Shown piece by piece: positions 1-64,000 of a stretch of DNA of 64,000 nt. The notes beneath the pieces are model-generated. The model saw only the letters and a program-made list of their open reading frames with translations, had not been told where the DNA came from and made no database searches. The translations under genes and the position numbers were made by a program. Position 1 is the first letter of the stretch. Each line of letters opens with the position of its first letter. The DNA is from Actinospica robiniae DSM 44927 (GTDB taxonomy: Bacteria > Actinomycetota > Actinomycetes > Streptomycetales > Catenulisporaceae): assembly GCF_000504285.1 (NCBI RefSeq), contig NZ_KI632511.1:1919372-1983371 (forward strand), read 5' to 3'.

Positions 1-3000
1 TTGTCGATCTGCGCGCTGCCAGCCGTGATCGGCGCGGTGACCACGAGGTCGTCGGTGTCGTCGTGCTTGATGAAGTCGGACGAGGTGCCTCCGGCCGTGG
101 TCTGCAACGACACCAGCGGCCCCGCGTCCAGTGCGAACTTGTTGTCCGTGCCGGGCGTGGCGTTGGCGACGATGAAGTCGGAGCAGTTGCTGTCCGTGTC
201 GTTGCCGTCGGGGAAGCGGCTCGCGCTCTTACCCACGCCGCTGGCCAAGGCCGGCGTGGGTACTGTGCAGCCGCTGCCCGTGCCGCCCTGGTAGCCCTCC
301 GCGGCAGACGGGTCGACCAGGAGGCCGTAGTCGAGACTGTCGGCGACGAGGCCGTGGTCGTCCTGCAGCACCATCGCGCCGGCACTGGTGGACAGAGCCG
401 GTCCACCGAACCACTGGTCGGGCGTGGGCGAACCCTGATATCCCGCCGTGGTGACCTTGGTGTCGCGTACAGGAGCGTTGATCGCCTGCTTGTGTGCCAA
501 GGGGTGGTCGAGCACGATCCCGGCGCCCAAGGCCTGAACCGGTTCGTCGCTCGAGTGCGCGAAGTGCGTCGCCGGCGTGAAGCTGATTCCGGTCCCCCGG
601 TCGCTGAACGGAAGGTTCGACGAGTGGTTCTGGGTCAGCGGGGCCGTCAGACCGAGCCCGGTGCCGTTCGCGCCGGCCGTCCCGACCGTGGCGACGGTGA
701 TGGTCTCGGTTTGCTTGCCGATGTCCAGCCGGATCTTGTCGCCCGCCGAGATGTTGGCGGTCGACGAGACCTTGACGACGCTCGCGCCGGCGGCTGCTGC
801 TGCGGCCAACCGCGCCTGGGTGCCTGCCGTGCCGACCGCGCTCACGGTGGCCACCTCAAGCTTGCTGCCGTAGCCGATCGAGACCTTCTGCCCGACGGTG
901 AAACCCGTGGTGCTCGTGACCGGGACGTTGGTCGAGCCGGCGGGAATCGTGATCGGACCGTCCGGTACGGGCTGCCACAGCGGCGTGTTGCCCGTCGCCG
1001 CAGTGCCCTGACCGATGATCGTCGCGTTGTTACCCTTGCCGGACGAGTCGACGGCGGTGGCGCCTCCGGTCTCGTCGAACTTGTAGTCGGCGACGTCGCC
1101 CGCGCCGGCCTGGCCACCGGCCAGTGCGGCGATCTCGGCCGGTGACAGCGCCGTGTCGTAGATGTTGAAGTCGTCGACCGCGGCATCGAGGAACGGGTCT
1201 GCGTACTGCGAGCGCCCGATCCAGTTCTGGTTGGTGTTGCCGAGGCTGGACGGGTGAAGCGTCATGTTCGGGTTGGTCGCCACCGGCTTGCCGTCGAGGT
1301 AGAGCGTGCCGGTCGTGCCGGAGAGCGTCACCGCGACGTGCGACCACGTGTTCAGCGGAAGCTGACCGCCGCCGGTAAGCTGCTGCTCCCCTCCGCCTCC
1401 GCCCGTGGTTATCGCGAAGCGCAGTCCGGCGCCGCCGCCGTCGACCGTCATGAACATGTACGTGTTCTGGCCGGTGCCGAAGTCGAAGACGCGCGACCAG
1501 GTGGAGTCGACGGACGGGTTGACCCAGGCCGAGACGGTGAAGTCGGACAGGCCGCTGACGATTCCGGTGGGCAGGCTGACGTATTCGTTGGCGCCGTTCA
1601 GCTTCACCGCGTTCCCCAGTTCCCCGGAGACCCGCGGCCCGGTCGCGCCGACCGAGGGGATGGCGGCGATCTTCGCGGTCTCGGCCGTGCGGCCGGTGCC
1701 GATCACGACCGGGTCCCCGACGCTCATCCCGGCCGTGCTGCGGACGTTGAGCGTGGAGTCGCCCGCCTCGGCCGGCGCGGCGAGCCCTGAATCGGCCAGG
1801 GCGAGCAGGTAGTGGCCGTCGGCCGGGATGGTGGTGCCGTCCGGAATCGTGACCGTGGAGAAGACCGCCTGCCCCGACGGGTGCTCGGTCAGCGTCCAGC
1901 CGGAGACGTCGATGGCGTGCGCGGAGGCGTTGGCGAGCTCGACGTAGGAGTTCGTCGAGTCGTCCGCCGTGCCGATCCGGAACTCGTTGATCTTGATCGG
2001 GCTGTCGTTGCGAACCTTCTCGGTCGTCGTCGCCTCGCCGTTGGGCTCGCCCCTCCTGCCCCACTCGGCTCTGCCGTCCAGATCACCGTTGAACGCCTCC
2101 TTACCCGAGGTGACGGTGAAGGTCGCGCTCACGCTCGCACCGGGTGCGACAGAGGAGAACGTGTCCGGCCCTTGTGCCTTCGCGGTCCAGCCGTGAGGGA
2201 CCGACAGCTTCAGCTTGAGGTCGTCCACGGCCGAGCCGGTGGTGTTCGTGAAGGTCTCGGCGACATCCTGGCTCGAGCGCGGCGCGAACGTCTGCAGGCC
2301 GGGCGGGTTGACGCTCGCCGAGCTCGGCGCCAGGGTCAACTGCTGCACGTTGTACTCGGCCGCGACGATGTTGGCCTGCACCTGCTGGTCAACGGCGTCC
2401 GAGGGGTACCCGGCCGTCATCACGCCTTCGTAGAACGTACCCTGCGAACCGTTGCTGTTGTCGCCGCCGTTGCCCAGGACGATGGCCCCCTGCTTCTGCA
2501 TCGGGTCATAGCTGGAGTCGACACGCGGTCCATCGAACATCGTCGTCAGGTCACCCTGCTGCGCGTCGCCGCCGAGGCTCGCCCAGTGGTGCGGTTCGCC
2601 CTTGGCCACGGCCGTCACGAACCGGGAGGTGACGCTGGGCAGCTGTGCGCAGAGCTTCGAGCTACTTCCGGGGTTGACACATCCCACCAGGTTGTTCTCC
2701 TGGTCGGTCATGACCCACGGCCCGGGAGCGGCTCCGTGGTACCAGGAGGTGGCGTCGCCGAAGTAGCTCGTCTCCATCGTGCCGTTGCCGTCGTCGCGGC
2801 TGTCGATCTCGGCGTTGCCGTAGTCGAAGCAGCAGCCGCCGTTGTAGTGCTGACCGTCGACGATCCAGTACGTGCCCTCGGGCTGGTCGCCGGTCGCGAT
2901 TCCGGTGGTGTCGTTGTCGCGCAGGCCCATGCCGGGCTCGATGAACACGCCGTAAGCCTTGTGGCCGTTGATCGTGATCGGGGCCATGTCCGCGATCGGG

Positions 3001-3455
3001 AGGTTGTCGGCGCCACCCGTCGCCGGGCCGCTGAACGCTCCGCGAGGCGCCTGAGTCAGGTCGTTGTGCATCGGAGACTGGTCGTAGATGCGGGTGATGA
3101 CGCAGGTCGTGTCCGCGCAGAACCCGTCCTGCTCGGCGGCGTCGGCGTACCCGCCACGGCTCAGCAGGCCGATGTTCCTGGTCTTATGGTCGGACAGCCG
3201 CTGCACCTGGTAGAGCGGGCCGTTGTACGAGGCGTACAGCGCCCGGGTGGTGCTGTGGGCTGCGACGCAGGGAGTCCCGCCCGCGGCATAGATGTCGCAG
3301 GGGCCTTGCGCCTTGGGCGCGGTGGCTGAGGCGGCCGACGTGGCCGCCTGCGCCACGGTGCCCGTCGCGAGACCCGCGCCCATCAGCGCGAGCACGACCG
3401 CCGCCGCCGCGACGCGAGCCCTGCGCCGTATGCGCACGAACGATCGTCTGGACAT
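1..3455 (-). CDS. secreted GH54 alpha-L-arabinofuranosidase, multidomain, C-terminus outside window
   Basis: The protein removes arabinofuranosyl side chains from arabinoxylan or arabinan outside the cell. The start at 3455 gives a Tat/Sec-like leader (MSRRSFVRIRRRARVAAAAV, cleavage near residue 37 after AQA). Residues about 50-370 match the GH54 catalytic domain: CDIYAAGGTPCVAAHSTTRA at the start, then a Cys-rich centre with GGCCFDYGNAE, where the Glu is the likely nucleophile. Then follow a NEW3-like beta domain (about 375-480), a lamin-tail-like domain (485-550) and a LamG/concanavalin-like domain (605-770). Three short modules of about 40 residues with a GxxVGxxVxIGxG pattern link the domains. 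The frame stays open to the window edge, so the C-terminus is missing. No arabinose-binding ABFB domain is visible in the part seen. Two palindromic operators lie 100-131 bp upstream. Confidence 0.9.
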   Translation of the reverse strand, partial: MSRRSFVRIRRRARVAAAAVVLALMGAGLATGTVAQAATSAASATAPKAQGPCDIYAAGGTPCVAAHSTTRALYASYNGPLYQVQRLSDHKTRNIGLLSRGGYADAAEQDGFCADTTCVITRIYDQSPMHNDLTQAPRGAFSGPATGGADNLPIADMAPITINGHKAYGVFIEPGMGLRDNDTTGIATGDQPEGTYWIVDGQHYNGGCCFDYGNAEIDSRDDGNGTMETSYFGDATSWYHGAAPGPWVMTDQENNLVGCVNPGSSSKLCAQLPSVTSRFVTAVAKGEPHHWASLGGDAQQGDLTTMFDGPRVDSSYDPMQKQGAIVLGNGGDNSNGSQGTFYEGVMTAGYPSDAVDQQVQANIVAAEYNVQQLTLAPSSASVNPPGLQTFAPRSSQDVAETFTNTTGSAVDDLKLKLSVPHGWTAKAQGPDTFSSVAPGASVSATFTVTSGKEAFNGDLDGRAEWGRRGEPNGEATTTEKVRNDSPIKINEFRIGTADDSTNSYVELANASAHAIDVSGWTLTEHPSGQAVFSTVTIPDGTTIPADGHYLLALADSGLAAPAEAGDSTLNVRSTAGMSVGDPVVIGTGRTAETAKIAAIPSVGATGPRVSGELGNAVKLNGANEYVSLPTGIVSGLSDFTVSAWVNPSVDSTWSRVFDFGTGQNTYMFMTVDGGGAGLRFAITTGGGGGEQQLTGGGQLPLNTWSHVAVTLSGTTGTLYLDGKPVATNPNMTLHPSSLGNTNQNWIGRSQYADPFLDAAVDDFNIYDTALSPAEIAALAGGQAGAGDVADYKFDETGGATAVDSSGKGNNATIIGQGTAATGNTPLWQPVPDGPITIPAGSTNVPVTSTTGFTVGQKVSIGYGSKLEVATVSAVGTAGTQARLAAAAAAGASVVKVSSTANISAGDKIRLDIGKQTETITVATVGTAGANGTGLGLTAPLTQNHSSNLPFSDRGTGISFTPATHFAHSSDEPVQALGAGIVLDHPLAHKQAINAPVRDTKVTTAGYQGSPTPDQWFGGPALSTSAGAMVLQDDHGLVADSLDYGLLVDPSAAEGYQGGTGSGCTVPTPALASGVGKSASRFPDGNDTDSNCSDFIVANATPGTDNKFALDAGPLVSLQTTAGGTSSDFIKHDDTDDLVVTAPITAGSAQID

Positions 3456-3554
3456 TAATGATCGAGCATCCACTGGAACTCCTTCGTCCCCTGATCAGAT
3501 GACGTACTTCGCACCCACGGAGGCATTTATGGCCAAGTGCCCTGGTCAGCGCGT

Positions 3555-3586
3555 TGTTAGCGCTAACATTTTGTTAGCGCTAACAA
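3555..3586. promoter_or_regulatory. tandem LacI-family operators upstream of GH54
   Basis: Two palindromes, TGTTAGCGCTAACA (3555-3568) and TTGTTAGCGCTAACAA (3571-3586), have centres 17 bp apart. The central CG and the perfect dyad are typical of LacI-family repressor sites in front of actinobacterial glycoside hydrolase genes. They face the arabinofuranosidase start at 3455, and the MFS gene on the other side ends at 3757, so the hydrolase is the only plausible target. The rest of 3456-3756 holds no credible gene. Confidence 0.8.
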
Positions 3587-3756
3587 TCCTGCTGCCAGGA
3601 TGACGACACCTGGAACCTCCGTCGGTGGGTTGATGCGCGAGCAGCGCGATGCTCTTCACTATCACCCGTCACTGATGTTGCGTCAAGGCTTCGCACGAAA
3701 CACCGAGAGTGACCTTCGGGTGCGAAGGCTGATCGGCCGATGCGCGGTCGCGAGGC

Positions 3757-5316
3757 TCACCCCTGCGCACCCGTTCGCTCGGGACGGGGCTCGAGCGGCG
3801 GGCCGCCCACCGCGCAGTGTCTCTTGCAGGCGGGTTCACGAGGCTCGGCGTGTGCCTCCTGCACCGGGAGTTTGGTGGGGATACCGACGAAGGCGATCGC
3901 CGCGCCGAGCACGAGCAGCCCCGCGCAGATCAGCATGGCCCTGTGATACATCGGCGCGAGGTCCGCGGCGACGGTGAGGCTGCCGCTGCCCAGCCCCGCG
4001 ACGAGCGGCAGCGTCGCGACGGCGAGCAGGCCCGCGGCACGCGCCACGGCGTTGTTCACGCCGCTCGCGATGCCCGCGTGGCGCTCGTCGACCGAGCCCA
4101 GCGCCGTCGCGGTCAACGGCGCGACACACACCGCGAGCCCCAGGCCGAACACGACGACCGCCGGCAGCACGTCGCGCGGGTAGGTCGCATGCGCGCCGAT
4201 CCGGGAGAAGAGCAGCAGCGACCCGGCGCAGATCAGCGGGCCGGCAGTCATCTGCACGCGTGGCCCGATCCGCTGGGCGAGCGCTCCGGACCGTGCCGAG
4301 AGCAGCAGCATCAACACCGTGATCGGCAACAGCGAGACGCCGGCGCTGAGCGCGGTGAAGCCGACCACGACCTGCAGGTTGAGCACCGCCAGAAACAGCA
4401 CGCCGCCGAAACCCGCGTAAACCACGAACGTGACGAGGTTCGCGGCGCTGAACGCTCGGCGGTGGAAGACCTCCAGCGGAAGCATCGGCTGGCGCACATG
4501 CCGCTCCGCGAAGACGAACCCGACGAGCCCCGCCACTCCGATCATCAGGGAGGCGAACACGAGCGGGCTGGTCGCGCCGTGTTCCGGCCACGCGGTGAAC
4601 CCGTAGGTAAGCCCCGCCAGGCCGAGCGCCGCGGTCGCCACGCCGACCACGTCGAGGCTCCGAGCGGCCTCGGGATCGCGCGATTCCGGCACGTGCCGCA
4701 TCGAGACGAAACAGACCACGGCCGCGATCGGAACGTTGATCAGGAAAACCAGCCGCCACGTCGCGGCCTGCACGAGCCAGCCGCCCAGGAACGGCCCGAT
4801 GGCTCCGGCCACTCCGCCGAGCCCGGACCACGCCCCGATGGCGCGGGCGCGGTCGGCGGGCCGGAAGGAGGCCTCGATGATCGCCAAGGAGCCCGGAGCC
4901 AGCAGCGCTCCGCCGATGCCCTGGAAGACCCGTGCGGTGATCAGCACGTCGACGTTCGGGGAGAGCGCGCACAGCAGCGAGGCGCACGCGAACCACGTCG
5001 CGCCGATAACGAACGTCCGGCGGCGCCCGAACCGGTCGCCGAGCGAACCGCCGAGCAGGATCAGGGACGCGAGGCTGAGCGTGTAGCCGTTGACCACCCA
5101 TTGGAGCGGCGCGGTCGCCGCGTGGAACTGGGCACCGATGTGCGGGAGCGCGATGTTGACGACCGTCGCGTCGAGGAAGGCCATGCCGGAGCCCAGGATG
5201 GTGGCGACCAGCACCCACCACCCGTCGGCCCGGCCATAGCGCACCTGCCCGGCCCGGCCCCCGGGCGCGTCGTGCGCACCGGCGTCCCGTGCCGCCTCGC
5301 CGCCGCTTCCGGCCAC
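3757..5316 (-). CDS. MFS drug efflux transporter, DHA2 (EmrB/QacA) type
   Basis: This is a membrane proton antiporter of the 14-helix DHA2 family, exporting drugs or other small hydrophobic molecules. The sequence shows FLDATVVNIALPHIG in helix 1, GDRFGRRRTF in the loop after helix 2 (motif A), and GPFLGGWLVQAATWRLVFL, matching the family motif C region. The length of 519 aa is normal. The GTG start at 5316 has a GGGAG ribosome site 5 bp ahead. The last about 25 residues are charged and rich in Arg and Glu, with no known meaning. The gene stands alone: the nearest genes are the arabinofuranosidase operator region downstream and element A upstream. Substrate cannot be read from sequence. Confidence 0.88.
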   Translation of the reverse strand: MAGSGGEAARDAGAHDAPGGRAGQVRYGRADGWWVLVATILGSGMAFLDATVVNIALPHIGAQFHAATAPLQWVVNGYTLSLASLILLGGSLGDRFGRRRTFVIGATWFACASLLCALSPNVDVLITARVFQGIGGALLAPGSLAIIEASFRPADRARAIGAWSGLGGVAGAIGPFLGGWLVQAATWRLVFLINVPIAAVVCFVSMRHVPESRDPEAARSLDVVGVATAALGLAGLTYGFTAWPEHGATSPLVFASLMIGVAGLVGFVFAERHVRQPMLPLEVFHRRAFSAANLVTFVVYAGFGGVLFLAVLNLQVVVGFTALSAGVSLLPITVLMLLLSARSGALAQRIGPRVQMTAGPLICAGSLLLFSRIGAHATYPRDVLPAVVVFGLGLAVCVAPLTATALGSVDERHAGIASGVNNAVARAAGLLAVATLPLVAGLGSGSLTVAADLAPMYHRAMLICAGLLVLGAAIAFVGIPTKLPVQEAHAEPREPACKRHCAVGGPPLEPRPERTGAQG

Positions 5317-5768
5317 ATCGTCTCCCGCGTTCGAGCCGCCCGAGCCGGAGCCCGGCGGCAGGGCCTGTCCAGGGTCCGGGCTTCGCCGTGTGCACCAGCA
5401 TATAGAGCAGGATCAGGGCGCATACCGGTGCATCGGCTCGGCAATGGTGTGATCGCGACCCGATCGGGCCCTAACTCGATTTGATGATCGACTGAGTGCT
5501 TGTGGGGCGTGATGGCCTGTCGGATCGGGGTGTCGTCGGGTGCGGGCGACCGCTTCGCGTCGCCCGGTTTCGTTTACCCACCCTGCCCACCCGTTGCGTT
5601 GGCAGGGACGGCTGGGGCTTCAAGATCTCGCCTCCGGCGGGGGCCTTCCCTCGGAGGGATTGCCGGGGCCTGTGGGGTGCTGGCGCGGCGGGGCGGGCTG
5701 AGGTTCGGGGTGGTCGGATGTCGGGGGCGTGTTCCCTCCTCGGCCGGTCCCCGGAGGCAATCAGGAAC

Positions 5769-5841
5769 CTGCCGGGAGCTCAAGCGGCGGCGGCTTCCGC
5801 TCATGCTCGATCCTGCATCGCGCCGCTTGACCTCCCGGCAG
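5769..5841. repeat. conserved stem-loop in left arm of element A
   Basis: A 21-bp stem (CTGCCGGGAGCTCAAGCGGCG pairing, with one mismatch, with the copy at 5821-5841) encloses a loop with a smaller CATGC...GCATC dyad. The same structure with a different loop occurs at 6546-6618, 50970-51042 and 53830-53902. The sequence outside the stem (CTCCTCGG and CCGAGGAG) pairs too, so the full structure exceeds 150 nt. Confidence 0.75.
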
Positions 5842-6545
5842 AACCCTGATCGGGCTTCGCCTGCCCGACCGAGGAGAGAACCCACCCCCTGAGGGTCCGG
5901 TGCGAGCTGCGCTCGGGCCGAGTCTCGGCGCGTGGCCCGGCCACGCTCGGTGCGGAAGGATCCTGCATCACCCTGATCCGACCATCGCGGCAGAATCCCA
6001 CAGGCCGGCCGCGCTCGATCCGAAAGGATCCTGCATCGCCGCGATCCGGTGCCAACCCGATCCTCGATTCGCGCGGAGGTCGGTGCTCCGGTCGTACCTG
6101 CCGTCGAATTCTGCATCGCCCCGATCGGCTCCACCCGGTGCTCACGCACTGCACAGGATCGCGCGGCCCGGCCGCACCCCGAGGGGAAATCCTGCACCGT
6201 CTTCGGCCACACCCCCGATGCCATCTGACCAGCCACCCCGTCCACCCTCCCGTCACAAGCCCCGACAACCCCCGTACTCCTCCATACTAGACGCCACCAC
6301 CGACAAAAGCCGCGTATCCAGCCTTTGCCGGAAAAGAAAAATATTGGAGATTCCGGGCACTCGGGCGCGCTCCCCGGCGTTGAAGAAGTAGAGAAGAAGA
6401 CGGCGGCCCAGAACGGCAATGCAAGATTCTTCCGCATCGAGCGCGACCGGGCCACCGGACAGGACCCGGCCCGAGCGCAGCTCACACCGCTCCCCCAGGG
6501 GGTGGGCTCTCTCCTCGGTCGGGCAGGCGAAGCCCGATCAGGGTT

Positions 6546-6618
6546 CTGCCGGGAGGTCAAGCGGCGCGATGCAAGATCCAGCATCAACGGAAACCACCGC
6601 CGCTTGACCTCCCGGCAG
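6546..6618. repeat. conserved stem-loop in right arm of element A
   Basis: The stem CTGCCGGGAGGTCAAGCGGC (from 6546) pairs perfectly with its complement ending at 6618. The loop contains GATGC...GCATC. It is the inverted counterpart of the 5769-5841 stem-loop. The flanking CTCTCCTCGGTCGG and CCGACCGAGGAGAG extend the pairing. Confidence 0.78.
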
Positions 6619-6944
6619 GTTCCTGATTGCCTCCGGGGACCGACCGAGGAGAGAGCACGCCCCCGGCACCCGACCACCCCGAACCTCAGCCCGCCCCGCC
6701 CCGCCAGCACCCACGCGACCCCGGCATTCTCTCCGAGGGAAGGGCCCGCGCCGGAGGCGAAAGCCTGAAACCCCAGCCCACCCGCCCACGCAACGGGTGG
6801 ACGGGTGGAAGCAAACCCGGGCGAAGCGAAGCGGCCGCCCGCACCATGATGACCACCCAGCCGATCATCAACTCGCTGTAGAGCCGGGCCTCCCGGTATT
6901 TCACGGCACGCATGGGCTGTGCGAGGGCGGTTATCGGATGAAGC

Positions 6945-7088
6945 ATGACTACTTCGCCTGCTGCAGTGCGCACTCATCGCGACCGCTGGACTGAGGCGTT
7001 CGACTGGATCTATGCCCTGACTATCCTGACGCGAGTGCTCGGGGCATCCGCGATCCTCCTGCTCGCCACGCAGCAGAGCGGCTACTGA
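6945..7088 (+). CDS. possible small membrane peptide (47 aa)
   Basis: The frame gives a 47-residue peptide with an Arg/Trp-rich front (HRDRWTEAFDW) and one hydrophobic segment (residues about 22-41, ALTILTRVLGASAILLLA) that could span a membrane. It begins 74 bp after element A, and its end overlaps the end of the convergent gene at 7082 by 7 bp. No strong ribosome binding site is seen ahead of the ATG. It is not recognised and could be chance. Confidence 0.3.
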   Translation: MTTSPAAVRTHRDRWTEAFDWIYALTILTRVLGASAILLLATQQSGY

Positions 7089-7627
7089 GATTCGCCATCA
7101 CTGACATGGCCGAGGATCGTCCAACCGGCCGAGAACCACAGGGTCAGCGCACAGCCGACACCCACCAGTGTGTATACGGCTGCTTGCGAAAGGCCCGCGG
7201 CTCGCGCGATGAGCCCGGCGACTCCCACCGCGGTGAGCACGGCGCCTGGAGCAGCGAGGCGGGGCTTGGCGAAGACACGGGCCAGCGGAAAGAAGTGCAG
7301 ACCGACCACGATGGCGACCAGTGGCATGATCAGCCCGGGTTCTCCGCCGGCCCTGCAGGCTAGAACGATGACGGCGACGAGACTCCACTGCACGACGTTT
7401 ATCAGCTTAAACTGCCGCGATGTGGCGGCCGAGGCGGCCGATGGATAATCGGGCCTCTCGATGGCTTGCTCGGACGTAGGCTTGCGCGACAACCGCACCA
7501 AGGTGAGTGCGATCGCCAGGCCGAGTGTGCCCGCCACACCTATGGCGGCGCCCCCGTAATGGCCCAGTCCGGCAAGCAGCCAGCCCAACCCGAAAAACGC
7601 GTAGAACGGAACCCCCGACCTAGTCAC
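7082..7627 (-). CDS. membrane protein of unknown function
   Basis: The 181-residue protein has about six hydrophobic segments: residues 7-22, 26-43, 75-92, 99-120, 127-146 and 150-170. A charged cytoplasmic-type loop (SRKPTSEQAIERPDYPS) lies between the second and third. The pattern resembles small actinobacterial integral membrane proteins with no assigned role. No motif was recognised. It stands alone, reading toward element A. The hairpin at 7705-7740 separates it from the endoglucanase gene upstream. Confidence 0.6.
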   Translation of the reverse strand: MTRSGVPFYAFFGLGWLLAGLGHYGGAAIGVAGTLGLAIALTLVRLSRKPTSEQAIERPDYPSAASAATSRQFKLINVVQWSLVAVIVLACRAGGEPGLIMPLVAIVVGLHFFPLARVFAKPRLAAPGAVLTAVGVAGLIARAAGLSQAAVYTLVGVGCALTLWFSAGWTILGHVSDGESQ

Positions 7628-7704
7628 GGGCGCAAGTATGACAGCTGATACAGGTCGCTGTCGATTTCCATCGCAGTGCTCGTATGTGCGAAGTCTCGCG
7701 TGCG

Positions 7705-7740
7705 AACGAGGACCGGGTGGCGAACCCGGTCCTCGTTTTT
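7705..7740. terminator. hairpin terminator between endoglucanase and membrane protein genes
   Basis: A perfect 14-bp stem (AACGAGGACCGGGT with ACCCGGTCCTCGTT) closes a 5-base loop and is followed by a T run on the plus strand (7736-7740). The endoglucanase gene ends 20 bp to the right and reads into it on the minus strand, where the T run is absent. It therefore probably ends minus-strand transcripts as a plain hairpin and plus-strand transcripts as a classical terminator. Confidence 0.75.
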
Positions 7741-7759
7741 CTAGCGCATGGTGCCAGTT

Positions 7760-10099
7760 CTACGGGATCTGGGCGAGGAGCGCGGAGTCGAGGACGAGAT
7801 CCGCGTTCCAGTAGATGGCGTTCTCGTTCGTCGTCCAGTTCGAGTCGTTGTCCAGGTAGCACTTGGCCGGCGCGGTGCAGGACAGCAACGGGTTGTCGTC
7901 GCTGTTCGGGCCGTCGGCCAGGTAGCCGTTCGGTACACCGGGATGACCCTCATTGCTCCAGGCCGTCGAGTAGATCGTCGTGATGCTGTCCGCGCCGTCC
8001 CCGGTGACGAAGCTGAGATGCAGCGGGTTGACCCCGAGGATGTAGTTCATGCCGGACTGCAGGGCTCCGGCGACGCGCACGTCGCTGCTCAGATTGAGGC
8101 CGCCCAGGACGATCGTGCCCGCTGCCAGCACATGCATCGTGTTGAGCACCACGCCGTTGCTGCCCCAGTAATAGTCGTTGTCCTCCAGGGTGTTGTGCCA
8201 CGGGCCCTGCTCCGAGCGTGCCAGCACGGCCTTACTCCATGCCTGGAAGTTGGTCGCGAACCAGGCTCTGGCCGTGGCGTCGGGGTGTGCTGCCCGCAGG
8301 TAGTCCAGGAAGGCGGTCTGGGCCATGTTGCCGACGCCGCCCGGGTCGTCTCTGGACCCGTCCCAGGCGCTCGCGAAATTCTGGTAGTTGTCAAGGAAAT
8401 ACGTGTTGTACTGCGCATCGCCGGTGGCCCGGTAGAGCGCTGCGGCGGCCCACAGGCGATCCGCCGAGTCATCGCTGACGGCGTACGGACCGGGAACCCC
8501 GCCGACACCGTCGGGGTTGGCGCTCAGGTAGTCCCAGCCGCGACGAGCCGCCGACAACAGGGTGGCGGCGTACGCGGGATCGAACTTCTTGAACGAGATG
8601 GAGGCCTCTGCGAGGGCCGCGGCGGCGCTGGCTGCGTCGTCGGTCGGCCGCACGTTGGTCTGCGAACCGTTGACGTCCTCGATGACACGCTGCGTGGTGT
8701 CCTTGTCGGGCGCCGCGGTGCTGGTGGGCTGGACCATGTGGTAGAAGCCGCCGCTGGCCTGGTCCTGCATCTTGAGGATGAAGTCGGTCTCCCACTTCAC
8801 CTCGTCGAGGATGTCGGGGACGCCGTTTCCACTCTCCGGTATGTTGAGCTGGCCGTCCTTGAACTCGTTGGGAACGAGCTGATAAGCCCACGTCAGGTCG
8901 GAGACGGCGACGGCGCCGGAGTTGACGTATTTCCCGTAGTCGCCGGCGTCGTACCAGCCCTGCGAGACGTCTCTGGGCGGGTTCACCCCGGAGGCGAAGG
9001 GGGCGTTCGCGTCCTGCGGATCTCCCACCCCGCGCGTGTACACGCCCGCGTGCGCGGCGTCCAAAGCGATTCCCTGGCGCTGGTAGTAGAAGTAGCGCGA
9101 GGCGTCGGTGACCAGCGGCTGGTAGACGTTGTCGCCGATCTGGAAGGGCAGCGAATCCGCTACACCAGGTGCCGCCACCGACAGGTAGTAGGTGCCCGGC
9201 CGCAGCAGCGAGGAGAAGTCGGCCCGGAAGATCCTTTCACCCGATTGCGAGTCGTAGTCGTCGGCCAGCTTCAGCTTGCCGTTGTACACGACGGCGTTAT
9301 CGGAGCTGCGTTTGACCTGGAAGGGTGTCCCGTCGACGGCGTCGAGTTCATCGGCGTAGCCAGTGACCAGAGCGTCCTTGGCCGCGAGGCTGCCATAGCC
9401 GAGCTGGTTGACCTTGATGAAGGGCGCGCTGTGCTGCGGATCCGGCGAGGTGAACTTGACGTCGTTCAGCCAGAATTCCTGGGCGTTGTTGTTGGCACTG
9501 CCGAAGTACAGCAGGTACGCCTGGTTGAGATCGAAGATGCTTCCGGCCGGAATGAGGTCCGCGAGGGGTATTCGCACGTGCTGCCAGGTCGAGGTGACCG
9601 TGACATAGTGGCTGCTCTGAACCGTGGGTGCGTTGTACTGGACGGGGCTGCGCCGGTTGTTGCGATCTCCCAAGCCGATCGTGAACGCTTCGCCGCCGAC
9701 GGCGCCCTTGACGTTGAACTCCAGTGCGCCGTTCGCGTAGTACGGGACCAGTGAGTAGGTTTCCCAGTTGTTGTCGGCCTGGGTCACCGACCACCAGCCA
9801 TAGCCGCTCGATCCGTCCGAGGTGACGTCGACTCGCAGGGAGGGCAGGCCGTTGTACGTCTGCGTGGTGTCGACGGGCAGCGCCGGATTGCCGTTGTAGG
9901 ACGCGGTTTCGATACTGAGCGGGGAGCCCGCGCCGGCCCACTCGTCATATCGCGTGCTGCTGAATACGGGCAGGTCCTTCAAGGGGTGGCTGCTAGGGGT
10001 GTCCGCCAGCGCCCTGGACCCGTTCATGACGAGTGCCGCGGAGAGAATCATCAGCGTCGCCGTGCTCGAGCGGAGGATTCTCTTGTACAGTCTGCGCAC
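7760..10099 (-). CDS. secreted GH9 endoglucanase with N-terminal binding and Ig-like domains
   Basis: The enzyme cleaves beta-1,4-glucan chains outside the cell by inversion. The GTG start at 10099 is fixed by AGGAGG 5 bp upstream; the frame is open to 10417, but the extra residues look random. The 779-aa protein has a signal peptide (to about residue 35), a beta-sandwich carbohydrate-binding-like region (about 40-210), a CelD-N type Ig domain from about 223 (FIKVNQLGYG), and a GH9 domain from about 330. The GH9 part has WYDAGDYGKYV (about 378-388), with the two catalytic-site Asp residues, and the acid Glu in TNENAIYWNADLV near 756. The usual His-containing motif after GVNPLHLSFVTG is not obvious. 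The gene is alone and ends at a hairpin. Confidence 0.9.
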   Translation of the reverse strand: MRRLYKRILRSSTATLMILSAALVMNGSRALADTPSSHPLKDLPVFSSTRYDEWAGAGSPLSIETASYNGNPALPVDTTQTYNGLPSLRVDVTSDGSSGYGWWSVTQADNNWETYSLVPYYANGALEFNVKGAVGGEAFTIGLGDRNNRRSPVQYNAPTVQSSHYVTVTSTWQHVRIPLADLIPAGSIFDLNQAYLLYFGSANNNAQEFWLNDVKFTSPDPQHSAPFIKVNQLGYGSLAAKDALVTGYADELDAVDGTPFQVKRSSDNAVVYNGKLKLADDYDSQSGERIFRADFSSLLRPGTYYLSVAAPGVADSLPFQIGDNVYQPLVTDASRYFYYQRQGIALDAAHAGVYTRGVGDPQDANAPFASGVNPPRDVSQGWYDAGDYGKYVNSGAVAVSDLTWAYQLVPNEFKDGQLNIPESGNGVPDILDEVKWETDFILKMQDQASGGFYHMVQPTSTAAPDKDTTQRVIEDVNGSQTNVRPTDDAASAAAALAEASISFKKFDPAYAATLLSAARRGWDYLSANPDGVGGVPGPYAVSDDSADRLWAAAALYRATGDAQYNTYFLDNYQNFASAWDGSRDDPGGVGNMAQTAFLDYLRAAHPDATARAWFATNFQAWSKAVLARSEQGPWHNTLEDNDYYWGSNGVVLNTMHVLAAGTIVLGGLNLSSDVRVAGALQSGMNYILGVNPLHLSFVTGDGADSITTIYSTAWSNEGHPGVPNGYLADGPNSDDNPLLSCTAPAKCYLDNDSNWTTNENAIYWNADLVLDSALLAQIP

Positions 10100-10404
10100 C
10101 TGGCCTCCTGTTCGATTGTTTCGCGCTCGTGCCTGCTGGTTCGTGTTCGTCCGTCGGGTCGGATCGGAAAGGGGTACGGCCCGAACCGACTTTCCGTACA
10201 GGATCGCCGGGCCCCCCACCGAGGACAACAGCGGTGAACACGGATCGGCAAGCGTCACTGGCCAGCGGCGCGGCAGGCCTGAAAACTGGTGAAAACACCC
10301 GTACCCGGCGACCCAGTCGCAGGGTACGAATGTCACCGTCGCGCATGATCCACGTTGAGTACAATCGACATCGAAGTCTGGTCGATCGAACAACGGGGGT
10401 TGCG

Positions 10405-10554
10405 ATGGGGTCGACAAGCACAGGCAGGTTGCGGGTTCCCGCGGCGAACCTGCATTTCGAGCTTCGCGGCAGCGGGCCGATACTGCTGCCGGTCCACGGC
10501 TCGATCGCCGACAGCGGCATCTTCGGGCCGTTGGCCGGTCTGCCGGCAGATTGA
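10405..10554 (+). pseudogene. alpha/beta hydrolase N-terminal remnant
   Basis: The 49-residue frame reads like the first strand pair of an alpha/beta hydrolase. It has VPAANLHFELRGSGP followed by LLPVHGSIADSGIFGPLA, where LLLVHG is the usual oxyanion-hole segment. It stops after FGPLAGLPAD, long before the nucleophile elbow. No continuation was found downstream, because the ROK gene end starts at 10567. It is probably a decayed remnant. The stretch 10100-10404 holds the endoglucanase promoter region and no other gene that can be supported. Confidence 0.4.
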
Positions 10555-10566
10555 ATGGAACGGCGG

Positions 10567-11493
10567 CTACGCGTCCGCGAGCAGTTGGAAGCCGGCTCTG
10601 GCGGCGCCGATCAGGCCGGCTGAGGTGCCCAGGGCCGACTGGTGCACCTTGATCCGGCGCACGAACTCGAGGGCCGTGCGCGCCGCCAGACAGCGGCGCA
10701 ACGGCCCGAGCAGGATCTCACCGGCCTGAGACACACCTCCCCCGACCACCACGTCATCGAGGTCGCACAACGCGGCTGCGGCCGCGATGCCCAGCGAAAG
10801 AGCCTCGGCCGCCTGCCCGAACGCGGCGAGCGCGAGCGGCCGGCCGCTTCGCGCTTCGACGGCCAGCTGCCGGGCCTCGTGCCCAGGCCAACCCATCCCC
10901 CGCGCCCAGCGCACCATGGAGGGCCCGCTGGCCAGCATCTCGACACAACCGCGGGCGCCGCACGGGCACAGCTGCCCGAGCGGGTCGGCGCACATGTGCC
11001 CGAGGTGGCCTGCGTTTCCGGTCGGTCCGGCGAACGGGCGTCCGTCGAAGACGAAGCCGCCGCCGACACCGGTGGAGACGACCACGCCGAGCATCGCGCC
11101 GCTGCCGGTCGCGGCCCCGCGCCACTGCTCTCCCACGGCCGCCGCCAGCGCGTCGCCGAGCAGGACGGAGGGCATCGATCCGGTGACTTCGCCGACCTGC
11201 TCGAGCACCGGGTAGGAACGCCAGGCCGGGATGTTGACCGGGCTGATGGTTCCCTGGCGCGGGTCGAGCGGGCCGGCACTGGCGACCGCGGCCACGACAG
11301 GCCTGTCGGCACCGGCCAGGAGGGGGCGGATCAGGCCGATCAGAGCGTCGCCGGCCTGTTCGGCGACGGTGGTCTTCGGGGTGGGGACCTCGTTTCGGCG
11401 CAGCACCTGCCCCTCGGAATCGACAAGCGCGGCGGCCAGTTTCGTGCCGCCGATGTCCACGGCCAGCGCCGCACCACCCGATCGCACCGACAC
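10567..11493 (-). CDS. ROK-family sugar kinase
   Basis: This cytoplasmic kinase phosphorylates a hexose (glucose, mannose or similar) with ATP. The sequence shows the phosphate-1 motif AVDIGGTKLAAALVD near the start, STGVGGGFVFDG in the centre, and the zinc site H...CPCGARGCVEMLASG. It lacks the N-terminal winged helix of ROK repressors, so it is an enzyme and not a regulator. The GTG start at 11493 has GAGGGG ahead. The frame is open to 11718, but the extra part has no family resemblance. It is divergent from the GH92 mannosidase at 12167, with three copies of one operator between them. This suggests it handles the monosaccharide that the hydrolase releases, perhaps mannose. Confidence 0.88.
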   Translation of the reverse strand: MSVRSGGAALAVDIGGTKLAAALVDSEGQVLRRNEVPTPKTTVAEQAGDALIGLIRPLLAGADRPVVAAVASAGPLDPRQGTISPVNIPAWRSYPVLEQVGEVTGSMPSVLLGDALAAAVGEQWRGAATGSGAMLGVVVSTGVGGGFVFDGRPFAGPTGNAGHLGHMCADPLGQLCPCGARGCVEMLASGPSMVRWARGMGWPGHEARQLAVEARSGRPLALAAFGQAAEALSLGIAAAAALCDLDDVVVGGGVSQAGEILLGPLRRCLAARTALEFVRRIKVHQSALGTSAGLIGAARAGFQLLADA

Positions 11494-11681
11494 CCCTGCC
11501 CCTCGCTTATCGATGGCGCGATCCGCCGACGAGCCCCGGGCGGGAGTAAGGGCACTGCAGCACCGACGAGACAGCCCGTCGTCCTTCCTCACCCGCCATC
11601 GCGCGCTCTCCTGCTCTGACCGCGTCCGGCCGCGGGTGCGGCGCAGCTCCTCACACGAACGGATGTGCGTGATCATGACTA

Positions 11682-11695
11682 TGACAACGTTGTCA
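11682..11695. promoter_or_regulatory. palindromic operator 1, ROK side
   Basis: TGACAACGTTGTCA is a perfect 14-bp palindrome with the central CG of LacI-family sites. It lies 189 bp upstream of the ROK start, and the same sequence recurs at 11911 and 12098. Confidence 0.75.
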
Positions 11696-11910
11696 CTCGG
11701 ACGCTCAAAATCTGACACAGCGTGGAGCCGCTGTCAAGCCTTCCCCGGCTGCGCCATGGCGCCTCAGGTGCGCCGTGTCGTGACCCTGATGCGCTCGCCG
11801 CCTTTTCGGCGAGAGATCGAGGTCTGATCTTGAAGAAACTTCCGCAAGTTTCGCCGCGGTACTTGACGCTGCGTCAGATCGGTATTTTCATCTCTCTCAG
11901 CTTCACCGTA

Positions 11911-11924
11911 TGACAACGTTGTCT
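11911..11924. promoter_or_regulatory. palindromic operator 2, middle copy
   Basis: TGACAACGTTGTCT differs in the last base from the copies at 11682 and 12098. It lies in the middle of the 673-bp divergent region between the ROK kinase and the GH92 gene, where no gene can be supported. Confidence 0.7.
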
Positions 11925-12097
11925 GATCGGCTGCACAGCGATCTCTTCGTGATCGACCCGCAGGGCCGCGGCGCCTCGGCGCCATCGGTGCCCCCGCGTC
12001 ACCGCGTCACCGCAACTCCCACCTGTTCTTCCTTCCGGTGCGCCCCGGGCGGAAGACGGACGGCCGCCGGAGAGCCGGCCGAACCGCGGAGCGGCGA

Positions 12098-12111
12098 TGA
12101 CAACGTTGTCA
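12098..12111. promoter_or_regulatory. palindromic operator 3, GH92 side
   Basis: TGACAACGTTGTCA is a perfect palindrome, 56 bp before the GH92 start at 12167. This is a good place for repression of that gene. It is the third copy in the divergent region. Confidence 0.75.
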
Positions 12112-12166
12112 TACGGCTCGGCCTCACGCTTCACCCGATCCCACCACCGAACGGAATGGAAACTCG

Positions 12167-15100
12167 ATGAGATCAGTTCCCTGGGGCCTTGTGCCCCGCC
12201 GCCTACGCGCGGGCAAGACCTTGCGGGTCACCGTGGTCGCCGCGCTGGTCAGCGCGGCGGCGTGCCTGCCCGCGCTCACGCCCTCGGCGCAGGCCGCCGC
12301 CCTCGTGTCGAATCCGGCATCGCTGGTTAACCCGTTCATCGGCACCACCAACGGCGGCAACGACTTCCCCGGCGCCGACGCGCCGTTCGGCATGGTCCAG
12401 TGGTCCCCGGACACCACGTCCTCGCCCGCCGGCGGCGGCTACTCGTACAACGATTCCTCGATCACCGGGTTCAGCCTCACCCATATCTCAGGACCCGGAT
12501 GCGGTGCGGGCGGGGACATCCCGATCCTGCCCACCACCGGCGCGATCAACGGCTCGGCGACCGACGCGTTCTCCCACAGCAACGAGTCGGCCAGCGCGGG
12601 CCTGTACTCGGTGACGCTCGGCAACGGGGTCGGGGTGAAGCTGACGGCCACGCCGCGCACCGGCCTGGGCCAGTTCACCTTCCCGTCCACGACGCAGGCG
12701 AACCTGCTGTTCAAGATGAACTCGAGTCAGAACGGCACGTCCAACCAGCACTTCACCGTCGTCTCGAACACCGAGGTGACCGGCCAGGTCACCGACGGGC
12801 ACTTCTGCGGCGCCGGCAACACCTACACCGTGTACTTCGACATGAAGTTCAACACCCCGTTCAGCTCCTCCGGGACCTTCTCCGGCGGCGACTACCTCAC
12901 GTTCAACACCACGAGCACCGCGACGGTGTTGGCCAAGGTCGGCCTGTCCTACGTGTCGGTCGCCAACGCGACGGGCAACCTGACGGCCGAGGACTCGGGG
13001 TTCAACTTCGCCACGACGCAGGCTGCCGCGCAGTCCTCCTGGAACTCGACGCTCGGCAAGATCCAGATAGCCGGTGGCACCGCGGCGCAGCAAACGGTCT
13101 TCTACAGCGCGCTGTACCACGCGTTGCTGCACCCGAACATCATCAGCGACACCAACGGCCAGTACTTCGGCTTCGACGGCAAGACCCACACTGTCGACTC
13201 CGGGCACAGCGCCGCATACGCGAACTACTCCGGTTGGGACATCTACCGCTCACAAGCGCAGCTCGAAGCGCTGGTAGCGCCGTCCGTCGCGTCCGACACG
13301 GCGCAGTCGATGATCGACGACTACTCCCAGACCGGTCAATTCCCCAAGTGGTCGGAGGACAACGGGGAGAGCTACGTGATGGTCGGCGACCCGGCCGACG
13401 AGATCCTGGCCGACTACTACGCCTTCGGCGCCCGCAGCTTCGACACGGCCACCGCCCTGACCGACATGGTCGCCGAGGCTAAGAACACGAACAACAACCG
13501 GCCCGGCCTGAACTACATCACCGGCAGCCCCGGATATCTGCCCTCTGACGGAAGCTACGGCTGCTGCAACTTCTACGGCCCTTCCTCCACGCAGCTCGAG
13601 TACGACAGCGCCGACTACGCGATCGCGTCCTTCGCCCAGCAGCTGGGCAACACGGCCGACTACACGACCTTCGCCACCCGGGCGCAGAACTGGCAGAGCA
13701 TCTTCAACCCGGCGTCCGGCTTCATGCAGCCGAAGCTGCTCAACGGCTCCTGGAGCCCCGTGTTCGACGCGACCAGCGGCACCGACTTCGTCGAAGGCAC
13801 CTCGTGGCAGTACACCGGCATGGTCCCGTTCAACATCGCCGGCCTCGCCCAGGCCGACGGCGGTAACGCGCACTACAACAGCAGCTACCTGAACCAGGTG
13901 CTCGCCGGCTTCGGCGGCGCCAACGGTTCCCAGGCGGACCTGGGCAACGAGCCGAGCCTGGAGCTGCCCTGGGAGTACGACTACACCGGCGAGCCGTACC
14001 AGACCCAGCACGTGGTGCGCGAGGTCCAGGACCAGATCTGGACGAACACGCCCGGCGGCCTGGCCGGCAACGACGACCTCGGCGAGATGAGCTCGTGGTT
14101 CGTCTGGTCCGCACTCGGCATGTACCCGGAGACCCCGGGCACCTCGGCGCTGGCCCTGGGCAGCTCGCTCTTCACCCAGTCCGTCGTCACCCTGCCCAGC
14201 GGCAACACCCTGACGATCAACGGCACGAACGCCGCCGACAACGCCCCGTACGTGCAGTCCGCGACCTGGAACGGCGCCGCGTGGAACAACGCTTACGCGC
14301 CCACCTCCGCGATCACCGCCGGCGGAACCTTCACGGACGTCCTCGGTACGAGCGCGAACACCGGGTGGGCCGCCGCCGCCAACGAGGCCCCGCCGTCCGA
14401 CAGCACCGGCTCGCGGATCGCGGTCACCTCCACCAGCCCGGCGTCCGGACTGGTCATCGCCCCGGGGGCGACCGGCACCGGCGCCGTGGACGCGACCAAC
14501 CTCACCGGCTCCGCGATCACGGTCACCTGGACCGCCAGCGCCCCGAGCGGCGTCGCGATCAGCCCGACCAGCGGTTCGTTCAGCGTGCCGGCCGACTCCG
14601 CCGGCAGCCAGTCGGTCACCGTCACCGCCGGGCAGACCGAAGGCAGCTATCCGATCACCTTCACCCTCGCCTCCGGCGGCACCAGCCTGCCCGCGGCGAG
14701 CTTGAACGTGGCCGTGGCCAAGGCCGGCGAGCTCCCGCCGTACTACACCAACGCCGGCATCTCCGCCGACACGAACCAGAGCGCGGCGAACTACGACGGC
14801 GCCGGCTACAGCTACTCGGCGACGGCGCTCGGCAACGCCGGCCTGAAGCCGGGCGGCACCGTCACCTCCGACGGCGTGAGCTACACCTGGCCCTCCGCGG
14901 CCGCGGGTCAGCTCGACAACATCGAGGCCTCCGGCCAGAAGATCGCCGAACCGGACATCTCCGGCGCGACCAAGATCGGCCTACTGGGCAGCGCGACCAA
15001 CGCGGGCAGTGGCGGCTCCACCGGAACCCTCACGGTGACTTACACCGACGGCACCACGCAGCAGATCTCGGTGGACTTCGGCGACTGGACGCTGGGCGCC

Positions 15101-15715
15101 GGCGCGTACACGGCACCGTCCTCGGACCAGACCGTCGCCACCACGACCTACCGCAACGCCGGTGGCTCCTCCCAGACGGTCAACACCTATGTGTTCGCCA
15201 CGGACGCCGCTCTCACCAGCGGCAAGACCGGCGGCAGCGTCACGCTGCCGACCGCCGGCGGCGGTGACTTCCACGTGTTCGCCATCGGGTTCGCCGGCGG
15301 CTCCGGAAGCACGCCGCCGCCGACCGGGTCGACCGGCCCGATCGTCTCGGGCGTCTCGAGCAGCCTGTGCGTGGACGATAACGGCGGATCGACGACCAAC
15401 GGCAGCCACGTCCAGATCTGGACCTGCAACGGCACCGCCGCCCAGCAGTGGACGGTGGAGTCGAACGGAACCCTCCAGGTGCTCGGCGGCTGTCTCGACG
15501 CCAGCAACTCCGGCACCACCAACGGCACCGTGGTCCAGTACTGGACCTGCAACGGCACCGGCGCCCAGCAGTGGACCGAGGGAGCCAACGGCTCCCTCAT
15601 CAACACGAACTCAGGGCTCTGCCTTGATGACCCGGGCTCCAGCACCACGGCCGGCACGCAACTCCAGCTGTACACCTGCAACGGCACCAATGCGCAGAAC
15701 TGGACCCTGCCGTAA
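12167..15715 (+). CDS. secreted GH92 alpha-mannosidase with ricin-type lectin (CBM13) tail
   Basis: This is an exo-acting, calcium-dependent alpha-mannosidase, most often alpha-1,2, acting outside the cell on fungal mannan or N-glycans. A signal peptide covers residues 1 to about 43 (cleavage near AQA). The GH92 domain starts at VNPFIGT and NGGNDFPGADAPFGM. It contains DLGNEPSLELPWEYDYTGEP (about residue 590), with the catalytic Glu, and GNDDLGEMSSWFVWSALGMY (about 632), with the base Asp. After it come a NEW3-like beta domain (about 755-860), a second beta-sandwich (870-1045) and a ricin B domain (1058-1182) with three QQW/QNW repeats and paired CNGT cysteines. The total of 1182 aa is longer than a bare GH92 because of these extras. 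It is divergent from the ROK kinase and shares its operators. Confidence 0.93.
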   Translation: MRSVPWGLVPRRLRAGKTLRVTVVAALVSAAACLPALTPSAQAAALVSNPASLVNPFIGTTNGGNDFPGADAPFGMVQWSPDTTSSPAGGGYSYNDSSITGFSLTHISGPGCGAGGDIPILPTTGAINGSATDAFSHSNESASAGLYSVTLGNGVGVKLTATPRTGLGQFTFPSTTQANLLFKMNSSQNGTSNQHFTVVSNTEVTGQVTDGHFCGAGNTYTVYFDMKFNTPFSSSGTFSGGDYLTFNTTSTATVLAKVGLSYVSVANATGNLTAEDSGFNFATTQAAAQSSWNSTLGKIQIAGGTAAQQTVFYSALYHALLHPNIISDTNGQYFGFDGKTHTVDSGHSAAYANYSGWDIYRSQAQLEALVAPSVASDTAQSMIDDYSQTGQFPKWSEDNGESYVMVGDPADEILADYYAFGARSFDTATALTDMVAEAKNTNNNRPGLNYITGSPGYLPSDGSYGCCNFYGPSSTQLEYDSADYAIASFAQQLGNTADYTTFATRAQNWQSIFNPASGFMQPKLLNGSWSPVFDATSGTDFVEGTSWQYTGMVPFNIAGLAQADGGNAHYNSSYLNQVLAGFGGANGSQADLGNEPSLELPWEYDYTGEPYQTQHVVREVQDQIWTNTPGGLAGNDDLGEMSSWFVWSALGMYPETPGTSALALGSSLFTQSVVTLPSGNTLTINGTNAADNAPYVQSATWNGAAWNNAYAPTSAITAGGTFTDVLGTSANTGWAAAANEAPPSDSTGSRIAVTSTSPASGLVIAPGATGTGAVDATNLTGSAITVTWTASAPSGVAISPTSGSFSVPADSAGSQSVTVTAGQTEGSYPITFTLASGGTSLPAASLNVAVAKAGELPPYYTNAGISADTNQSAANYDGAGYSYSATALGNAGLKPGGTVTSDGVSYTWPSAAAGQLDNIEASGQKIAEPDISGATKIGLLGSATNAGSGGSTGTLTVTYTDGTTQQISVDFGDWTLGAGAYTAPSSDQTVATTTYRNAGGSSQTVNTYVFATDAALTSGKTGGSVTLPTAGGGDFHVFAIGFAGGSGSTPPPTGSTGPIVSGVSSSLCVDDNGGSTTNGSHVQIWTCNGTAAQQWTVESNGTLQVLGGCLDASNSGTTNGTVVQYWTCNGTGAQQWTEGANGSLINTNSGLCLDDPGSSTTAGTQLQLYTCNGTNAQNWTLP

Positions 15716-15753
15716 CGGTAGGTCCGCGTCCGACGAGTGGTCGGCAGCGGTGA

Positions 15754-15787
15754 CTCCGGCCCCGGTGCACAAGCACCGGGGCCGGAG
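15754..15787 (+). terminator. strong hairpin after GH92 gene
   Basis: A perfect 15-bp GC-rich stem (CTCCGGCCCCGGTGC with its complement) closes the four-base loop ACAA, 39 bp after the mannosidase stop. There is no T run, as is common in high-GC bacteria. It may also serve the minus-strand gene ending at 15864. Confidence 0.8.
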
Positions 15788-15863
15788 CCTTGAACGCACA
15801 GTTGCCGACCGCTTGTCAGTTGCTTGTCAGCAGATACCGCACTGTGGACACGTTCGAGCTCGC

Positions 15864-16148
15864 TCAGCCGAAGTGCCAGCTGGCGGAGTGGTGCGAGGCT
15901 GCCGCGATGATGACGACGAACAGCACGATGTCGACGATGCCGAGGATCACGGCAGCCAGCGCCATCCCGCGGTGCCCGGCGCCGTGGTTGGCGTTGCGCA
16001 GTCCGACGCCGCCGAAAATGAGGGCGAGCGGACCGAGGATGAAGTCGAACAGGAACACCCCGATGATGCCGCACACGAGTCCCGCCACGGCCAGGCCGTT
16101 GCCTCCGGTACGGGTGACGGGCGCATTCCCGGTGTAGGGCGAAGCCAT
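15864..16148 (-). CDS. small DUF4190-type membrane protein
   Basis: The 94-residue protein has two hydrophobic stretches (about 20-44 and 61-82) joined by a short GLRNANHGAGHRG loop, the layout of DUF4190 proteins (GLAVAGLVCGIIGVFLF, then RGMALAAVILGIVDIVLFVV). The function of the family is not known. The start at 16148 is chosen because GGAGG stands 7 bp ahead; the frame extends to 16262 without family features. The C-terminal HHSASWHFG is His-rich. It lies downstream of the glycosyltransferase gene but is separated from it by 147 bp. Confidence 0.75.
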   Translation of the reverse strand: MASPYTGNAPVTRTGGNGLAVAGLVCGIIGVFLFDFILGPLALIFGGVGLRNANHGAGHRGMALAAVILGIVDIVLFVVIIAAASHHSASWHFG

Positions 16149-16295
16149 CGTCGTTCCTCCGTTTCTCCGGACGGTTGCAGGAGGAACGAGTGCCCGACGC
16201 TCACGGATCCATGCGTGCCCTGCGACCTCGGTACCGTCCGTCGCGGCTGCTGGACCGCTCATGTTCCGAGCCTTCGGCGCGGGCCTGACCCCCGA

Positions 16296-18434
16296 TCAGC
16301 GGCAGCGATAGAGCGGGGCGGTCTCCTGCTCGACCGCGCCGTAGTCGGATCCCGGCACGAGCTGACAGGTCCGGACGACCTCGGCCGCGATACGGGAGAC
16401 GTCGGTGGCCGCGACCGACTGGCCGGAGGCGGCCGGCTTCGCACCGGAGGTCGCCGCCGTGCCCGAGCGCGCGCTGCGGCCGGTGAGCAGGACGTAGTGC
16501 AGTCGACCGTCGGCGACGAATGCGGAGAACTGCTGCGGCTGAGGGAAGTTCGCCGCTCCGGAGAACCCTCCCATCGGCAGCACGGACGCGCCCACGGACA
16601 GGATGTAGGGCGTGGCCATGGTCCACGACTGTGTCGCCATCAGGTAGCTTGCGCCGTCCTGATGGACCTTCAGGTAGCCGAGCAGCCTCTGCTCGGCCGC
16701 ATCGAGCGTCGCCGGCGGGCTGGCCGGGTTGTACGCGTTCGCCCCGGAACCGCGCGCGCGCGATCCCGGCGCCGACGCTGCGGTCTTCGCGTGCGTTCGT
16801 GCCGTCCGGGCCATGTCTGCTGTGCTCTCGCCGGTTTTGCCCGTGCCGGCGAAAGCAGCGGTGCTGCCGGCGAGGAGGCTGGCGGAGCCGTCGACGTAGC
16901 CGCCCGCACTGGCGTTGATCGGGGTTCCGGCGTGGGCGGAGTCGAAGACGGAGAGCGACCAGACTGCCGGGACTGCCAGCATCAGAGCACAGGAGGCGGC
17001 CGCGGTCCACGCGGTGACGCCCGCCCCGCTCGTGACCCTCCGGCGCACCACGACGGTTGCTGCGACGACGGTGGCGGCGGACGCCGCGAGCGGCAGTGCG
17101 ATTCCGGGCGCGAATCTCGGGAAGTCGGAGCTCAGCCGCACCGCCCAGGCCAGGGTGACCGCGGTCAGCGCGGGCAGGAACAGCCGGTGTGCCCACGAGT
17201 CGGCGCAGCGATACCACGCGATCGCACGCACCAGCGCATACGCGGAGAGTGCGGCCAGCGGCGGGGCAAGCGCGACCAGGTACGTCGAGTGCGGCACACT
17301 GCCGGCCGAGAGCGCGAGTCCGAGGGTCAGCAGCCAGCCGGTCCACATCAGAGCCCCGGCACGCACGGGTTCGGTACGCCCCCGGCCGCGCCGCCACAGG
17401 CCCAGCAGCGCCCCGGCCACGGCCACCGGGTAGAGCCAGCCGACCTGCGAGGCGAATCCGTGCTCGAACAGCTTGAACCAGCCGCTCGGGCCCGATCCGC
17501 CGAGGTCGGAGCTCTGCGCCGTGGTGACGCTGCCGAGGCCCGCGGCGGAGCCCTCGAGCCCGCCGAAACGGGCGAGTCCGTTGTAGCCGAAGACCATCGC
17601 GAACGCGCTGTTGTTCGTCGAACCGTCGATGTATGGCCGGTCCGCGCCCGGGGTGAGGGTCACGATGACCACCCACGACAGCGAGACGGCCAGACACGTG
17701 GCGCCGGCCGCCAGAGTGTGCCACACCCTGGTGCGCAGCCGGGGCGGCGCCGCGACGAGGTAGGCGAGGGCGAAGGCGGGCAGCACCGCCCAGGACTGCA
17801 GCATCTTGGCCTGGAACGCGAGGCCCACGCAGAGCCCGCACAGCATCAGCCAGCGCAGCCGCCCGGCCTCCATCGCGCGCTGCCAGGCCGCGGCGGCGAG
17901 CACGAGCAGGCAGGTGAGCGCCGCGTCCTCGATCACCTTGCCGAACAGCGACGCGGCTACCGGGGTGAGAGCGAAGACGCCGGCCGCGATCAGCCCGGCG
18001 CGCGGCCCGATCCAGCGGCGCACCGCGGTGTTGAGCGCGAGGATCGTCACCACGCCTTCCACGACCTGCGGCAGCACCAGCGCCCAGGGATGGAATCCGA
18101 AAACCAGGGCGCTGAGCGACTGCGGCCAGATGAAGCCGGGGATCTTGTCGATCGAGATCGACGCGTGCGGATCGAGCGCGCCGAACAGGAACGCGCGCCA
18201 CCCGGTCGTCATCGACCGCGCGGCCATCGCGTAGAAGCCCTTGTACTCGGCGTGCGCCGCCTGCCGGCCGTACATGGCGGCGGCCAGCAGCACGATCGTG
18301 GCGAGGATGAGCCGCTCGCGCCGGTCACGCGGCCCGGGGCCCGGGGTAGGCAGCAGACCTGCGCGGCCGTCAGGGATCGACGTCTCGGCCGTTGCCGTGC
18401 CGCTCCCTGCGGACGGCGACGCGGTGTGCGACAC
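16296..18434 (-). CDS. GT39-type polyprenol-dependent membrane glycosyltransferase (YkcB-like)
   Basis: This is an integral membrane enzyme that moves a sugar from a polyprenyl phosphate donor to a protein, lipid or envelope polymer on the outer face. The 712-aa protein has about a dozen hydrophobic helices. The first extracytoplasmic loop, AEYKGFYAMAARSMTTGW then DPHASISIDKIPGFIW, carries the acidic residues typical of this group. The C-terminal soluble part (about 600-712) includes YLMATQSWTMATPYIL and MGGFSGAANFP, a signature of the YkcA/YkcB subgroup. The GTG at 18434 is preferred because AAGGGAG lies 5 bp ahead. The segment of about 475-600, rich in Ala, Thr and Ser, is low in complexity. 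No acceptor gene is adjacent. Confidence 0.85.
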   Translation of the reverse strand: MSHTASPSAGSGTATAETSIPDGRAGLLPTPGPGPRDRRERLILATIVLLAAAMYGRQAAHAEYKGFYAMAARSMTTGWRAFLFGALDPHASISIDKIPGFIWPQSLSALVFGFHPWALVLPQVVEGVVTILALNTAVRRWIGPRAGLIAAGVFALTPVAASLFGKVIEDAALTCLLVLAAAAWQRAMEAGRLRWLMLCGLCVGLAFQAKMLQSWAVLPAFALAYLVAAPPRLRTRVWHTLAAGATCLAVSLSWVVIVTLTPGADRPYIDGSTNNSAFAMVFGYNGLARFGGLEGSAAGLGSVTTAQSSDLGGSGPSGWFKLFEHGFASQVGWLYPVAVAGALLGLWRRGRGRTEPVRAGALMWTGWLLTLGLALSAGSVPHSTYLVALAPPLAALSAYALVRAIAWYRCADSWAHRLFLPALTAVTLAWAVRLSSDFPRFAPGIALPLAASAATVVAATVVVRRRVTSGAGVTAWTAAASCALMLAVPAVWSLSVFDSAHAGTPINASAGGYVDGSASLLAGSTAAFAGTGKTGESTADMARTARTHAKTAASAPGSRARGSGANAYNPASPPATLDAAEQRLLGYLKVHQDGASYLMATQSWTMATPYILSVGASVLPMGGFSGAANFPQPQQFSAFVADGRLHYVLLTGRSARSGTAATSGAKPAASGQSVAATDVSRIAAEVVRTCQLVPGSDYGAVEQETAPLYRCR

Positions 18435-18699
18435 GCTCACTCCCTTCACCCAGACCGTCTGCACCGGCGAGAGCACGATCGGCGCGGTGAAGGGTCGTCG
18501 ACTCCGCGCGCACCCGGCATCGCGGGCGCCGGCCGGTCAGCCGGCGTCCGCGGACGGCGTCTCGCCTACCAGGACTCTCATGTGTTCATCGTGAGGGAGC
18601 AGAGATAAGCCAGGCAAGCGTATTCGATTATTTCCACCTATTGGAGCAGGTGCCGCGTACCATGACTGAGTTTCAGTTCACCCATCCGGTGCAGTGATC

Positions 18700-18729
18700 G
18701 GACGCCCGCCGCGAGTGCGGCGGACGTCC
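18700..18729 (-). terminator. hairpin downstream of lectin-like gene
   Basis: Two 13-base arms (GGACGCCCGCCGC and GCGGCGGACGTCC) pair with one mismatch around a GAGT loop. The hairpin lies 71 bp past the end of the propeller gene at 18801, in its direction of transcription. The rest of 18435-18800 is the upstream region of the glycosyltransferase, with no gene seen. Confidence 0.7.
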
Positions 18730-18800
18730 TGGCCTAGGCGGTGCACATTCCCTGGCTCACCATCACTGCGGGAACGCCCGGCTGCGACCCTGCCGGCCGG

Positions 18801-19835
18801 TCAGACCCAGGTCTGACGCTGCAGCCACAGGTTCTGCGCAGTGCCGGAGCCCTGGGTGAACACGTAGAGCAGGGCTTCCTGGTTGGCGATGGCGGGGCTG
18901 ACGTTGGCGGAGCCGATCACGCCGCCCAGCGACTGGAAGTCGGCGTAGGCAGCCTCGTTCTCGGCGTTCTGCACGGCCACCCACAGGGCGTTGTCGGTGC
19001 CCTTGACGAAGACGTTGACCCGTCCGTCGAGCCCGAGCGCGGCGGTGGGCCGGTCGATGATGGCTCCGCCGAGACTGGCCGGGGCGTTGAAGGAGTTGTA
19101 GTCGCCGGCCTGGCCGACGCGCCAGGCCGCGGCGTCCGAGCCGCGGTAGAGGATCTGGACGCGGGCCGCGGCGTCGAGCACGACCGACTGACGGGTGGTC
19201 ACGCCGGTGGTCTGCTGGGCGTAAGCCTGCCAGGCGTCGACGCCGTTGGGGCTGCTCTGCTGGATCGTCCAGAGGCTGTTGGATCCGCCCTGGACCGCGA
19301 CCACGATCCGCCCGGAGCCGTCGAGGATCGGCGAGGGCGTCGCGTAGATCGCACCGCCGAGGGAGACCGGGGCGGTGTACTGCTCGTAGTACAGGCCCGG
19401 GTTGCGCACGTACCACAGCGCGTTGTCGGTGCCGCGGAAGAAGATCTGGATCCGGCCGTCGGCGTTGAGCGCGGCGGCCGGGTCCCCGCCGGCGTTCGTC
19501 ACGATCCGGGTGGGCGCGCCGAAACCGCCGTTGGGCGCGGCCTGGGTGACGACTTCGATGTCGCCGGAGGTGTTGCGGTAGAACACCCGGATCTTGCCGT
19601 CCTTGCCGAGCACCGCGTTCGGCACGCCGGCGATCGCGGCGCCGGCGATCTGCAGCCAGGAGCTCCAGGTCCGGTCGCGCTGCTCCCAGATGGTCCAGAG
19701 CGTGTTGGAGCCGCCCTGGACGAAGACCTGGACGCGGTTGTCGGCGTTGCGGACGGGGGCGGGCTCGGCGTCGATGGAGCCCTGGAGGTTGATCCAGGTG
19801 CCCCAGACGGTTCCCGGAGTGGTGGACACAGGCAT
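18801..19835 (-). CDS. seven-repeat beta-propeller, lectin-like (PLL/PVL type)
   Basis: The 344-aa protein is built of seven repeats of about 48 residues, each with a strand pair of the form GRIQIFFRGTDNALWYV. Copies include VQVFVQGGSNTLWTIW, KIRVFYRNTSGDIEVV, IVVAVQGGSNSLWTIQ, VQILYRGSDAAAWRVG and VNVFVKGTDNALWVAV. This is the pattern of seven-bladed propeller lectins of the PVL/PLL group, which bind fucose or GlcNAc between blades. Binding is inferred, not shown. There is no signal peptide (MPVSTTPGTVW), so it stays inside or leaves by another path. The ATG at 19835 has AAAGGAAGT 6 bp ahead. The longer frame to 19889 lacks a site. Confidence 0.75.
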   Translation of the reverse strand: MPVSTTPGTVWGTWINLQGSIDAEPAPVRNADNRVQVFVQGGSNTLWTIWEQRDRTWSSWLQIAGAAIAGVPNAVLGKDGKIRVFYRNTSGDIEVVTQAAPNGGFGAPTRIVTNAGGDPAAALNADGRIQIFFRGTDNALWYVRNPGLYYEQYTAPVSLGGAIYATPSPILDGSGRIVVAVQGGSNSLWTIQQSSPNGVDAWQAYAQQTTGVTTRQSVVLDAAARVQILYRGSDAAAWRVGQAGDYNSFNAPASLGGAIIDRPTAALGLDGRVNVFVKGTDNALWVAVQNAENEAAYADFQSLGGVIGSANVSPAIANQEALLYVFTQGSGTAQNLWLQRQTWV

Positions 19836-20129
19836 GAGTGACTTCCTTTCACGCGCTGCGCACAGACTGCATTGTGCAAGTGTGCTCACATGAGTTATGC
19901 CACCCGATTGGCCCTATATGCCATGTTTTGCGTGGTATGTTATCGGAGCTTCGGGGTATGATCATTAGCCTCTCCGGCGCCGTGACCAGGCCCTACCGCC
20001 GCGCACGACACAGGGTGCCGTCGATTGGACGATGAGCGTCCGAAATCAACACCATGATCCCGGATACCTGGCATGATCCAGTCGATGGCCGGTTCGGGCG
20101 CAGAGGGACTCCGATGATGGGACGCCGCG

Positions 20130-20465
20130 GTGCGCGAAGGGGAGCGGTACTCACTGGCCGAACGACCGGCACTCGGCCGCAGGACCCTATTAGTCAGTGT
20201 CCGTCGGGATTTCGCTGCCCCTATCATCTTTTCTCAGATTCTCTTCGTCGCCTACGCCATAGGCCTGCCACTAGTGGTCGACACGACCGTGGCAGGCCTT
20301 GCGGCGTGCTGGTTCTCCGGCCGCCTAGGAGGTTGGCTCATCGCTCGGTACCAGCCACACAGGGCCCGAAGCGGGCTGGGCGGCGAACCGAGGAACGTCC
20401 CCGATGCGGGACCGTCAGGAAGTAGCCGAGCGGTCGATCTCGAGGACTCACGGGAGATCAACTAG
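20130..20465 (+). CDS. possible small membrane protein
   Basis: The 111-residue frame has a hydrophobic centre (about 30-75, FAAPIIFSQILFVAYAIGLP then VAGLAACWFSGRLGGWLIA) that could form two helices, between charged ends. No family is recognised. The GTG start has only a weak site (GATGGG) ahead. The codon third positions are less GC-rich than in neighbours. The region 19836-20129 upstream shows no gene. Confidence 0.4.
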   Translation: MREGERYSLAERPALGRRTLLVSVRRDFAAPIIFSQILFVAYAIGLPLVVDTTVAGLAACWFSGRLGGWLIARYQPHRARSGLGGEPRNVPDAGPSGSSRAVDLEDSREIN

Positions 20466-20583
20466 GCGGCGAGCCTCCGACCTGTGCGCAGGCCAGTGAT
20501 ATGCGGATCCTCCGCCTCCCAAGCCGGCAGCGTACCGCCCAGATTTGGCTGCCCAAGGTCGGAGCGTCTGGTCCGGAATGGCT

Positions 20584-20856
20584 CTACGATTCGGCCGCTA
20601 GCTTGCGGCGCCTTGCTTCTTCGAGGTGGCTCGGGCGCGTGCTCAGCCTGAGCTGGCTACCTGCGTAGCCCGCGCCGACGACCGCGGCCACTGAACCGAC
20701 TGCCGGCCAGTCCGCCGAGTCTGCGCGCCCTTCGGCGATCTCGGCGCGGTCGACCACACCGATCTCTCCGGACGAGACCTGGACCCTGAGTCCGTAGTGC
20801 ATGTGGCGAACCACTGTTCCGTCAACCACAGCCCACTTTGCCAACTGTTCAGCCAC
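20584..20856 (-). CDS. small S1-like RNA-binding domain protein (uncertain)
   Basis: The 90-aa protein begins WAVVDGTVVRHMHYGLRVQV, followed by GEIGVVDRAEIAEG. This matches the beta-strand order of an S1/OB-fold domain: G-x-V, then a YGLRV turn, then G-x-V-D. Such small proteins bind RNA or serve as translation accessories. The C-terminal third (SQLRLSTRPSHLEEARRR) is basic. No ribosome site is clear before the GTG. It stands alone. Confidence 0.5.
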   Translation of the reverse strand: MAEQLAKWAVVDGTVVRHMHYGLRVQVSSGEIGVVDRAEIAEGRADSADWPAVGSVAAVVGAGYAGSQLRLSTRPSHLEEARRRKLAAES

Positions 20857-20999
20857 GGCAACAGTCTGTCAGAGATCGACACCCGTGGGTGACACCGATG
20901 GGGCCGCCCGAAGGTATACCGGCTCGCTCACCCAGGCATGGCAGCATTCTGGCCCGGCCGTAACGTGGCCGGGCCAGGGTGGATATTCTCAGCGGGCTC

Positions 21000-21137
21000 C
21001 TAGCTCCATATCACATGGATGTGGTGGAGCAATGCCAGAACTCCCGTAGTCGCGAGCCCTCCAAGGATCGCATAGAAGAGCGCACCAGCACCGCTCTCGG
21101 GGTCGGGCACGTGGCGACGGCCAGGATCCGGACTCAT
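21000..21137 (-). CDS. small single-helix membrane protein (45 aa)
   Basis: The peptide MSPDPGRRHVPDPESGAG is followed by a transmembrane helix (ALFYAILGGLATTGVLALLH) and a short HHIHVIWS tail. The ATG at 21137 has GGAAAGGA 9 bp ahead. It fits the many short membrane proteins of actinobacteria but is not recognised. A longer overlapping frame on the same strand (to 21794) runs into the XRE gene and is not believed. Confidence 0.42.
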   Translation of the reverse strand: MSPDPGRRHVPDPESGAGALFYAILGGLATTGVLALLHHIHVIWS

Positions 21138-21569
21138 CACGGGCATCCTTTCCATAAAGAAGGGCGCTCTTGTTAGTCGCCTGTCGTGATATTCGCGATG
21201 CCTGACTGGCGACGATATATCTGCGATCTTGAGGCCGCCATGATCTGCGCCCGGCAAGTTCTGGCACCGCCTGACTGCCGATGGCGCGACGACCCTGGCC
21301 ACGCGCCGGGAGGCGCGAGCGCGCCGATACTCGTCGGCTACCTTCAAGCGCCTCGTGCCGAAAATCGGCAGTGGAGTGCCGTCACAGTCGCGGTCGCAGA
21401 GGTTAGAGTGTCTGATGTTCGACACCGTCTGACGTGGGGCGGGCTCGAAGCAACGACGGCTTCTTGTTGGCAGAGCGCCTTTTTCCGTCGGCGACGGTCT
21501 TGACTGGCCGACCGTATCTGCCGCGCCGTCATCTCGACGAGCAGAATCTTGAGTTGGGAGGCAACCTCG
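21138..21569. other. intergenic region upstream of XRE regulator
   Basis: No gene is supported here. An open frame at 21186-21503 (+) has no ribosome site and no familiar features. A dyad GTGTC...GACAC around 21407-21424 may be a regulator site. Confidence 0.4.
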
Positions 21570-22919
21570 ATGCGTGAGGGTCACGACCCAGCAAGCCTTG
21601 GGCATGGCTGGCCTGTCTGGGGTAAAGCGATCGATGATGCGCTGCGGGAACGGAATATCTCCATCAACGCCGCGGCGGATCGCGTGGGCGTGCGGAATAC
21701 GACGCTGCGCAAGTGGCTCGACGGCCAGAGTCCTCCCCGTCTGGATATCCTGCCGGTGCTCAGCCAGATCACCGGACTCAGCCATGCCTACCAATTATCC
21801 TTAGGAGGAATACTCCCACCATCTCTGTCCGCTGACGCTCATATGGCGCAGGTCGCTTCGGAACTACGCACTGCCGCCGGAAAGCTTGACTACTTGGTCG
21901 CCCATGCTGCTGAACTGGCCTTCACCGATGCCGGTGGGCGACTCGCCGGGATACTGCTGGCCGAGGGGTTCGACCTCCAGACGACACTTCGGCGCGCAAA
22001 CCGGGGTGGAAAGTATCCGGTTCATTTGAGCACATACATCGGTATCGACACCTACGGCGCGAGCCGGAGCTTAGCGGAAGACGAGCTCCGCCGAATAGTG
22101 ACGCGGATCGTAGGTGAGGCATCCTCAAGCTTCGGCGCCCGTTGGCGCGAGCAAGATGCCCATGACTGGGAACCGCCGCGTCCCCGACTGATTCTCAATG
22201 TTCCGCAGCATGAGCGGCCGCGGCCACCTGCCGAGAACAGACTGTCGGCGACTCCGAATATTCTGATGCTGGGATGTCCGTACGCGCACGCCGAGTACAT
22301 AGGCGCCTTGTTGGCCGACTCTCTGGGTTATGGCTATCACGACGTCCGGTACAGCGTCCCTCTCCCGTTGGATCGGTTGCCGGCTGATCCCATCGTGACG
22401 GACGCGCGACTCCGCTACACCAGGTCTCTGTTGAGCGATGAGCAGCAGACCGCGAAGCACGTCTGGTCCATCACCGATCATCGCGTGATACCTCACGTCA
22501 TTTCTGATTTGGCCGACTCGGCGATCGGCTGTGCCGTTTACGTTCGCAGCGAGGATCAGCTTCTGAGGCGCGGTTCGAGTATATGGAACATCGATCTCGA
22601 AGAGATGATCCAACTGAGAACGCTGTTAGATGACGCAGTAGGCATGGCGACGTGGCCGGTACTGACGGTGGTCATGCCGGATGCCCTGCTACGTCCCGAA
22701 GAGGGTGGCGACATCGATCGTGACCGCATCGCAGATGTTGCCACCTTGGCTGCTGCAGACGTCTGGCGCGCTCTCGCTGCACGGGGAATGGTCCCGCGAG
22801 GGAACATGGCGCTGGGCAGCTTGCGCGGACTCTTCGATGACCGGGGTAAGCCGACGGATCTACGCTCGTCCCTCGTCGCCAGTGAGCAGCGAATGCCTCC
22901 GCGGCTCTCCAATCTGTAG
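21570..22919 (+). CDS. XRE-family HTH protein with large C-terminal domain
   Basis: This is a probable transcription regulator. Residues about 10-70 form an XRE helix-turn-helix (WGKAIDDALRERNISINAA, DRVGVRNTTLRKWLDGQSPP). The remaining about 380 residues are not a known family by eye. They include a predicted Rossmann-like start (ATPNILMLGCPYAHAEYIG), so this part may bind a nucleotide or other ligand. The ATG at 21570 is chosen because GGGAGG lies 8 bp ahead; the frame itself is open from 21549. At 449 aa it is far longer than simple XRE repressors. No partner gene is adjacent. Confidence 0.72.
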   Translation: MREGHDPASLGHGWPVWGKAIDDALRERNISINAAADRVGVRNTTLRKWLDGQSPPRLDILPVLSQITGLSHAYQLSLGGILPPSLSADAHMAQVASELRTAAGKLDYLVAHAAELAFTDAGGRLAGILLAEGFDLQTTLRRANRGGKYPVHLSTYIGIDTYGASRSLAEDELRRIVTRIVGEASSSFGARWREQDAHDWEPPRPRLILNVPQHERPRPPAENRLSATPNILMLGCPYAHAEYIGALLADSLGYGYHDVRYSVPLPLDRLPADPIVTDARLRYTRSLLSDEQQTAKHVWSITDHRVIPHVISDLADSAIGCAVYVRSEDQLLRRGSSIWNIDLEEMIQLRTLLDDAVGMATWPVLTVVMPDALLRPEEGGDIDRDRIADVATLAAADVWRALAARGMVPRGNMALGSLRGLFDDRGKPTDLRSSLVASEQRMPPRLSNL

Positions 22920-22935
22920 CCGGCATTCCCGGGCA

Positions 22936-23922
22936 TCAGGACCCGGGTGTCAGGACGAGGCGGCCGGCGAGCGATCGGTTCTCCATCCGCTCGTGCGCTT
23001 CGGCGGCCTGGCTGAAGCCGAGCGCCTCGACCACGGTCTCGCCCAGGCCGGCGGCGACCGCCGCCCGGGCTGCTTCGAGGGCGGGGCGCAGCACGTGCGG
23101 GTGCGAGGGCATGAACGCTCCGGCGTTGAACCCGGCGATCGTGATGCTGCCGAGCCACAGTCGGTTGTCGGAGATCGTGTGCTCCCAGTCGCCGCTCGCG
23201 TTGCCGGCGGCGATCAGCCGACCGCCCGGGCCCATCAGCTCGAGGCTGCGGGTCCGCACGTCGCCGCCGACCGGGTCGATGACCACGTCGAACTTCTCGT
23301 CACCGAACACGTCAGGAAGCTGCGTCGAGTCGACGATCCGGTCGTACGGAAGCCTCGTGCTGCCGGCCGCCTCCAGCTTGCTGGGGCGGACCGTGCCGAT
23401 CACGCGCGAGGCCCCCAGCTGCTTCGCCATGCCGGGGAACGCGCTCGACAGGCCGCCGAGGGCGCCGTGCACCAGGACGCTCTCGCCCTGCTTGAGGTGC
23501 GCGACCTCGGTCAGGGCGGCGAAAGCCATCGCCGCGTTCGGGATCATCGACACCGCGATCGCCGGATCGATGTCGTGGCCCGCCAGCGAAACCACGAAGG
23601 GCGCGGCCGCGACATATACCGACGCGTAGCCACCCGTTCCGGTCTGCGACATCGCCACCACCGGCTCGCCGACCTTGAAGTCGGCCACGCCCGCACCGAG
23701 CGCGCGCACCGTTCCGGTGACCTCCAGGCCCGGGATGAAGGAGGGCTGCGGCATCCCAGGGCGGTCCTTGTAGACGCCCTGCCGGATGAACAGGTCGATC
23801 AGCCCGACCGCCGCGTGCGTGACGTCGATGGTGATCTGGCCCGGGCCCGGGCTCAGGTCGGGCAGTTCGGTGACGGTGAGCACGCTCGGGCCGCCGAACG
23901 CGGTTGCCTGGACTGCTTCCAT
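22936..23922 (-). CDS. NADPH:quinone oxidoreductase, zinc-free MDR family
   Basis: This cytoplasmic enzyme of the medium-chain dehydrogenase/reductase superfamily reduces quinones or enones with NADPH. It starts MEAVQATAFGGPSVLTVTE, has the groove sequence GLEVTGTVRALGAGV, and has the nucleotide-binding stretch VLVHGALGGLSSAFPGMAKQ near residues 150-170. The Cys ligands of zinc alcohol dehydrogenases are missing, as in QOR. The length of 328 aa is normal. It is divergent from a TetR gene with two operator copies between, so it is probably the target of that repressor. Confidence 0.88.
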   Translation of the reverse strand: MEAVQATAFGGPSVLTVTELPDLSPGPGQITIDVTHAAVGLIDLFIRQGVYKDRPGMPQPSFIPGLEVTGTVRALGAGVADFKVGEPVVAMSQTGTGGYASVYVAAAPFVVSLAGHDIDPAIAVSMIPNAAMAFAALTEVAHLKQGESVLVHGALGGLSSAFPGMAKQLGASRVIGTVRPSKLEAAGSTRLPYDRIVDSTQLPDVFGDEKFDVVIDPVGGDVRTRSLELMGPGGRLIAAGNASGDWEHTISDNRLWLGSITIAGFNAGAFMPSHPHVLRPALEAARAAVAAGLGETVVEALGFSQAAEAHERMENRSLAGRLVLTPGS

Positions 23923-23959
23923 GAGGGGATTCTTCCTTTTTACGCGGTATGCACTTCAG

Positions 23960-24030
23960 ATAACGCACGTCGTGATGCGTTATCGCCACGGTAACACGGA
24001 TCCAGGGGTAACGCACGGCGTGATGCGTTA
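23960..24030. promoter_or_regulatory. two TetR operators between quinone reductase and tetR
   Basis: Two imperfect palindromes with arms TAACGCA and TGCGTTA occur at 23960-23983 and 24009-24030, with centres 48 bp apart. The second ends 10 bp before the regulator start. The sequence between the arms is close in both (CGTCGTGA, CGGCGTGA). The arrangement fits repression of both divergent genes. Confidence 0.8.
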
Positions 24031-24040
24031 ATCTGGTGAC

Positions 24041-24718
24041 ATGGGTGCGAGAGCGCGATCAGCCGAGGACAAAGCCCGCAGGTCACAGGACCTCCTGGCG
24101 GCCGCGGAATCCGTCGCGCTCGAGCTCGGCGGGATCCGCTTCGTCACCATCGCCGCCGTCACCGAGCGCGCCGGTCTGCACCGAACCGGCGTGCGCCGGT
24201 ACTACGAGAACAAGGAAGAGTTGCTGCTGGAACTGGCCGAACGCGGCTGGGGCCAGTGGCGTGACGCGGTCAAGAAGGAGACCGGCGTTCGCGGGGACAT
24301 CAGCCCGATTGAGGTGGCCGGCGTCCTGGTCACGACCATCGCCGGGCTTCCGGTCTTCTGCGACCTGCTGACACACGTCGCGATGCGACTCGAAGGCGAC
24401 GTCGACATCGAACGCGCCCGCCGCTACAAGACCAACGCCACTGCCGCACACGACGAACTCGTGGCGACGCTCGTCGCCGCCGGCAGCATGAACACGGGGC
24501 AGATCAAGACTCTGGTCGCGACGACCATCTCGCTCGCCGCCAGCCTCTGGCAGGTCTCACACCCCACCCCGACCCTGGCAGCACTCTACGAGCAGGTACC
24601 AGAATGGGGACACATCGCACTGGACTTCGAGTCCCGGCTCGCCCTCATCGTCCAGGCCACTGCACTGGGCCTCACCCAGATCGCGCCGGAGAAGGCGGCA
24701 GGGCCGCCGCACGCGTGA
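24041..24718 (+). CDS. TetR-family repressor
   Basis: The 225-residue protein carries the TetR helix-turn-helix at about residues 15-60: LLAAAESVALELGGIRFVTI, then AVTERAGLHRTGVRRYYENK, then LLLELAE. The C-terminal part is the variable ligand pocket. It is divergent from the quinone reductase, with paired operators between. It therefore probably represses the reductase and itself and is released by a quinone or other electrophile; this is inference from layout. It is convergent with the hydrolase gene, and a 56-bp palindrome lies between. Confidence 0.88.
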   Translation: MGARARSAEDKARRSQDLLAAAESVALELGGIRFVTIAAVTERAGLHRTGVRRYYENKEELLLELAERGWGQWRDAVKKETGVRGDISPIEVAGVLVTTIAGLPVFCDLLTHVAMRLEGDVDIERARRYKTNATAAHDELVATLVAAGSMNTGQIKTLVATTISLAASLWQVSHPTPTLAALYEQVPEWGHIALDFESRLALIVQATALGLTQIAPEKAAGPPHA

Positions 24719-24760
24719 GGCGCGGCCGCCGAGCCAGCCTGCTCGGGCGCTCAGTCCGAA

Positions 24761-24816
24761 GACTCGGCCTGCGGGTACGGGCTCGCCGCGGCGAGCCCGT
24801 ACCCGCAGGCCGAGTC
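24761..24816. terminator. perfect 56-bp palindrome, bidirectional terminator
   Basis: Bases 24761-24816 read the same on both strands through all 28 pairs, without a loop (centre CCGCGG). It sits between convergent tetR (stop 24718) and the isochorismatase-like gene (stop 24825), so it would fold as a terminator in both transcripts. The zero-loop perfection over 28 bp is unusual. Confidence 0.85.
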
Positions 24817-24824
24817 GGGGTGGG

Positions 24825-25373
24825 TCAGCCCAGTTCGGTCAGGATCTCGGCCGTCTCGCGGACTTCCGCGATCATCGGGAAGATCGTCTGCACCGAGTGC
24901 GCGTGGGCTGCCGGGTTGGCGTCCGCGACGGCATCGCGGGCGATGAGCACGTTGTAGCCGTACTCGTGAGCGAAGCGGGCCGTGCTCTCCACCCCGATGC
25001 TGGTGGCGATGCCGCACAGCACGATCTGGGTGATGCCGCGGCCGGCGAGCTGCTCGTGCAGGTCGGTGCTGCCGAAGGCGCCCCAGGTGCGCTTCTGCAC
25101 GAGGATGTCGTCGGGGTGGGCGCCGAGTTCCGGGCTCAGGTCGGCGAAGTCCGCCGGGAACTCGCCGCCCGCGCGGGAGAAGTCTGCGCGGCCGGGGGCG
25201 CCGCCGACGACGGTGACGAGTGCGACCGGGCGGTTCTGGGCCCGGAAGGCGTGGGCGAGGCGCCCGGCGTTCGCCACGACGGCCGCCGCGGTCTCGGCCG
25301 GGGGCAGGGCGACGATGCCCTTCTGCAGGTCGATGACGACGAGGGCGGTCGAGGCGTCGAGTGTCACGGTCAC
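24825..25373 (-). CDS. isochorismatase-like cysteine hydrolase
   Basis: The 182-aa cytoplasmic protein belongs to the cysteine hydrolase group that includes isochorismatases, nicotinamidases and N-carbamoyl hydrolases. It shows the catalytic Asp in ALVVIDLQKGIV, the Lys region LVQKRTWGAFGST, and the Cys nucleophile in QIVLCGIATSIGVESTAR. The start at 25373 (GTG) has AAAAGG 8 bp ahead. The frame is open to 25451 but lacks resemblance beyond. The MFS gene lies 40 bp upstream on the same strand, so the two are probably one transcript. The substrate is unknown. Confidence 0.85.
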   Translation of the reverse strand: MTVTLDASTALVVIDLQKGIVALPPAETAAAVVANAGRLAHAFRAQNRPVALVTVVGGAPGRADFSRAGGEFPADFADLSPELGAHPDDILVQKRTWGAFGSTDLHEQLAGRGITQIVLCGIATSIGVESTARFAHEYGYNVLIARDAVADANPAAHAHSVQTIFPMIAEVRETAEILTELG

Positions 25374-25413
25374 GGTTGTTGCCTTTTCTCGTTGTTCTTG
25401 CGGTGCGGGGTGG

Positions 25414-26829
25414 TCAGCTCGCGGCTGGCCGGCTCGCGCGGGCGCGAGCACCGGTCGAGGCGAGGCCGATGGCGGCCACCGCCAGACCGGAGAATGTGAG
25501 CACGAGCCAGCCTCCGTGGCTGTCGTGCGCGAAGTGCGCCGGGGTGCTGCGTCCGACGAAGAGGCCCACCACGGCCACGCCGAGCGCGCTGCCGATCTGC
25601 CGGCTGGTGGAGGCGATCGAAGCGGCCACGCCGGACTGGTCGGCCGGCAGGCTGGACACCGCGATCGTGGAGATGGGCGGGTTCACCATGCCGAGACCGA
25701 CGCCCACGACGCCGTACGCGATCAGCAGGTAGACCAGGGAGGTGTCGCGGGCCAGGCCGAGAAGCAGCGCGCAGCCGACCGCGGTGGCCAGACCAGCCAC
25801 GACCAGGGGGATCGTCGCGCCGCGGCGGGCGACCATCCGGCCGGAGACCGTGCCGAGCACGGCCATGAGCCCGGCCATCGGCAGGAACGTCAGCCCGGCG
25901 ACCGCGGGGCTCATCCCTCGAGCCTGCTGCAGGTAGAGGCTGCTGAGGAAGGTGAATCCGGCCAGGGCTCCGAACGCCAGCACTGCGATCAGACTGGCGC
26001 CGGTCAGCGGCGGACTGCGGAAGAAGCGCACGTCGACCAGCGGCTGCGCCGAGCGCAGCTCCACCACGATGAACAGCGCCACCGCGAGCGCGCAGACGGC
26101 GAACGCGCCCAGGATCAACGGCGAGCCGAAGCGCCCGGCTCCCTCGATCATGGCGTAGGTGAGCGTGGCAAGGGCGATCATGAACAGCGCCTGGCCGAGG
26201 GGATCCAGCGGCCGGGCCCGGGAGGCCCGGGACTCCCCGACGTAGCGCAGGGTCAGCGCGATCGCGATCAGACCCAGCGGAAGGTTGATCCAGAACACCG
26301 ACCGCCAGCCGAACGCGCTGACCAGGCCGCCGCCGATGACCGGCCCCAGCCCGACGCTGAGCCCGAACACCGAACCCCAGGTGCCCATGGCCCTGGCCCG
26401 CTCGGCGCGGTCGGTCACCGCGTTCGTGATGATCGACAACGCCACCGGGTTGAGCATCGATCCGCCGATCGCCTGCACGACGCGTAGGGCGATCAGCCAG
26501 CCGAGCGACGGGGCCAGCGCGCACCCGACGCTGGCGGCGGTGAAAAGCGCGAGCCCGGTCAGGAAGATCCGCCGCCGGCCGAACCGGTCGGCGAGCGAGC
26601 CCGAGAGCAGCAGCAAGCAGGCGATCACCAGCGTGTACGAGTCGACCGCCCACTGCAGGCCGGAGACCGAGGCGTGCAGGCTCGCGCGGATCGTCGGCAG
26701 CGCGACGTTGAGCGTGGTGTTGCTGATCCCGGTCACGAACACACTCAGACAGCAGGCCGTGACGAGCAGTCGCGGGTGGTGCACTCCCGGCCGACGTATG
26801 GCGGCGACCGTGGAGCTAGTTGCAAACAT
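25414..26829 (-). CDS. MFS drug efflux transporter, DHA2 type
   Basis: This is a 14-helix proton antiporter. Visible are NTTLNVALPTIRASLHAS, GSLADRFGRRRIFLTG (motif A), and GPVIGGGLVSAFGWRSVFWI (motif C). The length is 471 aa from the ATG at 26829; an ATG at 26850 is also possible. Neither start has a ribosome site, which suggests a leaderless message. Both start codons lie inside a 39-bp dyad in front of the divergent marR gene, so MarR binding would block the promoter or start. The downstream isochorismatase-like gene is probably cotranscribed. Confidence 0.86.
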   Translation of the reverse strand: MFATSSTVAAIRRPGVHHPRLLVTACCLSVFVTGISNTTLNVALPTIRASLHASVSGLQWAVDSYTLVIACLLLLSGSLADRFGRRRIFLTGLALFTAASVGCALAPSLGWLIALRVVQAIGGSMLNPVALSIITNAVTDRAERARAMGTWGSVFGLSVGLGPVIGGGLVSAFGWRSVFWINLPLGLIAIALTLRYVGESRASRARPLDPLGQALFMIALATLTYAMIEGAGRFGSPLILGAFAVCALAVALFIVVELRSAQPLVDVRFFRSPPLTGASLIAVLAFGALAGFTFLSSLYLQQARGMSPAVAGLTFLPMAGLMAVLGTVSGRMVARRGATIPLVVAGLATAVGCALLLGLARDTSLVYLLIAYGVVGVGLGMVNPPISTIAVSSLPADQSGVAASIASTSRQIGSALGVAVVGLFVGRSTPAHFAHDSHGGWLVLTFSGLAVAAIGLASTGARARASRPAAS

Positions 26830-26854
26830 GTAATCATTGATAACATACAACTAG
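26816..26854. promoter_or_regulatory. probable MarR operator overlapping MFS start
   Basis: CTAGTTG and CAACTAG stand 25 bp apart as perfect arms, with an imperfect inner dyad (ATGTAATCA / TTGATAACAT). The whole 39-bp site is AT-rich in a GC-rich region and covers both possible start codons of the MFS gene. The marR gene begins 54 bp away. Confidence 0.7.
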
Positions 26855-26908
26855 TTCGATTCGCGAAACCGTCCGCTTCACGAGGACCGCGGCATGGGAG
26901 CATGAGGC

Positions 26909-27334
26909 GTGGACGACGAGGAGAAAGCCGCCGCTTGGCGGGCGCTGCGCGCCTACGTCAAGGCCCAGGACCGGGCCCGCGAGCTCCGCGAGACCGTGGG
27001 GATCGGACGCGGCAGCGGCCGGGTGACGACCCTGACCCTGCTCGAGCAGTCCCCCCGCACACCCGCCGAACTGGCCCGGCTCCTCGACGTCGACCGCTCG
27101 CACGTCACCGTCATCCTCAACACCCTCGAGGAGCGCGGCTACATCACCCGCGATGTGCACCCGGAAGACCGGCGGCGCAAGGACATCACCCTCACTCAGG
27201 CCGGCCGTGACGTGGTACGCCGCGTACACGACGTGATCGACCGCCCTCCCGGCGGATTCGACCGGCTGACACCCCAAGAGCTCACGACCCTGCACGGGCT
27301 TATCGGTAAGCTGACCACAGAATCCGAAGGCTGA
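26909..27334 (+). CDS. MarR-family regulator
   Basis: The 141-residue protein has the MarR winged helix: LTLLEQSPRTPAELARLLDV, then DRSHVTVILNTLEERGYITR, then the wing DVHPEDRRRKDITLTQAGRD. It would bind as a dimer to the dyad at 26816-26854 and repress the divergent MFS gene until a ligand releases it; this is inferred from layout. The GTG start at 26909 has GAGGC ahead. Confidence 0.88.
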   Translation: MDDEEKAAAWRALRAYVKAQDRARELRETVGIGRGSGRVTTLTLLEQSPRTPAELARLLDVDRSHVTVILNTLEERGYITRDVHPEDRRRKDITLTQAGRDVVRRVHDVIDRPPGGFDRLTPQELTTLHGLIGKLTTESEG

Positions 27335-27340
27335 TAGCAG

Positions 27341-27357
27341 CCGCCCGCTCGGGGCGG
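27341..27357. terminator. short hairpin between convergent genes
   Basis: CCGCCC and GGGCGG pair around a five-base loop between the marR stop (27334) and the C45 gene stop (27358). The stem is short, so this is a modest terminator call. Confidence 0.5.
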
Positions 27358-28299
27358 TCAGACCCGGCCGATGGTCACAGTGCGCGTTCCCTCGGCGAAA
27401 TCGCCGAAAGACTGCTCCCAGCTCTCGCTGGGCCAGAAGTACGTCACCCGGCCCTCGGTCGGCCGGTAGCGCGCCGTGTAGATCGTTCCCAGCCACTTGT
27501 CATAGTCGCTCAGGTACAGAGGCGGCTTGAGTGCTGCCTCGACATCCGTGCCGGCGCGGCGAATCGCGCTCAATCGCTCCTGGGTTCTGGAGGACTGCTC
27601 CTGCTCGTCGGGTACGGCAAGGTGCTGATGATTGGCTGCGCAGGCGTCGGGCGCCCGGGTCACCGGGATGTCGGGCCCAGTGAATACCGTGGCGGCGCTG
27701 TTGCGATCGACGAAGGTGACGTTCTGCGGGATCCCGATCGGTATCGATGAGAGTCTGTCGATGGCCTGATCGACGGTGTCGCAGGTCTCGAGCAGGTAGC
27801 GCATGACGATGGGGATGGCGAACCCGGGTCCGTGGACGAAGCGTCCGCCGAAGGTGAGCGAGGCCGCAAGCCCGGCGTCGTTCATACCGTCCAGCAGGCC
27901 CCAGAGTGCTTCCTGCATACCGATCACCGGGCGCAGGAAGTCGGAGCGGACGATGGCGCCTTCGCAACCTTCCGGGCTGAGATCGTAGTTGCGGAGCAGG
28001 GTGCCGTCGGAGCCGATCTGCATGCATCCCGAGAAAAAGGGCCGCAGGTTCGCGTGCGTGAGGAAGGTGCTGCCGCCGGGCGTGTCCAACTGGCCGGCGA
28101 GCCGGTCGAGTACGGGGACGAGTTCCGGCATATGTTCCTCGAACAGCCGTCGGGCACGGATCTCGCCGTCCGCCGTTCGGCTCTCCTCGCTCATCCAGCC
28201 CTCGGCAATGGGCCACAAGGCCTGCGCGTGCGCAGCCCAGCGGCCATCGTCACCGCTGCCGACATCCAGGGCGTGGAAGGTCATCGTCCGCAAGCTCAC
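27358..28299 (-). CDS. C45-family autoproteolytic acyltransferase/hydrolase
   Basis: The 313-aa protein resembles acyl-CoA:6-aminopenicillanic acid acyltransferase relatives, an Ntn-hydrolase group. The nucleophile Cys92 is in FFSGCMQIGSDGTLLRNYDL, the normal site of self-cleavage. LTFGGRFVHGPGFAIPIVMR follows in the beta part, and NVTFVDRNSAATVFTGPD further on. Such enzymes cleave or form amide bonds of small acyl compounds. The substrate is not known, and neighbours give no hint. It is convergent with marR. Confidence 0.8.
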   Translation of the reverse strand: MSLRTMTFHALDVGSGDDGRWAAHAQALWPIAEGWMSEESRTADGEIRARRLFEEHMPELVPVLDRLAGQLDTPGGSTFLTHANLRPFFSGCMQIGSDGTLLRNYDLSPEGCEGAIVRSDFLRPVIGMQEALWGLLDGMNDAGLAASLTFGGRFVHGPGFAIPIVMRYLLETCDTVDQAIDRLSSIPIGIPQNVTFVDRNSAATVFTGPDIPVTRAPDACAANHQHLAVPDEQEQSSRTQERLSAIRRAGTDVEAALKPPLYLSDYDKWLGTIYTARYRPTEGRVTYFWPSESWEQSFGDFAEGTRTVTIGRV

Positions 28300-28431
28300 G
28301 GTTTACCGCCCCCATGGAAGCCGAATGAGTCATCTACACCCTACAGAAATTCTAGGTCTGATATCTCTGCTCAACTACTCAGCTGGATGCAGATGCCTGC
28401 ACAACGCGGATCCCGGTCGCGCCGCGAGCAA

Positions 28432-29175
28432 TCAGCGGCCTGTGTTCGACACAGGAGAAGGCGCACAGAACGCGGCGAGCTCGTCCTGCCACCCCTGCGG
28501 CGGCACGGAACCCGCCGCGAGCCCGACCCGCACACCGCCGATCCCGGTCCGGCTGCTGACGGTCACGTCGACGGTGCTCGCGTTGGCGTCCGCGCCCGCC
28601 TTGGTTCCCGCACTTGCGTTACCGCTGGCGTGGGCGTCCTTGTCAGCGCCGGCGGCCGCAGTCGAGGAAGCCGTGCGCTCACAATCGAAAACGCCGTTCA
28701 GGGCGAGCGTCGTCGGCTTCCCGACCGGCAGCGGAACATTGACCGGATAGAAGTCGAGACTCAACCCTGGCTGGCTGACCTGCAAGAACTCCACCGTGAC
28801 CGGTGCGGGCCCGTTGTCGACCAAGGTGAGGCTCATGTTGAGCCCATAACTGAAGATCACAGGCTGATAATGGTCGCCCACAACGGCCAGCGAGTACCGA
28901 TCCCGTGCACGCTCCTGCGCCGAGCGAACCCCCTGTTCCAGCGCGACCGACCCGGCCGCCAGCGCCAGCACCCCCGCCGCCAGCCCCACCCGGGCCCGCC
29001 GCGGCATCCGCGCCCACCGCGACATGCGGTGCCCCCGCACCACCTCCGCCCCCGCCGCCTCGCCGCTCTGAAGCGCCTCGTCCCACGCTGCAGCGTCCAG
29101 CCCCTCGTCCTCGTCCTCGAACTCGATCGAGAACCCCGGCTGCTGCTCATCGTCCCGGCCGCGTATCCATGCCAC
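28432..29175 (-). CDS. membrane-anchored protein of unknown function
   Basis: The 247-aa protein has an acidic cytoplasmic front (FSIEFEDEDEGLDAAAWDEA), then a basic stretch and one transmembrane helix (about residues 57-78, RVGLAAGVLALAAGSVALEQ), and an outer part of mostly beta strands (about 90-245) with a low-complexity insert rich in Ala, Gly, Asp and Lys (ADKDAHASGNASAGTKAGAD). Two Cys residues outside the membrane may form a disulfide. The GTG start at 29175 has only CGGAAC ahead. No family was recognised. It is divergent from the TPR gene. Confidence 0.6.
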   Translation of the reverse strand: MAWIRGRDDEQQPGFSIEFEDEDEGLDAAAWDEALQSGEAAGAEVVRGHRMSRWARMPRRARVGLAAGVLALAAGSVALEQGVRSAQERARDRYSLAVVGDHYQPVIFSYGLNMSLTLVDNGPAPVTVEFLQVSQPGLSLDFYPVNVPLPVGKPTTLALNGVFDCERTASSTAAAGADKDAHASGNASAGTKAGADANASTVDVTVSSRTGIGGVRVGLAAGSVPPQGWQDELAAFCAPSPVSNTGR

Positions 29176-29322
29176 GTTCCGATAATGCCCGCCTCGCCGG
29201 CCGAAATCCACGTCGACCGCTCCACCAACCGTCGCAATGCGCTGTTGGCAACGGCTTGCAGCTAGGATCATGCCAACGAGAGCGCCTGCAGCGGGCGATC
29301 CAGGGCACGCGAGGGGCCTTCC

Positions 29323-31221
29323 GTGGGGGCTGGGGAAGTAAGCCGGGCGGCCGAGCGGGTTGAGCGTGCTGAGGCTGCGCGCACGGAACTTGCGCGCAGC
29401 AGTGCCGCTATCGGCTCCGCTCAGCTTGAGCACGCGGCCACGCACCTCGCGAACGCGATGGCGTTGGCTCCCGACGACCCCCGGGTATACGCAGTGCTTG
29501 AGGAGTTGGCGGCAGCGGCCGGATCGCGCACCGCAGCCCGCGAGTACTTCAAGGCCAAGAGCGGCGATATTCCCGCTCAGAATGCAGCATTGATCACCGC
29601 CCTGATCGCGGGCGATGACGACTATGCGAAGGCAGTACCTCTCCTCGGCCAGCTGGTCGCGATCGAGCCCGCGCTCCCCTGGGCGGGCGCGGCATGGTTC
29701 GGTACACACCTAGCCGATGTGCTGTCCCCTCGCGCCGTGGCGCACGCGGTCAAAGCGATCTTCGATGCCGTCGGGTACCCGGACGATCCCGCCGTGCGCG
29801 CGGCGCTGCGCCCGTGGTTGGGACTCGCGCGCGCCGCCGCGGCGCGACCGGACGCTGACGCCGGAGTACTTTGTTCGCTTTCGGACGCCGCCCGGCGCCT
29901 CGACGCGGCATCCGAGGCCGTCGCCTGGTGTGAGAAGGCGGTACGCCTCGACCGCAAGGCCGGAATCCGCTCGCCCAACAGCCTGATCAAGCTGGGGTTC
30001 GCACAACGCGACGCCGGCGCCCTCGCACCCGCCGCCAAAACGCTGGAGGCGGGTGTGGCTCTCGCGCCCGACAACGCAGAACTGCACCTGGACCTGGCAG
30101 ACCTGGCCTTCGACCGAAGTGACTTCACCACCTCGCTGCGCTGGGCCGAACGCGCGGCTGCGCTCGACCCCGACTCCATCGAAGCCCGTGGTGCGGTCCT
30201 GTCCGCGAAGGCTCGGGCGAGCCTCGCCGCTCACGACGGCTTCCTGCGCGACGCCGAGGCCATCGCCGAACTCTTCCACCTCGCCACCGTCCACCCGCAG
30301 ATCCCGTATCTGCGCACTCTCATGGCCAGGACGTGCCAGGCCGTGCCCTGGCTTGGCCTTGTGCCACCGCCTAAAGAAGCCATCGCCGCCAGCCCGAAAA
30401 ACGGCGTCGTGCGCATCAACGAGGTCCACATGATGGCGTTGGAGGCGCCCAGCGCGATTCACGCCTTCCGCACGCGCCACCCGGAGGCGAGGATCACCGT
30501 CGGCGAGACTCCGGAACCGGACCTGCGCACGGCATGCAGCACGAAGTACGGACCGCCACTGTGGACCTACCAAGGCACCTCGGCTGTGCCCGCTATTCCA
30601 CCGCCCGACGCGGCCGCCGTCAGCCTGCTCGCACCTCTGGTCATCGGCATCTGGGGTGAACCGCTGGCGGCGTACGAACATGTAGCACCGCTCGGCGCGC
30701 TCAGCGAGCAGGACCTACTCGCCCTGCTCGCCCACGTACCGCCGCCTGACGAGAGGGCCCGCCGCCTCGACACGGTCACCGGCCTGTACTCGAACCGAGT
30801 GTCCCAGGCCTGGCTGTGCATCGGCATCCTCCACCACCGCCCGCAGGAGCCCTGGACCGATTCGGCTCGCCGCAGGCTTCTCCTGCGGCTGCTGCACGGC
30901 CCGGAGGACTGGACAGTCGACGCCGCCGCATTCGCGCTGTGCATCGCCGCATGGATAACACCGCAACACCGCTCGGACATCGCTGAGCAACTCGCCGAAC
31001 GCTACCGATTCACTGCCCGCGCTGTCGGGCACCGCTACAGCGCCCTCCACGACTTCCTCGCAGCAGTCGTACTCATGTGCCCCGGCATGGATCCGAGCAT
31101 CGTGGCACTCGCCGAATCGAATCTCGCCGCCATCCTCAAAGCCCACATCAAGGCCGCACCCGCCAAGCGAGGCTTCATCCGCCGCCTGACCCGCCAAGGC
31201 ATCTCCGTCGCGCCCGACTAA
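29323..31221 (+). CDS. TPR-repeat protein of unknown function
   Basis: The 632-residue protein has several tetratricopeptide-like helix pairs in the first half: LEHAATHLANAMALAPDDPR, EAVAWCEKAVRLDRKAGIRS, and APAAKTLEAGVALAPDNAEL with its partner FTTSLRWAERAAALDPDSIE. TPRs hold protein partners. The second half (about 320-632) is unrecognised, mostly helical and Trp-containing (QAVPWLGLVPPP, LLHGPEDWTVDAAAFALC). There is no signal peptide. The GTG at 29323 has GAGGGG 6 bp ahead. It is divergent from the anchored protein, with no functional clue. Confidence 0.65.
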   Translation: MGAGEVSRAAERVERAEAARTELARSSAAIGSAQLEHAATHLANAMALAPDDPRVYAVLEELAAAAGSRTAAREYFKAKSGDIPAQNAALITALIAGDDDYAKAVPLLGQLVAIEPALPWAGAAWFGTHLADVLSPRAVAHAVKAIFDAVGYPDDPAVRAALRPWLGLARAAAARPDADAGVLCSLSDAARRLDAASEAVAWCEKAVRLDRKAGIRSPNSLIKLGFAQRDAGALAPAAKTLEAGVALAPDNAELHLDLADLAFDRSDFTTSLRWAERAAALDPDSIEARGAVLSAKARASLAAHDGFLRDAEAIAELFHLATVHPQIPYLRTLMARTCQAVPWLGLVPPPKEAIAASPKNGVVRINEVHMMALEAPSAIHAFRTRHPEARITVGETPEPDLRTACSTKYGPPLWTYQGTSAVPAIPPPDAAAVSLLAPLVIGIWGEPLAAYEHVAPLGALSEQDLLALLAHVPPPDERARRLDTVTGLYSNRVSQAWLCIGILHHRPQEPWTDSARRRLLLRLLHGPEDWTVDAAAFALCIAAWITPQHRSDIAEQLAERYRFTARAVGHRYSALHDFLAAVVLMCPGMDPSIVALAESNLAAILKAHIKAAPAKRGFIRRLTRQGISVAPD

Positions 31222-31320
31222 CCGACTAGGTTCTGAAACTCCTACAGATCGCCAGGTGGCCGGTGGTGCCGTCGGCGAAATGATCATCCACGGCACGACG
31301 CCTGAGCCACGGCACCGAGC

Positions 31321-32097
31321 TCATAGCTTTCCCCGCACACGGATCATCCGGTGGCCGTCGAGCACCTGGGCGAGGTCGTCGACGAAGCCGGCGGCCAAGT
31401 CGGGCCAGTCCCAGAACTCGAAGCCCAGATAGCCGAACGCGAAGTAGTCATCCGCCCACCGCCACGCGCGGAGATCTGAGTTCTGCCCGCAGCTCTGGCA
31501 GGCGACGCTCGCCTCGCCAGTCTCGTACCAGAGGTCGATCGCCGCACTGCGCAGCAGGCGATCGGCCGTGTCGAGCTCGGGCTCTGCGTCGCTGATTCGG
31601 CCGCCGACCGTGCGGAACGCTGCGGCGGATATGTGCGCGCGCGCCGCCTTCTCCGTCGCGCCGAGCTCCATCAGGTCCCTGGCCGACGCGTGGAGCGTGG
31701 CGACCGCCCGGCCCCACTCGAGGGCGCCCGCGTGGATCAGCGCGGTGCCGCGGTCTACCTCCGACAGGCCGTCAGAGTCGGAGACCTCGAGGTAGCCGGC
31801 CCGAGCGTCGCGGAACGCGCTGAGCGCGCTGACCGTGTCGCCCGCCGCGTAGTGGTGGCGAGCGATCGTGTGGAGGGTGTCGGCCGCGAGACGCGCGGAA
31901 CTGTGCACACGCAGCAGCTCGAACAACTCGGCCTCCCTCGCGCGTGCGTTCGCGCCGGCTCCGCTGCGGAGCAGGTGGTTGATCTCCCCGGCGAGGACGT
32001 CGCAGCGTTCCTTCCAGCCCTCGGCCTTTCCGGACTGGGCGGAGTGTCCAGACCATCCGCCCTGGCCGGTACCCGTCGTCGAGCCCTGATCGCTCAC
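31321..32097 (-). CDS. hypothetical protein with helical-repeat centre
   Basis: The 258-residue protein has a Ser/Gly/Gln-rich front, then helices reminiscent of TPRs (LRVHSSARLAADTLHTIARH, GDTVSALSAFRDARAGYLEV), and an acidic C-terminus with many aromatic residues (WADDYFAFGYLGFEFWDWP). Three Cys residues occur, two of them in CQSCGQN. The GTG start at 32097 has GGGAGGG ahead. It is not recognised. It is convergent with the TPR gene at 31221. Confidence 0.6.
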   Translation of the reverse strand: MSDQGSTTGTGQGGWSGHSAQSGKAEGWKERCDVLAGEINHLLRSGAGANARAREAELFELLRVHSSARLAADTLHTIARHHYAAGDTVSALSAFRDARAGYLEVSDSDGLSEVDRGTALIHAGALEWGRAVATLHASARDLMELGATEKAARAHISAAAFRTVGGRISDAEPELDTADRLLRSAAIDLWYETGEASVACQSCGQNSDLRAWRWADDYFAFGYLGFEFWDWPDLAAGFVDDLAQVLDGHRMIRVRGKL

Positions 32098-32253
32098 GAT
32101 CCCTCCCGAGGCGATACGCCCGCTTTCTGCGCCATCGTGCCCAGGGTAACGTCTCGGGCATGGACCTCGTTCGGCCCAGGTAGTAGTCGTAGCCGCACTG
32201 AATGATCCATCACGTGATAGCCGCCCGCCCGGCTGGCGCGCTGCGCCGCGATC

Positions 32254-32754
32254 GTGTACCTATCTGGCATGCCCATGCAATCCGGCGATGGATCCGCGAC
32301 ACCGTTCGCCGCGTCCTCGACGCCCGCCTCGCCCACGTCCTCGACCGCAGCGTCCATCATCCTCGTCGGAGGTGGAAAAGCCCAGCTGAGCGAGCCCGCC
32401 GCGGCCCGTGATCTGTATGTCAGCCCGCTGTTCGCGCGCCGGCGGGCCCGGGCCGAGGCGAGCGGGGTGCCGTGGTTCGTCGTCAGCGGCCGCTGGGGGC
32501 TGCTCGCGCCCGACGACGTCCTCGCGCCCCACTCCTTCTCCCTTGCCCAGCAAACGGTGAACTATCAGCGAGCGTGGGGCCGCTTCGTGGCCGAGCAGCT
32601 CTGCCTGGTCAGCTCGATCGGCCGCGGCGACGTCGTCGAGATCTTCGCCAGTGCCGCCTACGCCACTGCGCTCACGTCCCCGATCGAGTACCTCGGCGCC
32701 CGGGTACGCCGGGTAGCCGTGGATGCGGGCTCTTCGACGGACAATGCATGTTAG
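32254..32754 (+). CDS. DUF6884-like protein
   Basis: From residue about 35 the protein reads SIILVGGGKAQLSEPAAARD, then LYVSPLFARRRARAEASGVP and WFVVSGRWGLLAPDDVLAPH. This is the pattern of DUF6884 proteins: a glycine-rich start, LY, and a WFVLSAKHGLL-like motif. The function of that family is not established. The Ser/Thr/Ala-rich first 33 residues may be extra, and the true start may lie further in. The next gene begins 22 bp after the stop, on the same strand. Confidence 0.65.
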   Translation: MYLSGMPMQSGDGSATPFAASSTPASPTSSTAASIILVGGGKAQLSEPAAARDLYVSPLFARRRARAEASGVPWFVVSGRWGLLAPDDVLAPHSFSLAQQTVNYQRAWGRFVAEQLCLVSSIGRGDVVEIFASAAYATALTSPIEYLGARVRRVAVDAGSSTDNAC

Positions 32755-32776
32755 GACGAGTTGTTCGGATAGGCGG

Positions 32777-33073
32777 ATGGACTTTGCAGAGATCATCATC
32801 GACGGGCCGATCCCGGTCGATCGCGATGACATCGAAGACGGCCTGAACGAGGTGTTCGAGGGCGTCGGGGAGATCATCGGGGCCGGAACCGGCATGGGGA
32901 TCTCCGATCTGGCTCTGGAAGTGGAGCCGGACCGGGTCGGCCGTGCGGATGCGCTGAACCGGGTCTTCTCGGTCCTGGGCTCGTTCGACGTGGGCGACTC
33001 GGTGCGCGTGCGGCCGGGCGACAGAGAGGTCTGGTACCGGCTCGGCGAGTGGAAGCGCGGCGAAGCGTCCTAG
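32777..33073 (+). CDS. small acidic protein of unknown function
   Basis: The 98-residue protein (MDFAEIIIDGPIPVDRDDIE) is acidic and looks like an alpha/beta fold with alternating strands (DLALEVEPDRVGRADALNRV, SVRVRPGDREVWYRLGEWK). The gene lies 22 bp after the DUF6884-like gene, so they are probably cotranscribed. Its stop codon and that of the convergent phosphatase gene overlap in a shared CTAG. No function can be read. Confidence 0.6.
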   Translation: MDFAEIIIDGPIPVDRDDIEDGLNEVFEGVGEIIGAGTGMGISDLALEVEPDRVGRADALNRVFSVLGSFDVGDSVRVRPGDREVWYRLGEWKRGEAS

Positions 33074-33858
33074 GATCGGGACGGCCGCTCCAGCGCCGGG
33101 CTCGCGTACGGGGTCTCTTGGGCGGCGAGCAACTCGTCACCGCGTTTGGAAATTTGGCCTTCGCCGGTCTCGATCCAACGTCCGCGGTCCCTCACATCGC
33201 CTCGGCGGCTACGCTGCCGGTTTCCACGGATCCTGCCCCCCACTACGTCGCTCGGTACGGCAGCGGACAACTGCTCGATTGGCCGCCCAGTACCAGGCGC
33301 GACCCGGTAGACGACGTCGGACGGGTGCGTCAGCGCGAGGGCGTCGGCGGTGCTCAACCCGCCCAGGTGCTTGAGTAACATCCGGCCGATCATCTCGTGT
33401 GAGACCAGCAGCGGCCGCCGCGCGCCGCTCGCGGCAACCTGCGCGAGTGCCCGGGCGGCGCGGGCATCGGCATCCTGATAACTCTCCCCGCCCGGGAACC
33501 GATAGCCGTAGCGGTCACAGTCCCTCGCCGCAGCGAAGCCCGGATACGCCGCCTCCACCTCATCGGGCAGCAGGCCGGACAGGGCACCGTGGTCGATCTC
33601 GGCCAGGTCGTCGCACACCGAGACCGGAAGACCCAGTGCCTCGGCGAGGATCCCGGCCGTCGTGCGGGCCCGCCCCAACGGGCTCGCGAAGACCGCGTCC
33701 ACCGGCTCGCTCGCCAACAGCGCGGCGTTCGCCCGCGCCTGCGCATTGCCCAGCTCCGTCAACGGCGAATCCAACCGCCCCTGCCTCCGGCGGACGGCAT
33801 TCCACTGCGTCTGGCCATGCCGCGCCAGGTAGACCGCCTCGAACTCGATACTCGTCAC
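33070..33858 (-). CDS. histidine phosphatase (phosphoglycerate mutase-like)
   Basis: This is a phosphatase of branch 1 of the histidine phosphatase superfamily. It has the RHG motif in LARHGQTQWN (His14 is phosphorylated), Arg63, Glu88 in LAEIDHG and the second His154 in SHEMIGR. All expected catalytic residues are present. The last about 60 residues (from 205) are basic and look like an added tail. The substrate, a sugar phosphate or other small phosphate ester, is not known. It is convergent with the small acidic protein gene. Confidence 0.88.
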   Translation of the reverse strand: MTSIEFEAVYLARHGQTQWNAVRRRQGRLDSPLTELGNAQARANAALLASEPVDAVFASPLGRARTTAGILAEALGLPVSVCDDLAEIDHGALSGLLPDEVEAAYPGFAAARDCDRYGYRFPGGESYQDADARAARALAQVAASGARRPLLVSHEMIGRMLLKHLGGLSTADALALTHPSDVVYRVAPGTGRPIEQLSAAVPSDVVGGRIRGNRQRSRRGDVRDRGRWIETGEGQISKRGDELLAAQETPYASPALERPSRS

Positions 33859-33931
33859 ACCAGCGTTCTACCGCGGCCACGGCCGTCGGCTCCATCGGAT
33901 TTCCCACAGGCGCGACGGCCGGCCGCCCGCG

Positions 33932-34378
33932 TCACGGCTTTTCAGGACCGCGATACGGCAGTGTCTGGCGGTAGACGACGTTGGTGGTCGTGCTTCCGAA
34001 GCCGGCCAGTTCGTCCATGAGCTTCTCGAGGTGCTCCATCGAGGTGGCCGCGACCTTCAGCGTGTAGCAGTCCTCCCCCGTGGTACGCAGGCACTCGAGC
34101 ACCTCGTGGCGCTCGGCGAGCAGTCGGCGAAGCGGTTGGTGGTGGTTGCCCGGGTATTTCAGCCGGACCACGGCCAGCACGGGATAGCCGATCTTCTCCA
34201 GGTCGACGACGGCGTGATAGCCGGTGATCACGCCGAGCGCCTCGAGGCGGCGGACCCGCTCGGCGGTCGCCGAGGCGCCGAGTTGCACGCGCCGTCCGAG
34301 CTCGCTGATCGACAGGCGCGCGTCGGCTTGCAGCTCCCGTATCAGTGCCCAGTCGATCTCGTCGAGATTCACGGTCAT
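33932..34378 (-). CDS. Lrp/AsnC-family regulator
   Basis: The 148-residue protein has the AsnC helix-turn-helix (DWALIRELQADARLSISELG, then RVQLGASATAERVRRLEALG) and an RAM ligand domain from about residue 65 (YPVLAVVRLKYPG). It would form octamers or dimers and respond to an amino acid. It is divergent from the F420-type oxidoreductase at 34473, so the 94-bp gap probably holds its operator; the pair may form a regulatory unit. The effector is unknown. Confidence 0.88.
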   Translation of the reverse strand: MTVNLDEIDWALIRELQADARLSISELGRRVQLGASATAERVRRLEALGVITGYHAVVDLEKIGYPVLAVVRLKYPGNHHQPLRRLLAERHEVLECLRTTGEDCYTLKVAATSMEHLEKLMDELAGFGSTTTNVVYRQTLPYRGPEKP

Positions 34379-34472
34379 GAGACGACATTACCGGGGAATC
34401 CATGGTCGATGACCGGATAGGCCGCGAGAAAGTGGTTCACTGCGCGGTCGCCACCGGGATAGCCTCCTGCTC

Positions 34473-35276
34473 ATGCACCTCGGCGTGAACGTACCGAACT
34501 ACGGACCGGGGACCGATCCAGGCGTGCTGCGCGAGTGGGCGCGAGTCGTCGAAGGGCTCGGTTTCGATCTGCTGATGCTCTCCGACCACATCGCCGTCAC
34601 CCCGGATGTGGCGGTGCGCTATCCGGAGCGCTTCTTCGAACCCTTCACCACGTTGTCCTGGCTCGCCGGCAGCACGAGCCGGATCAAGCTGGGTACCACC
34701 GTGCTCGTGTTGCCGTACCGGCACCCGCTTCTGACGGCTCGTATGGCCGGCAACCTCGACGAGCTCAGCGGCGGCCGGTTCGTGCTCGGCGTGGGTGTCG
34801 GTGGGGCGAAGCAGGAGTTCGCCGCGCTCGGCGTCCCCTTCGCCGAGCGCGGTCGGCTGACTGACGAGTGCCTGCTGTCGCTGCGGCAGGCGTGGGGTGC
34901 CGGGTCTTCGATTCCCATCTGGGTCGGGGGCAACAGTCCGGCGGCGATCCGCCGCGCCGAGCGCTTCGGCGACGCCTGGCACCCCCTGCGCGTCACCCTG
35001 CCCTTCCTGCGCGAGACCGTCGCCAACCGCGCCCTGCCCGGGCTGGCGCCGCGCATCGCCTTCCAGCTGGGCAGCGCGCCGGTTCACGATCCCGAGAGAC
35101 CGGCCGGCACCGGCGACCTGGAGCAGATCCTTGACGATCTCCGCCAGCTTCAGCTGTTGGGAGCTGAGACCGTCGTGCTCGATCCCCCCCATGGGGATCC
35201 CGAGGAGACGCGACGGCCGGAAGAGGCTTGGCGGGCCCTGACCACCGTGGCCACTCAATGGAGGACGCAATCGTGA
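34473..35276 (+). CDS. LLM-class F420-dependent oxidoreductase
   Basis: This is a luciferase-like TIM-barrel enzyme, 267 aa, of the type that uses coenzyme F420 or FMN. Residues at the start (MHLGVNVPNYGPGTDPGVLR), DLLMLSDHIAVTPD, IKLGTTVLVLPYRHPLLTA and GGRFVLGVGVGGAKQEFAAL are typical of the group. The reaction is a hydride transfer to an unknown substrate. Its stop overlaps the GTG of the next gene (GTGA), so they are translationally coupled. It is divergent from the Lrp regulator. Confidence 0.85.
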   Translation: MHLGVNVPNYGPGTDPGVLREWARVVEGLGFDLLMLSDHIAVTPDVAVRYPERFFEPFTTLSWLAGSTSRIKLGTTVLVLPYRHPLLTARMAGNLDELSGGRFVLGVGVGGAKQEFAALGVPFAERGRLTDECLLSLRQAWGAGSSIPIWVGGNSPAAIRRAERFGDAWHPLRVTLPFLRETVANRALPGLAPRIAFQLGSAPVHDPERPAGTGDLEQILDDLRQLQLLGAETVVLDPPHGDPEETRRPEEAWRALTTVATQWRTQS

Positions 35277-35704
35277 TCACCCCCGCCGATGAGGCACTGC
35301 TGCGACGCGCGATCGCCATCGCGGCGACCGCCGTCACCCTCGGCGACGCGCCCTACGGATCGCTGCTGGCCGATCCTGCCGGAAAGATTCTCGCCGAGGC
35401 ACACAACACGGTTGTGCGCGATGACGACATCACGGCCCACCCTGAGCTCAAGCTCGCCCGATGGGCGGCACGCGAACTCGACGCCGAGACCGCCTCACGC
35501 ACGACGATGTACACCAGTTGCCAGCCATGCGGCATGTGCACCGGCGCGATCGCGCGCTCCGGACTCGTTCGCGTCGTCTACGCGCTGGCCACGGACCAGC
35601 TGATCGCATTGAACCCGGGCTCGGATTGGCCGGTCGTACCGCACGAGGGGCCCGCCTTGTTCGAGGAGGCGCGCGTTCCCATCGAGCGGCACTACCGGCC
35701 GTGA
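35273..35704 (+). CDS. nucleoside/cytosine deaminase-like zinc enzyme
   Basis: The 143-residue protein carries the deaminase zinc site: HPE in DDDITAHPELKLARWAARE, and the two Cys in TSCQPCGMCTGAIARSG. The catalytic Glu follows the His, as in cytosine, guanine and tRNA deaminases. The substrate is a base, nucleoside or related amine. The GTG at 35273 is preferred because GGAGG is 8 bp ahead and it overlaps the stop of the upstream gene by four bases. An ATG at 35258 is less likely. A joint pathway with the oxidoreductase is suggested by coupling only. Confidence 0.85.
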   Translation: MITPADEALLRRAIAIAATAVTLGDAPYGSLLADPAGKILAEAHNTVVRDDDITAHPELKLARWAARELDAETASRTTMYTSCQPCGMCTGAIARSGLVRVVYALATDQLIALNPGSDWPVVPHEGPALFEEARVPIERHYRP

Positions 35705-35796
35705 AACGTGGACATGCCTAGGACCCCGGCGAGCACTACAGTTTCCGCCGTCGGTTCATGCCGTGTCGCTCGACGCGGCACTAGGGGGGATGTGCC

Positions 35797-36603
35797 ATGG
35801 AGTCATCTGAGAAGAACGCCTGGCGGATACCGGGGCTCCTGGGTCTGCTCATCGCGGTGGTGTGTCTGGTGGTCCCGCCACTCGGCTTGTTCATGTTCAG
35901 GAGCCTGGTGGTGCTGCAGCCGAACGAAGCCGTCGTGCTCACCCGGCTGGGCAAGTATTCGGGGACGTTGCGCAGGGCGGGCTGGCACGCCGTCAACCCG
36001 CTGGCGCAGAAAGTGCACGTCTCGCTGAAGATCCGCACGAACGACAGCGAGTTCCAGAAGGTCAACGACATGGACGGCAATCCCATCGAGGTCTCCGCGA
36101 TGGTCGTCTGGCAAGTGCACGACACGGCGAAAGCAGTGTTCGACGTGCACGACTACCACGACTTCGTCGAGCTGCAGACTCAGGCCGCCTTGCACCACAC
36201 CGCGAGCCGGTTTCCGTACGACAGCCACGGGCAGGAGCGTCTCTCGCTCAGCGGCGACCCGGGCACCGTGGCCGACGCGCTCCGCACGGAACTCGGGTCG
36301 CGTCTCGCCGCGGCGGGAATCGTGGTCACGGACGTGCGCCTGCGCCGCATCGCCTACGCGCCCGAGGTCGCCGGCAACATGCTGCGACGTCAGCAGGCCG
36401 GCGCCGTCGTCGGGGCGCGCTCCAAGATCGTGGAGGGTGCGCTCGGCATGATCGACGCCACGCTCGCGCACCTGAGCGAAGGCAGCGGCGTCGTCCTCGA
36501 CGACAACCACAAGGCGAAGCTGGTCTCCAATCTCCTGGTCGTGCTCTGCAGCGAGCAGCACGTCCAGCCGGTACTCAACACCGGCTCGTCCAGCATCGAC
36601 TGA
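35797..36603 (+). CDS. SPFH/band 7 membrane protein
   Basis: The 268-residue protein has one transmembrane helix near the start (LLGLLIAVVCLVVPPLGLFM). Then follows an SPFH domain: LQPNEAVVLTRLGKYSGTLR, HVSLKIRTNDSEFQKVNDMD and GNPIEVSAMVVWQVHDTAKA. Such proteins form flotillin-like scaffolds in membrane microdomains. The length is normal. The SPFH core ends near residue 190, and the C-terminal part is helical. The gene stands alone; a hairpin separates it from the convergent ABC operon. Confidence 0.85.
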   Translation: MESSEKNAWRIPGLLGLLIAVVCLVVPPLGLFMFRSLVVLQPNEAVVLTRLGKYSGTLRRAGWHAVNPLAQKVHVSLKIRTNDSEFQKVNDMDGNPIEVSAMVVWQVHDTAKAVFDVHDYHDFVELQTQAALHHTASRFPYDSHGQERLSLSGDPGTVADALRTELGSRLAAAGIVVTDVRLRRIAYAPEVAGNMLRRQQAGAVVGARSKIVEGALGMIDATLAHLSEGSGVVLDDNHKAKLVSNLLVVLCSEQHVQPVLNTGSSSID

Positions 36604-36614
36604 GCCCGCGGCGG

Positions 36615-36639
36615 ACCGGCGGCTCAGCACACCGCCGGT
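36615..36639. terminator. bidirectional hairpin between SPFH and ABC genes
   Basis: ACCGGCGG and CCGCCGGT form an 8-bp stem around a 9-base loop, just after the SPFH stop (36603) and at the stop of the ABC ATPase gene (36640). Confidence 0.6.
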
Positions 36640-37330
<691 letters not shown>

Positions 37331-37338
<8 letters not shown>

Positions 37339-38371
37339 CGTCGCGCTCCCCGGCCTGCCCGTCGAGACCCTGCTCGCCGAGGCTCTGCTCGCCGACGCCC
37401 TGCTCCGGGCGCGTCTGACCCGGCCACACGCCGACATGGTCCGCCTCCTCTTCCAACCGGACCCGGTCGCGCATCTGAAGCCTCCTGATCATCGCGGCCG
37501 GCATCTGCAGGCGGCCCGCCCGGTCGAGAACGGCGTACTCCACGGCGTGGCGCACTTCCTCGCCGTCGTCACCGGTCACCGTGTGGCGCAGCGTCTCCGT
37601 GCTCGTACGCCCGTCCCGGATCGCCACCGTGCGGTCGACCTGGCCGGCCACCATGTGGTCGTGGGTGACGATCAGGACCGTGACGCCGAGTTCCGCGTTC
37701 ATCGTGCGCAGGGCGCCGAACACGTCGGCGGCGGTCTTCGTGTCGAGCTCGCCGGTGGGCTCGTCGGCCAGCAGCAGCGTGGGGCCGTTCGCGCACGCGG
37801 TGGCGATGGCGACGCGCTGCTGCTCGCCGCCGGACATCTGGTGCGGGCGGCGGTCGCGGCAGTAGGCCACGCCGAGCATCTCCAACAGTTCGTCCGCCCG
37901 GGCGTTGCGCTTCCTTCTTCCCGTGCCGGAGAAGCGCATGGGCAGCGCGGCGTTCTGCCGGGCGGTGAGGTAGGGCACCAGGTTCCTCGCGGTCTGCTGC
38001 CAGACGAATCCGACCGTCTTGCGGCGGTAGTCCAGCCAGGCGGCGCCGCGCATCGCCGCCACGTCCCTGCCGTCCACGCGCAGGCTGCCCGCGGTGGGGC
38101 GGTCCATTCCGCCGAGGATGTTGAGCAGGGTGGATTTGCCGCTTCCGGACGCGCCGACCAGGGCGAGCAGTTCGCCTCGCTTGACCAGCAGGTCGAGGCC
38201 TTGGAGGGCTTGGACCTCCACTCCGTCCGCGGTGTAGATGCGCACGAGTTGATCGCACACGACGAGGGCGTCCTCGCCGTAGCCCTCCCTGCCCGCACGC
38301 AGTTCGCTGCGGATCTGGTCGAGGCCGGCCGCCTCGTGGATCGCGAGTTTTCCGTCTTCGCGTACTGTCAT
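37331..38371 (-). CDS. ABC transporter ATP-binding protein with C-terminal extension
   Basis: The 346-residue protein holds Walker A GASGSGKSTLLNILGG, signature MSGGEQQRVAIATACANGP, Walker B LLADEPTGELD and switch IVTHD. It is about 110 residues longer than its neighbour at 36640. The tail (from about 255) contains RHAVEYAVLDRAGRLQMPA, an AbrB/SpoVT-like pattern, and then charged, Gly-rich sequence. Its ATG overlaps the stop of the permease gene by four bases. It probably acts with the other ATPase as the pair serving the two permeases. Confidence 0.82.
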
Positions 38372-41091
38372 GATCGATCGCCTACTCTCAGGGCCGTGGC
38401 GACGCCGCGGCGGCGGCTGAGTGCGGCATGGCCGAGCAGGGCGAGGGCCGCGGCGGCCGCGATCGCCGCGCTCGCTTCGGCGAGGGCGCCGAGGTCGAAG
38501 ACCCTGGGGGCGGGCGCCGGGGTGCCGCTGAAGGCGGCGAGGTCGAGCGCGGGACCGATCAGGGCGCTGATGGCGACCGAGCCGATCACGCCGCCGATCA
38601 GGCTGACGATCACGGGTGGCAGTTGCTCGGTGAGCACGAGCAGGTCCAGCCGGGAGCGGCTCAGGCCCATGGTGGCCAGGCGGTTCATGCCGGCGGCGCG
38701 GGCGGGGCCCTGCAGCGACAGGCTCACCGCGAGGGCGGCCACGCAGCAGGCCAGCGCGATGCCGATGCCGAGGTCGAAGAGCCCGAAAACGCCGCTCTGC
38801 ATGGGGGCGTCGGTCAGCGCGGCCAGCGCCGTGGCGCGCTGCGTGATCTGCGCGCCGGGGACGCGGCTGAACGTCGCGGCCAACCGTCGCGCGTCGATAT
38901 CGCCGTCGAGCATGACGATCGAGGCGCCCGGCGGGCTCTTGAACGCCCACACCGGGATGATCACGAAGGTGTCGACGGATGGAAGGGCCGCCGTGTCCGC
39001 GACGGTACCGATGGATTTAAGCGTCAGGGTACTGCCGAAAAGGTCGAGTTTGACCGTCTTCGCGCCCATGGCCGCGGCCAGTGCCGGAGAGATGATGACG
39101 GGCGTCGGCGCGCCGGACTCTGTCCGCGTGTGCGGCAGGGCGAGCTTGACGCCGGTAAAGGCCTGATAAGCGGCGGGATCGACGACCAGCACGGTGAACT
39201 GCCCCGCGTACGCGTCGTTTCCGGAGATCTCCGCGCTGTACGCGCTCACGCTTCGGGTGACACCGGGCAGCGCCTCGGCCTGATCGACCACGTTCGCCGG
39301 GACGGTCGTGCCGAGCCCGCCGACCCTGACCGTGTCGTCGGCTCCGACCGCCTGCCATGAGGCGTTGACCTCGGCGGCGCTGATGCTGCCGCGGATCGTG
39401 GAGCCCATGGCGATCACGGCGAAGGCGAGAATCAGCGCCGCGCTCGGCAGAAGCGTGGCGGTGGAGGAGCGAGACGCCCGGGCCAGGCCGACGAAGGCCA
39501 CCGCGCCGCGGGCGAACGCGGCCAGCTTGGTCAGTGCCCTGACGACAGGCGGCCCGAGGTGCAGCAGGATGAGCGCGATGGGGACGGCTGCGAGAAGCGG
39601 AGCGGACCCGACCAGTGCGTTGTCTGAGGCCTGAGACGTGTCGAAGCGCAGCGCTACCACTGAGCCGACGCAGACTACGATGATGGCCGCCGTCAGCGCG
39701 ATCCGTCGCGCCCGGCAAACGCGGCCGGCGCTGCGATCCTGGTGGCCCACCGTGTGGCCGCGCGGGACGCGGCCGTGGGTGTGCACGGCCAGCACCGCAG
39801 GTCCGAGCAGCGCCAACGCGCCGGTGAATACTGCCGGCAGCCACGAGTCTCCGTGCGCCAGCAGCGTCACCGCAATCACGCAGGGGACTGATATCAGCCC
39901 TGCGCGTGCCGCCTCGGCCGCGAGCGCGCGTCTCGATGCGCCGCGGGCTCGCATCATCGCCAGTTCGTTGGTTCGACGCTCGGCCACCAGCCGGATGCAC
40001 AGCAGGATCAGGATGACGCCGAGGACCTCCAGCGACGTCGTCACCAGCGAGAGCAGCGTCGCGATTTGCGACTGCTGCTTGACGAACGCGCCGACTGTGG
40101 CGGCGGGGCCGACGTTGAGGTGGATCAGGACGTCCCGGAGTTGGCCGGTACCCTCGACCGGACCCACCAGGACGGCGCTGATCTGCGACTGGGCCTGTTG
40201 GAGGGCGGCGGACAGGGTTGCGGCGCGATCGGCGGTGACCTTGGACAGGTCGAGCGAGGTGACCGTCTGAAGGGTCGTGTTCGTCTCGGCCTGTGCCGAG
40301 ACGAGCGCCTTCGCGGCCTGCGGCGCGACGAACATCATCGCGTTCTGGTACAGCGTGTTCGGAACCGGGCCGTCGGCGTCGAGGTACGGCGTGACGGTGC
40401 CGGGATCCGTGGTCCAGTAGGCGCTTCGGGCATCGGTGGGTTCGAATATGCCCGTGACGGTGAGCTCGAGGGTGCCGGCGGTGCTGCTCTTGACCTTGAG
40501 CACGGAGCCGACGTGCGCGTGCGCCGAGGTAGCAGTGGCCTCGGAGATGGCGACGTCGAACGCGGCCGATGCATGGGCGCTCGGCGCCCTCGATGCCTGC
40601 GGCAGGCTGCCGGAGATCAGGTGCAGCGGTGCGAGCGTGTCGCGGCAGACGAGCCAGGTGACGTCGGGTAGCTTCGAGCCCGGCACGGAGATCACGCCGG
40701 CGTTCGCCGACAGGCCGATCCAGTTGCCCGACGCCGTGCCGACCGGGAGCCCGAGTCCGGCGATAGTCCGATTGAGCGATTCCTTGATCTGGCTGAGAGT
40801 GTAAGCGCTCAGCGGCTGCAACGGAGCGTCGTAGAGGGCCCCTTCGACGTCGGAGAGGCTCTGCTGCGAAGTGACCGACTGCTCGAGCTGAGCGGACGTG
40901 CTCAGCGCGTGGCGCAGGGCCGAGGTCTCGATCGTGTTGGTCCGATGCGCGGCGTCGAGAGCGACGAAGGTTCCGGCGCTTGCGACCACGGCGAGGAGCA
41001 GCGCCGGAGCGATCGCGCTGCCGGCGAGGACGGAGAGAGCGGTCACGATCGCCGCGAGGGCGCCGCGCAGGCGGCCGAAAATGGACGTCAC
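38368..41091 (-). CDS. FtsX/MacB-like ABC permease
   Basis: This is a large membrane protein of 907 aa. It has a first transmembrane helix near the front (LAGSAIAPALLLAVVASAGT), a long outer domain (about 45-350), a cluster of helices in the middle (LLSLVTTSLEVLGVILILLC and later), a second outer domain, and C-terminal helices (FDLGIGIALACCVAALAVSL). This is the doubled FtsX layout of LolC/MacB-type exporters that work on substrates outside the membrane. The GTG start at 41091 follows the stop of the upstream permease by two bases, with GGAG ahead. The open frame extends to 41628, but only from 41091 does it look like protein. It is coupled to the ATPase downstream. Confidence 0.82.
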   Translation of the reverse strand: MTSIFGRLRGALAAIVTALSVLAGSAIAPALLLAVVASAGTFVALDAAHRTNTIETSALRHALSTSAQLEQSVTSQQSLSDVEGALYDAPLQPLSAYTLSQIKESLNRTIAGLGLPVGTASGNWIGLSANAGVISVPGSKLPDVTWLVCRDTLAPLHLISGSLPQASRAPSAHASAAFDVAISEATATSAHAHVGSVLKVKSSTAGTLELTVTGIFEPTDARSAYWTTDPGTVTPYLDADGPVPNTLYQNAMMFVAPQAAKALVSAQAETNTTLQTVTSLDLSKVTADRAATLSAALQQAQSQISAVLVGPVEGTGQLRDVLIHLNVGPAATVGAFVKQQSQIATLLSLVTTSLEVLGVILILLCIRLVAERRTNELAMMRARGASRRALAAEAARAGLISVPCVIAVTLLAHGDSWLPAVFTGALALLGPAVLAVHTHGRVPRGHTVGHQDRSAGRVCRARRIALTAAIIVVCVGSVVALRFDTSQASDNALVGSAPLLAAVPIALILLHLGPPVVRALTKLAAFARGAVAFVGLARASRSSTATLLPSAALILAFAVIAMGSTIRGSISAAEVNASWQAVGADDTVRVGGLGTTVPANVVDQAEALPGVTRSVSAYSAEISGNDAYAGQFTVLVVDPAAYQAFTGVKLALPHTRTESGAPTPVIISPALAAAMGAKTVKLDLFGSTLTLKSIGTVADTAALPSVDTFVIIPVWAFKSPPGASIVMLDGDIDARRLAATFSRVPGAQITQRATALAALTDAPMQSGVFGLFDLGIGIALACCVAALAVSLSLQGPARAAGMNRLATMGLSRSRLDLLVLTEQLPPVIVSLIGGVIGSVAISALIGPALDLAAFSGTPAPAPRVFDLGALAEASAAIAAAAALALLGHAALSRRRGVATALRVGDRS

Positions 41092-41093
41092 GG

Positions 41094-44000
41094 CTACAGC
41101 TCCTCCGTCATGCGCAGCCGGGCGGCCGGGTCCGGTCGGCGCAGAGCCGCGGGCAGGATAGCCGGGAGCGGGGCGAAGGCCGCGACTGCGGCGAGCACGG
41201 CCGACCAGCCCCACACGATGACGATCTTGGCTGACGGCACCGGGATCGTCGCGTCGACGGTCAGGGTGAGGGAGGGCAGCAGCAGGTAGGCGAGCCCGAT
41301 GCCGAAGCCGAGGCCGAGCAGGGCCGCAGGCACGTTCACCACGCTGCGTTCGCCGCACTGCAGGGCGGCCTGGCGCCGCGCGGACAGGCCGAGCGCGGCC
41401 AGCACGGCCTCGTGCCCGGCGCGTTCCCGGCGCGAGGCGGCCGCCACCGCGGCGAGTGTGACGACGGCCAGGATGCCGACGGCGATGCCGAGTGCGAGCA
41501 GGGCCTGCTGGGCGGGCTCGGCGAAGAGATCGCCCGTGATGCTGCCGCGCACGTCGGCGAGGTCGGTGGCGGCGGTGCCGGCGGGAAGTCCGGCGGGCAC
41601 GGCTCCGCCCCGGGTATCGAGCCACCATTCGTCGACGACTTCGGGTCCTGAGCCGCTGGCGAGGACTTCGTCCTCGAGTCGGGCGAGGTCCACGATGACG
41701 CCGCCACTCGGATCCTCGGCGCCGGGCATCGTCGGGAAGTCCTGCGTCGAGGCGACGATCTGCGCGGGGAGCGTGTTGCCGTCGATGTCGATGCTGGTCG
41801 AGGAGCCGATATCCAGGTGGTTCGCGGCGAGGTAGGTCGCGGTGGCGGCGACCGGCAGTGCGCTGGCACGACTCAGTGGGCTGAGCGTGAGGGAGCCGGG
41901 CACGGGCAGCACTACTCCGTACTGGGCCAGGGCACCGAGATCACGGCCGCCCTCGCCGGGCTGGAAGTGCTCGGTCCACGCCCCGTCGGGCCCCTCGGCC
42001 GGAGCGCTCGCGGCGCTGGCCGATGTGGGTGTCTGGAGACCGTGGGCTTGGAGGGTGGGGATCAGGGCATTGAGGCCGGGACTGTCGGCGTAGGCGGACC
42101 AGGATTTGAGAGTACTGAGGTCTGTCCCGGTGCCGGGCGATCCGGCGGACGCGCTGTCCGAAGTACGAATCCCGACGATCGAGAAGCCGGCGTTCACAGC
42201 GCCGATGGGAACGTCGTAGTGCAGCGAGATCCCCACCAGACGCAAGGGATAGGCGAGCGCAGAGTCGCTCGGCAGAGCGTAAATCAGCGTGCTCGTTTCG
42301 GCACCGTCCGAAATCGCCTGAGCTGCGGCCTGCGTGGTCACTCCGTGCGCGTCCTGAACGGCGATGGCTACGGACCTGCCGGTGAGGTCGCCGTCGAGAC
42401 GCAAGGACACTGCGACGCGCGAAGGGCGGCCCGGCAAGGCGATCGCAGGTACCTTCGATCCGGCGAGCCGCGACCACACCTGCGCCGAGGGCGTGGAGAA
42501 CGTGCCGTTCGGGGCGTACATCGTCCTCGACGCAGTGGTGCTGTCGAGCGCGAGGAGGGTCGAGCTGCCGTCACCGCCCGAGCGTATTGCCGCGGTGGCG
42601 CTCTTCACTCCGGAAAGGTTCGCGATAGCCGGATCGCCCTCGTTGTGCGGGTCGGCGTTCTCAACGGTGACGTGGACGTCCGCGCCCACTTGATAAGCAC
42701 TCTGAGCAGCCGCCGAGTCGAGCCAGGTCTGGTGCTGCGCGATGCTGAACGTGCCCAGCGCCACCGCCAGGACCAGCAGCGACGCCGGTCCGGCCTGCCG
42801 ACGCGGAGTGCGCCCGACCTGCCAGGCGACGTGTGCGAAGGAGAACCCGCGGCCGCGGTCGGAGAGCCGGTCGGCGAGCGCGCCGATGAGGGCGATCAGC
42901 CGAGGGCCGAGCAACGCGGCCGCGCATAGGCCGAGCGCCGGGCAGAGCGCGCCGAGCGGGTTGATCTGCGCGCCGCCGTCCGAGCCGGTGCTGATCAGCG
43001 GAAGCGAGCGCAGCTGCCAGTACGCGACGGCGAAGAGCACCACGAAGACGACGTCGATCTGTGCACGGCCGAAGGAGGCCAGGCGCGCCTGCCGGGTGCT
43101 GCGGGGAGGCAGCTCGCGCGTCGCGCGGCGTCGGCCTCCGGAGAAGAACAGCGCGGGAACGCAGAATGCAGCGAAGATCGCTGCTGCAGTCCAGGATTGC
43201 GAAGCGGGCGACGGGGAGCCGAGGGCGGTGCCGGTCGCCTCGCCTGCGTGTCTGCTGAGATACCGGCCGAGGACGAGGCCCAGCGGCCCGGCCACCGCCA
43301 GTGCTGACGCCGCGACGAGCACCACCTCGACGAGGTCGGCGAGGATGAACTGCCACGTGGAGCGGCCGCGCTGGATGAACAGCGCGCGCTCGGCCTCGCG
43401 CCGGGCGGCCAGGGGCCGAGCGCAGACCGTGAGTGCCGTGACCGCGAGCAGGGCGAGCTCGAGCGAGGAGACGAGCAGTGTGGAGTTCGCCGACGCTCGC
43501 GACGCGGCGATGGTGGAGAGCACGGACGGCAGGGTCGAGTCCGTCCGCACCCCGGGCAGTGCAGGGTCCTGCGATATGACCGCGAGGAATTGGCTCACTT
43601 CGTCTGCGGCTGTGGACGGGTTGGCGCCGGCGAGAGAAGTGACCGGGATCCGCAGCAGCACCACAGTGTTCGCGGCCGCGAGCGAGCCGCCCGTGAACGC
43701 GGCCGAGTTGACCGCGAGCGGGCCGTAAGTGAAGGCGGCGCCGTACTCGACGGAGGTCGCGGTCCCGACCGGGCTCAGCCGCCAGTAGATGTCGGTGGTG
43801 GAATCCGGCCGGTAGAGGCCGACGACGACGAACGTCGCGGCCGAGCTCTTCGCGGCGGCGAAGCCCATGCTCTGGTTCAGTGCGAGCTCGCTGCCCACGC
43901 CGAGCTTGAGCTTGGTGCCCAAGGCGACGGGGATCGCCACCTGGATCGGACCTGCGGACTTCGAACCCTGAGATGTCTTCGGCCCCTGCGGCCAGGTCCC

Positions 44001-44408
44001 GGCCTCGAGTGTGGCGTGGTCGGCGAGATTCTCGGCGGCGGTGGCGACCATGAAACTCTCGACGACGCCGTCGGAGGTCGGGACGGCGGTGTAGAGCAGC
44101 GGTTTGGACCACAGGGCCGCTTCGGTGGCGAAGGAGAGCGAGCCGAGGTTCTGCCGCGCGTCGGCGCGGACGGCTTCGTATGCGGCCTGATACGCCGCGG
44201 GCGAGGTGGTCGACGCATTGAAGGTGAAGGAGGTATCTGCACCCGCCAAGCGGGCGGCCGAGGCCCGGCCCAGGGCCTGAGCGTCGAAGGCCGCGAAGGC
44301 GGCCACGAGCGTGGCCGTGGCCGTGGCGATCGCGAACACCAACAGGAAAACGGGCCAGTGCGCGGTGGCGCGGGCGAGTGGAAACGGCCGAGGCCAACGC
44401 GGCTGCAC
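41094..44408 (-). CDS. large FtsX/MacB-like ABC permease
   Basis: The 1104-residue membrane protein starts with PVFLLVFAIATATATLVAAF as its first helix. Then follow a large outer domain (about 45-310), a core of helices (LLVSSLELALLAVTALTVCA and further), a second large outer domain, and C-terminal helices (QQALLALGIAVGILAVVTLA and others). It pairs with the smaller permease at 38368. The GTG start at 44408 has GGGAG 7 bp ahead. It is first in the operon. The palindrome TGAAGCGCTTCGA stands 28 bp upstream, so the operon is in the same regulon as the biosynthetic genes, and export of the cluster product is likely. Confidence 0.82.
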   Translation of the reverse strand: MQPRWPRPFPLARATAHWPVFLLVFAIATATATLVAAFAAFDAQALGRASAARLAGADTSFTFNASTTSPAAYQAAYEAVRADARQNLGSLSFATEAALWSKPLLYTAVPTSDGVVESFMVATAAENLADHATLEAGTWPQGPKTSQGSKSAGPIQVAIPVALGTKLKLGVGSELALNQSMGFAAAKSSAATFVVVGLYRPDSTTDIYWRLSPVGTATSVEYGAAFTYGPLAVNSAAFTGGSLAAANTVVLLRIPVTSLAGANPSTAADEVSQFLAVISQDPALPGVRTDSTLPSVLSTIAASRASANSTLLVSSLELALLAVTALTVCARPLAARREAERALFIQRGRSTWQFILADLVEVVLVAASALAVAGPLGLVLGRYLSRHAGEATGTALGSPSPASQSWTAAAIFAAFCVPALFFSGGRRRATRELPPRSTRQARLASFGRAQIDVVFVVLFAVAYWQLRSLPLISTGSDGGAQINPLGALCPALGLCAAALLGPRLIALIGALADRLSDRGRGFSFAHVAWQVGRTPRRQAGPASLLVLAVALGTFSIAQHQTWLDSAAAQSAYQVGADVHVTVENADPHNEGDPAIANLSGVKSATAAIRSGGDGSSTLLALDSTTASRTMYAPNGTFSTPSAQVWSRLAGSKVPAIALPGRPSRVAVSLRLDGDLTGRSVAIAVQDAHGVTTQAAAQAISDGAETSTLIYALPSDSALAYPLRLVGISLHYDVPIGAVNAGFSIVGIRTSDSASAGSPGTGTDLSTLKSWSAYADSPGLNALIPTLQAHGLQTPTSASAASAPAEGPDGAWTEHFQPGEGGRDLGALAQYGVVLPVPGSLTLSPLSRASALPVAATATYLAANHLDIGSSTSIDIDGNTLPAQIVASTQDFPTMPGAEDPSGGVIVDLARLEDEVLASGSGPEVVDEWWLDTRGGAVPAGLPAGTAATDLADVRGSITGDLFAEPAQQALLALGIAVGILAVVTLAAVAAASRRERAGHEAVLAALGLSARRQAALQCGERSVVNVPAALLGLGFGIGLAYLLLPSLTLTVDATIPVPSAKIVIVWGWSAVLAAVAAFAPLPAILPAALRRPDPAARLRMTEEL

Positions 44409-44435
44409 CAGGCGTCTCCCGCTATCGCCGGCCGG

Positions 44436-44449
44436 TGAAGCGCTTCGAC
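44436..44449. promoter_or_regulatory. cluster operator, ABC operon side (imperfect)
   Basis: TGAAGCGCTTCGAC matches TCGAAGCGCTTCGA except at the second base of the left arm. It lies 28 bp before the ABC permease start. Confidence 0.7.
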
Positions 44450-44544
44450 ATTTCGGTCCTCCATTGGCCGCGCACAGACTGTCGCCCCGTCAGAAATCTG
44501 CGCCCAATGCTAGACCACGCACGTGGAGTCTGTATAGAGTGCGC

Positions 44545-44560
44545 GTCGAAGCGCTTCGAC
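44545..44560. promoter_or_regulatory. cluster operator, biosynthetic operon side
   Basis: GTCGAAGCGCTTCGAC is a perfect 16-bp palindrome, 63 bp before the first gene of the plus-strand operon and 111 bp (centre to centre) from the imperfect copy on the ABC side. The two may be bridged by a dimer of dimers. The rest of 44409-44623 is the divergent promoter region. Confidence 0.82.
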
Positions 44561-44623
44561 ACCGAGGCTGAAACTCAGCCCCGAGCCTGAGCTTCGACAC
44601 CGAGGTCTGACGAGGGGGTGGCC

Positions 44624-45535
44624 ATGGCTGAGCTTCGGCCGATCGTGGATGTGCTCCGGCGAGTGCCCGACTCCCATCGGGTTTTCACCGAGCCGCGCGC
44701 GCTCGCCGTGCGGATCCACCGGATCGCGGATCCGCTGCTGGACGAACTCGTGGACCTCGGGCTTCCCGTCCGCATCCAGGGGTCCGAGCAGTTCTTCGAC
44801 CGCAACGATCTGGTCAACATCGGTCTCCGGCTCGGCCTGGACTCCCCTCAACGGCGTTCGTTGACGCTGTTGGGTGCGGCGTTGGCGGCAGGGGCTGAGG
44901 ACAAGCGCATCCTGCGCACGCTGGACATCGTCGGGCGGTGCCCGAACCCGGGCCACGACGGGGCGTGCGAGTTCACCCTCGCGCACTGGCTGGCCGACGT
45001 TCCCGACGTCACCGCAGCGATCGCGCTCGCACCGCATCACCTGCGGTTGGAGCTCGAACTCGAAGGCGGGCCCGAGCGCCACCTGGCGCGCAGCGAGGCC
45101 GTGCACGCGCTGCTGCACTCGCTCGACGACGTCGAGTTCCACCACCTGCCCGACGCGCTGGCCGGCGACCTCGGCTTTCTGCGCGCGACGCGCCTCGCCG
45201 ACTGCCGCCTGGCCACCCACCACCTTGTCGGGCAGGGACTCGCGTCGGGGCTCGAGGTGCGTGCGGCATTCGGGGTCTTCCTCGCTCCGCCGATGTCGGT
45301 GCCGCACTGCTGGATCGAACTGCGCGACGGTGCCGAATGGCGTCGGGCCGACCCGTTCTTCCTGCGGGCCCTGGCCGGCTGGGGAATCGTCGACGCCGCC
45401 CTCTGGCCGGCCGACCGCGAGCCCGTCGGCGCCTACTGGAAGGTCGCGGATGCCTTGCGCGCCTTCGTCTTCCACAACGGCGCACCGCTTCGCAGCTCCC
45501 TGATTACTCGGGCGGAAGGCCCGCCGAAGACGTGA
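44624..45535 (+). CDS. transglutaminase-like superfamily protein
   Basis: The 303-residue protein has a papain-like triad in the spacing of transglutaminase-like enzymes: Cys194 in LADCRLATHHLVGQGLASGL, His228 in SVPHCWIELRDG, and Asp243 in WRRADPFFL. The first about 150 residues are unrecognised. In antibiotic pathways such proteins can form amide bonds between carrier-bound acyl groups and amines (AdmF of andrimid is the known case), so here it may form an amide in place of a condensation domain; that is inference. The ATG at 44624 has GAGGGGG ahead. It is first in the operon with the diiron enzyme and the acyl-AMP ligases. Confidence 0.7.
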   Translation: MAELRPIVDVLRRVPDSHRVFTEPRALAVRIHRIADPLLDELVDLGLPVRIQGSEQFFDRNDLVNIGLRLGLDSPQRRSLTLLGAALAAGAEDKRILRTLDIVGRCPNPGHDGACEFTLAHWLADVPDVTAAIALAPHHLRLELELEGGPERHLARSEAVHALLHSLDDVEFHHLPDALAGDLGFLRATRLADCRLATHHLVGQGLASGLEVRAAFGVFLAPPMSVPHCWIELRDGAEWRRADPFFLRALAGWGIVDAALWPADREPVGAYWKVADALRAFVFHNGAPLRSSLITRAEGPPKT

Positions 45536-45559
45536 CGTGATCCTGACGGAGGGGATTCC

Positions 45560-46555
45560 ATGGCGCAGATAGACGCACCACAGGCCTGGGGGAAGGCCGT
45601 GGCCGAGGAGATGACAGTGCAGGCCGAGGTGGCCGCCCGCTTCACCTGGCGCTACGACGGCCGGGACGGACGGCTGACGGCGATGTACGAGAAGGCCAAG
45701 AGCGCGCAGTGGAACGCGTCCGCCGACATCGAGTGGGCGAACGTGCCGGAGTTCGGCTCGCCGCTGCCGGACCAGGGCGCGCTGCCCGGAGTGCCGCTGC
45801 GCGGCCGGGCGGGCTCGCCGGTGCCGGCCCACCTGTGGGAGCGGTTCCGCTGGGAGTACCACGCGTGGATGACCAGCCAGTTCCTGCACGGAGAGCAGGG
45901 GGCGCTGCTGGCGACCTCGCGCATCGTGGAGACCGTGCCGGATCTGGAGGCCAAGCTCTTCGCGGCGACTCAGGTGGCTGACGAGGCCAGGCATGTCGAG
46001 GCGTACGCCACCTATCTCGACCGGCTCGGCGCGGCCTACCCGATCGATCCGCCGTTGCGCACAATGCTCGCGCACATCATCGGGACGGACGCGTGGGACC
46101 TGACCTTCCTCGGCATGCAGGTCATCGTCGAGGGGATCGCGCTGGCGATGTTCCGGCTGGGCAACGCCACGTCCTTCGATCCGGTCATCCGCCGGATCAC
46201 CGAACTGGTCGCGCGGGACGAGTCGCGCCACGTCGCCTTCGGCGTGCTCGCGTTGGAGGGCCTGTATCCCGAGCTGACCAGCCGCGAGCTGGCCGAGCGG
46301 GAGGAGTTCGTCAAGGAGTCCGCGCTGTTGATGGCGCGGCGCTTCGGAATGGACGAGGTCTGGGAGCGGCTCGGCGTCGACGTGGCCGAAGGAGTGCGCT
46401 TCACCACCACGGACCCGATCATGGTCGATTTCCGGCGGCTGATGTTCACGAGGGTCACCGCCTGCCTGGTCCGCGTCGGTCTCTTCACCGACAGCGTGCG
46501 GGCGCATCTGGAGCAGCTGTCCCTGGTGCGCCCCAGTTCGGCGGCGCATCGATGA
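45560..46555 (+). CDS. ferritin-like diiron oxygenase
   Basis: The 331-aa protein has a four-helix diiron site: Glu112 (HGEQGAL), Glu142 and His145 (DEARH), Glu191 (VEGIAL), Glu221 and His224 (DESRH). The two halves have the same 30-residue spacing, as in R2-like and acyl-ACP-desaturase-like enzymes. The extra His that AurF places four residues before its last ExxH is absent, so a plain AurF N-oxygenase is less likely. It probably hydroxylates, desaturates or N-oxidises a carrier-bound or free acyl substrate. The GGAGGGG before the start is strong. Its stop overlaps the next ATG. Confidence 0.82.
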   Translation: MAQIDAPQAWGKAVAEEMTVQAEVAARFTWRYDGRDGRLTAMYEKAKSAQWNASADIEWANVPEFGSPLPDQGALPGVPLRGRAGSPVPAHLWERFRWEYHAWMTSQFLHGEQGALLATSRIVETVPDLEAKLFAATQVADEARHVEAYATYLDRLGAAYPIDPPLRTMLAHIIGTDAWDLTFLGMQVIVEGIALAMFRLGNATSFDPVIRRITELVARDESRHVAFGVLALEGLYPELTSRELAEREEFVKESALLMARRFGMDEVWERLGVDVAEGVRFTTTDPIMVDFRRLMFTRVTACLVRVGLFTDSVRAHLEQLSLVRPSSAAHR

Positions 46556-48147
46556 GCCCTGAATTGCGGCTGTTGGACCGGTCACCGACGGGCTGGCTCC
46601 ACGAGCCGGACGACGAGCGCGGCCTGCACGCCACCTCGCCCGATTCAGACCGCTGGGAGTTCACCTCCTACCGCCGGCTGGCCGAGCTCGCGCAGGATGC
46701 CGCCGCCACGCTGGCCGGACGCGGCGTCGGGGCGGGTGACAGGGTTCTGATCGTTGTCTCCGACCCGGTGCGGTTCGCAGCGCAGTACTTCGGCACGATC
46801 CTGCTCGGGGCGAGCCCCGCTCCTGCGGCGCCGCCACCGGCGTTCACGCGGCCCGCGGCGTACGCCCAGCATATCAATGCTCTGATCGAGCTGGTCGGCG
46901 CCGCGGCGGTGACAGCCGATCCCGAGGTCGAGCCCTTCCTTGCCCAACACGCCACCCAACCCGTCCGGCAGCCCGCGGACGAGCAGCCCGACCTGATCCA
47001 GTTCAGCTCCGGGTCCACCGGCGCGCAGCGCGCAGTGCTGCTCGGCCCGGATGCGCTGTGGGCGAACGTGACCGCGCTGGTCCACTGGCTGAAGGTCGAG
47101 CCGGAGGACGCCTTCGGCAGCTGGCTGCCGCTCTACCACGACATGGGCCTGGTCGGCATGCTGCTCGGGCCGATGACAGTAGGCTGCGACATCTGGCTGA
47201 TGCGGCCACACGAGTTCGTCCGCTCCCCCGCGAGCTGGGTCCGGCTGCTGGCCGAGCAGCGCTGCGCCATCACGGCGATCCCGCCGTTCGGGCTCTCGCA
47301 CGTCCGGCGGCGGATCCGCGACCTCGACCTCGGCGGGGCCGATCTGTCGAACCTGCGGGCGGTCATCGTCGGGGCGGAGCGGATCGACGCCGCCACGGCC
47401 CGCGGCTTCAGCGAACTCCTGACTCCACACGGCTTGCGCGAGACGGCGGTGCTGCCCGCGTACGGCATGGCCGAGGCGACGCTCGCGGTGACGGGCACAC
47501 CGCTCGGCTCGGCCTGGCGCACTGCGGCCGACGGTACGGTCTCCTGCGGCCGCCCGCTCGAGAGTGTCGGCGTGTGCGTACTCGATGAGGACGGTCTGCC
47601 GGTGCCGGACGGCGCGGTAGGTGAGATCCACGTCTCAGGGCCCTCATTGGCGCGGGCGCGACTGTCCAGAGGCGAATCCGGGATGGGGGAGATCGGGCCT
47701 CGGCTGCGCACCGGTGACGCAGGGTTCTTCGACGGCGGGGATCTGTTCGTGCTCGGGCGCATCGGGGACGCGGTCAAGTACCTCGGCCGCTGGGTCTTCG
47801 CCGACGACGTGCAGGAGTTGGTCGCGCCCGCGCTGCCGGCGCGCCGGACGGCGGTCGCGCTGCTCGGCGCCGTGCAGGGGCGCGAGCGGGCGGTGATCGC
47901 GGTGGAGGGGGCGTTGGCCGATCAGGAGGCCGAGGCCGTCGGCCGGGCGGTCGCCGGTCCGCTGCCGTGGCTGGACCTGCAGGTCGCGCGGGTCGGATCC
48001 GGCTGGATCGAGCGCACCACCAGCGGCAAGCCGCGCCGCCGGGTCATGTGGGCCAAGACGCTGGCGGACGGGTTCGAGCACACCGTGCTTTATCACGCCG
48101 AAGGAACGGGCCGGCCCGAATCGGGCCGACATGGGGAAGGAGACTGA
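46552..48147 (+). CDS. fatty acyl-AMP ligase (FAAL-type)
   Basis: The 531-aa adenylating enzyme activates a carboxylic acid as its AMP ester and passes it to a carrier protein. It has FSSGSTGAQRAVLLGPDALW (P-loop-like motif, with FSSGSTG in place of YTSGSTG), SWLPLYHDMGLVGMLLGPMT (a FAAL hallmark), PAYGMAEATLAV and RTGDAGFFDGGDLFVLGR. The acid is unknown, perhaps a fatty or beta-amino acid. The ATG overlaps the diiron gene stop (ATGA), and its stop touches the start of the carrier gene (TGATG), so the genes are translated in step. Confidence 0.87.
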   Translation: MSPELRLLDRSPTGWLHEPDDERGLHATSPDSDRWEFTSYRRLAELAQDAAATLAGRGVGAGDRVLIVVSDPVRFAAQYFGTILLGASPAPAAPPPAFTRPAAYAQHINALIELVGAAAVTADPEVEPFLAQHATQPVRQPADEQPDLIQFSSGSTGAQRAVLLGPDALWANVTALVHWLKVEPEDAFGSWLPLYHDMGLVGMLLGPMTVGCDIWLMRPHEFVRSPASWVRLLAEQRCAITAIPPFGLSHVRRRIRDLDLGGADLSNLRAVIVGAERIDAATARGFSELLTPHGLRETAVLPAYGMAEATLAVTGTPLGSAWRTAADGTVSCGRPLESVGVCVLDEDGLPVPDGAVGEIHVSGPSLARARLSRGESGMGEIGPRLRTGDAGFFDGGDLFVLGRIGDAVKYLGRWVFADDVQELVAPALPARRTAVALLGAVQGRERAVIAVEGALADQEAEAVGRAVAGPLPWLDLQVARVGSGWIERTTSGKPRRRVMWAKTLADGFEHTVLYHAEGTGRPESGRHGEGD

Positions 48148-48485
48148 TGCAGGAGCAAGGAGCCGTCGGAGCGCTGTCCGAGGCGGAGTTGACGTTCGTC
48201 CGCGCCACCCTCGAACGCGTGGTGGCGCGGCTGGCCCCCGGCTCGCCGGAGAGGGTCGAGCCCTCCCAATCGCTGATCGACGAGCTGGGGTTCGACTCGT
48301 TCCGGCTGGTGGAGCTGGCGGTGCGGCTGGAAGAGCTCTTCGATGTGGAGTTCATGACCTTCGAGGCCGCCTCGCTGATCGGCACGGTGGAGGATCTCGG
48401 TGGCTTCGTGGTGCGCCGGATCGCCGAGGCGGCCGCCGTGGTGCCGAGCCCGGCGCAGGTGGAGCAGATGCTGAGGACGCTGTGA
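48147..48485 (+). CDS. acyl carrier protein
   Basis: The 112-residue protein carries the phosphopantetheine Ser51 in LIDELGFDSFRLVELAVRLE. The attachment motif LGFDS is standard. It is longer than a bare carrier domain because of about 12 extra residues at the front and a helical tail of about 20. It lies between the FAAL and a second AMP ligase with overlaps at both ends (TGATG, GTGA), so it is the likely partner of one or both. Confidence 0.88.
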   Translation: MQEQGAVGALSEAELTFVRATLERVVARLAPGSPERVEPSQSLIDELGFDSFRLVELAVRLEELFDVEFMTFEAASLIGTVEDLGGFVVRRIAEAAAVVPSPAQVEQMLRTL

Positions 48486-49948
48486 GCGGGGACGCGGCAC
48501 CAGGCGTGCCCGCCGTGTGCGCCCGGATCCGCGAGCTCGCCCTCACGGATCCGGACCGGCCGGCCTTGACCACCCGGGTGGACGGCCAGTGGCGCACGCT
48601 GACGTTCGCTCAGCTGTGCCGGCGCGTGGCCGGTGTCGCGAGTGCGGCGGCACAGGCCGGAGCGCGGCCGGGCATGCGCACGTGGGTGGCTCTGCCGAAC
48701 GGCGAGCGCTTCTACGTCGCTGTGCTGGCCTCCTGGTGGCTCGGCTGCACTCCCGTCATCGTGCCGCCGGAGGCCACGGCGGACGAGCTGGAGACTCTGC
48801 TGAAAGGCTTGGTCCAGCACACCGATGAGGAGATCCTGCCTGTCGCGGAGCTGATCGATGGCGCCCTGGACTGCGCCCCGGACAGCGCGGAATCGGACTT
48901 GCCGGAGCCGGCACCCGAGCCGACCACGGCGTGGTACCTGCCCTCCGGCGGGACTACGGGCCTGCCGCAGCTTCAGGCGGTCAAGCGACGGCCCGCCGAC
49001 CTGTTCGAGGTCATCACGGCGGTGATGTGGACGGCGAAGTGGCAGATCGACGCCGTGCAGCTCGTGCTCGGTCCGCTCTCCCACGCGGCGCCGTTGACCA
49101 CGAGCCTGGCCGGTCTCGCGCGCGGAGCGCATCTGTTGGTGCCGACCCGCATCGCCCCGACCGAACTACTGGAGGCGATGCGTCTGTTCCCGCCCACCTG
49201 GTGCCAGCTCACCCCGCATCAGATGGCGATGCTCGACACGGACGGGCCGCTCGGTCAGGCGCTGTGCGCGCGCCTGACCGGGATCCTGCACACGGCGGCA
49301 CCGTGCCCGGAGGGGCTCAAGCTCAGTTGGATCGCGCGGCTCGGCGGCGACCGGGTCTTCGAGCTCTACAGCGCCTCGCAGATGGTGGGCCTGGCCGTGT
49401 GCGACGGCGATGAGTGGCTCGAGCGGCGCGGTACGGTCGGGCGGCCTTGGGGCGATGTGCTGATCGCGGACGAATCGGGTGCCGCGGTGCCCACGGGCAA
49501 GGTCGGCGAGATCTACTTCCGCAATGAGCTGATGCTCTCCGCGCCACCCGAGGACGTGGCGCACCTGCGCTCCCTCCCGGACGGCCACTTCAGCGTCGGG
49601 GACGTGGGCCGTCTCGACGAGGACGGCTACCTCTACCTCACCGACCGCGTGGACGACGTGTTCAAGGTCGGCGGCGCGCAGGTGAGCGCCCGCGAGATCG
49701 AGCAGCGGCTGCTGACGCATCCCGGCGTGGCCGAGGCAGTCGTGGTGGGCCGCCCCGACGCGGCGATGGGACGGATCGCTTACGCGGTCGTCGTCCCGGC
49801 CGACCCGGGGCGCCCGCCGGCTGAGGCCGAGCTGATCGCGCACTGCCGCGCCGCGCTGGCGCCCTACAAGGTGCCACGCGGCATTGAAACGGTCGACGCG
49901 CTCAGCCGTTCCCGGGCGGACAAAGTCGAGCGCCACCGATACCGATAA
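48482..49948 (+). CDS. AMP-dependent acid ligase
   Basis: The 488-residue enzyme belongs to the acyl-CoA synthetase/adenylation superfamily. It has LPSGGTTGLPQLQAVKR (a variant A3 loop), YSASQMVGLAVCDGDE in place of the usual YGxTE, the hinge and A8 region DEDGYLYLTDRVDDVFKVGG, and the catalytic Lys in RSRADKVERHRYR near the end. A GTG start overlaps the ACP stop. It may load the same carrier with another acid, or make a CoA ester. It is the last gene of the operon; an operator and the methyltransferase follow. Confidence 0.82.
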   Translation: MSGDAAPGVPAVCARIRELALTDPDRPALTTRVDGQWRTLTFAQLCRRVAGVASAAAQAGARPGMRTWVALPNGERFYVAVLASWWLGCTPVIVPPEATADELETLLKGLVQHTDEEILPVAELIDGALDCAPDSAESDLPEPAPEPTTAWYLPSGGTTGLPQLQAVKRRPADLFEVITAVMWTAKWQIDAVQLVLGPLSHAAPLTTSLAGLARGAHLLVPTRIAPTELLEAMRLFPPTWCQLTPHQMAMLDTDGPLGQALCARLTGILHTAAPCPEGLKLSWIARLGGDRVFELYSASQMVGLAVCDGDEWLERRGTVGRPWGDVLIADESGAAVPTGKVGEIYFRNELMLSAPPEDVAHLRSLPDGHFSVGDVGRLDEDGYLYLTDRVDDVFKVGGAQVSAREIEQRLLTHPGVAEAVVVGRPDAAMGRIAYAVVVPADPGRPPAEAELIAHCRAALAPYKVPRGIETVDALSRSRADKVERHRYR

Positions 49949-49963
49949 ACCCCGATCGAGGCA

Positions 49964-49977
49964 TCGAAGCGCTTCGA
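49964..49977. promoter_or_regulatory. cluster operator before O-methyltransferase
   Basis: TCGAAGCGCTTCGA is perfect here, 25 bp before the methyltransferase start, so that gene can be transcribed separately from the operon upstream and still stay in the regulon. Confidence 0.8.
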
Positions 49978-50002
49978 CGAATTCTTCGACAGGAGTTCCT
50001 CC

Positions 50003-50659
50003 ATGGCCGTCTACACTCTCTCCCCCGCACCCGCTCGCCTCGAGCTGGTGGTCAAGCATATGTTCAACCACGTGATGCAGGCCGAGGCCGGCATCTATGA
50101 AGGCGGCGCCAGCCTGGCCCAGATCGAGCATCTACGGGACGTGGCCCGCCGCAGCGGATCCACCTGGATCGCCGAGATCGGATTCAACGTGGGCTACTCC
50201 ACCATCGGGTTCCTGGAGAGCTCACCCGAGGCGAGAGTGGTCTCCTTCGAGCTCGATCTGCGCCCGTGCGTGAAACTGGCCAAGGAGTTCATCGACGAGC
50301 GCTACCCCGGGCGGCACGAGCTCGTGGTCGGCGACTCGCAGGTGACCGTGCCCGAGTTCGCCGAGGCCTGCCGGGCCGGGTCGCAGGGCTTCGATCTGGT
50401 CTTCATCGACGGCAGCCACATGTACGACGTCGCCGCCAACGACATCCGCAACAGCGCGCGGATCGCCGCGCAGCAGGCCACGGTCGTGGTCGACGACCTG
50501 ACGCCGTGGTACCTGTGGGGCGCGGGGCCGACCCGGGCCTGGCAGGAGGCGGTGGACTCCGAACGGATCGAAGCGCTCGAGTACGTGGTGGACGGCCGGA
50601 TCGTGGACCGGATCGAAGGGCCGGCGGACCGTGCGTGGGCCGTCGGGCGTTTCCGCTGA
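50003..50659 (+). CDS. class I SAM-dependent O-methyltransferase
   Basis: The 218-residue enzyme resembles the catechol-type/CmcI-like O-methyltransferases: IAEIGFNVGYSTIGFLESSP (motif I with the SAM Gly-rich loop), VVSFELDLRPC and DLVFIDGSHMYDVAANDIRN (metal-binding Asp and His), then VVVDDLTPW. It would methylate a hydroxyl group of the cluster product or an intermediate. The ATG has AGGAG upstream. Its own operator lies just ahead. Element B begins 13 bp after its stop. Confidence 0.87.
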   Translation: MAVYTLSPAPARLELVVKHMFNHVMQAEAGIYEGGASLAQIEHLRDVARRSGSTWIAEIGFNVGYSTIGFLESSPEARVVSFELDLRPCVKLAKEFIDERYPGRHELVVGDSQVTVPEFAEACRAGSQGFDLVFIDGSHMYDVAANDIRNSARIAAQQATVVVDDLTPWYLWGAGPTRAWQEAVDSERIEALEYVVDGRIVDRIEGPADRAWAVGRFR

Positions 50660-50969
50660 CGCATGGAGCGATTTAATGATCGGCTGAGTGTTGGTGGGGG
50701 GGTGGGATGGCTTGTCGCGTCGCGGTGGGCGTCGGGGGCTGGGCGGCCGCTTCGCGTCGCCTGGTTCGTCTGACCACCCGCCCACCCGTTGCGTTGGCGG
50801 GGCGGCCTGGAGATTCAAGATTAAAAAACGCCGCTGGCGGGCCCTTCCCTCGGAGAGAGATGCCGGGGTTTGTGGGGTGCTGGCGTTGGCGGGGCGGGCT
50901 GAGGTCCGGGATGGTGAGGTGCCGGGGGCGTGCTCTCTCCTCGGTCGGCCCCCGGAGGCAATCAGGAAC

Positions 50970-51042
50970 CTGCCGGGAGATCAAGCGGCGGCGGCCCTCG
51001 TTGATGCTGGATCTTGCATCGCGCCGCTTGACCTCCCGACAG
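50970..51042. repeat. conserved stem-loop in left arm of element B
   Basis: The stem CTGCCGGGAGATCAAGCGGC (from 50970) pairs, with two mismatches, with the complement ending at 51042. The loop contains GATGCTGGATCTTGCATC, itself a small dyad. Confidence 0.72.
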
Positions 51043-51422
51043 AACCCTGATCGGGCTTCGCCTGCCCGACCGAGGAGAGAACACACCCCCTGAGGCCCGG
51101 TGCGAGCTGCGCTCGGGCCGAGACCCGTGCCGTGGCCCGGCCTCAAGGGGGAAGTCCACGATCCGGAAGGATTCTGCATCACCGTGATCCGAACATCCCG
51201 ACCCTTGATCCATGCGAAAGGGTCGGTGCTCCGGTCGCGCTTGATGCAGGATCCTGCATCGCCCTGGTGCGATCGACCCCGATCCCAGACTTCGCGGCAG
51301 AATCCCGCAGGCCGGCCGTGTTTCGGCGCGGAAGAATCCTGCATCGCCCTGATCCGAGCATCCCGATCCCCGACCCGTGTGAAGGCGTCGGCGCTCGGGC
51401 CCCTGGGCCTGCCGCACGCCGA

Positions 51423-53210
51423 GGACTCTGCTGGCGAAGTCGTGGTCTGATTTTGTGGCAGGCTGGGTGGTCGTGTCGGCTGGGTGATTGAGGGGCTTGT
51501 GGTGTTTCGTCCTGTGCGGGCTGGTGGGGTTCCGGCGGCGACGGCCGCGTTGGCGTGGGCGGTGCATCCGAAGGGCACGGGCGAGATGCGGGTGCGTGAT
51601 GCGCTCGGGCCGTTGTTCGCCGATGAGGATTTCGAGCACGAGCGGTTCGCCGGGATGTTTGCGGCGCTCGGCCGGCCCGCGCTTTCGCCGGGGTTGCTGG
51701 CGATGGTCACGGTGTTGCAGTTCCTGCACAACCTCTCGGACCGGGAGGCGGTGGTGGCGATGGCGGACCGGATCTCGTGGAAGTACGCGCTGGGCCTGGA
51801 TGTGGCTGAGACCGGGTTCGACGCGTCGGTGCTGGCCGAGTTCCGGGCCCGGCTGGCCGAGCCGGGGCGCGCGGACGCGCTGCTCGATACCGTGCTGGAC
51901 AAGCTCAAGGCGGCCGGGCTGGTGCGCGCGGGCGGGCGGGCGCGTACGGACTCGACGCATGTGCTCGCGGCGGTGCGCTCGCTGGGCCGGGTCGAGATGC
52001 TCGGCGAGAGTGTGCGTGCGGCGCTCGAGGAGATCGCGCGGGTCGCTCCGGAGCGGGTCGTGCCGCTGCTGGCGCCGGGGTGGGAGGAGCGGTACGGGCG
52101 CAAGGTCGAGACCTCCCGGCTGATCGGGCGCGGGCGGGGCAAGGCCACGATGGAGGAGTTGGCCGGGCGGTTCGGCGCGGACGGCTCGCTGCTGCTCGAG
52201 ACGCTTAAGGCGGACCCCACGGCCGGGTGGGTCCTTAGGCTGCCGCAGGTACGGCTGCTCGCCCAGGTCTGGGAGCAGCACTTCGAGCGGAGTGAGGGCG
52301 GCGGATGGGTGCTCAAAGCCGTCACCGACCTGCCGCCCGCGGCCGAGTTGCCGATCTCTCCGTACGACCCGGATGCCCGCTACGCGGTCAAACGCGCGAG
52401 CGGGTGGGAGGGAGGCAAGGTCCACCTGACCGAGTCCTGCGACGAGGATCTCCCGCACCTGGTCACGGATGTCGCCACGAGCGCGGCGACCGTGCAGGAT
52501 TCCGCGCAGACAACTGATATCCAGGAACGGCTCCTGGCGCGCGGGCTGGGCCCGGGCGTGCATGTGATGGACGCCGGGTATCCCACCGCCGCGAACCTCA
52601 TCGCCGCGGCCGGCCACGGCATCACCCTGATCGCGCCGGTCACCGTCTCGAGCGGGCGGGGCGCGAAGACCGGGACCTTCAGCCCGGCGAGTTCGAGATC
52701 GACTGGGACACCGGGCGCGCCCGCTGCCCGGGCGAGAAGGTGAGCAACCCGATGCGCGGGCAGAAGAACGGGCTGGTCGCCTTCAGCTTCTCCCGCCGCG
52801 ACTGCACACCCTGCCCGCTACGCACCGCCTGTCTGAGCGCGCCGGCCCCTCGGCCACGCGTGCTGGTCGTTCACCCCCGCGAGCCCTACGAGGCCCGCAT
52901 GAACGCGATCCGCACCCAGCACACCCCAGAATGGCAGAAGGTTTATAACCAGCGCGCCGGTATCGAGGGCACCATCTCCCAGGCCGTACGCATCAGCGAT
53001 CTACGCCACTCCCGCTACCGCGGGCTCCCCAAAAACCACCTCCAAAACGTCCTGACCGGCATCGCGATCAACATCAGACGCCTCGGCGCGCACTACGCGC
53101 CCACCCAGACCAAACCCCGCCGACCCACCCGTATACAAGCCCTCTACGACACCCACCACATCGGCAAACCCGCCTAACCAAACCACCCCCGACTTCGCCA
53201 GCAGAGTCCC
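51423..53210. mobile_element. IS1182-family insertion sequence
   Basis: The 20-bp ends GGACTCTGCTGGCGAAGTCG (51423-51442) and its complement (53190-53209) are perfect inverted repeats around one transposase. CCGA lies directly to the left (51419-51422) and to the right (53211-53214). Element A has the uninterrupted site, GCCGCACCCCGAGGGG, at about 6171-6186, so this is a 4-bp target duplication in element B. Length is 1.79 kb, typical for this family. Confidence 0.88.
51484..53177 (+). pseudogene. IS1182-family transposase, frameshifted
   Basis: The first frame (51484-52743) has LLAMVTVLQFLHNLSDREAV, WKYALGLDVAETGFDASVLA, ARTDSTHVLAAVRSL (first catalytic Asp), SPYDPDARYAVKR, KVHLTESCDEDLPHLVTDVA and VMDAGYPTAANLIAAAGHG. 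The family pattern then continues in another frame: GEFEIDWDTGRARCPGEK, SRRDCTPCPLRTACLSAP, RAGIEGTISQAVRISDLRHS (catalytic Glu) and LPKNHLQNVLTGIAINIRRL, to 53177. The break lies close to 52,680. A programmed frameshift is possible, but a one-base indel is simpler, so this copy is probably inactive. The listed GTG at 52740 is inside the second frame and not a true start. Confidence 0.87.
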
Positions 53211-53543
53211 CCGAGGGGAAATCCTGCACCGCTTTCAGCCATACCCCCGACGCCATCTGCCCAGCCACCCCGTCCACCCCCCTTCCGTCACAAGTCCCGA
53301 CAACCCTCGTACGCTTCCATGCTAGACGCCACCACCGACAAAAACCGCGCATCCGGCTTTTACCGGATAATTAAAAATAACGGAGGTTTCAGGGGAACTC
53401 GGGCGCGCGCCCCGGCGTTGAAGGAGTAGAGAAGAAGAGAGCAGCCCAGAACCACGATGCAAGATCGTGCATAGGGCGCGACCGGGCCACGGGCCGGGAC
53501 TCGGCCCGAGCGCAGCTCGCACTGGTCCCTCAGGGGGTGGGCT

Positions 53544-53784
53544 CCAATGCCGTTCGGTTCAGTTCCATGATCGTTGGTGCAGTGCCGATGAACTGCGTCG
53601 ATGGCTATGTTCGATCGTTAACGCGTTCGTCAGTGGCTGACTACCGCTGTGTAGCCGGCTCTGGCGGCAAGCGACCAGTAGCCTGCGTGCGCTGCAGCGG
53701 TTGACGTGCGCCGATGCCCCTTGGTCATTACGCGCGCCGCGTTGCGTGCGGCGCGGCATGCCCGTTTGAACCGAACGACATTGG
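53544..53784. mobile_element. 241-bp MITE-like insertion
   Basis: The ends CCAATGCCGTTCGGTTCA and TGAACCGAACGACATTGG are inverted repeats with one mismatch. The 8 bases GGTGGGCT lie on both sides (53536-53543 and 53785-53792), and element A has GGTGGGCT once at the matching place (about 6500). This is a target duplication of 8 bp. No gene is inside; it is too short for a transposase and must be moved by one from elsewhere. Confidence 0.83.
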
Positions 53785-53829
53785 GGTGGGCTCTCTCCTC
53801 GGTCGGGCAGGCGAAGCCCGATCAGGGTT

Positions 53830-53902
53830 CTGCCGGGAGGTCAAGCGGCGCGATGCACGATTCAGCATCAACCCAGGCCACCGCCGCTTGACCTCCCGGC
53901 AG
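53830..53902. repeat. conserved stem-loop in right arm of element B
   Basis: The stem CTGCCGGGAGGTCAAGCGGC (from 53830) pairs perfectly with the complement ending at 53902. The loop has CGATGCACGATTCAGCATC. It matches the right arm of element A. Confidence 0.77.
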
Positions 53903-54219
53903 GTTCCTGATTGCCTCCGGGGACCGACCGAGGAGAGAGCACACCCCCGCAACCCCACCACCCCCGACGTCAGCCCGCCCCGCCAACGCCAGCAACCGCG
54001 TGGACCCGGCAATCTCTCCGAGAGAAGGGCCCCCGCCGGAGGCGAGATCTTGAAACCCCAGCCCACCCCGTTACGCAACGGGTGGGCGGGTGGATAGACG
54101 AAACCGGCGACGCGAAGCGGCCGCCCACACCACGAACCGACAAGCCACCACCTCCCACCAACACCCAGCCGATCATCAAAACGCAGTAAGCAGCAGACTG
54201 TGCAGGCGCGCAGTCGGGC

Positions 54220-54504
54220 TCAGCCGTCCGCGTCCGCGCGCCGGCGCACCGTCCGCCAGAGATAGCCGGCTGTGGAGAACAGGTCGGGGTCGAGCAGTTC
54301 CTCGTCGAGGACGATTCCGAACAGGTCCTCGATTCCCCCGATCAGCGCCACCGCGCCGACGGAGTCCAGGCCCGAGTCCAGCAGGCGGCTCTCGGCCGTC
54401 ACCGCCTGCTCGGCCGGCAGATCGGGCAGCGCCTCGCGCACCAGCGCGGCGAAGGCGTCGGGCCATTCCTCCGCACGGGCCGATTCCGTCCGCGATTCGG
54501 TCAT
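54220..54504 (-). CDS. acyl/peptidyl carrier protein
   Basis: The 94-residue protein has the phosphopantetheine Ser48 in LLDSGLDSVGAVALIGGIED, followed by LFGIVLDEELLDPDLFSTAG. The ATG overlaps the stop of the adenylation gene (ATGA), so it is the natural partner that receives the activated amino acid. It is a free-standing carrier, not a domain. Element B starts 40 bp after its stop. Confidence 0.87.
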   Translation of the reverse strand: MTESRTESARAEEWPDAFAALVREALPDLPAEQAVTAESRLLDSGLDSVGAVALIGGIEDLFGIVLDEELLDPDLFSTAGYLWRTVRRRADADG

Positions 54505-56099
54505 CTGCGCTCCCCGTTCTCTGGCGCGGTGGCGGGCTCGGGCTTCCCGAGCGTGTCCGCGACCGCGCGCCGGTCGATCTTGCCACTCTGGTTGGTCGGC
54601 AGCTTCGGCACGAACTTCCAGGTCCGCGGCAGCATGTAGGGCGGCAGTCGCTGGGCGAGGGCGCCGCGCAGGGCAGCCGAGGTCGGCTGGAAGCCGGGCG
54701 CCGGCACGCAGACCGCGGCGATCTCGCACTGCCCCGACCGCTCGTCCGGCACCGCGATGACAGCGCATTGTTCGACCTCGGGCAGTGCGCTCAGCGCCAC
54801 CTCGATGTCGTCGAGCTCGATCCGGTGGCCGCGCGACTTGATCTGTCGATCCTGCCTGCCGTGGAAATGGAAGAGCCCTGCCGCGTCGACGCTCGCGAGG
54901 TCGCCGGTGCGGTACCAGCGCTGCTCCGATCCGGGAGGCGACTCGTGGTAGGCCTCTGCGGTGCGCTGCGGGTCGCGCCAGTAGCCCGGGCCGAGTCCGG
55001 CGCCGCCGATGTACAGGTCGCCGATCGTCCCGGCCGGCACCGGCGCGCCGTCCGGCCCGCACACGCGCAGCTGCTCACCGGGCACCGGCAGACCGAGCGG
55101 CACGGCGGCGTCCTCGGGCCACGGCCGGTTCTCGATCTCGTAGTACGAGCTGGCGATGGTCGCTTCGGTCGGCCCGTACAGGTTCGCCATCCGCACGTGC
55201 GGCAACCGCTCGGCGAAATAGCGCACGCCGGACGCGGGGAAGACCTCTCCGCACCAGATCAGGCGTCTGAGGTCAGGCAGCTCGACCCGCGAGAGCACGT
55301 CGCGGCCCGCCAGGGAGGTCAGGACGCTGGGCACCGAGAACCACTGCGTCAGCCGCGCATCGCGGATGAAGGCGGCTATGCGTTCAGGCAGTAGGTTGAC
55401 ATGGTCGGGTACGAGGTGCAGCTCGGCGCCGGCGGTCAGGGCGCCGAAGACATCCCAGACGGACAGGTCGAAGTGCAGCGGCGAGTGGCCGGACACACGG
55501 TCGTCCGGGCCGAGGCCGAAGTGCTCGTTCGCCCAGGTCACGAAGTGTGCGACGTTGGCGTGGCCGATCGCAACACCCTTCGGCAGGCCGGTGGAGCCGG
55601 AGGTGAACAGTAGGTACGCCAGGCCGTTCGGGGCACCGGGCGAGTCGGGGGCGCCGTCCGCGGGCACAGGCGCGGCGAGCGCGTCGGCGAGGTCGAGCAC
55701 GCCGGGTCGCTCGTGCGGTTCCAGTTCCTTGAGACAGTCCGCGGCCAGCTGCGCACGGTCCGTCCGGGCGAGCAGGATGCTCGGCTCGGCGGTGCGCACG
55801 ACCTGCGCCAGCCGGGCGGGCGGGCTCGCCGGATCGAGCGGCACGTAGACGCAGCCGGCCCGCAGCACGCCCAGAATCGCCGCCACGGTGTCGGCGGACT
55901 TGGGAATCAGCAGGCAGATCCGGTCGCCCGGCCGCGCGCCCGCGGCCACCAGCGCCACCGCCACGCGCCCGCTCGCCTCGTCCAGCTCCCCGTAGCTGAG
56001 CGAGCCTTCGGCATCGACCACCGCCCGCGCGGAAGGATCGCGCCGCGCCTGTTCCCGGACCCGCTGGTGCACCGGTCCGTACCCCGTTCGTTGCGACAC
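54501..56099 (-). CDS. stand-alone NRPS adenylation enzyme
   Basis: The 532-aa enzyme has the full adenylation set: A3 YLLFTSGSTGLPKGVAIGH, A4 HFDLSVWDVFGALTAGAE, A5 NLYGPTEATIASSYYE, A7 YRTGDLASVD, A8 GRQDRQIKSRGHRIELDDIE, and the catalytic Lys in NQSGKIDRRAV. By eye the ten specificity positions read DLWSICLIAK; no confident amino acid follows. The GTG at 56099 has GGGAG 7 bp ahead, though the frame is open to 56174. It is coupled to the carrier at 54220, so the pair loads one amino acid in trans. It is divergent from the condensation protein with an operator between. Confidence 0.88.
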   Translation of the reverse strand: MSQRTGYGPVHQRVREQARRDPSARAVVDAEGSLSYGELDEASGRVAVALVAAGARPGDRICLLIPKSADTVAAILGVLRAGCVYVPLDPASPPARLAQVVRTAEPSILLARTDRAQLAADCLKELEPHERPGVLDLADALAAPVPADGAPDSPGAPNGLAYLLFTSGSTGLPKGVAIGHANVAHFVTWANEHFGLGPDDRVSGHSPLHFDLSVWDVFGALTAGAELHLVPDHVNLLPERIAAFIRDARLTQWFSVPSVLTSLAGRDVLSRVELPDLRRLIWCGEVFPASGVRYFAERLPHVRMANLYGPTEATIASSYYEIENRPWPEDAAVPLGLPVPGEQLRVCGPDGAPVPAGTIGDLYIGGAGLGPGYWRDPQRTAEAYHESPPGSEQRWYRTGDLASVDAAGLFHFHGRQDRQIKSRGHRIELDDIEVALSALPEVEQCAVIAVPDERSGQCEIAAVCVPAPGFQPTSAALRGALAQRLPPYMLPRTWKFVPKLPTNQSGKIDRRAVADTLGKPEPATAPENGERR

Positions 56100-56132
56100 C
56101 GTTCTCCCGCCCTGTCGGTCATAATCAGGGAA

Positions 56133-56146
56133 TCGAAGCGCTTCGA
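56133..56146. promoter_or_regulatory. cluster operator between adenylation and condensation genes
   Basis: TCGAAGCGCTTCGA is perfect here, 33 bp before the adenylation start and 81 bp before the condensation start, so a bound repressor could cover both promoters of the divergent pair. Confidence 0.82.
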
Positions 56147-56227
56147 CAAAGAATTCGAGTCGAGAGGCTTTCATCGAATCCGTGGCCTGTCAACCGGTCC
56201 GGATCACGGAACGAAAGGCGGTGGCGG

Positions 56228-58084
56228 GTGTCCGTAGAACGGCGCGGTCCGCTCGGCGGTGCGCAGGAGTACGAGTGGTGGAAGATGCAGGACCCGAAGT
56301 TGCGCTCAAGCGACACCTCCAACGTCCCGGTGCGCCTGCTGCCCCCGCGGCCAATCGACGAGGCGACGGCGCGCGCGGCCGTGCTGCGGCTGTTGGAGCG
56401 CAACGAGGCGCTGCGGACCACGATCGAGCTCGGCCCGGACAACGTGCCGAGCCAAGTCGTGCATGCCGCGGCAGCGCTGGAATTCGACTTCCTCGACGAC
56501 CCCACGCCACACGACCACCTGTACTACTGCCTCGATCGCGCGCAGGCAGAGCTCGACCCGTCAGTGTTCCCGGCCGTCACGGCGGCCGCGATCCGGCACG
56601 ACGGCGCCGTGACCGAGGTACTGCTCGTCGTAGCGCACTGCTTCGTGGACGGGCGCAGCACGACGCTGCTGGCCGCGCAGTTCGTCGATATCATCAATGG
56701 GCTGACTGGCCATGCGGACACTGACATCTCGGGACCGCAAGCCCAGGCGCAGCCACTCGACTGCCCGGACATCGAACGCGCCTCGACGACCACGTTCTGG
56801 GAACAGGCTGCGGCGATCATGCCGACGAGCATGTTCACTCCCAGCCGCGAAGGCCTGTTCGACCGCCACGGGGCCGCGTACACCACAGACCGGCTGCCGG
56901 CGCTTCTCGCCCTGGTGGCGCGACGTCGAGCAACCACTCCGGCAGTCGTCTACCTGGCGACGATCCACGCGCTCCTCGCCGCGATGTCGGGAGGCCCGAG
57001 AAGCGTGGTACGCAACCACTTCGCAGGCCGCACGAAGGAGCAGAACGACGTAGTCGGCTGCTTCCACCGCATTCTGCCGATCGTCGTCGACGTCGAAGAC
57101 CGACCCGATCTCGCCACGCTGATCGGCCGCGTGGCCGGACAGTCCCTGCGCGCCCATGCCCGGGCGCAGACCGGATTCCTCCAGCTGCGCGAGATCTTGG
57201 CCCTCGAGGAGCGCAGCCGCGGCGCGCTCTTCGCCGAGGGCGCCACGGTGAACTTCGCCTTCGACGACGCGTACGCACAGGCCGCCAAGGCCCCGGAAGA
57301 AGAGCTCGTCACCGCCATAGGTGAGTCGGCCGGTGAGCTCGAACTTCTGATGGGGCGCAACGAGACCACCGCCGACTACCGCGGCTTCGCGGGATATCTC
57401 ATGGTCCGGATCGAAGACGGCGTCGCCAAGATCCAATCCAGCTTCAACCGTTACGTCTTCACTCCACGGCAGATGCGCGCCCTGCTCACCGGTCCGGAAG
57501 AGCTCCTCTTCGCACTCCTCGACGGCGAAGTGACCTGGCCGGACGTCGAGCGTCTGGCCGGCGTCGAAGGACCCGGACGCCTGCGGCACGCCCCGACTCT
57601 GCCGTCGGAATCAGAGCCCGTACCAGCGCTGGCGACGTCGGCCGCAGCTGTCGCGGCGCTCACCACGGCGGTCGAGCAGGCCAACGCCATCGCACCTGTC
57701 GATCCGGACCGCAGCTACCTCGAGGCCGGCGGAAGACTGCTCATGGTCTCGGCCGTGCTGGCGTTTCTGCGCGAGCGGGGCCACGAGGGCCTCGGCGCGT
57801 ACGACTTCACACTGCCCGTCTCCCTGCGCACTCTCGCCGCACGCCTCGTCTCCGCCGAGTACGAGGGCTGGCTCGCGAAGATCGCAGAGCTCTGGCAGAC
57901 GGAGTTGCGCCTCGACACCGTCGGCCCGGATGACGACTTCTTCGACCTCGGCGGCGACTCGCTGACGCTCGCGGCCGTACACGGGGGCCTGATCGAGGCG
58001 ACCGGCCGCGACGTGGCGATCGTCACGCTCTTCGAGCACCCGACGCCGCGATCACTCGCGGCAAGGCTGTCGTCGCAGGCCTGA
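56228..58084 (+). CDS. condensation protein with tandem carrier domains, first one degenerate
   Basis: The 618-residue protein has a condensation domain (about 1-450). The HHxxxDG motif reads VAHCFVDGRS: His137, the catalytic second His, and Asp141-Gly142 are kept, but the first His is Ala. RNHFAGRTK and VVGCFHRILP follow, as in the domain core. Two carrier-like domains come after. In the first (about 475-540) the sequence is PVDPDRSYLEAGGRLLMVSA, where GGDS has become GGRL, so it lacks the Ser and cannot be primed. In the second (about 548-615), FFDLGGDSLTLAAVH is intact with Ser578. The GTG start at 56228 has AAAGGCGG ahead. It likely joins the amino acid loaded by the divergent pair to the acyl chain. 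Confidence 0.85.
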   Translation: MSVERRGPLGGAQEYEWWKMQDPKLRSSDTSNVPVRLLPPRPIDEATARAAVLRLLERNEALRTTIELGPDNVPSQVVHAAAALEFDFLDDPTPHDHLYYCLDRAQAELDPSVFPAVTAAAIRHDGAVTEVLLVVAHCFVDGRSTTLLAAQFVDIINGLTGHADTDISGPQAQAQPLDCPDIERASTTTFWEQAAAIMPTSMFTPSREGLFDRHGAAYTTDRLPALLALVARRRATTPAVVYLATIHALLAAMSGGPRSVVRNHFAGRTKEQNDVVGCFHRILPIVVDVEDRPDLATLIGRVAGQSLRAHARAQTGFLQLREILALEERSRGALFAEGATVNFAFDDAYAQAAKAPEEELVTAIGESAGELELLMGRNETTADYRGFAGYLMVRIEDGVAKIQSSFNRYVFTPRQMRALLTGPEELLFALLDGEVTWPDVERLAGVEGPGRLRHAPTLPSESEPVPALATSAAAVAALTTAVEQANAIAPVDPDRSYLEAGGRLLMVSAVLAFLRERGHEGLGAYDFTLPVSLRTLAARLVSAEYEGWLAKIAELWQTELRLDTVGPDDDFFDLGGDSLTLAAVHGGLIEATGRDVAIVTLFEHPTPRSLAARLSSQA

Positions 58085-58132
58085 CCCTTGGGTGCAGCCG
58101 GAGATGTCCGTGCGCACCAGGATCGGAGGTTC

Positions 58133-59086
58133 CTATGCCATCGGCGGCAGGCACCGCGTGGTGCCGTCCGCTGTGACATTGCCGTCGAATACGGTGATGG
58201 TGGCCGTCGCCTGCACGCAACCCATGCCGGTAAGCAGTAAGTCGCTGTAGGTCTGGTCGATATGCCCGAGCCGCCAGGTGTTCTGCGATCCGTCTGCCGG
58301 GCGGCCCACCCCGAGGGTGATGCTCGCCTCGTCGGGGTCTTCGAAGAGCCCATCGGCCGGGTCGAAGCGCGCCCATGCTCCGGCGCATTGGTGGGAGTAG
58401 CGCAGCGTGATGGTGCCGATCGAGGTTCCGGCGCGCAGACGATGACCGTCGATCAGCGCGCTGCTGCGCAGCCTGATCTGTTGAACGTCGAGGTTGACCG
58501 CGTCGTCGCAATGGTTGGCCACGGGATCGGTCCCGTCGTTTATGGGTGCGGACGTCGCGGTAGCGGCCTTGGGAGACGGCTGTTGCCGCCTGCCTGCGCT
58601 CAAGAGCAGGACGGCGTTGAGCGCAAGCGAGATGGTGAGCGCGCCGGTCAGGAGCACCACGCGGCGACGCCTGGGGCACGGCGTGCGCGGGCGGGGAGGT
58701 TCCGGCTCGGCGGACTCGGGCGACGGCCGGGTGTCGTGTCCCTGGGCCTGATCGCTGTCATCACCCGTGGGCGGCGTCCCCGTCTCGTCGGGGCCCTCGG
58801 GTCGGCGATCCGTCCCGGGATGTTCGCGCCGCGCCGACTCCCATCGGTGGCGCCACGGACCGGGATCGCCACCGCAGGCGCCGACGAACGCGAGCGTGAC
58901 TTCCAGCGAGGGCATCACCCGCCCGGACGAGGCGCGGGCCAGGGTCGCGGCTGAGAAGTGGCACCGTGAGGCCATCTGCCGGTAGGTCGGCTCACCGGAA
59001 GCTATCCGCAGCGCCCGCAGTTCCGCGGCGAACTTCACACACGAGTCGTCGTCGTTCCGCAGGGGAGCCTCCCGGCGTCCCATCAT
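58133..59086 (-). CDS. XRE regulator with membrane anchor and DUF2690-like domain
   Basis: The 317-residue protein has an N-terminal helix-turn-helix (about 15-70: ELRALRIASGEPTYRQMASR, FSAATLARASSGRVMPSLEV). Then come a Pro/Glu-rich linker, one transmembrane helix (about 143-165, VVLLTGALTISLALNAVLLL), and an outer domain with paired Cys (HCDDAVNLDVQQIRLRSSAL, ITLRYSHQCAGAWARFDPAD) like DUF2690 proteins. It could sense an outside signal and relay it to DNA, as inferred from layout. It is divergent from the TrmB/LuxR regulator. GGAGG stands before the start. Confidence 0.75.
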   Translation of the reverse strand: MMGRREAPLRNDDDSCVKFAAELRALRIASGEPTYRQMASRCHFSAATLARASSGRVMPSLEVTLAFVGACGGDPGPWRHRWESARREHPGTDRRPEGPDETGTPPTGDDSDQAQGHDTRPSPESAEPEPPRPRTPCPRRRRVVLLTGALTISLALNAVLLLSAGRRQQPSPKAATATSAPINDGTDPVANHCDDAVNLDVQQIRLRSSALIDGHRLRAGTSIGTITLRYSHQCAGAWARFDPADGLFEDPDEASITLGVGRPADGSQNTWRLGHIDQTYSDLLLTGMGCVQATATITVFDGNVTADGTTRCLPPMA

Positions 59087-59232
59087 CGGCCTCCGTGCAT
59101 TGATTCAGTTTGTTTCACAAAGGTGCGCCGAGTATCCCGCAAGCCGATGGCATCGGCTACATCTCTGCGGTGAGAGCGGCATCGCAGACGCCTGGCATCG
59201 GCGCCGCACCGTCTTGAGCAGGAGCTGGTCGT

Positions 59233-60213
59233 ATGTTGGAAGCGCTCGGCCTGGGTCGATCCGCCCAGGCCCTGTACACGGCGATGGTCTCGAATCCCGC
59301 CGCCGGCGTGGCCGAGCTGGCCGAGGCCGTCGGCCTCGGCGAAACCGAGGTGCACGACCTCCTCGAGCAGCTGGTCGAACTCTCGCTGGTGCGCCCGTCG
59401 CGCCAGCACGAGGGACGGCTGTGGCCGGTCGATCCGGCCGTCGGCCTGCAGGCGCTGCTACGAAACCGCCAGGAGGAACTGGCCGCCGGACAGGCGGCCC
59501 TCGACCGCAGTCAGGCTGCCGTCAAGACACTCATGGCGAACTTCGACGTCGTCGCTCCGGGGAGATCCGACAGCGAGCATCTGACCGGGCTGGACGCGGT
59601 CCAAGACCGGCTGAACCGCCTGCTGGCGGGGGCTCGGTCAGAAGTGCTCTCACTCGTGCCGGGAGGGGCGCGACCCGTCGAGGTGCTCGAGGCGGCGCGC
59701 GACGCCGATGCCGGGCTGCTCGGGCGGGGCGTGCCGATCCGCGTGCTGTATCAGGATGCGATCCGCAACGACCCGCCGACCGCGGCCTACGCACGGTGGA
59801 TGAGCGAGTCCGGCGCGCAGGTGCGCACCGCGCCGCTGCTGCCGCGTCGGCTGCTGCTGGTGGATCGCAAAACCGCCTTGGTCCCGCTGGATCCAGCCGA
59901 TGAGCGGGCCGGAGCCGTGGCCACGACCAACCGCGGGGTCATCGACCAGCTCGCCGCGTTGTTCGAAATGCTCTGGGCCCGGGCCTCGCCCATCGTCGAC
60001 GCCCTCCCCGTCGATCCCGCCACCGGCCTGACCGGGTTGCAGCAGCAGTTGCTGGCGCTGCTGGCGGCCGGCGCCACGGACGAGATGGCGGGTCGGCAGC
60101 TCGGTCTCGGCGAACGCACGGTGCGGCGCATCATGGCGGATCTGATGAAGCAGCTCAACGCCAGAAGCCGCTTCGAAGCCGGGCTGCGCGCCAAGGAGCG
60201 CGGCTGGTTGTAG
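59233..60213 (+). CDS. TrmB-like regulator with C-terminal LuxR helix-turn-helix
   Basis: The 326-aa protein begins with a TrmB-like winged helix (ALGLGRSAQALYTAMVSNPA, ELAEAVGLGETEVHDLLEQL). It has a middle domain that looks like phospholipase D-type sensor regions, and it ends with a LuxR helix-turn-helix (LLALLAAGATDEMAGRQLGL, ERTVRRIMADLMKQLNARSR). This domain order is common in actinobacterial cluster-linked regulators. It could activate nearby genes when it binds a ligand. AGGAG is 8 bp ahead of the ATG. A hairpin after the stop separates it from the convergent CHAP gene. Confidence 0.82.
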   Translation: MLEALGLGRSAQALYTAMVSNPAAGVAELAEAVGLGETEVHDLLEQLVELSLVRPSRQHEGRLWPVDPAVGLQALLRNRQEELAAGQAALDRSQAAVKTLMANFDVVAPGRSDSEHLTGLDAVQDRLNRLLAGARSEVLSLVPGGARPVEVLEAARDADAGLLGRGVPIRVLYQDAIRNDPPTAAYARWMSESGAQVRTAPLLPRRLLLVDRKTALVPLDPADERAGAVATTNRGVIDQLAALFEMLWARASPIVDALPVDPATGLTGLQQQLLALLAAGATDEMAGRQLGLGERTVRRIMADLMKQLNARSRFEAGLRAKERGWL

Positions 60214-60249
60214 TCCTTCGCGTGAACGGGCGACGGCGCGAATCCGCGG

Positions 60250-60286
60250 AGGCCTCCCGCGACCGAGGAGCAGTCGCGGGAGGCCT
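60250..60286. terminator. bidirectional hairpin between regulator and CHAP gene
   Basis: AGGCCTCCCGCGAC and its complement form a perfect 14-bp stem around a 9-base loop, between the regulator stop (60213) and the CHAP gene stop (60305). Confidence 0.75.
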
Positions 60287-60304
60287 GCGCCGAAACCGAC
60301 CGGA

Positions 60305-61231
60305 TCAGCGGCCGTTGAAGTGGATGAACCCGTTCGGCCAGTAGACGGTGAATGCGCCGTGGCCGTTGGAGGTGTCGACCGCGCTGCCGCCCGCCGGGAT
60401 GTGCAGCGTGGAGTACAGCCCGTCCTCGCGCAGGTTGTACTGGGCGATCACGATCGAGCCATCGCTGTTGACCGCGGTGACCACCGCGACGTGCCCGACG
60501 GTGAAGGTGCCGTTGTTGCCGCCGTTGGTCCACCAGGCGATCGACCCGACCGTGGGTGAGTTGTTGACCGCGATGCCCTTCGACTGCGCGACACTCCCCC
60601 AGTCGCCCGCGTTCCCGTAGACGCTGTCGACGTCGATGGAGTAGGTGCTCCAGTCGCTCGGCAGCGAGCCGGAGCCCGTGCCGGTCGGCGTCTGCTTGCC
60701 GCCGTTGAGGCGGTAGAGCTCCCACGCGGCGTAGGAGACGCACTCCCGGTTGAGGCCCCAACTGGTCGCGAAGCTGTCCTTGCCCGCGTTCTGCCAGGAC
60801 GACGGGTAGTCGTTGCCGATCGACACGGAGCCGCTCCCGCAAGCGGGGATGCCCGGCGAGTAGCCGTTGGTGGCCACCGTGGGCGTGTTCGTGTACCAGT
60901 CATAGACGTAGCTGCCGTCGCTGAGCTGGTCCCAGGTCGTGAAAGGGTGGCCGTACTGGGTCCGCCCGTCCTCCTGGTCGCCGTTATCGACCTGGCAGAC
61001 CACGGTCAGGTTGGCGCCGTTGGCGAGCCAGCGCAGCAGCACGCTGCCGTCGGTGCCGCCGGTGTGCGGCTTGGTCAGGTCGGCCAGGCCCTGGCTGTCG
61101 GCGCCGGTCACCTGATAGGTGCCGGAGAAGGCCTGCGCGGGGCCCGCGGCGGCGAACGCGGCGGCGGGCAGCACGAGCACCGGCGCGAGCAGGCGGGCCA
61201 CCCGGCGGACGGACTTCACGGATCGGGTCAT
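60305..61231 (-). CDS. secreted CHAP-domain peptidoglycan amidohydrolase
   Basis: The 308-aa protein has a signal peptide (RRVARLLAPVLVLPAAAFAA, cleavage near AQA, residue 34). An N-terminal beta-domain (about 36-130) follows, and then a CHAP domain (about 145-300). The catalytic Cys is in GLNRECVSYAAWELY and the His in TVGHVAVVTAVN. Such enzymes cut peptide bonds in the cell wall. It may act in remodelling or defence. No link to the cluster is needed; it may simply be a neighbour. The start at 61231 is the only convincing one. Confidence 0.85.
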   Translation of the reverse strand: MTRSVKSVRRVARLLAPVLVLPAAAFAAAGPAQAFSGTYQVTGADSQGLADLTKPHTGGTDGSVLLRWLANGANLTVVCQVDNGDQEDGRTQYGHPFTTWDQLSDGSYVYDWYTNTPTVATNGYSPGIPACGSGSVSIGNDYPSSWQNAGKDSFATSWGLNRECVSYAAWELYRLNGGKQTPTGTGSGSLPSDWSTYSIDVDSVYGNAGDWGSVAQSKGIAVNNSPTVGSIAWWTNGGNNGTFTVGHVAVVTAVNSDGSIVIAQYNLREDGLYSTLHIPAGGSAVDTSNGHGAFTVYWPNGFIHFNGR

Positions 61232-61332
61232 GACGACTCCTTATCAATACATTGATTTACTGGTGGGATGCCGGCCGGAACGGTCGTTCGACCGGTGGAG
61301 CTCTCCGGCGGGGCGGCCGGGAGCGAAGAGGG

Positions 61333-61650
61333 TCAGGGGGCGGGCTCGCCCGTCGGCTCCGGTGCGGCGGGCGGCGAGAGGCGGACGGTCCAGCCGGCCA
61401 GCATCGGCGACATCGCCGCGGCGGCTCGCGCCACCCGCAGCGCGGCCCCTCTTCCCCCGTCGGGCGGGCCGGCCCGGACGAACACCGCGACCAGCAGGCC
61501 GAGCGCGCCGTCGGCGCGGACGGAGATGTGCTCCACCCTGTCTTCGGGCCGCACGCTCGCCCACAGGATGTCGATCACGGTCTGCTCGGCCACCGCGTGG
61601 GGGTCTCCCTCGGCGGTCAGCTTCAGCCAGATCAGGTCCAATCCACTCAC
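61333..61650 (-). CDS. small protein of unknown function
   Basis: The 105-residue protein starts with GTG overlapping the stop of the upstream small gene (GTGA), with GGGGG ahead. Its sequence is mixed (VSGLDLIWLKLTAEGDPHAV, AEQTVIDILWASVRPEDRVE) and looks like a folded alpha/beta domain with a Pro-rich end. No family is recognised. It is coupled to the gene at 61647, and the two probably work together. Confidence 0.52.
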   Translation of the reverse strand: MSGLDLIWLKLTAEGDPHAVAEQTVIDILWASVRPEDRVEHISVRADGALGLLVAVFVRAGPPDGGRGAALRVARAAAAMSPMLAGWTVRLSPPAAPEPTGEPAP

Positions 61651-61829
61651 CCCCAACACCCCGCGCACAAAGGCGCCGGCAGCTGCGAGGGACCGGCCTG
61701 CGTGCCGACCGCGACCACTGCGGCGGCGGCCGCGTGCGGGGCGGCACAGGCGCGCAGCCCGGCGCCCGCGATGAGGGGGCAGGCGGCCAGTAACAGCAGC
61801 GCGAGCGGCCGGCGAAGCGTTTCGGACAT
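61647..61829 (-). CDS. small secreted or lipid-anchored peptide (60 aa)
   Basis: The peptide starts MSETLRRPLALLLLAACPLI, a signal-peptide-like front, and continues into an Ala-rich segment ending with Cys residues (PAPLCAGCWG). The GGGGA before the ATG supports expression. It is coupled to the gene at 61333 by overlapping stop and start. No function can be read. Confidence 0.48.
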   Translation of the reverse strand: MSETLRRPLALLLLAACPLIAGAGLRACAAPHAAAAAVVAVGTQAGPSQLPAPLCAGCWG

Positions 61830-62278
61830 GGCGGTATCCCCAAACGGCGTGAAGTCGGATGAAAGAAGTGCTCTGATGTGCTCTCGGCCGCCGCATCCGG
61901 CGGGCCGCTCCGGGCTTGCCCCGACAACCATGAGTGTGCTGCCGGGCCCGCGGACGGCGGAAGAGGAACGGGCCGCCCTGAACCGGTCACGCCTGATGCG
62001 GCCAGGGAAAAGCCAGGTCAGTGCCCCGCTGACCCGCCACACTCACAGCCGCGTCCGCGCGTGCGGGAACTCACCGACGACTACGCGATAGTGACCACGC
62101 TGCCGTAGTGAACCGCTCCGTCGGCGCTTTCCTCGTACAAGCCACACGGTCCTCGTGCGCTCCGCGCCCTCGGATCCCGCCGACCGCAGGGGTGCGGAAT
62201 AACGCCGCGATAGAGGACTGATGCCGACGGCGTCTACGTTCACCGCGCAGCCGAACCCGAGCCGACGGAGGCTTCCCG
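61830..62278. other. divergent intergenic region
   Basis: No gene is supported in these about 450 bases. They separate the small secreted peptide gene from the thioesterase gene and must hold promoters for both. No TCGAAGCGCTTCGA site is present here, so the thioesterase and the following synthetase may be controlled differently from the rest of the cluster. Confidence 0.5.
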
Positions 62279-63049
62279 ATGATCACAGACCCCTGGTTCC
62301 CCTTCTGGTCCGCACAGACCGGCGCCGCGCTGCCGCGCCTGTACTGCCTGCCCTCAGCCGGTTCCGGCGCGACGATGTACCGGACCTGGATCACCGACCT
62401 CGCCGACGCCTACGACGTGCGGCCGATGCAGCCGCCGGGTCGGGAGAGCCGCCTGGGCGAGGCGCCGTTCGCCTCGTTCCCCCGCCTGGCCGCGGCGGCC
62501 GCGGCGGCGATCGCGGCGCAGGAGCCTGAGGACTACGTCCTGTTCGGGCACAGCCTCGGCGCCCTGATCGCCTTCGAGGCCGCGCGCTCCCTGGGCGCGG
62601 CCGGGAGGCCGCCGCGAGCGCTGGTCGTCTCCGGTTCGCGCGCCCCGCACCTGCGCCTGGTGGCCACGCCCGCGCATGCCCCCGACAAGCTGGACGACGA
62701 CGAGGCCTGCAAGGACTTCATGCGCATGGCCGAGGGCACCGACGAGGAGATCCTGGCCAACCGCGACCTGATGGACCTTCTCCTGCCCACGCTGCGCGCG
62801 GACCTGCGAGCCGGAGCCTCCTACCACTACACCGAGCAGCCCGCGCTGAACCTGCCGGTCCTGGCGATCGGAGGCGAGCAGGACCCGCTGGCCCGGCCCG
62901 ACGAGGTGCGCGCCTGGTCCGGGCACACCGCCGCCGAGTTCGACGTGCGGATCTACCCGGGCGGGCACTTCTTCATCCAAGACGCGCCCGGACTTCTCGA
63001 CCGGCTGCGCGCACTCGTCCGCGCTCCGCGGCCGCTGCGCGTCGGCTGA
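62279..63049 (+). CDS. type II thioesterase
   Basis: The 256-aa alpha/beta hydrolase has the triad Ser92 (GHSLGA), Asp202 (GGEQDPLARPDE) and His230 (YPGGHFFIQ). The family start LPSAGSGATMYRTWITDLAD and PPGRESRLGE are also present. It clears wrong or stalled acyl groups from carrier proteins, as is usual next to NRPS genes. GGAGG before the start is strong. The adenylation protein begins 50 bp after its stop on the same strand, so the two are probably cotranscribed. Confidence 0.9.
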   Translation: MITDPWFPFWSAQTGAALPRLYCLPSAGSGATMYRTWITDLADAYDVRPMQPPGRESRLGEAPFASFPRLAAAAAAAIAAQEPEDYVLFGHSLGALIAFEAARSLGAAGRPPRALVVSGSRAPHLRLVATPAHAPDKLDDDEACKDFMRMAEGTDEEILANRDLMDLLLPTLRADLRAGASYHYTEQPALNLPVLAIGGEQDPLARPDEVRAWSGHTAAEFDVRIYPGGHFFIQDAPGLLDRLRALVRAPRPLRVG

Positions 63050-63099
63050 GCCGACGCCCTACCCGAACTCAGCCTCCCGACCCGAAAGGATGGGCCCTC

Positions 63100-64000
63100 G
63101 TGCCGGTCCGCACTTATCAGCCCACTGCCGACCTCGACGGGCCGCCGCTGGACGCGCCCGCCTCCGTCCTCGACCTCATCTCGGCACACTGGTCCTCGTC
63201 CGCCGCGGCCGCCCCGCGCGCGGCCGTCTCCGGGCCCGAAGGCGAACTCGGCTACCGCGAACTCGAGCGCGTGAGCGCCGGGATCGCCGCCGCTCTGCTC
63301 GACGCGGGCGCTCGGCCGGGTGAGCCGGTGATCGTCCGGGCGGGTGCGTCCGCGGTGGCGATCGCGGCGCTGCTCGGCGTGTTGCGGGCCGGCGCGCGCT
63401 TCGTCGCGATCGACCCGGCCTTCCCGCCGGAGCGGCAGGAGCGGATGATCGCCGCGTCCGGCGCGCGGCTGGCGTTGGCCGGGCCGGACACCGGCCCGAT
63501 GCCGGCGGCGCACGCGGACTCGCTCCGGGTGCTGGCCTTGGCGCAGATCGAGCCGGCCGACGGATTCCACGGCCCGCGCCTGTCCGCGGATGCTCCCGCC
63601 TACACCTGCTTCACCAGCGGGTCCACCGGCACGCCGAAGGGCGCGGTCATCTCGCACGGGGCGATCGCCGCCTCCACCGCGGCCCGCCTGCAGCACTATC
63701 CCGAGGCCGTCACCGGCTTCGTGCTGTGCTCCTCGCTCTCCTTCGACAGCGCGTACGCCGGGATCTTCTGGACACTGGCGGCCGGCGCCACCCTGCTCAT
63801 CCCCTCCGAGCGGGCCGGCGACCTGGGCGCGATCGGCCGCGCCGCGGCGGATCCACGTGCCTCGCACCTGCTGATCGTGCCGACGCTGTACGCCGTGGCC
63901 CTGCGCGGCGGGCTCGCCGCGCGGTTCGCCCGGCTCGCCGCGGTGATCGTGGCCGGCGAGGCCTGCCCGCGCGACCTGGTCCGCCGGCACTTCGAACTGC
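63100..64000 (+). CDS. NRPS adenylation protein, C-terminal part outside window
   Basis: The frame from the GTG at 63100 (GAAAGGA upstream) runs open to the window edge, about 300 residues seen. It has an adenylation N-domain: ELGYRELERVSAGIAAALLD, VLRAGARFVAIDPAFPPERQ, A3 TCFTSGSTGTPKGAVISH, A4-like LSFDSAYAGIFWTLAAGA, and VIVAGEACPRDLV. The residues that set specificity are only partly visible, so no substrate is proposed. Because the end is missing, this may be the first domain of a larger NRPS. It lies right after the thioesterase gene. Confidence 0.88.
   Translation, partial: MPVRTYQPTADLDGPPLDAPASVLDLISAHWSSSAAAAPRAAVSGPEGELGYRELERVSAGIAAALLDAGARPGEPVIVRAGASAVAIAALLGVLRAGARFVAIDPAFPPERQERMIAASGARLALAGPDTGPMPAAHADSLRVLALAQIEPADGFHGPRLSADAPAYTCFTSGSTGTPKGAVISHGAIAASTAARLQHYPEAVTGFVLCSSLSFDSAYAGIFWTLAAGATLLIPSERAGDLGAIGRAAADPRASHLLIVPTLYAVALRGGLAARFARLAAVIVAGEACPRDLVRRHFEL

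Follow-up and report, generated by a model that had tools for sequence, protein, structure and literature searches.

Split NRPS systems, and attempts to engineer them, pose the open question of how a free condensation (C) domain finds its proper free carriers. It is raised in a particular form by the gene at 56228..58084 (+) of the window, by which is meant the whole stretch of DNA analysed (64,000 nucleotides): what is a carrier-like domain without an attachment site doing between a C domain and an intact carrier? The product of 618 amino acids, read from a GTG start (gene starts here and below come from rough gene calling and may be off), consists of the C domain (56228..57532 (+), about residues 1-435, as judged from Pfam PF00668 and an AF2 model), a linker (57533..57640 (+)), a pseudo-carrier domain termed psiT (57641..57850 (+), about residues 472-541) and a live carrier fused at the C-terminus (57872..58081 (+)). 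The motifs pointed out in an earlier, sequence-only reading of this gene were all borne out. GGRL (57728..57739 (+), residues 501-504, codons GGC GGA AGA CTG) replaces the phosphopantetheine site GGDS in the first carrier-like domain, the second carrier is intact, with GGDS, Ser578 at 57959-57961 and a Pfam PP-binding match at 551-614 (53.8 bits), and the AHxxxDG motif of the C domain, AHCFVDG (56633..56653 (+), residues 136-142), retains the catalytic second His (His137) and Asp141, the first His being replaced by Ala. Condensation (27-419, 70.6 bits) and the one PP-binding match are the sole Pfam families above cut-off, and the Pfam scan of the protein gave no complete adenylation (A) domain between C and T. 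As a separate, A-less C protein by Pfam that keeps the catalytic His and Asp of HHxxxDG, it answers to the description of a stand-alone condensation enzyme. The fused live carrier, as far as such short sequences allow a ranking, is closest to two sequences of its own genome, the free carrier at 64658-64930 and an NRPS, followed by a free carrier beside locus L093.

A pattern-based scan drew on a single genome of each species and retained 80 of 134 relatives, for the most part live carriers and other C domains. Among these were three orthologues, all from Micromonospora, with 39-42% identity and matching residues 5 to 540-543. All three stop right after the first carrier-like domain and have GGRLL at the site, which speaks against a sequencing slip; this explanation, like that of a chance motif, was rejected. 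Since the orthologues end after the dead carrier, psiT is the conserved C-terminus of the protein, to which the fused live carrier has been added. Profile searches extended the family. A whole-protein profile gave matches at E<=1e-30 in 11 of 391 genomes of the same order and at E<=1e-40 in 60 of 394 genomes of the class, six of which score 477-679 bits and reach psiT, the others scoring at most 202 bits; of 198 genomes of the phylum, eight had matches at E<=1e-40, and only that from the protein's own genome included psiT. A profile of psiT itself gave matches at E<=1e-8 in 20 of the 391 order genomes and 6 of the 394 class genomes, the own genome being counted in both, and is specific within genomes: in 15 member genomes it found one match each of at least 91.9 bits, all others being at or below 30 bits. 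Two other genomes of the same genus contained no match to the window protein at E<=1e-30, but one of them did yield a relative to the psiT profile (genome G002, locus L179).

The resulting set of 27 members comprises the window protein, the three Micromonospora orthologues and 23 proteins from genomes of the same order or class, of which ten came from the order profile search, four from the class profile search and nine from the search of the order with the psiT profile. Each locus was counted once: the handles L001, L092, L104 and L168 all denote the window locus, as L103 and L173 do that of L102. Members already included are also repeated by L163-L167, L169-L172, L174-L176 and L178. The psiT domain follows the C domain in all 27 members, and at the attachment column Ser occurs in none of them, a count to be read with the reservation that Ser-bearing relatives could be under-sampled by a profile made from rows without it. 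The phosphopantetheine serine that characterizes PF00550 carriers is thus missing from psiT. His137 is kept in 26 of the 27 (exception L186) and Asp141 likewise in 26 (exception L181). These two exceptions are distant members which have kept psiT and a remnant of an A domain, described below, and to judge from the missing motif residues their C domain itself may be dead. A fused live carrier is present in the window protein alone. Of the tandem proposed in the sequence-only reading, a dead carrier in front of a live one, the dead half therefore stands as the conserved part, and the live half is an exception found in one member of 27.

The expectation of a carrier-like fold for the first domain agrees with structure prediction. 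In the AF2 model of the full protein, made from an alignment of 18 rows and no templates, the psiT block has a pLDDT of 87-94 and helices at residues 472-486, 504-516, 524-528 and 533-537; modelled alone, it reaches a pLDDT of 90 and a pTM of 0.77. The live carrier behind it attains a pLDDT of 35-58 only in the full-protein model, presumably because no other row of the alignment covers it. Foldseek searches with the psiT model returned carriers as best matches, at a modest E of 0.02 and with a TMq of 0.81 to the PCP 5u3h, and VIA-align gave a Z of 11.4 for psiT against a PCP, a value which helical bundles may reach through their common arrangement. The 50 structure matches listed are carriers or multidomain proteins holding one, as judged by title and range, with less certainty for chain 9a83_B in the VIA-align results, on which nothing hinges. 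The sequence profile of 18 psiT domains pointed in the same direction, its best match among PDB sequences being the PCP 7kw3 (E 7.8e-4), aligned in the right register with GGR-V against GGD-S; of its nine matches at E<=10, six are carriers or proteins that contain one and three are other proteins. Taken together, these predictions support a four-helix carrier fold for psiT. The best conserved positions, which include G501, G502, R503, P508, V510, L514, G518 and G521, cluster around loop 1, helix 2 and the turn between helices 2 and 3, and some are surely buried; L478, G501, V510, L514, G518 and G521 are invariant in the 18-row alignment. With the predicted fold, the profile match and the family-wide loss of the serine, the earlier suggestion of a carrier-shaped module that cannot be primed has gained support. 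An argument from charge was dropped: psiT has a mean net charge of +0.6 (n 18), and the 24 free carriers from these loci one of -9.5, but the difference was left unused because the psiT values scatter from -4 to +5, that of the window protein being -2.

Automatic annotation passes this domain over. Pfam assigned no carrier family to psiT at E<=1 in the scan of the window protein and nothing at E<=10 on the psiT stretch alone, and called no psiT in any of 12 proteins scanned (the window protein and 11 relatives, for which Condensation was the sole family listed); NCBIfam made no psiT call in two proteins scanned. Two unrelated sub-threshold Pfam matches were seen in the window protein, one of which, DUF4620 (E 0.16), touches residues 436-494. 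Since Pfam reports neither psiT nor, above its cut-off, the A-domain remnant, and NCBIfam does not report psiT, such proteins would be annotated as ordinary condensation domains, and a warning is in order that, in the proteins scanned, Pfam misses psiT altogether and the A-domain remnant above cut-off.

This remnant is a stretch of about 100 amino acids between C and psiT in 12 members (L093, L098, L099, L102, L179 and L180-L186), at the place of the linker in the window protein, which is without it. A profile of 11 such stretches, four from proteins with psiT and seven from psiT-less ones, gave 26 matches among PDB sequences at E<=10, every one an NRPS or adenylate-forming enzyme to judge by its name, with a best E of 2.5e-5 and with the matches falling at the C-terminal end of the A domain; the stretches of eight later members also match it. 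Pfam detected it in L098 only, at E 0.082, and found nothing in L093 and L099. The proteins look like a C-A-T module minus the core of the A domain and minus the carrier serine, and the C-A(relic)-psiT layout is therefore read as a module that would have lost both. Stand-alone C proteins that end in the A relic and have no carrier were also encountered (L112, L114, L115, L120, L137, L138 and L148), two of which (L137 and L148) lie elsewhere in the window's own genome.

In a tree of C domains, relic-bearing L093 groups with the relic-free window protein (92/74), both belonging to a clade that includes Micromonospora and is supported at 100/100, and relic-bearing L179 groups with L100 and L101 (100/100). 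Such close kin with and without the relic in two clades suggest that it was probably lost at least twice, psiT being retained each time. The canonical C domains of NRPS modules fall on one side of a branch (100/99; L109 was classed first as an NRPS module, then as unsure). As to a single origin of psiT, the 18 psiT proteins need two changes on a 52-row tree, where a single clade is not rejected (p-AU 0.362), and three on a 61-row tree with weak deep branches and long rows.

The coding sequence of psiT is under purifying selection in pooled pairs. Omega values were obtained by the Nei-Gojobori method for nine pairs, five independent ones being pooled, with the high-GC codon bias left in. Pooled omega is 0.41 for psiT (bootstrap 0.23-0.70; 28.5 synonymous and 28.5 nonsynonymous changes), 0.27 for C (0.22-0.33) and 0.60 for the linker (0.44-0.88), whose bootstrap range overlaps that of psiT. 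Only 2 of 2000 bootstraps of psiT reach omega 1; three of the nine pairs, among L105-L107, exceed 1, on one or two synonymous changes. Recent pseudogenisation was rejected on the basis of this selection and the family-wide loss of the serine.

Potential partners are encoded close by. Divergent from the C-psiT-T gene, a stand-alone amino-acid adenylation domain lies at 54501..56174 (-) (Pfam AMP-binding, 281.3 bits; TIGR01733, 393.8 bits at a cut-off of 317.4), next to a free carrier of 94 amino acids with the motif SGLDSVGAVA (54220..54504 (-), PP-binding 27.8 bits), which is closest to the free carriers beside other C-psiT genes, with 43% over 77 amino acids to that of L159. A second free carrier of 112 amino acids with the motif GFDSF (48147..48485 (+)) was recognized by our own carrier profile, of which it is itself one of 15 seeds chosen by motif, and a fatty acyl-AMP ligase-like adenylate-forming enzyme is encoded at 46552..48147 (+), according to Pfam (AMP-binding, in a longer frame), the NCBIfam scores being below cut-offs. 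These two genes belong to a run upstream of the A, carrier and C-psiT-T genes (45560-50659), which consists of an AurF-like oxygenase, the FAAL-like ligase, the free carrier, an acyl-CoA-ligase-like enzyme and a methyltransferase, and is separated from the free carrier and A genes by transposase fragments (51484-53177), DUF772 and DDE_Tnp_1_6, which are spread over two frames. About 6 kb past the end of the window, a fusion protein of 745 amino acids (L089:6504-8741 (+)) combines a PLP-dependent, PALP-type (cysteine-synthase) enzyme with an ATP-grasp L-amino-acid ligase; its gene adjoins a Lyase_1 gene and lies just upstream of that for an NRPS of 3,624 amino acids.

Beyond the window, the flanks of 18 loci were read, and in 17 of these our own profile and motif placed a free carrier gene within 9 kb of C-psiT, although nearby carrier genes are expected in any NRPS/PKS locus and the count stands without control loci. 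The distances in these 17 loci range from 6 bases to 6.7 kb, and in L154 a carrier-like gene lies some 9.2 kb off. In Micromonospora, a free carrier gene for 91 amino acids lies at most 6 bases from the C-psiT gene on the opposite strand, followed by an A-T gene. Most of the loci L150-L153 and L159-L162 contain a free carrier with a GLDSM motif and a free A domain, with modular PKS genes also present; a second stand-alone C protein occurs in most of them and is absent from L152, and a PLP decarboxylase of the Orn/DAP family is found in five (L150-L153 and L162). Pfam was used for the decarboxylase of L162 only, the other gene names in these loci being assigned by clustering and reading. Their layout would fit a split amino-acyl starter system. 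Directly after C-psiT, L159-L162 share in conserved order a gene for a 299-aa-type protein, which in L159, the one locus put through Pfam, gave a sub-threshold match, and an aminotransferase-V (cysteine-desulfurase-like) gene.

The reading favored here, to which an even chance may be given on the sequences and models, is that of a trans-acting C enzyme derived from a C-A-T module, with psiT as a non-primeable docking element. The C domain would work in trans, its carriers being loaded by free A domains, and psiT, being unable to carry a substrate by the usual route, would offer a carrier-shaped docking surface holding its partner, either a holo carrier loaded by a free A domain or that A domain itself, near the tunnels of the C domain, so that the carriers between which condensation takes place would come in trans. 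The window protein would draw one substrate from the live carrier added in cis and the other from a free carrier, such as that of 94 amino acids encoded next to the A domain. A positioning of partners such as free carriers, as proposed earlier, is a putative role consistent with the purifying selection, the loss of the relic while psiT was kept, the nearby free-carrier genes and the precedent of the TomB adaptor. A more specific form is put forward tentatively, at clearly less than even probability: in a class of enzymes of the actinobacterial type, a decayed A-T half-module would have become a non-catalytic docking platform. With or without the relic, psiT would serve the C domain as an adaptor built in on its acceptor side, and its carrier-shaped surface would choose and place the partner, a free holo-carrier or the free A domain, in split (type II) NRPS systems. 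It counts against docking that omega is only modestly lower in psiT than in the linker, and that related stand-alone C proteins do without psiT, at least eight stopping after C and seven after the A relic in a profile-based tally of proteins of up to 800 amino acids. The position of psiT behind the C domain and the location of its conserved residues also make partner and face uncertain.

That position bears on the main rival to docking, in which psiT would sit as an intramolecular cap in the acceptor (or donor) carrier site of its own C domain and mimic the lost carrier of the module. It might keep the enzyme closed until displaced by a loaded partner, or shape a tunnel for a small-molecule amine. 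Although psiT stands where the module's own acceptor carrier would, and its conserved positions lie in the region of loop 1, helix 2 and the turn to helix 3, the linkers between C and psiT are of variable length and poorly conserved, and the live carrier behind psiT in the window protein would also need to reach the C domain. A distant parallel is provided by OaaC, a stand-alone C domain described in the accessible part of its report as autoinhibited through occlusion of the carrier site by homodimerisation (PMC13142362). We regard a cap, in either variant, as rather unlikely.

Least favored of the three is the retention of psiT as a partnerless fossil that persists solely because the C domain needs it to fold or stay soluble, which we consider quite improbable. 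The resemblance to a decayed C-A-T module and the existence of the psiT-less relatives would fit such a remnant, but the low bootstrap count at omega 1, the loss of the neighboring relic while psiT stayed, and the identity between the window protein and the Micromonospora orthologues, which is 46-51% in psiT versus 41-43% over the whole protein, argue against it. It is scarcely credible that psiT functions as a genuine carrier with its modification at a different residue, as Ser508 of the window protein, four places behind the site, and the Ser one place after it in L181 and one before it in L186 might suggest, because the 18-row alignment contains no conserved Ser, Thr or Cys column, which makes a cryptic priming site unlikely, and Ser508 is Pro in the 17 other rows.

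If docking applies, a conserved built-in pseudo-carrier occurring in several bacterial families would be a portable selection element. No description of Ser-less carrier domains C-terminal of stand-alone C domains was found in searches of an open-access library.

Free-standing condensation enzymes that work with separately encoded carriers are known, and VibH is one of them. The presence of a psiT domain sets this family apart from VibH as well as from OaaC and SgcC5. OaaC, which works with separately encoded carriers as the window protein would, resembles the latter in being a discrete C protein with an altered motif that keeps the second His, and in the accessible part of that paper the terms 'PCP-like', 'carrier-like' and 'C-terminal extension' do not occur (PMC13142362); SgcC5 is likewise named as a stand-alone condensation enzyme in the part available of another report (PMC11186497). 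A module without a working A domain that is served by a separate A-T protein also has a parallel in SyrE [C-T-TE] and SyrB1 [A-T] and in similar A-less modules served in trans, for which the accessible text reports no Ser-less carrier (PMC8949500), whereas here the serine is absent in every member found.

The closest comparison is that with TomB of the tomaymycin NRPS, whose C domain was matched by the whole-protein profile among PDB sequences; TomB was not among the matches of the psiT profile there at E<=10, an absence that carries no weight. As far as the accessible part of the paper goes, its N-terminal PCP-like adaptor (BN) is devoid of the serine and recruits the donor PCP via an encounter complex, meeting it through residues 5, 8, 48-49 and 74-75 (PMC11186497). 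Both domains have a four-helix carrier fold, predicted in the case of psiT, both are joined to a C domain and neither can be primed, the phosphopantetheine motif being replaced by RCEHPA in TomB and by GGRL in the window protein. The TomB contacts differ from the conserved positions of psiT, and the face used may therefore differ. The TomB adaptor, N-terminal of its C domain, forms part of an elongation/termination module and binds a donor PCP (PMC11186497, accessible part), whereas psiT is C-terminal, in place of the module's own carrier, occurs in stand-alone C proteins with or without the A relic in 27 loci, and has a putative partner role. While a PCP-like adaptor as such is already known from TomB, the position behind a stand-alone C domain appears to be new, and psiT would be a second, differently placed carrier fold used as an adaptor.
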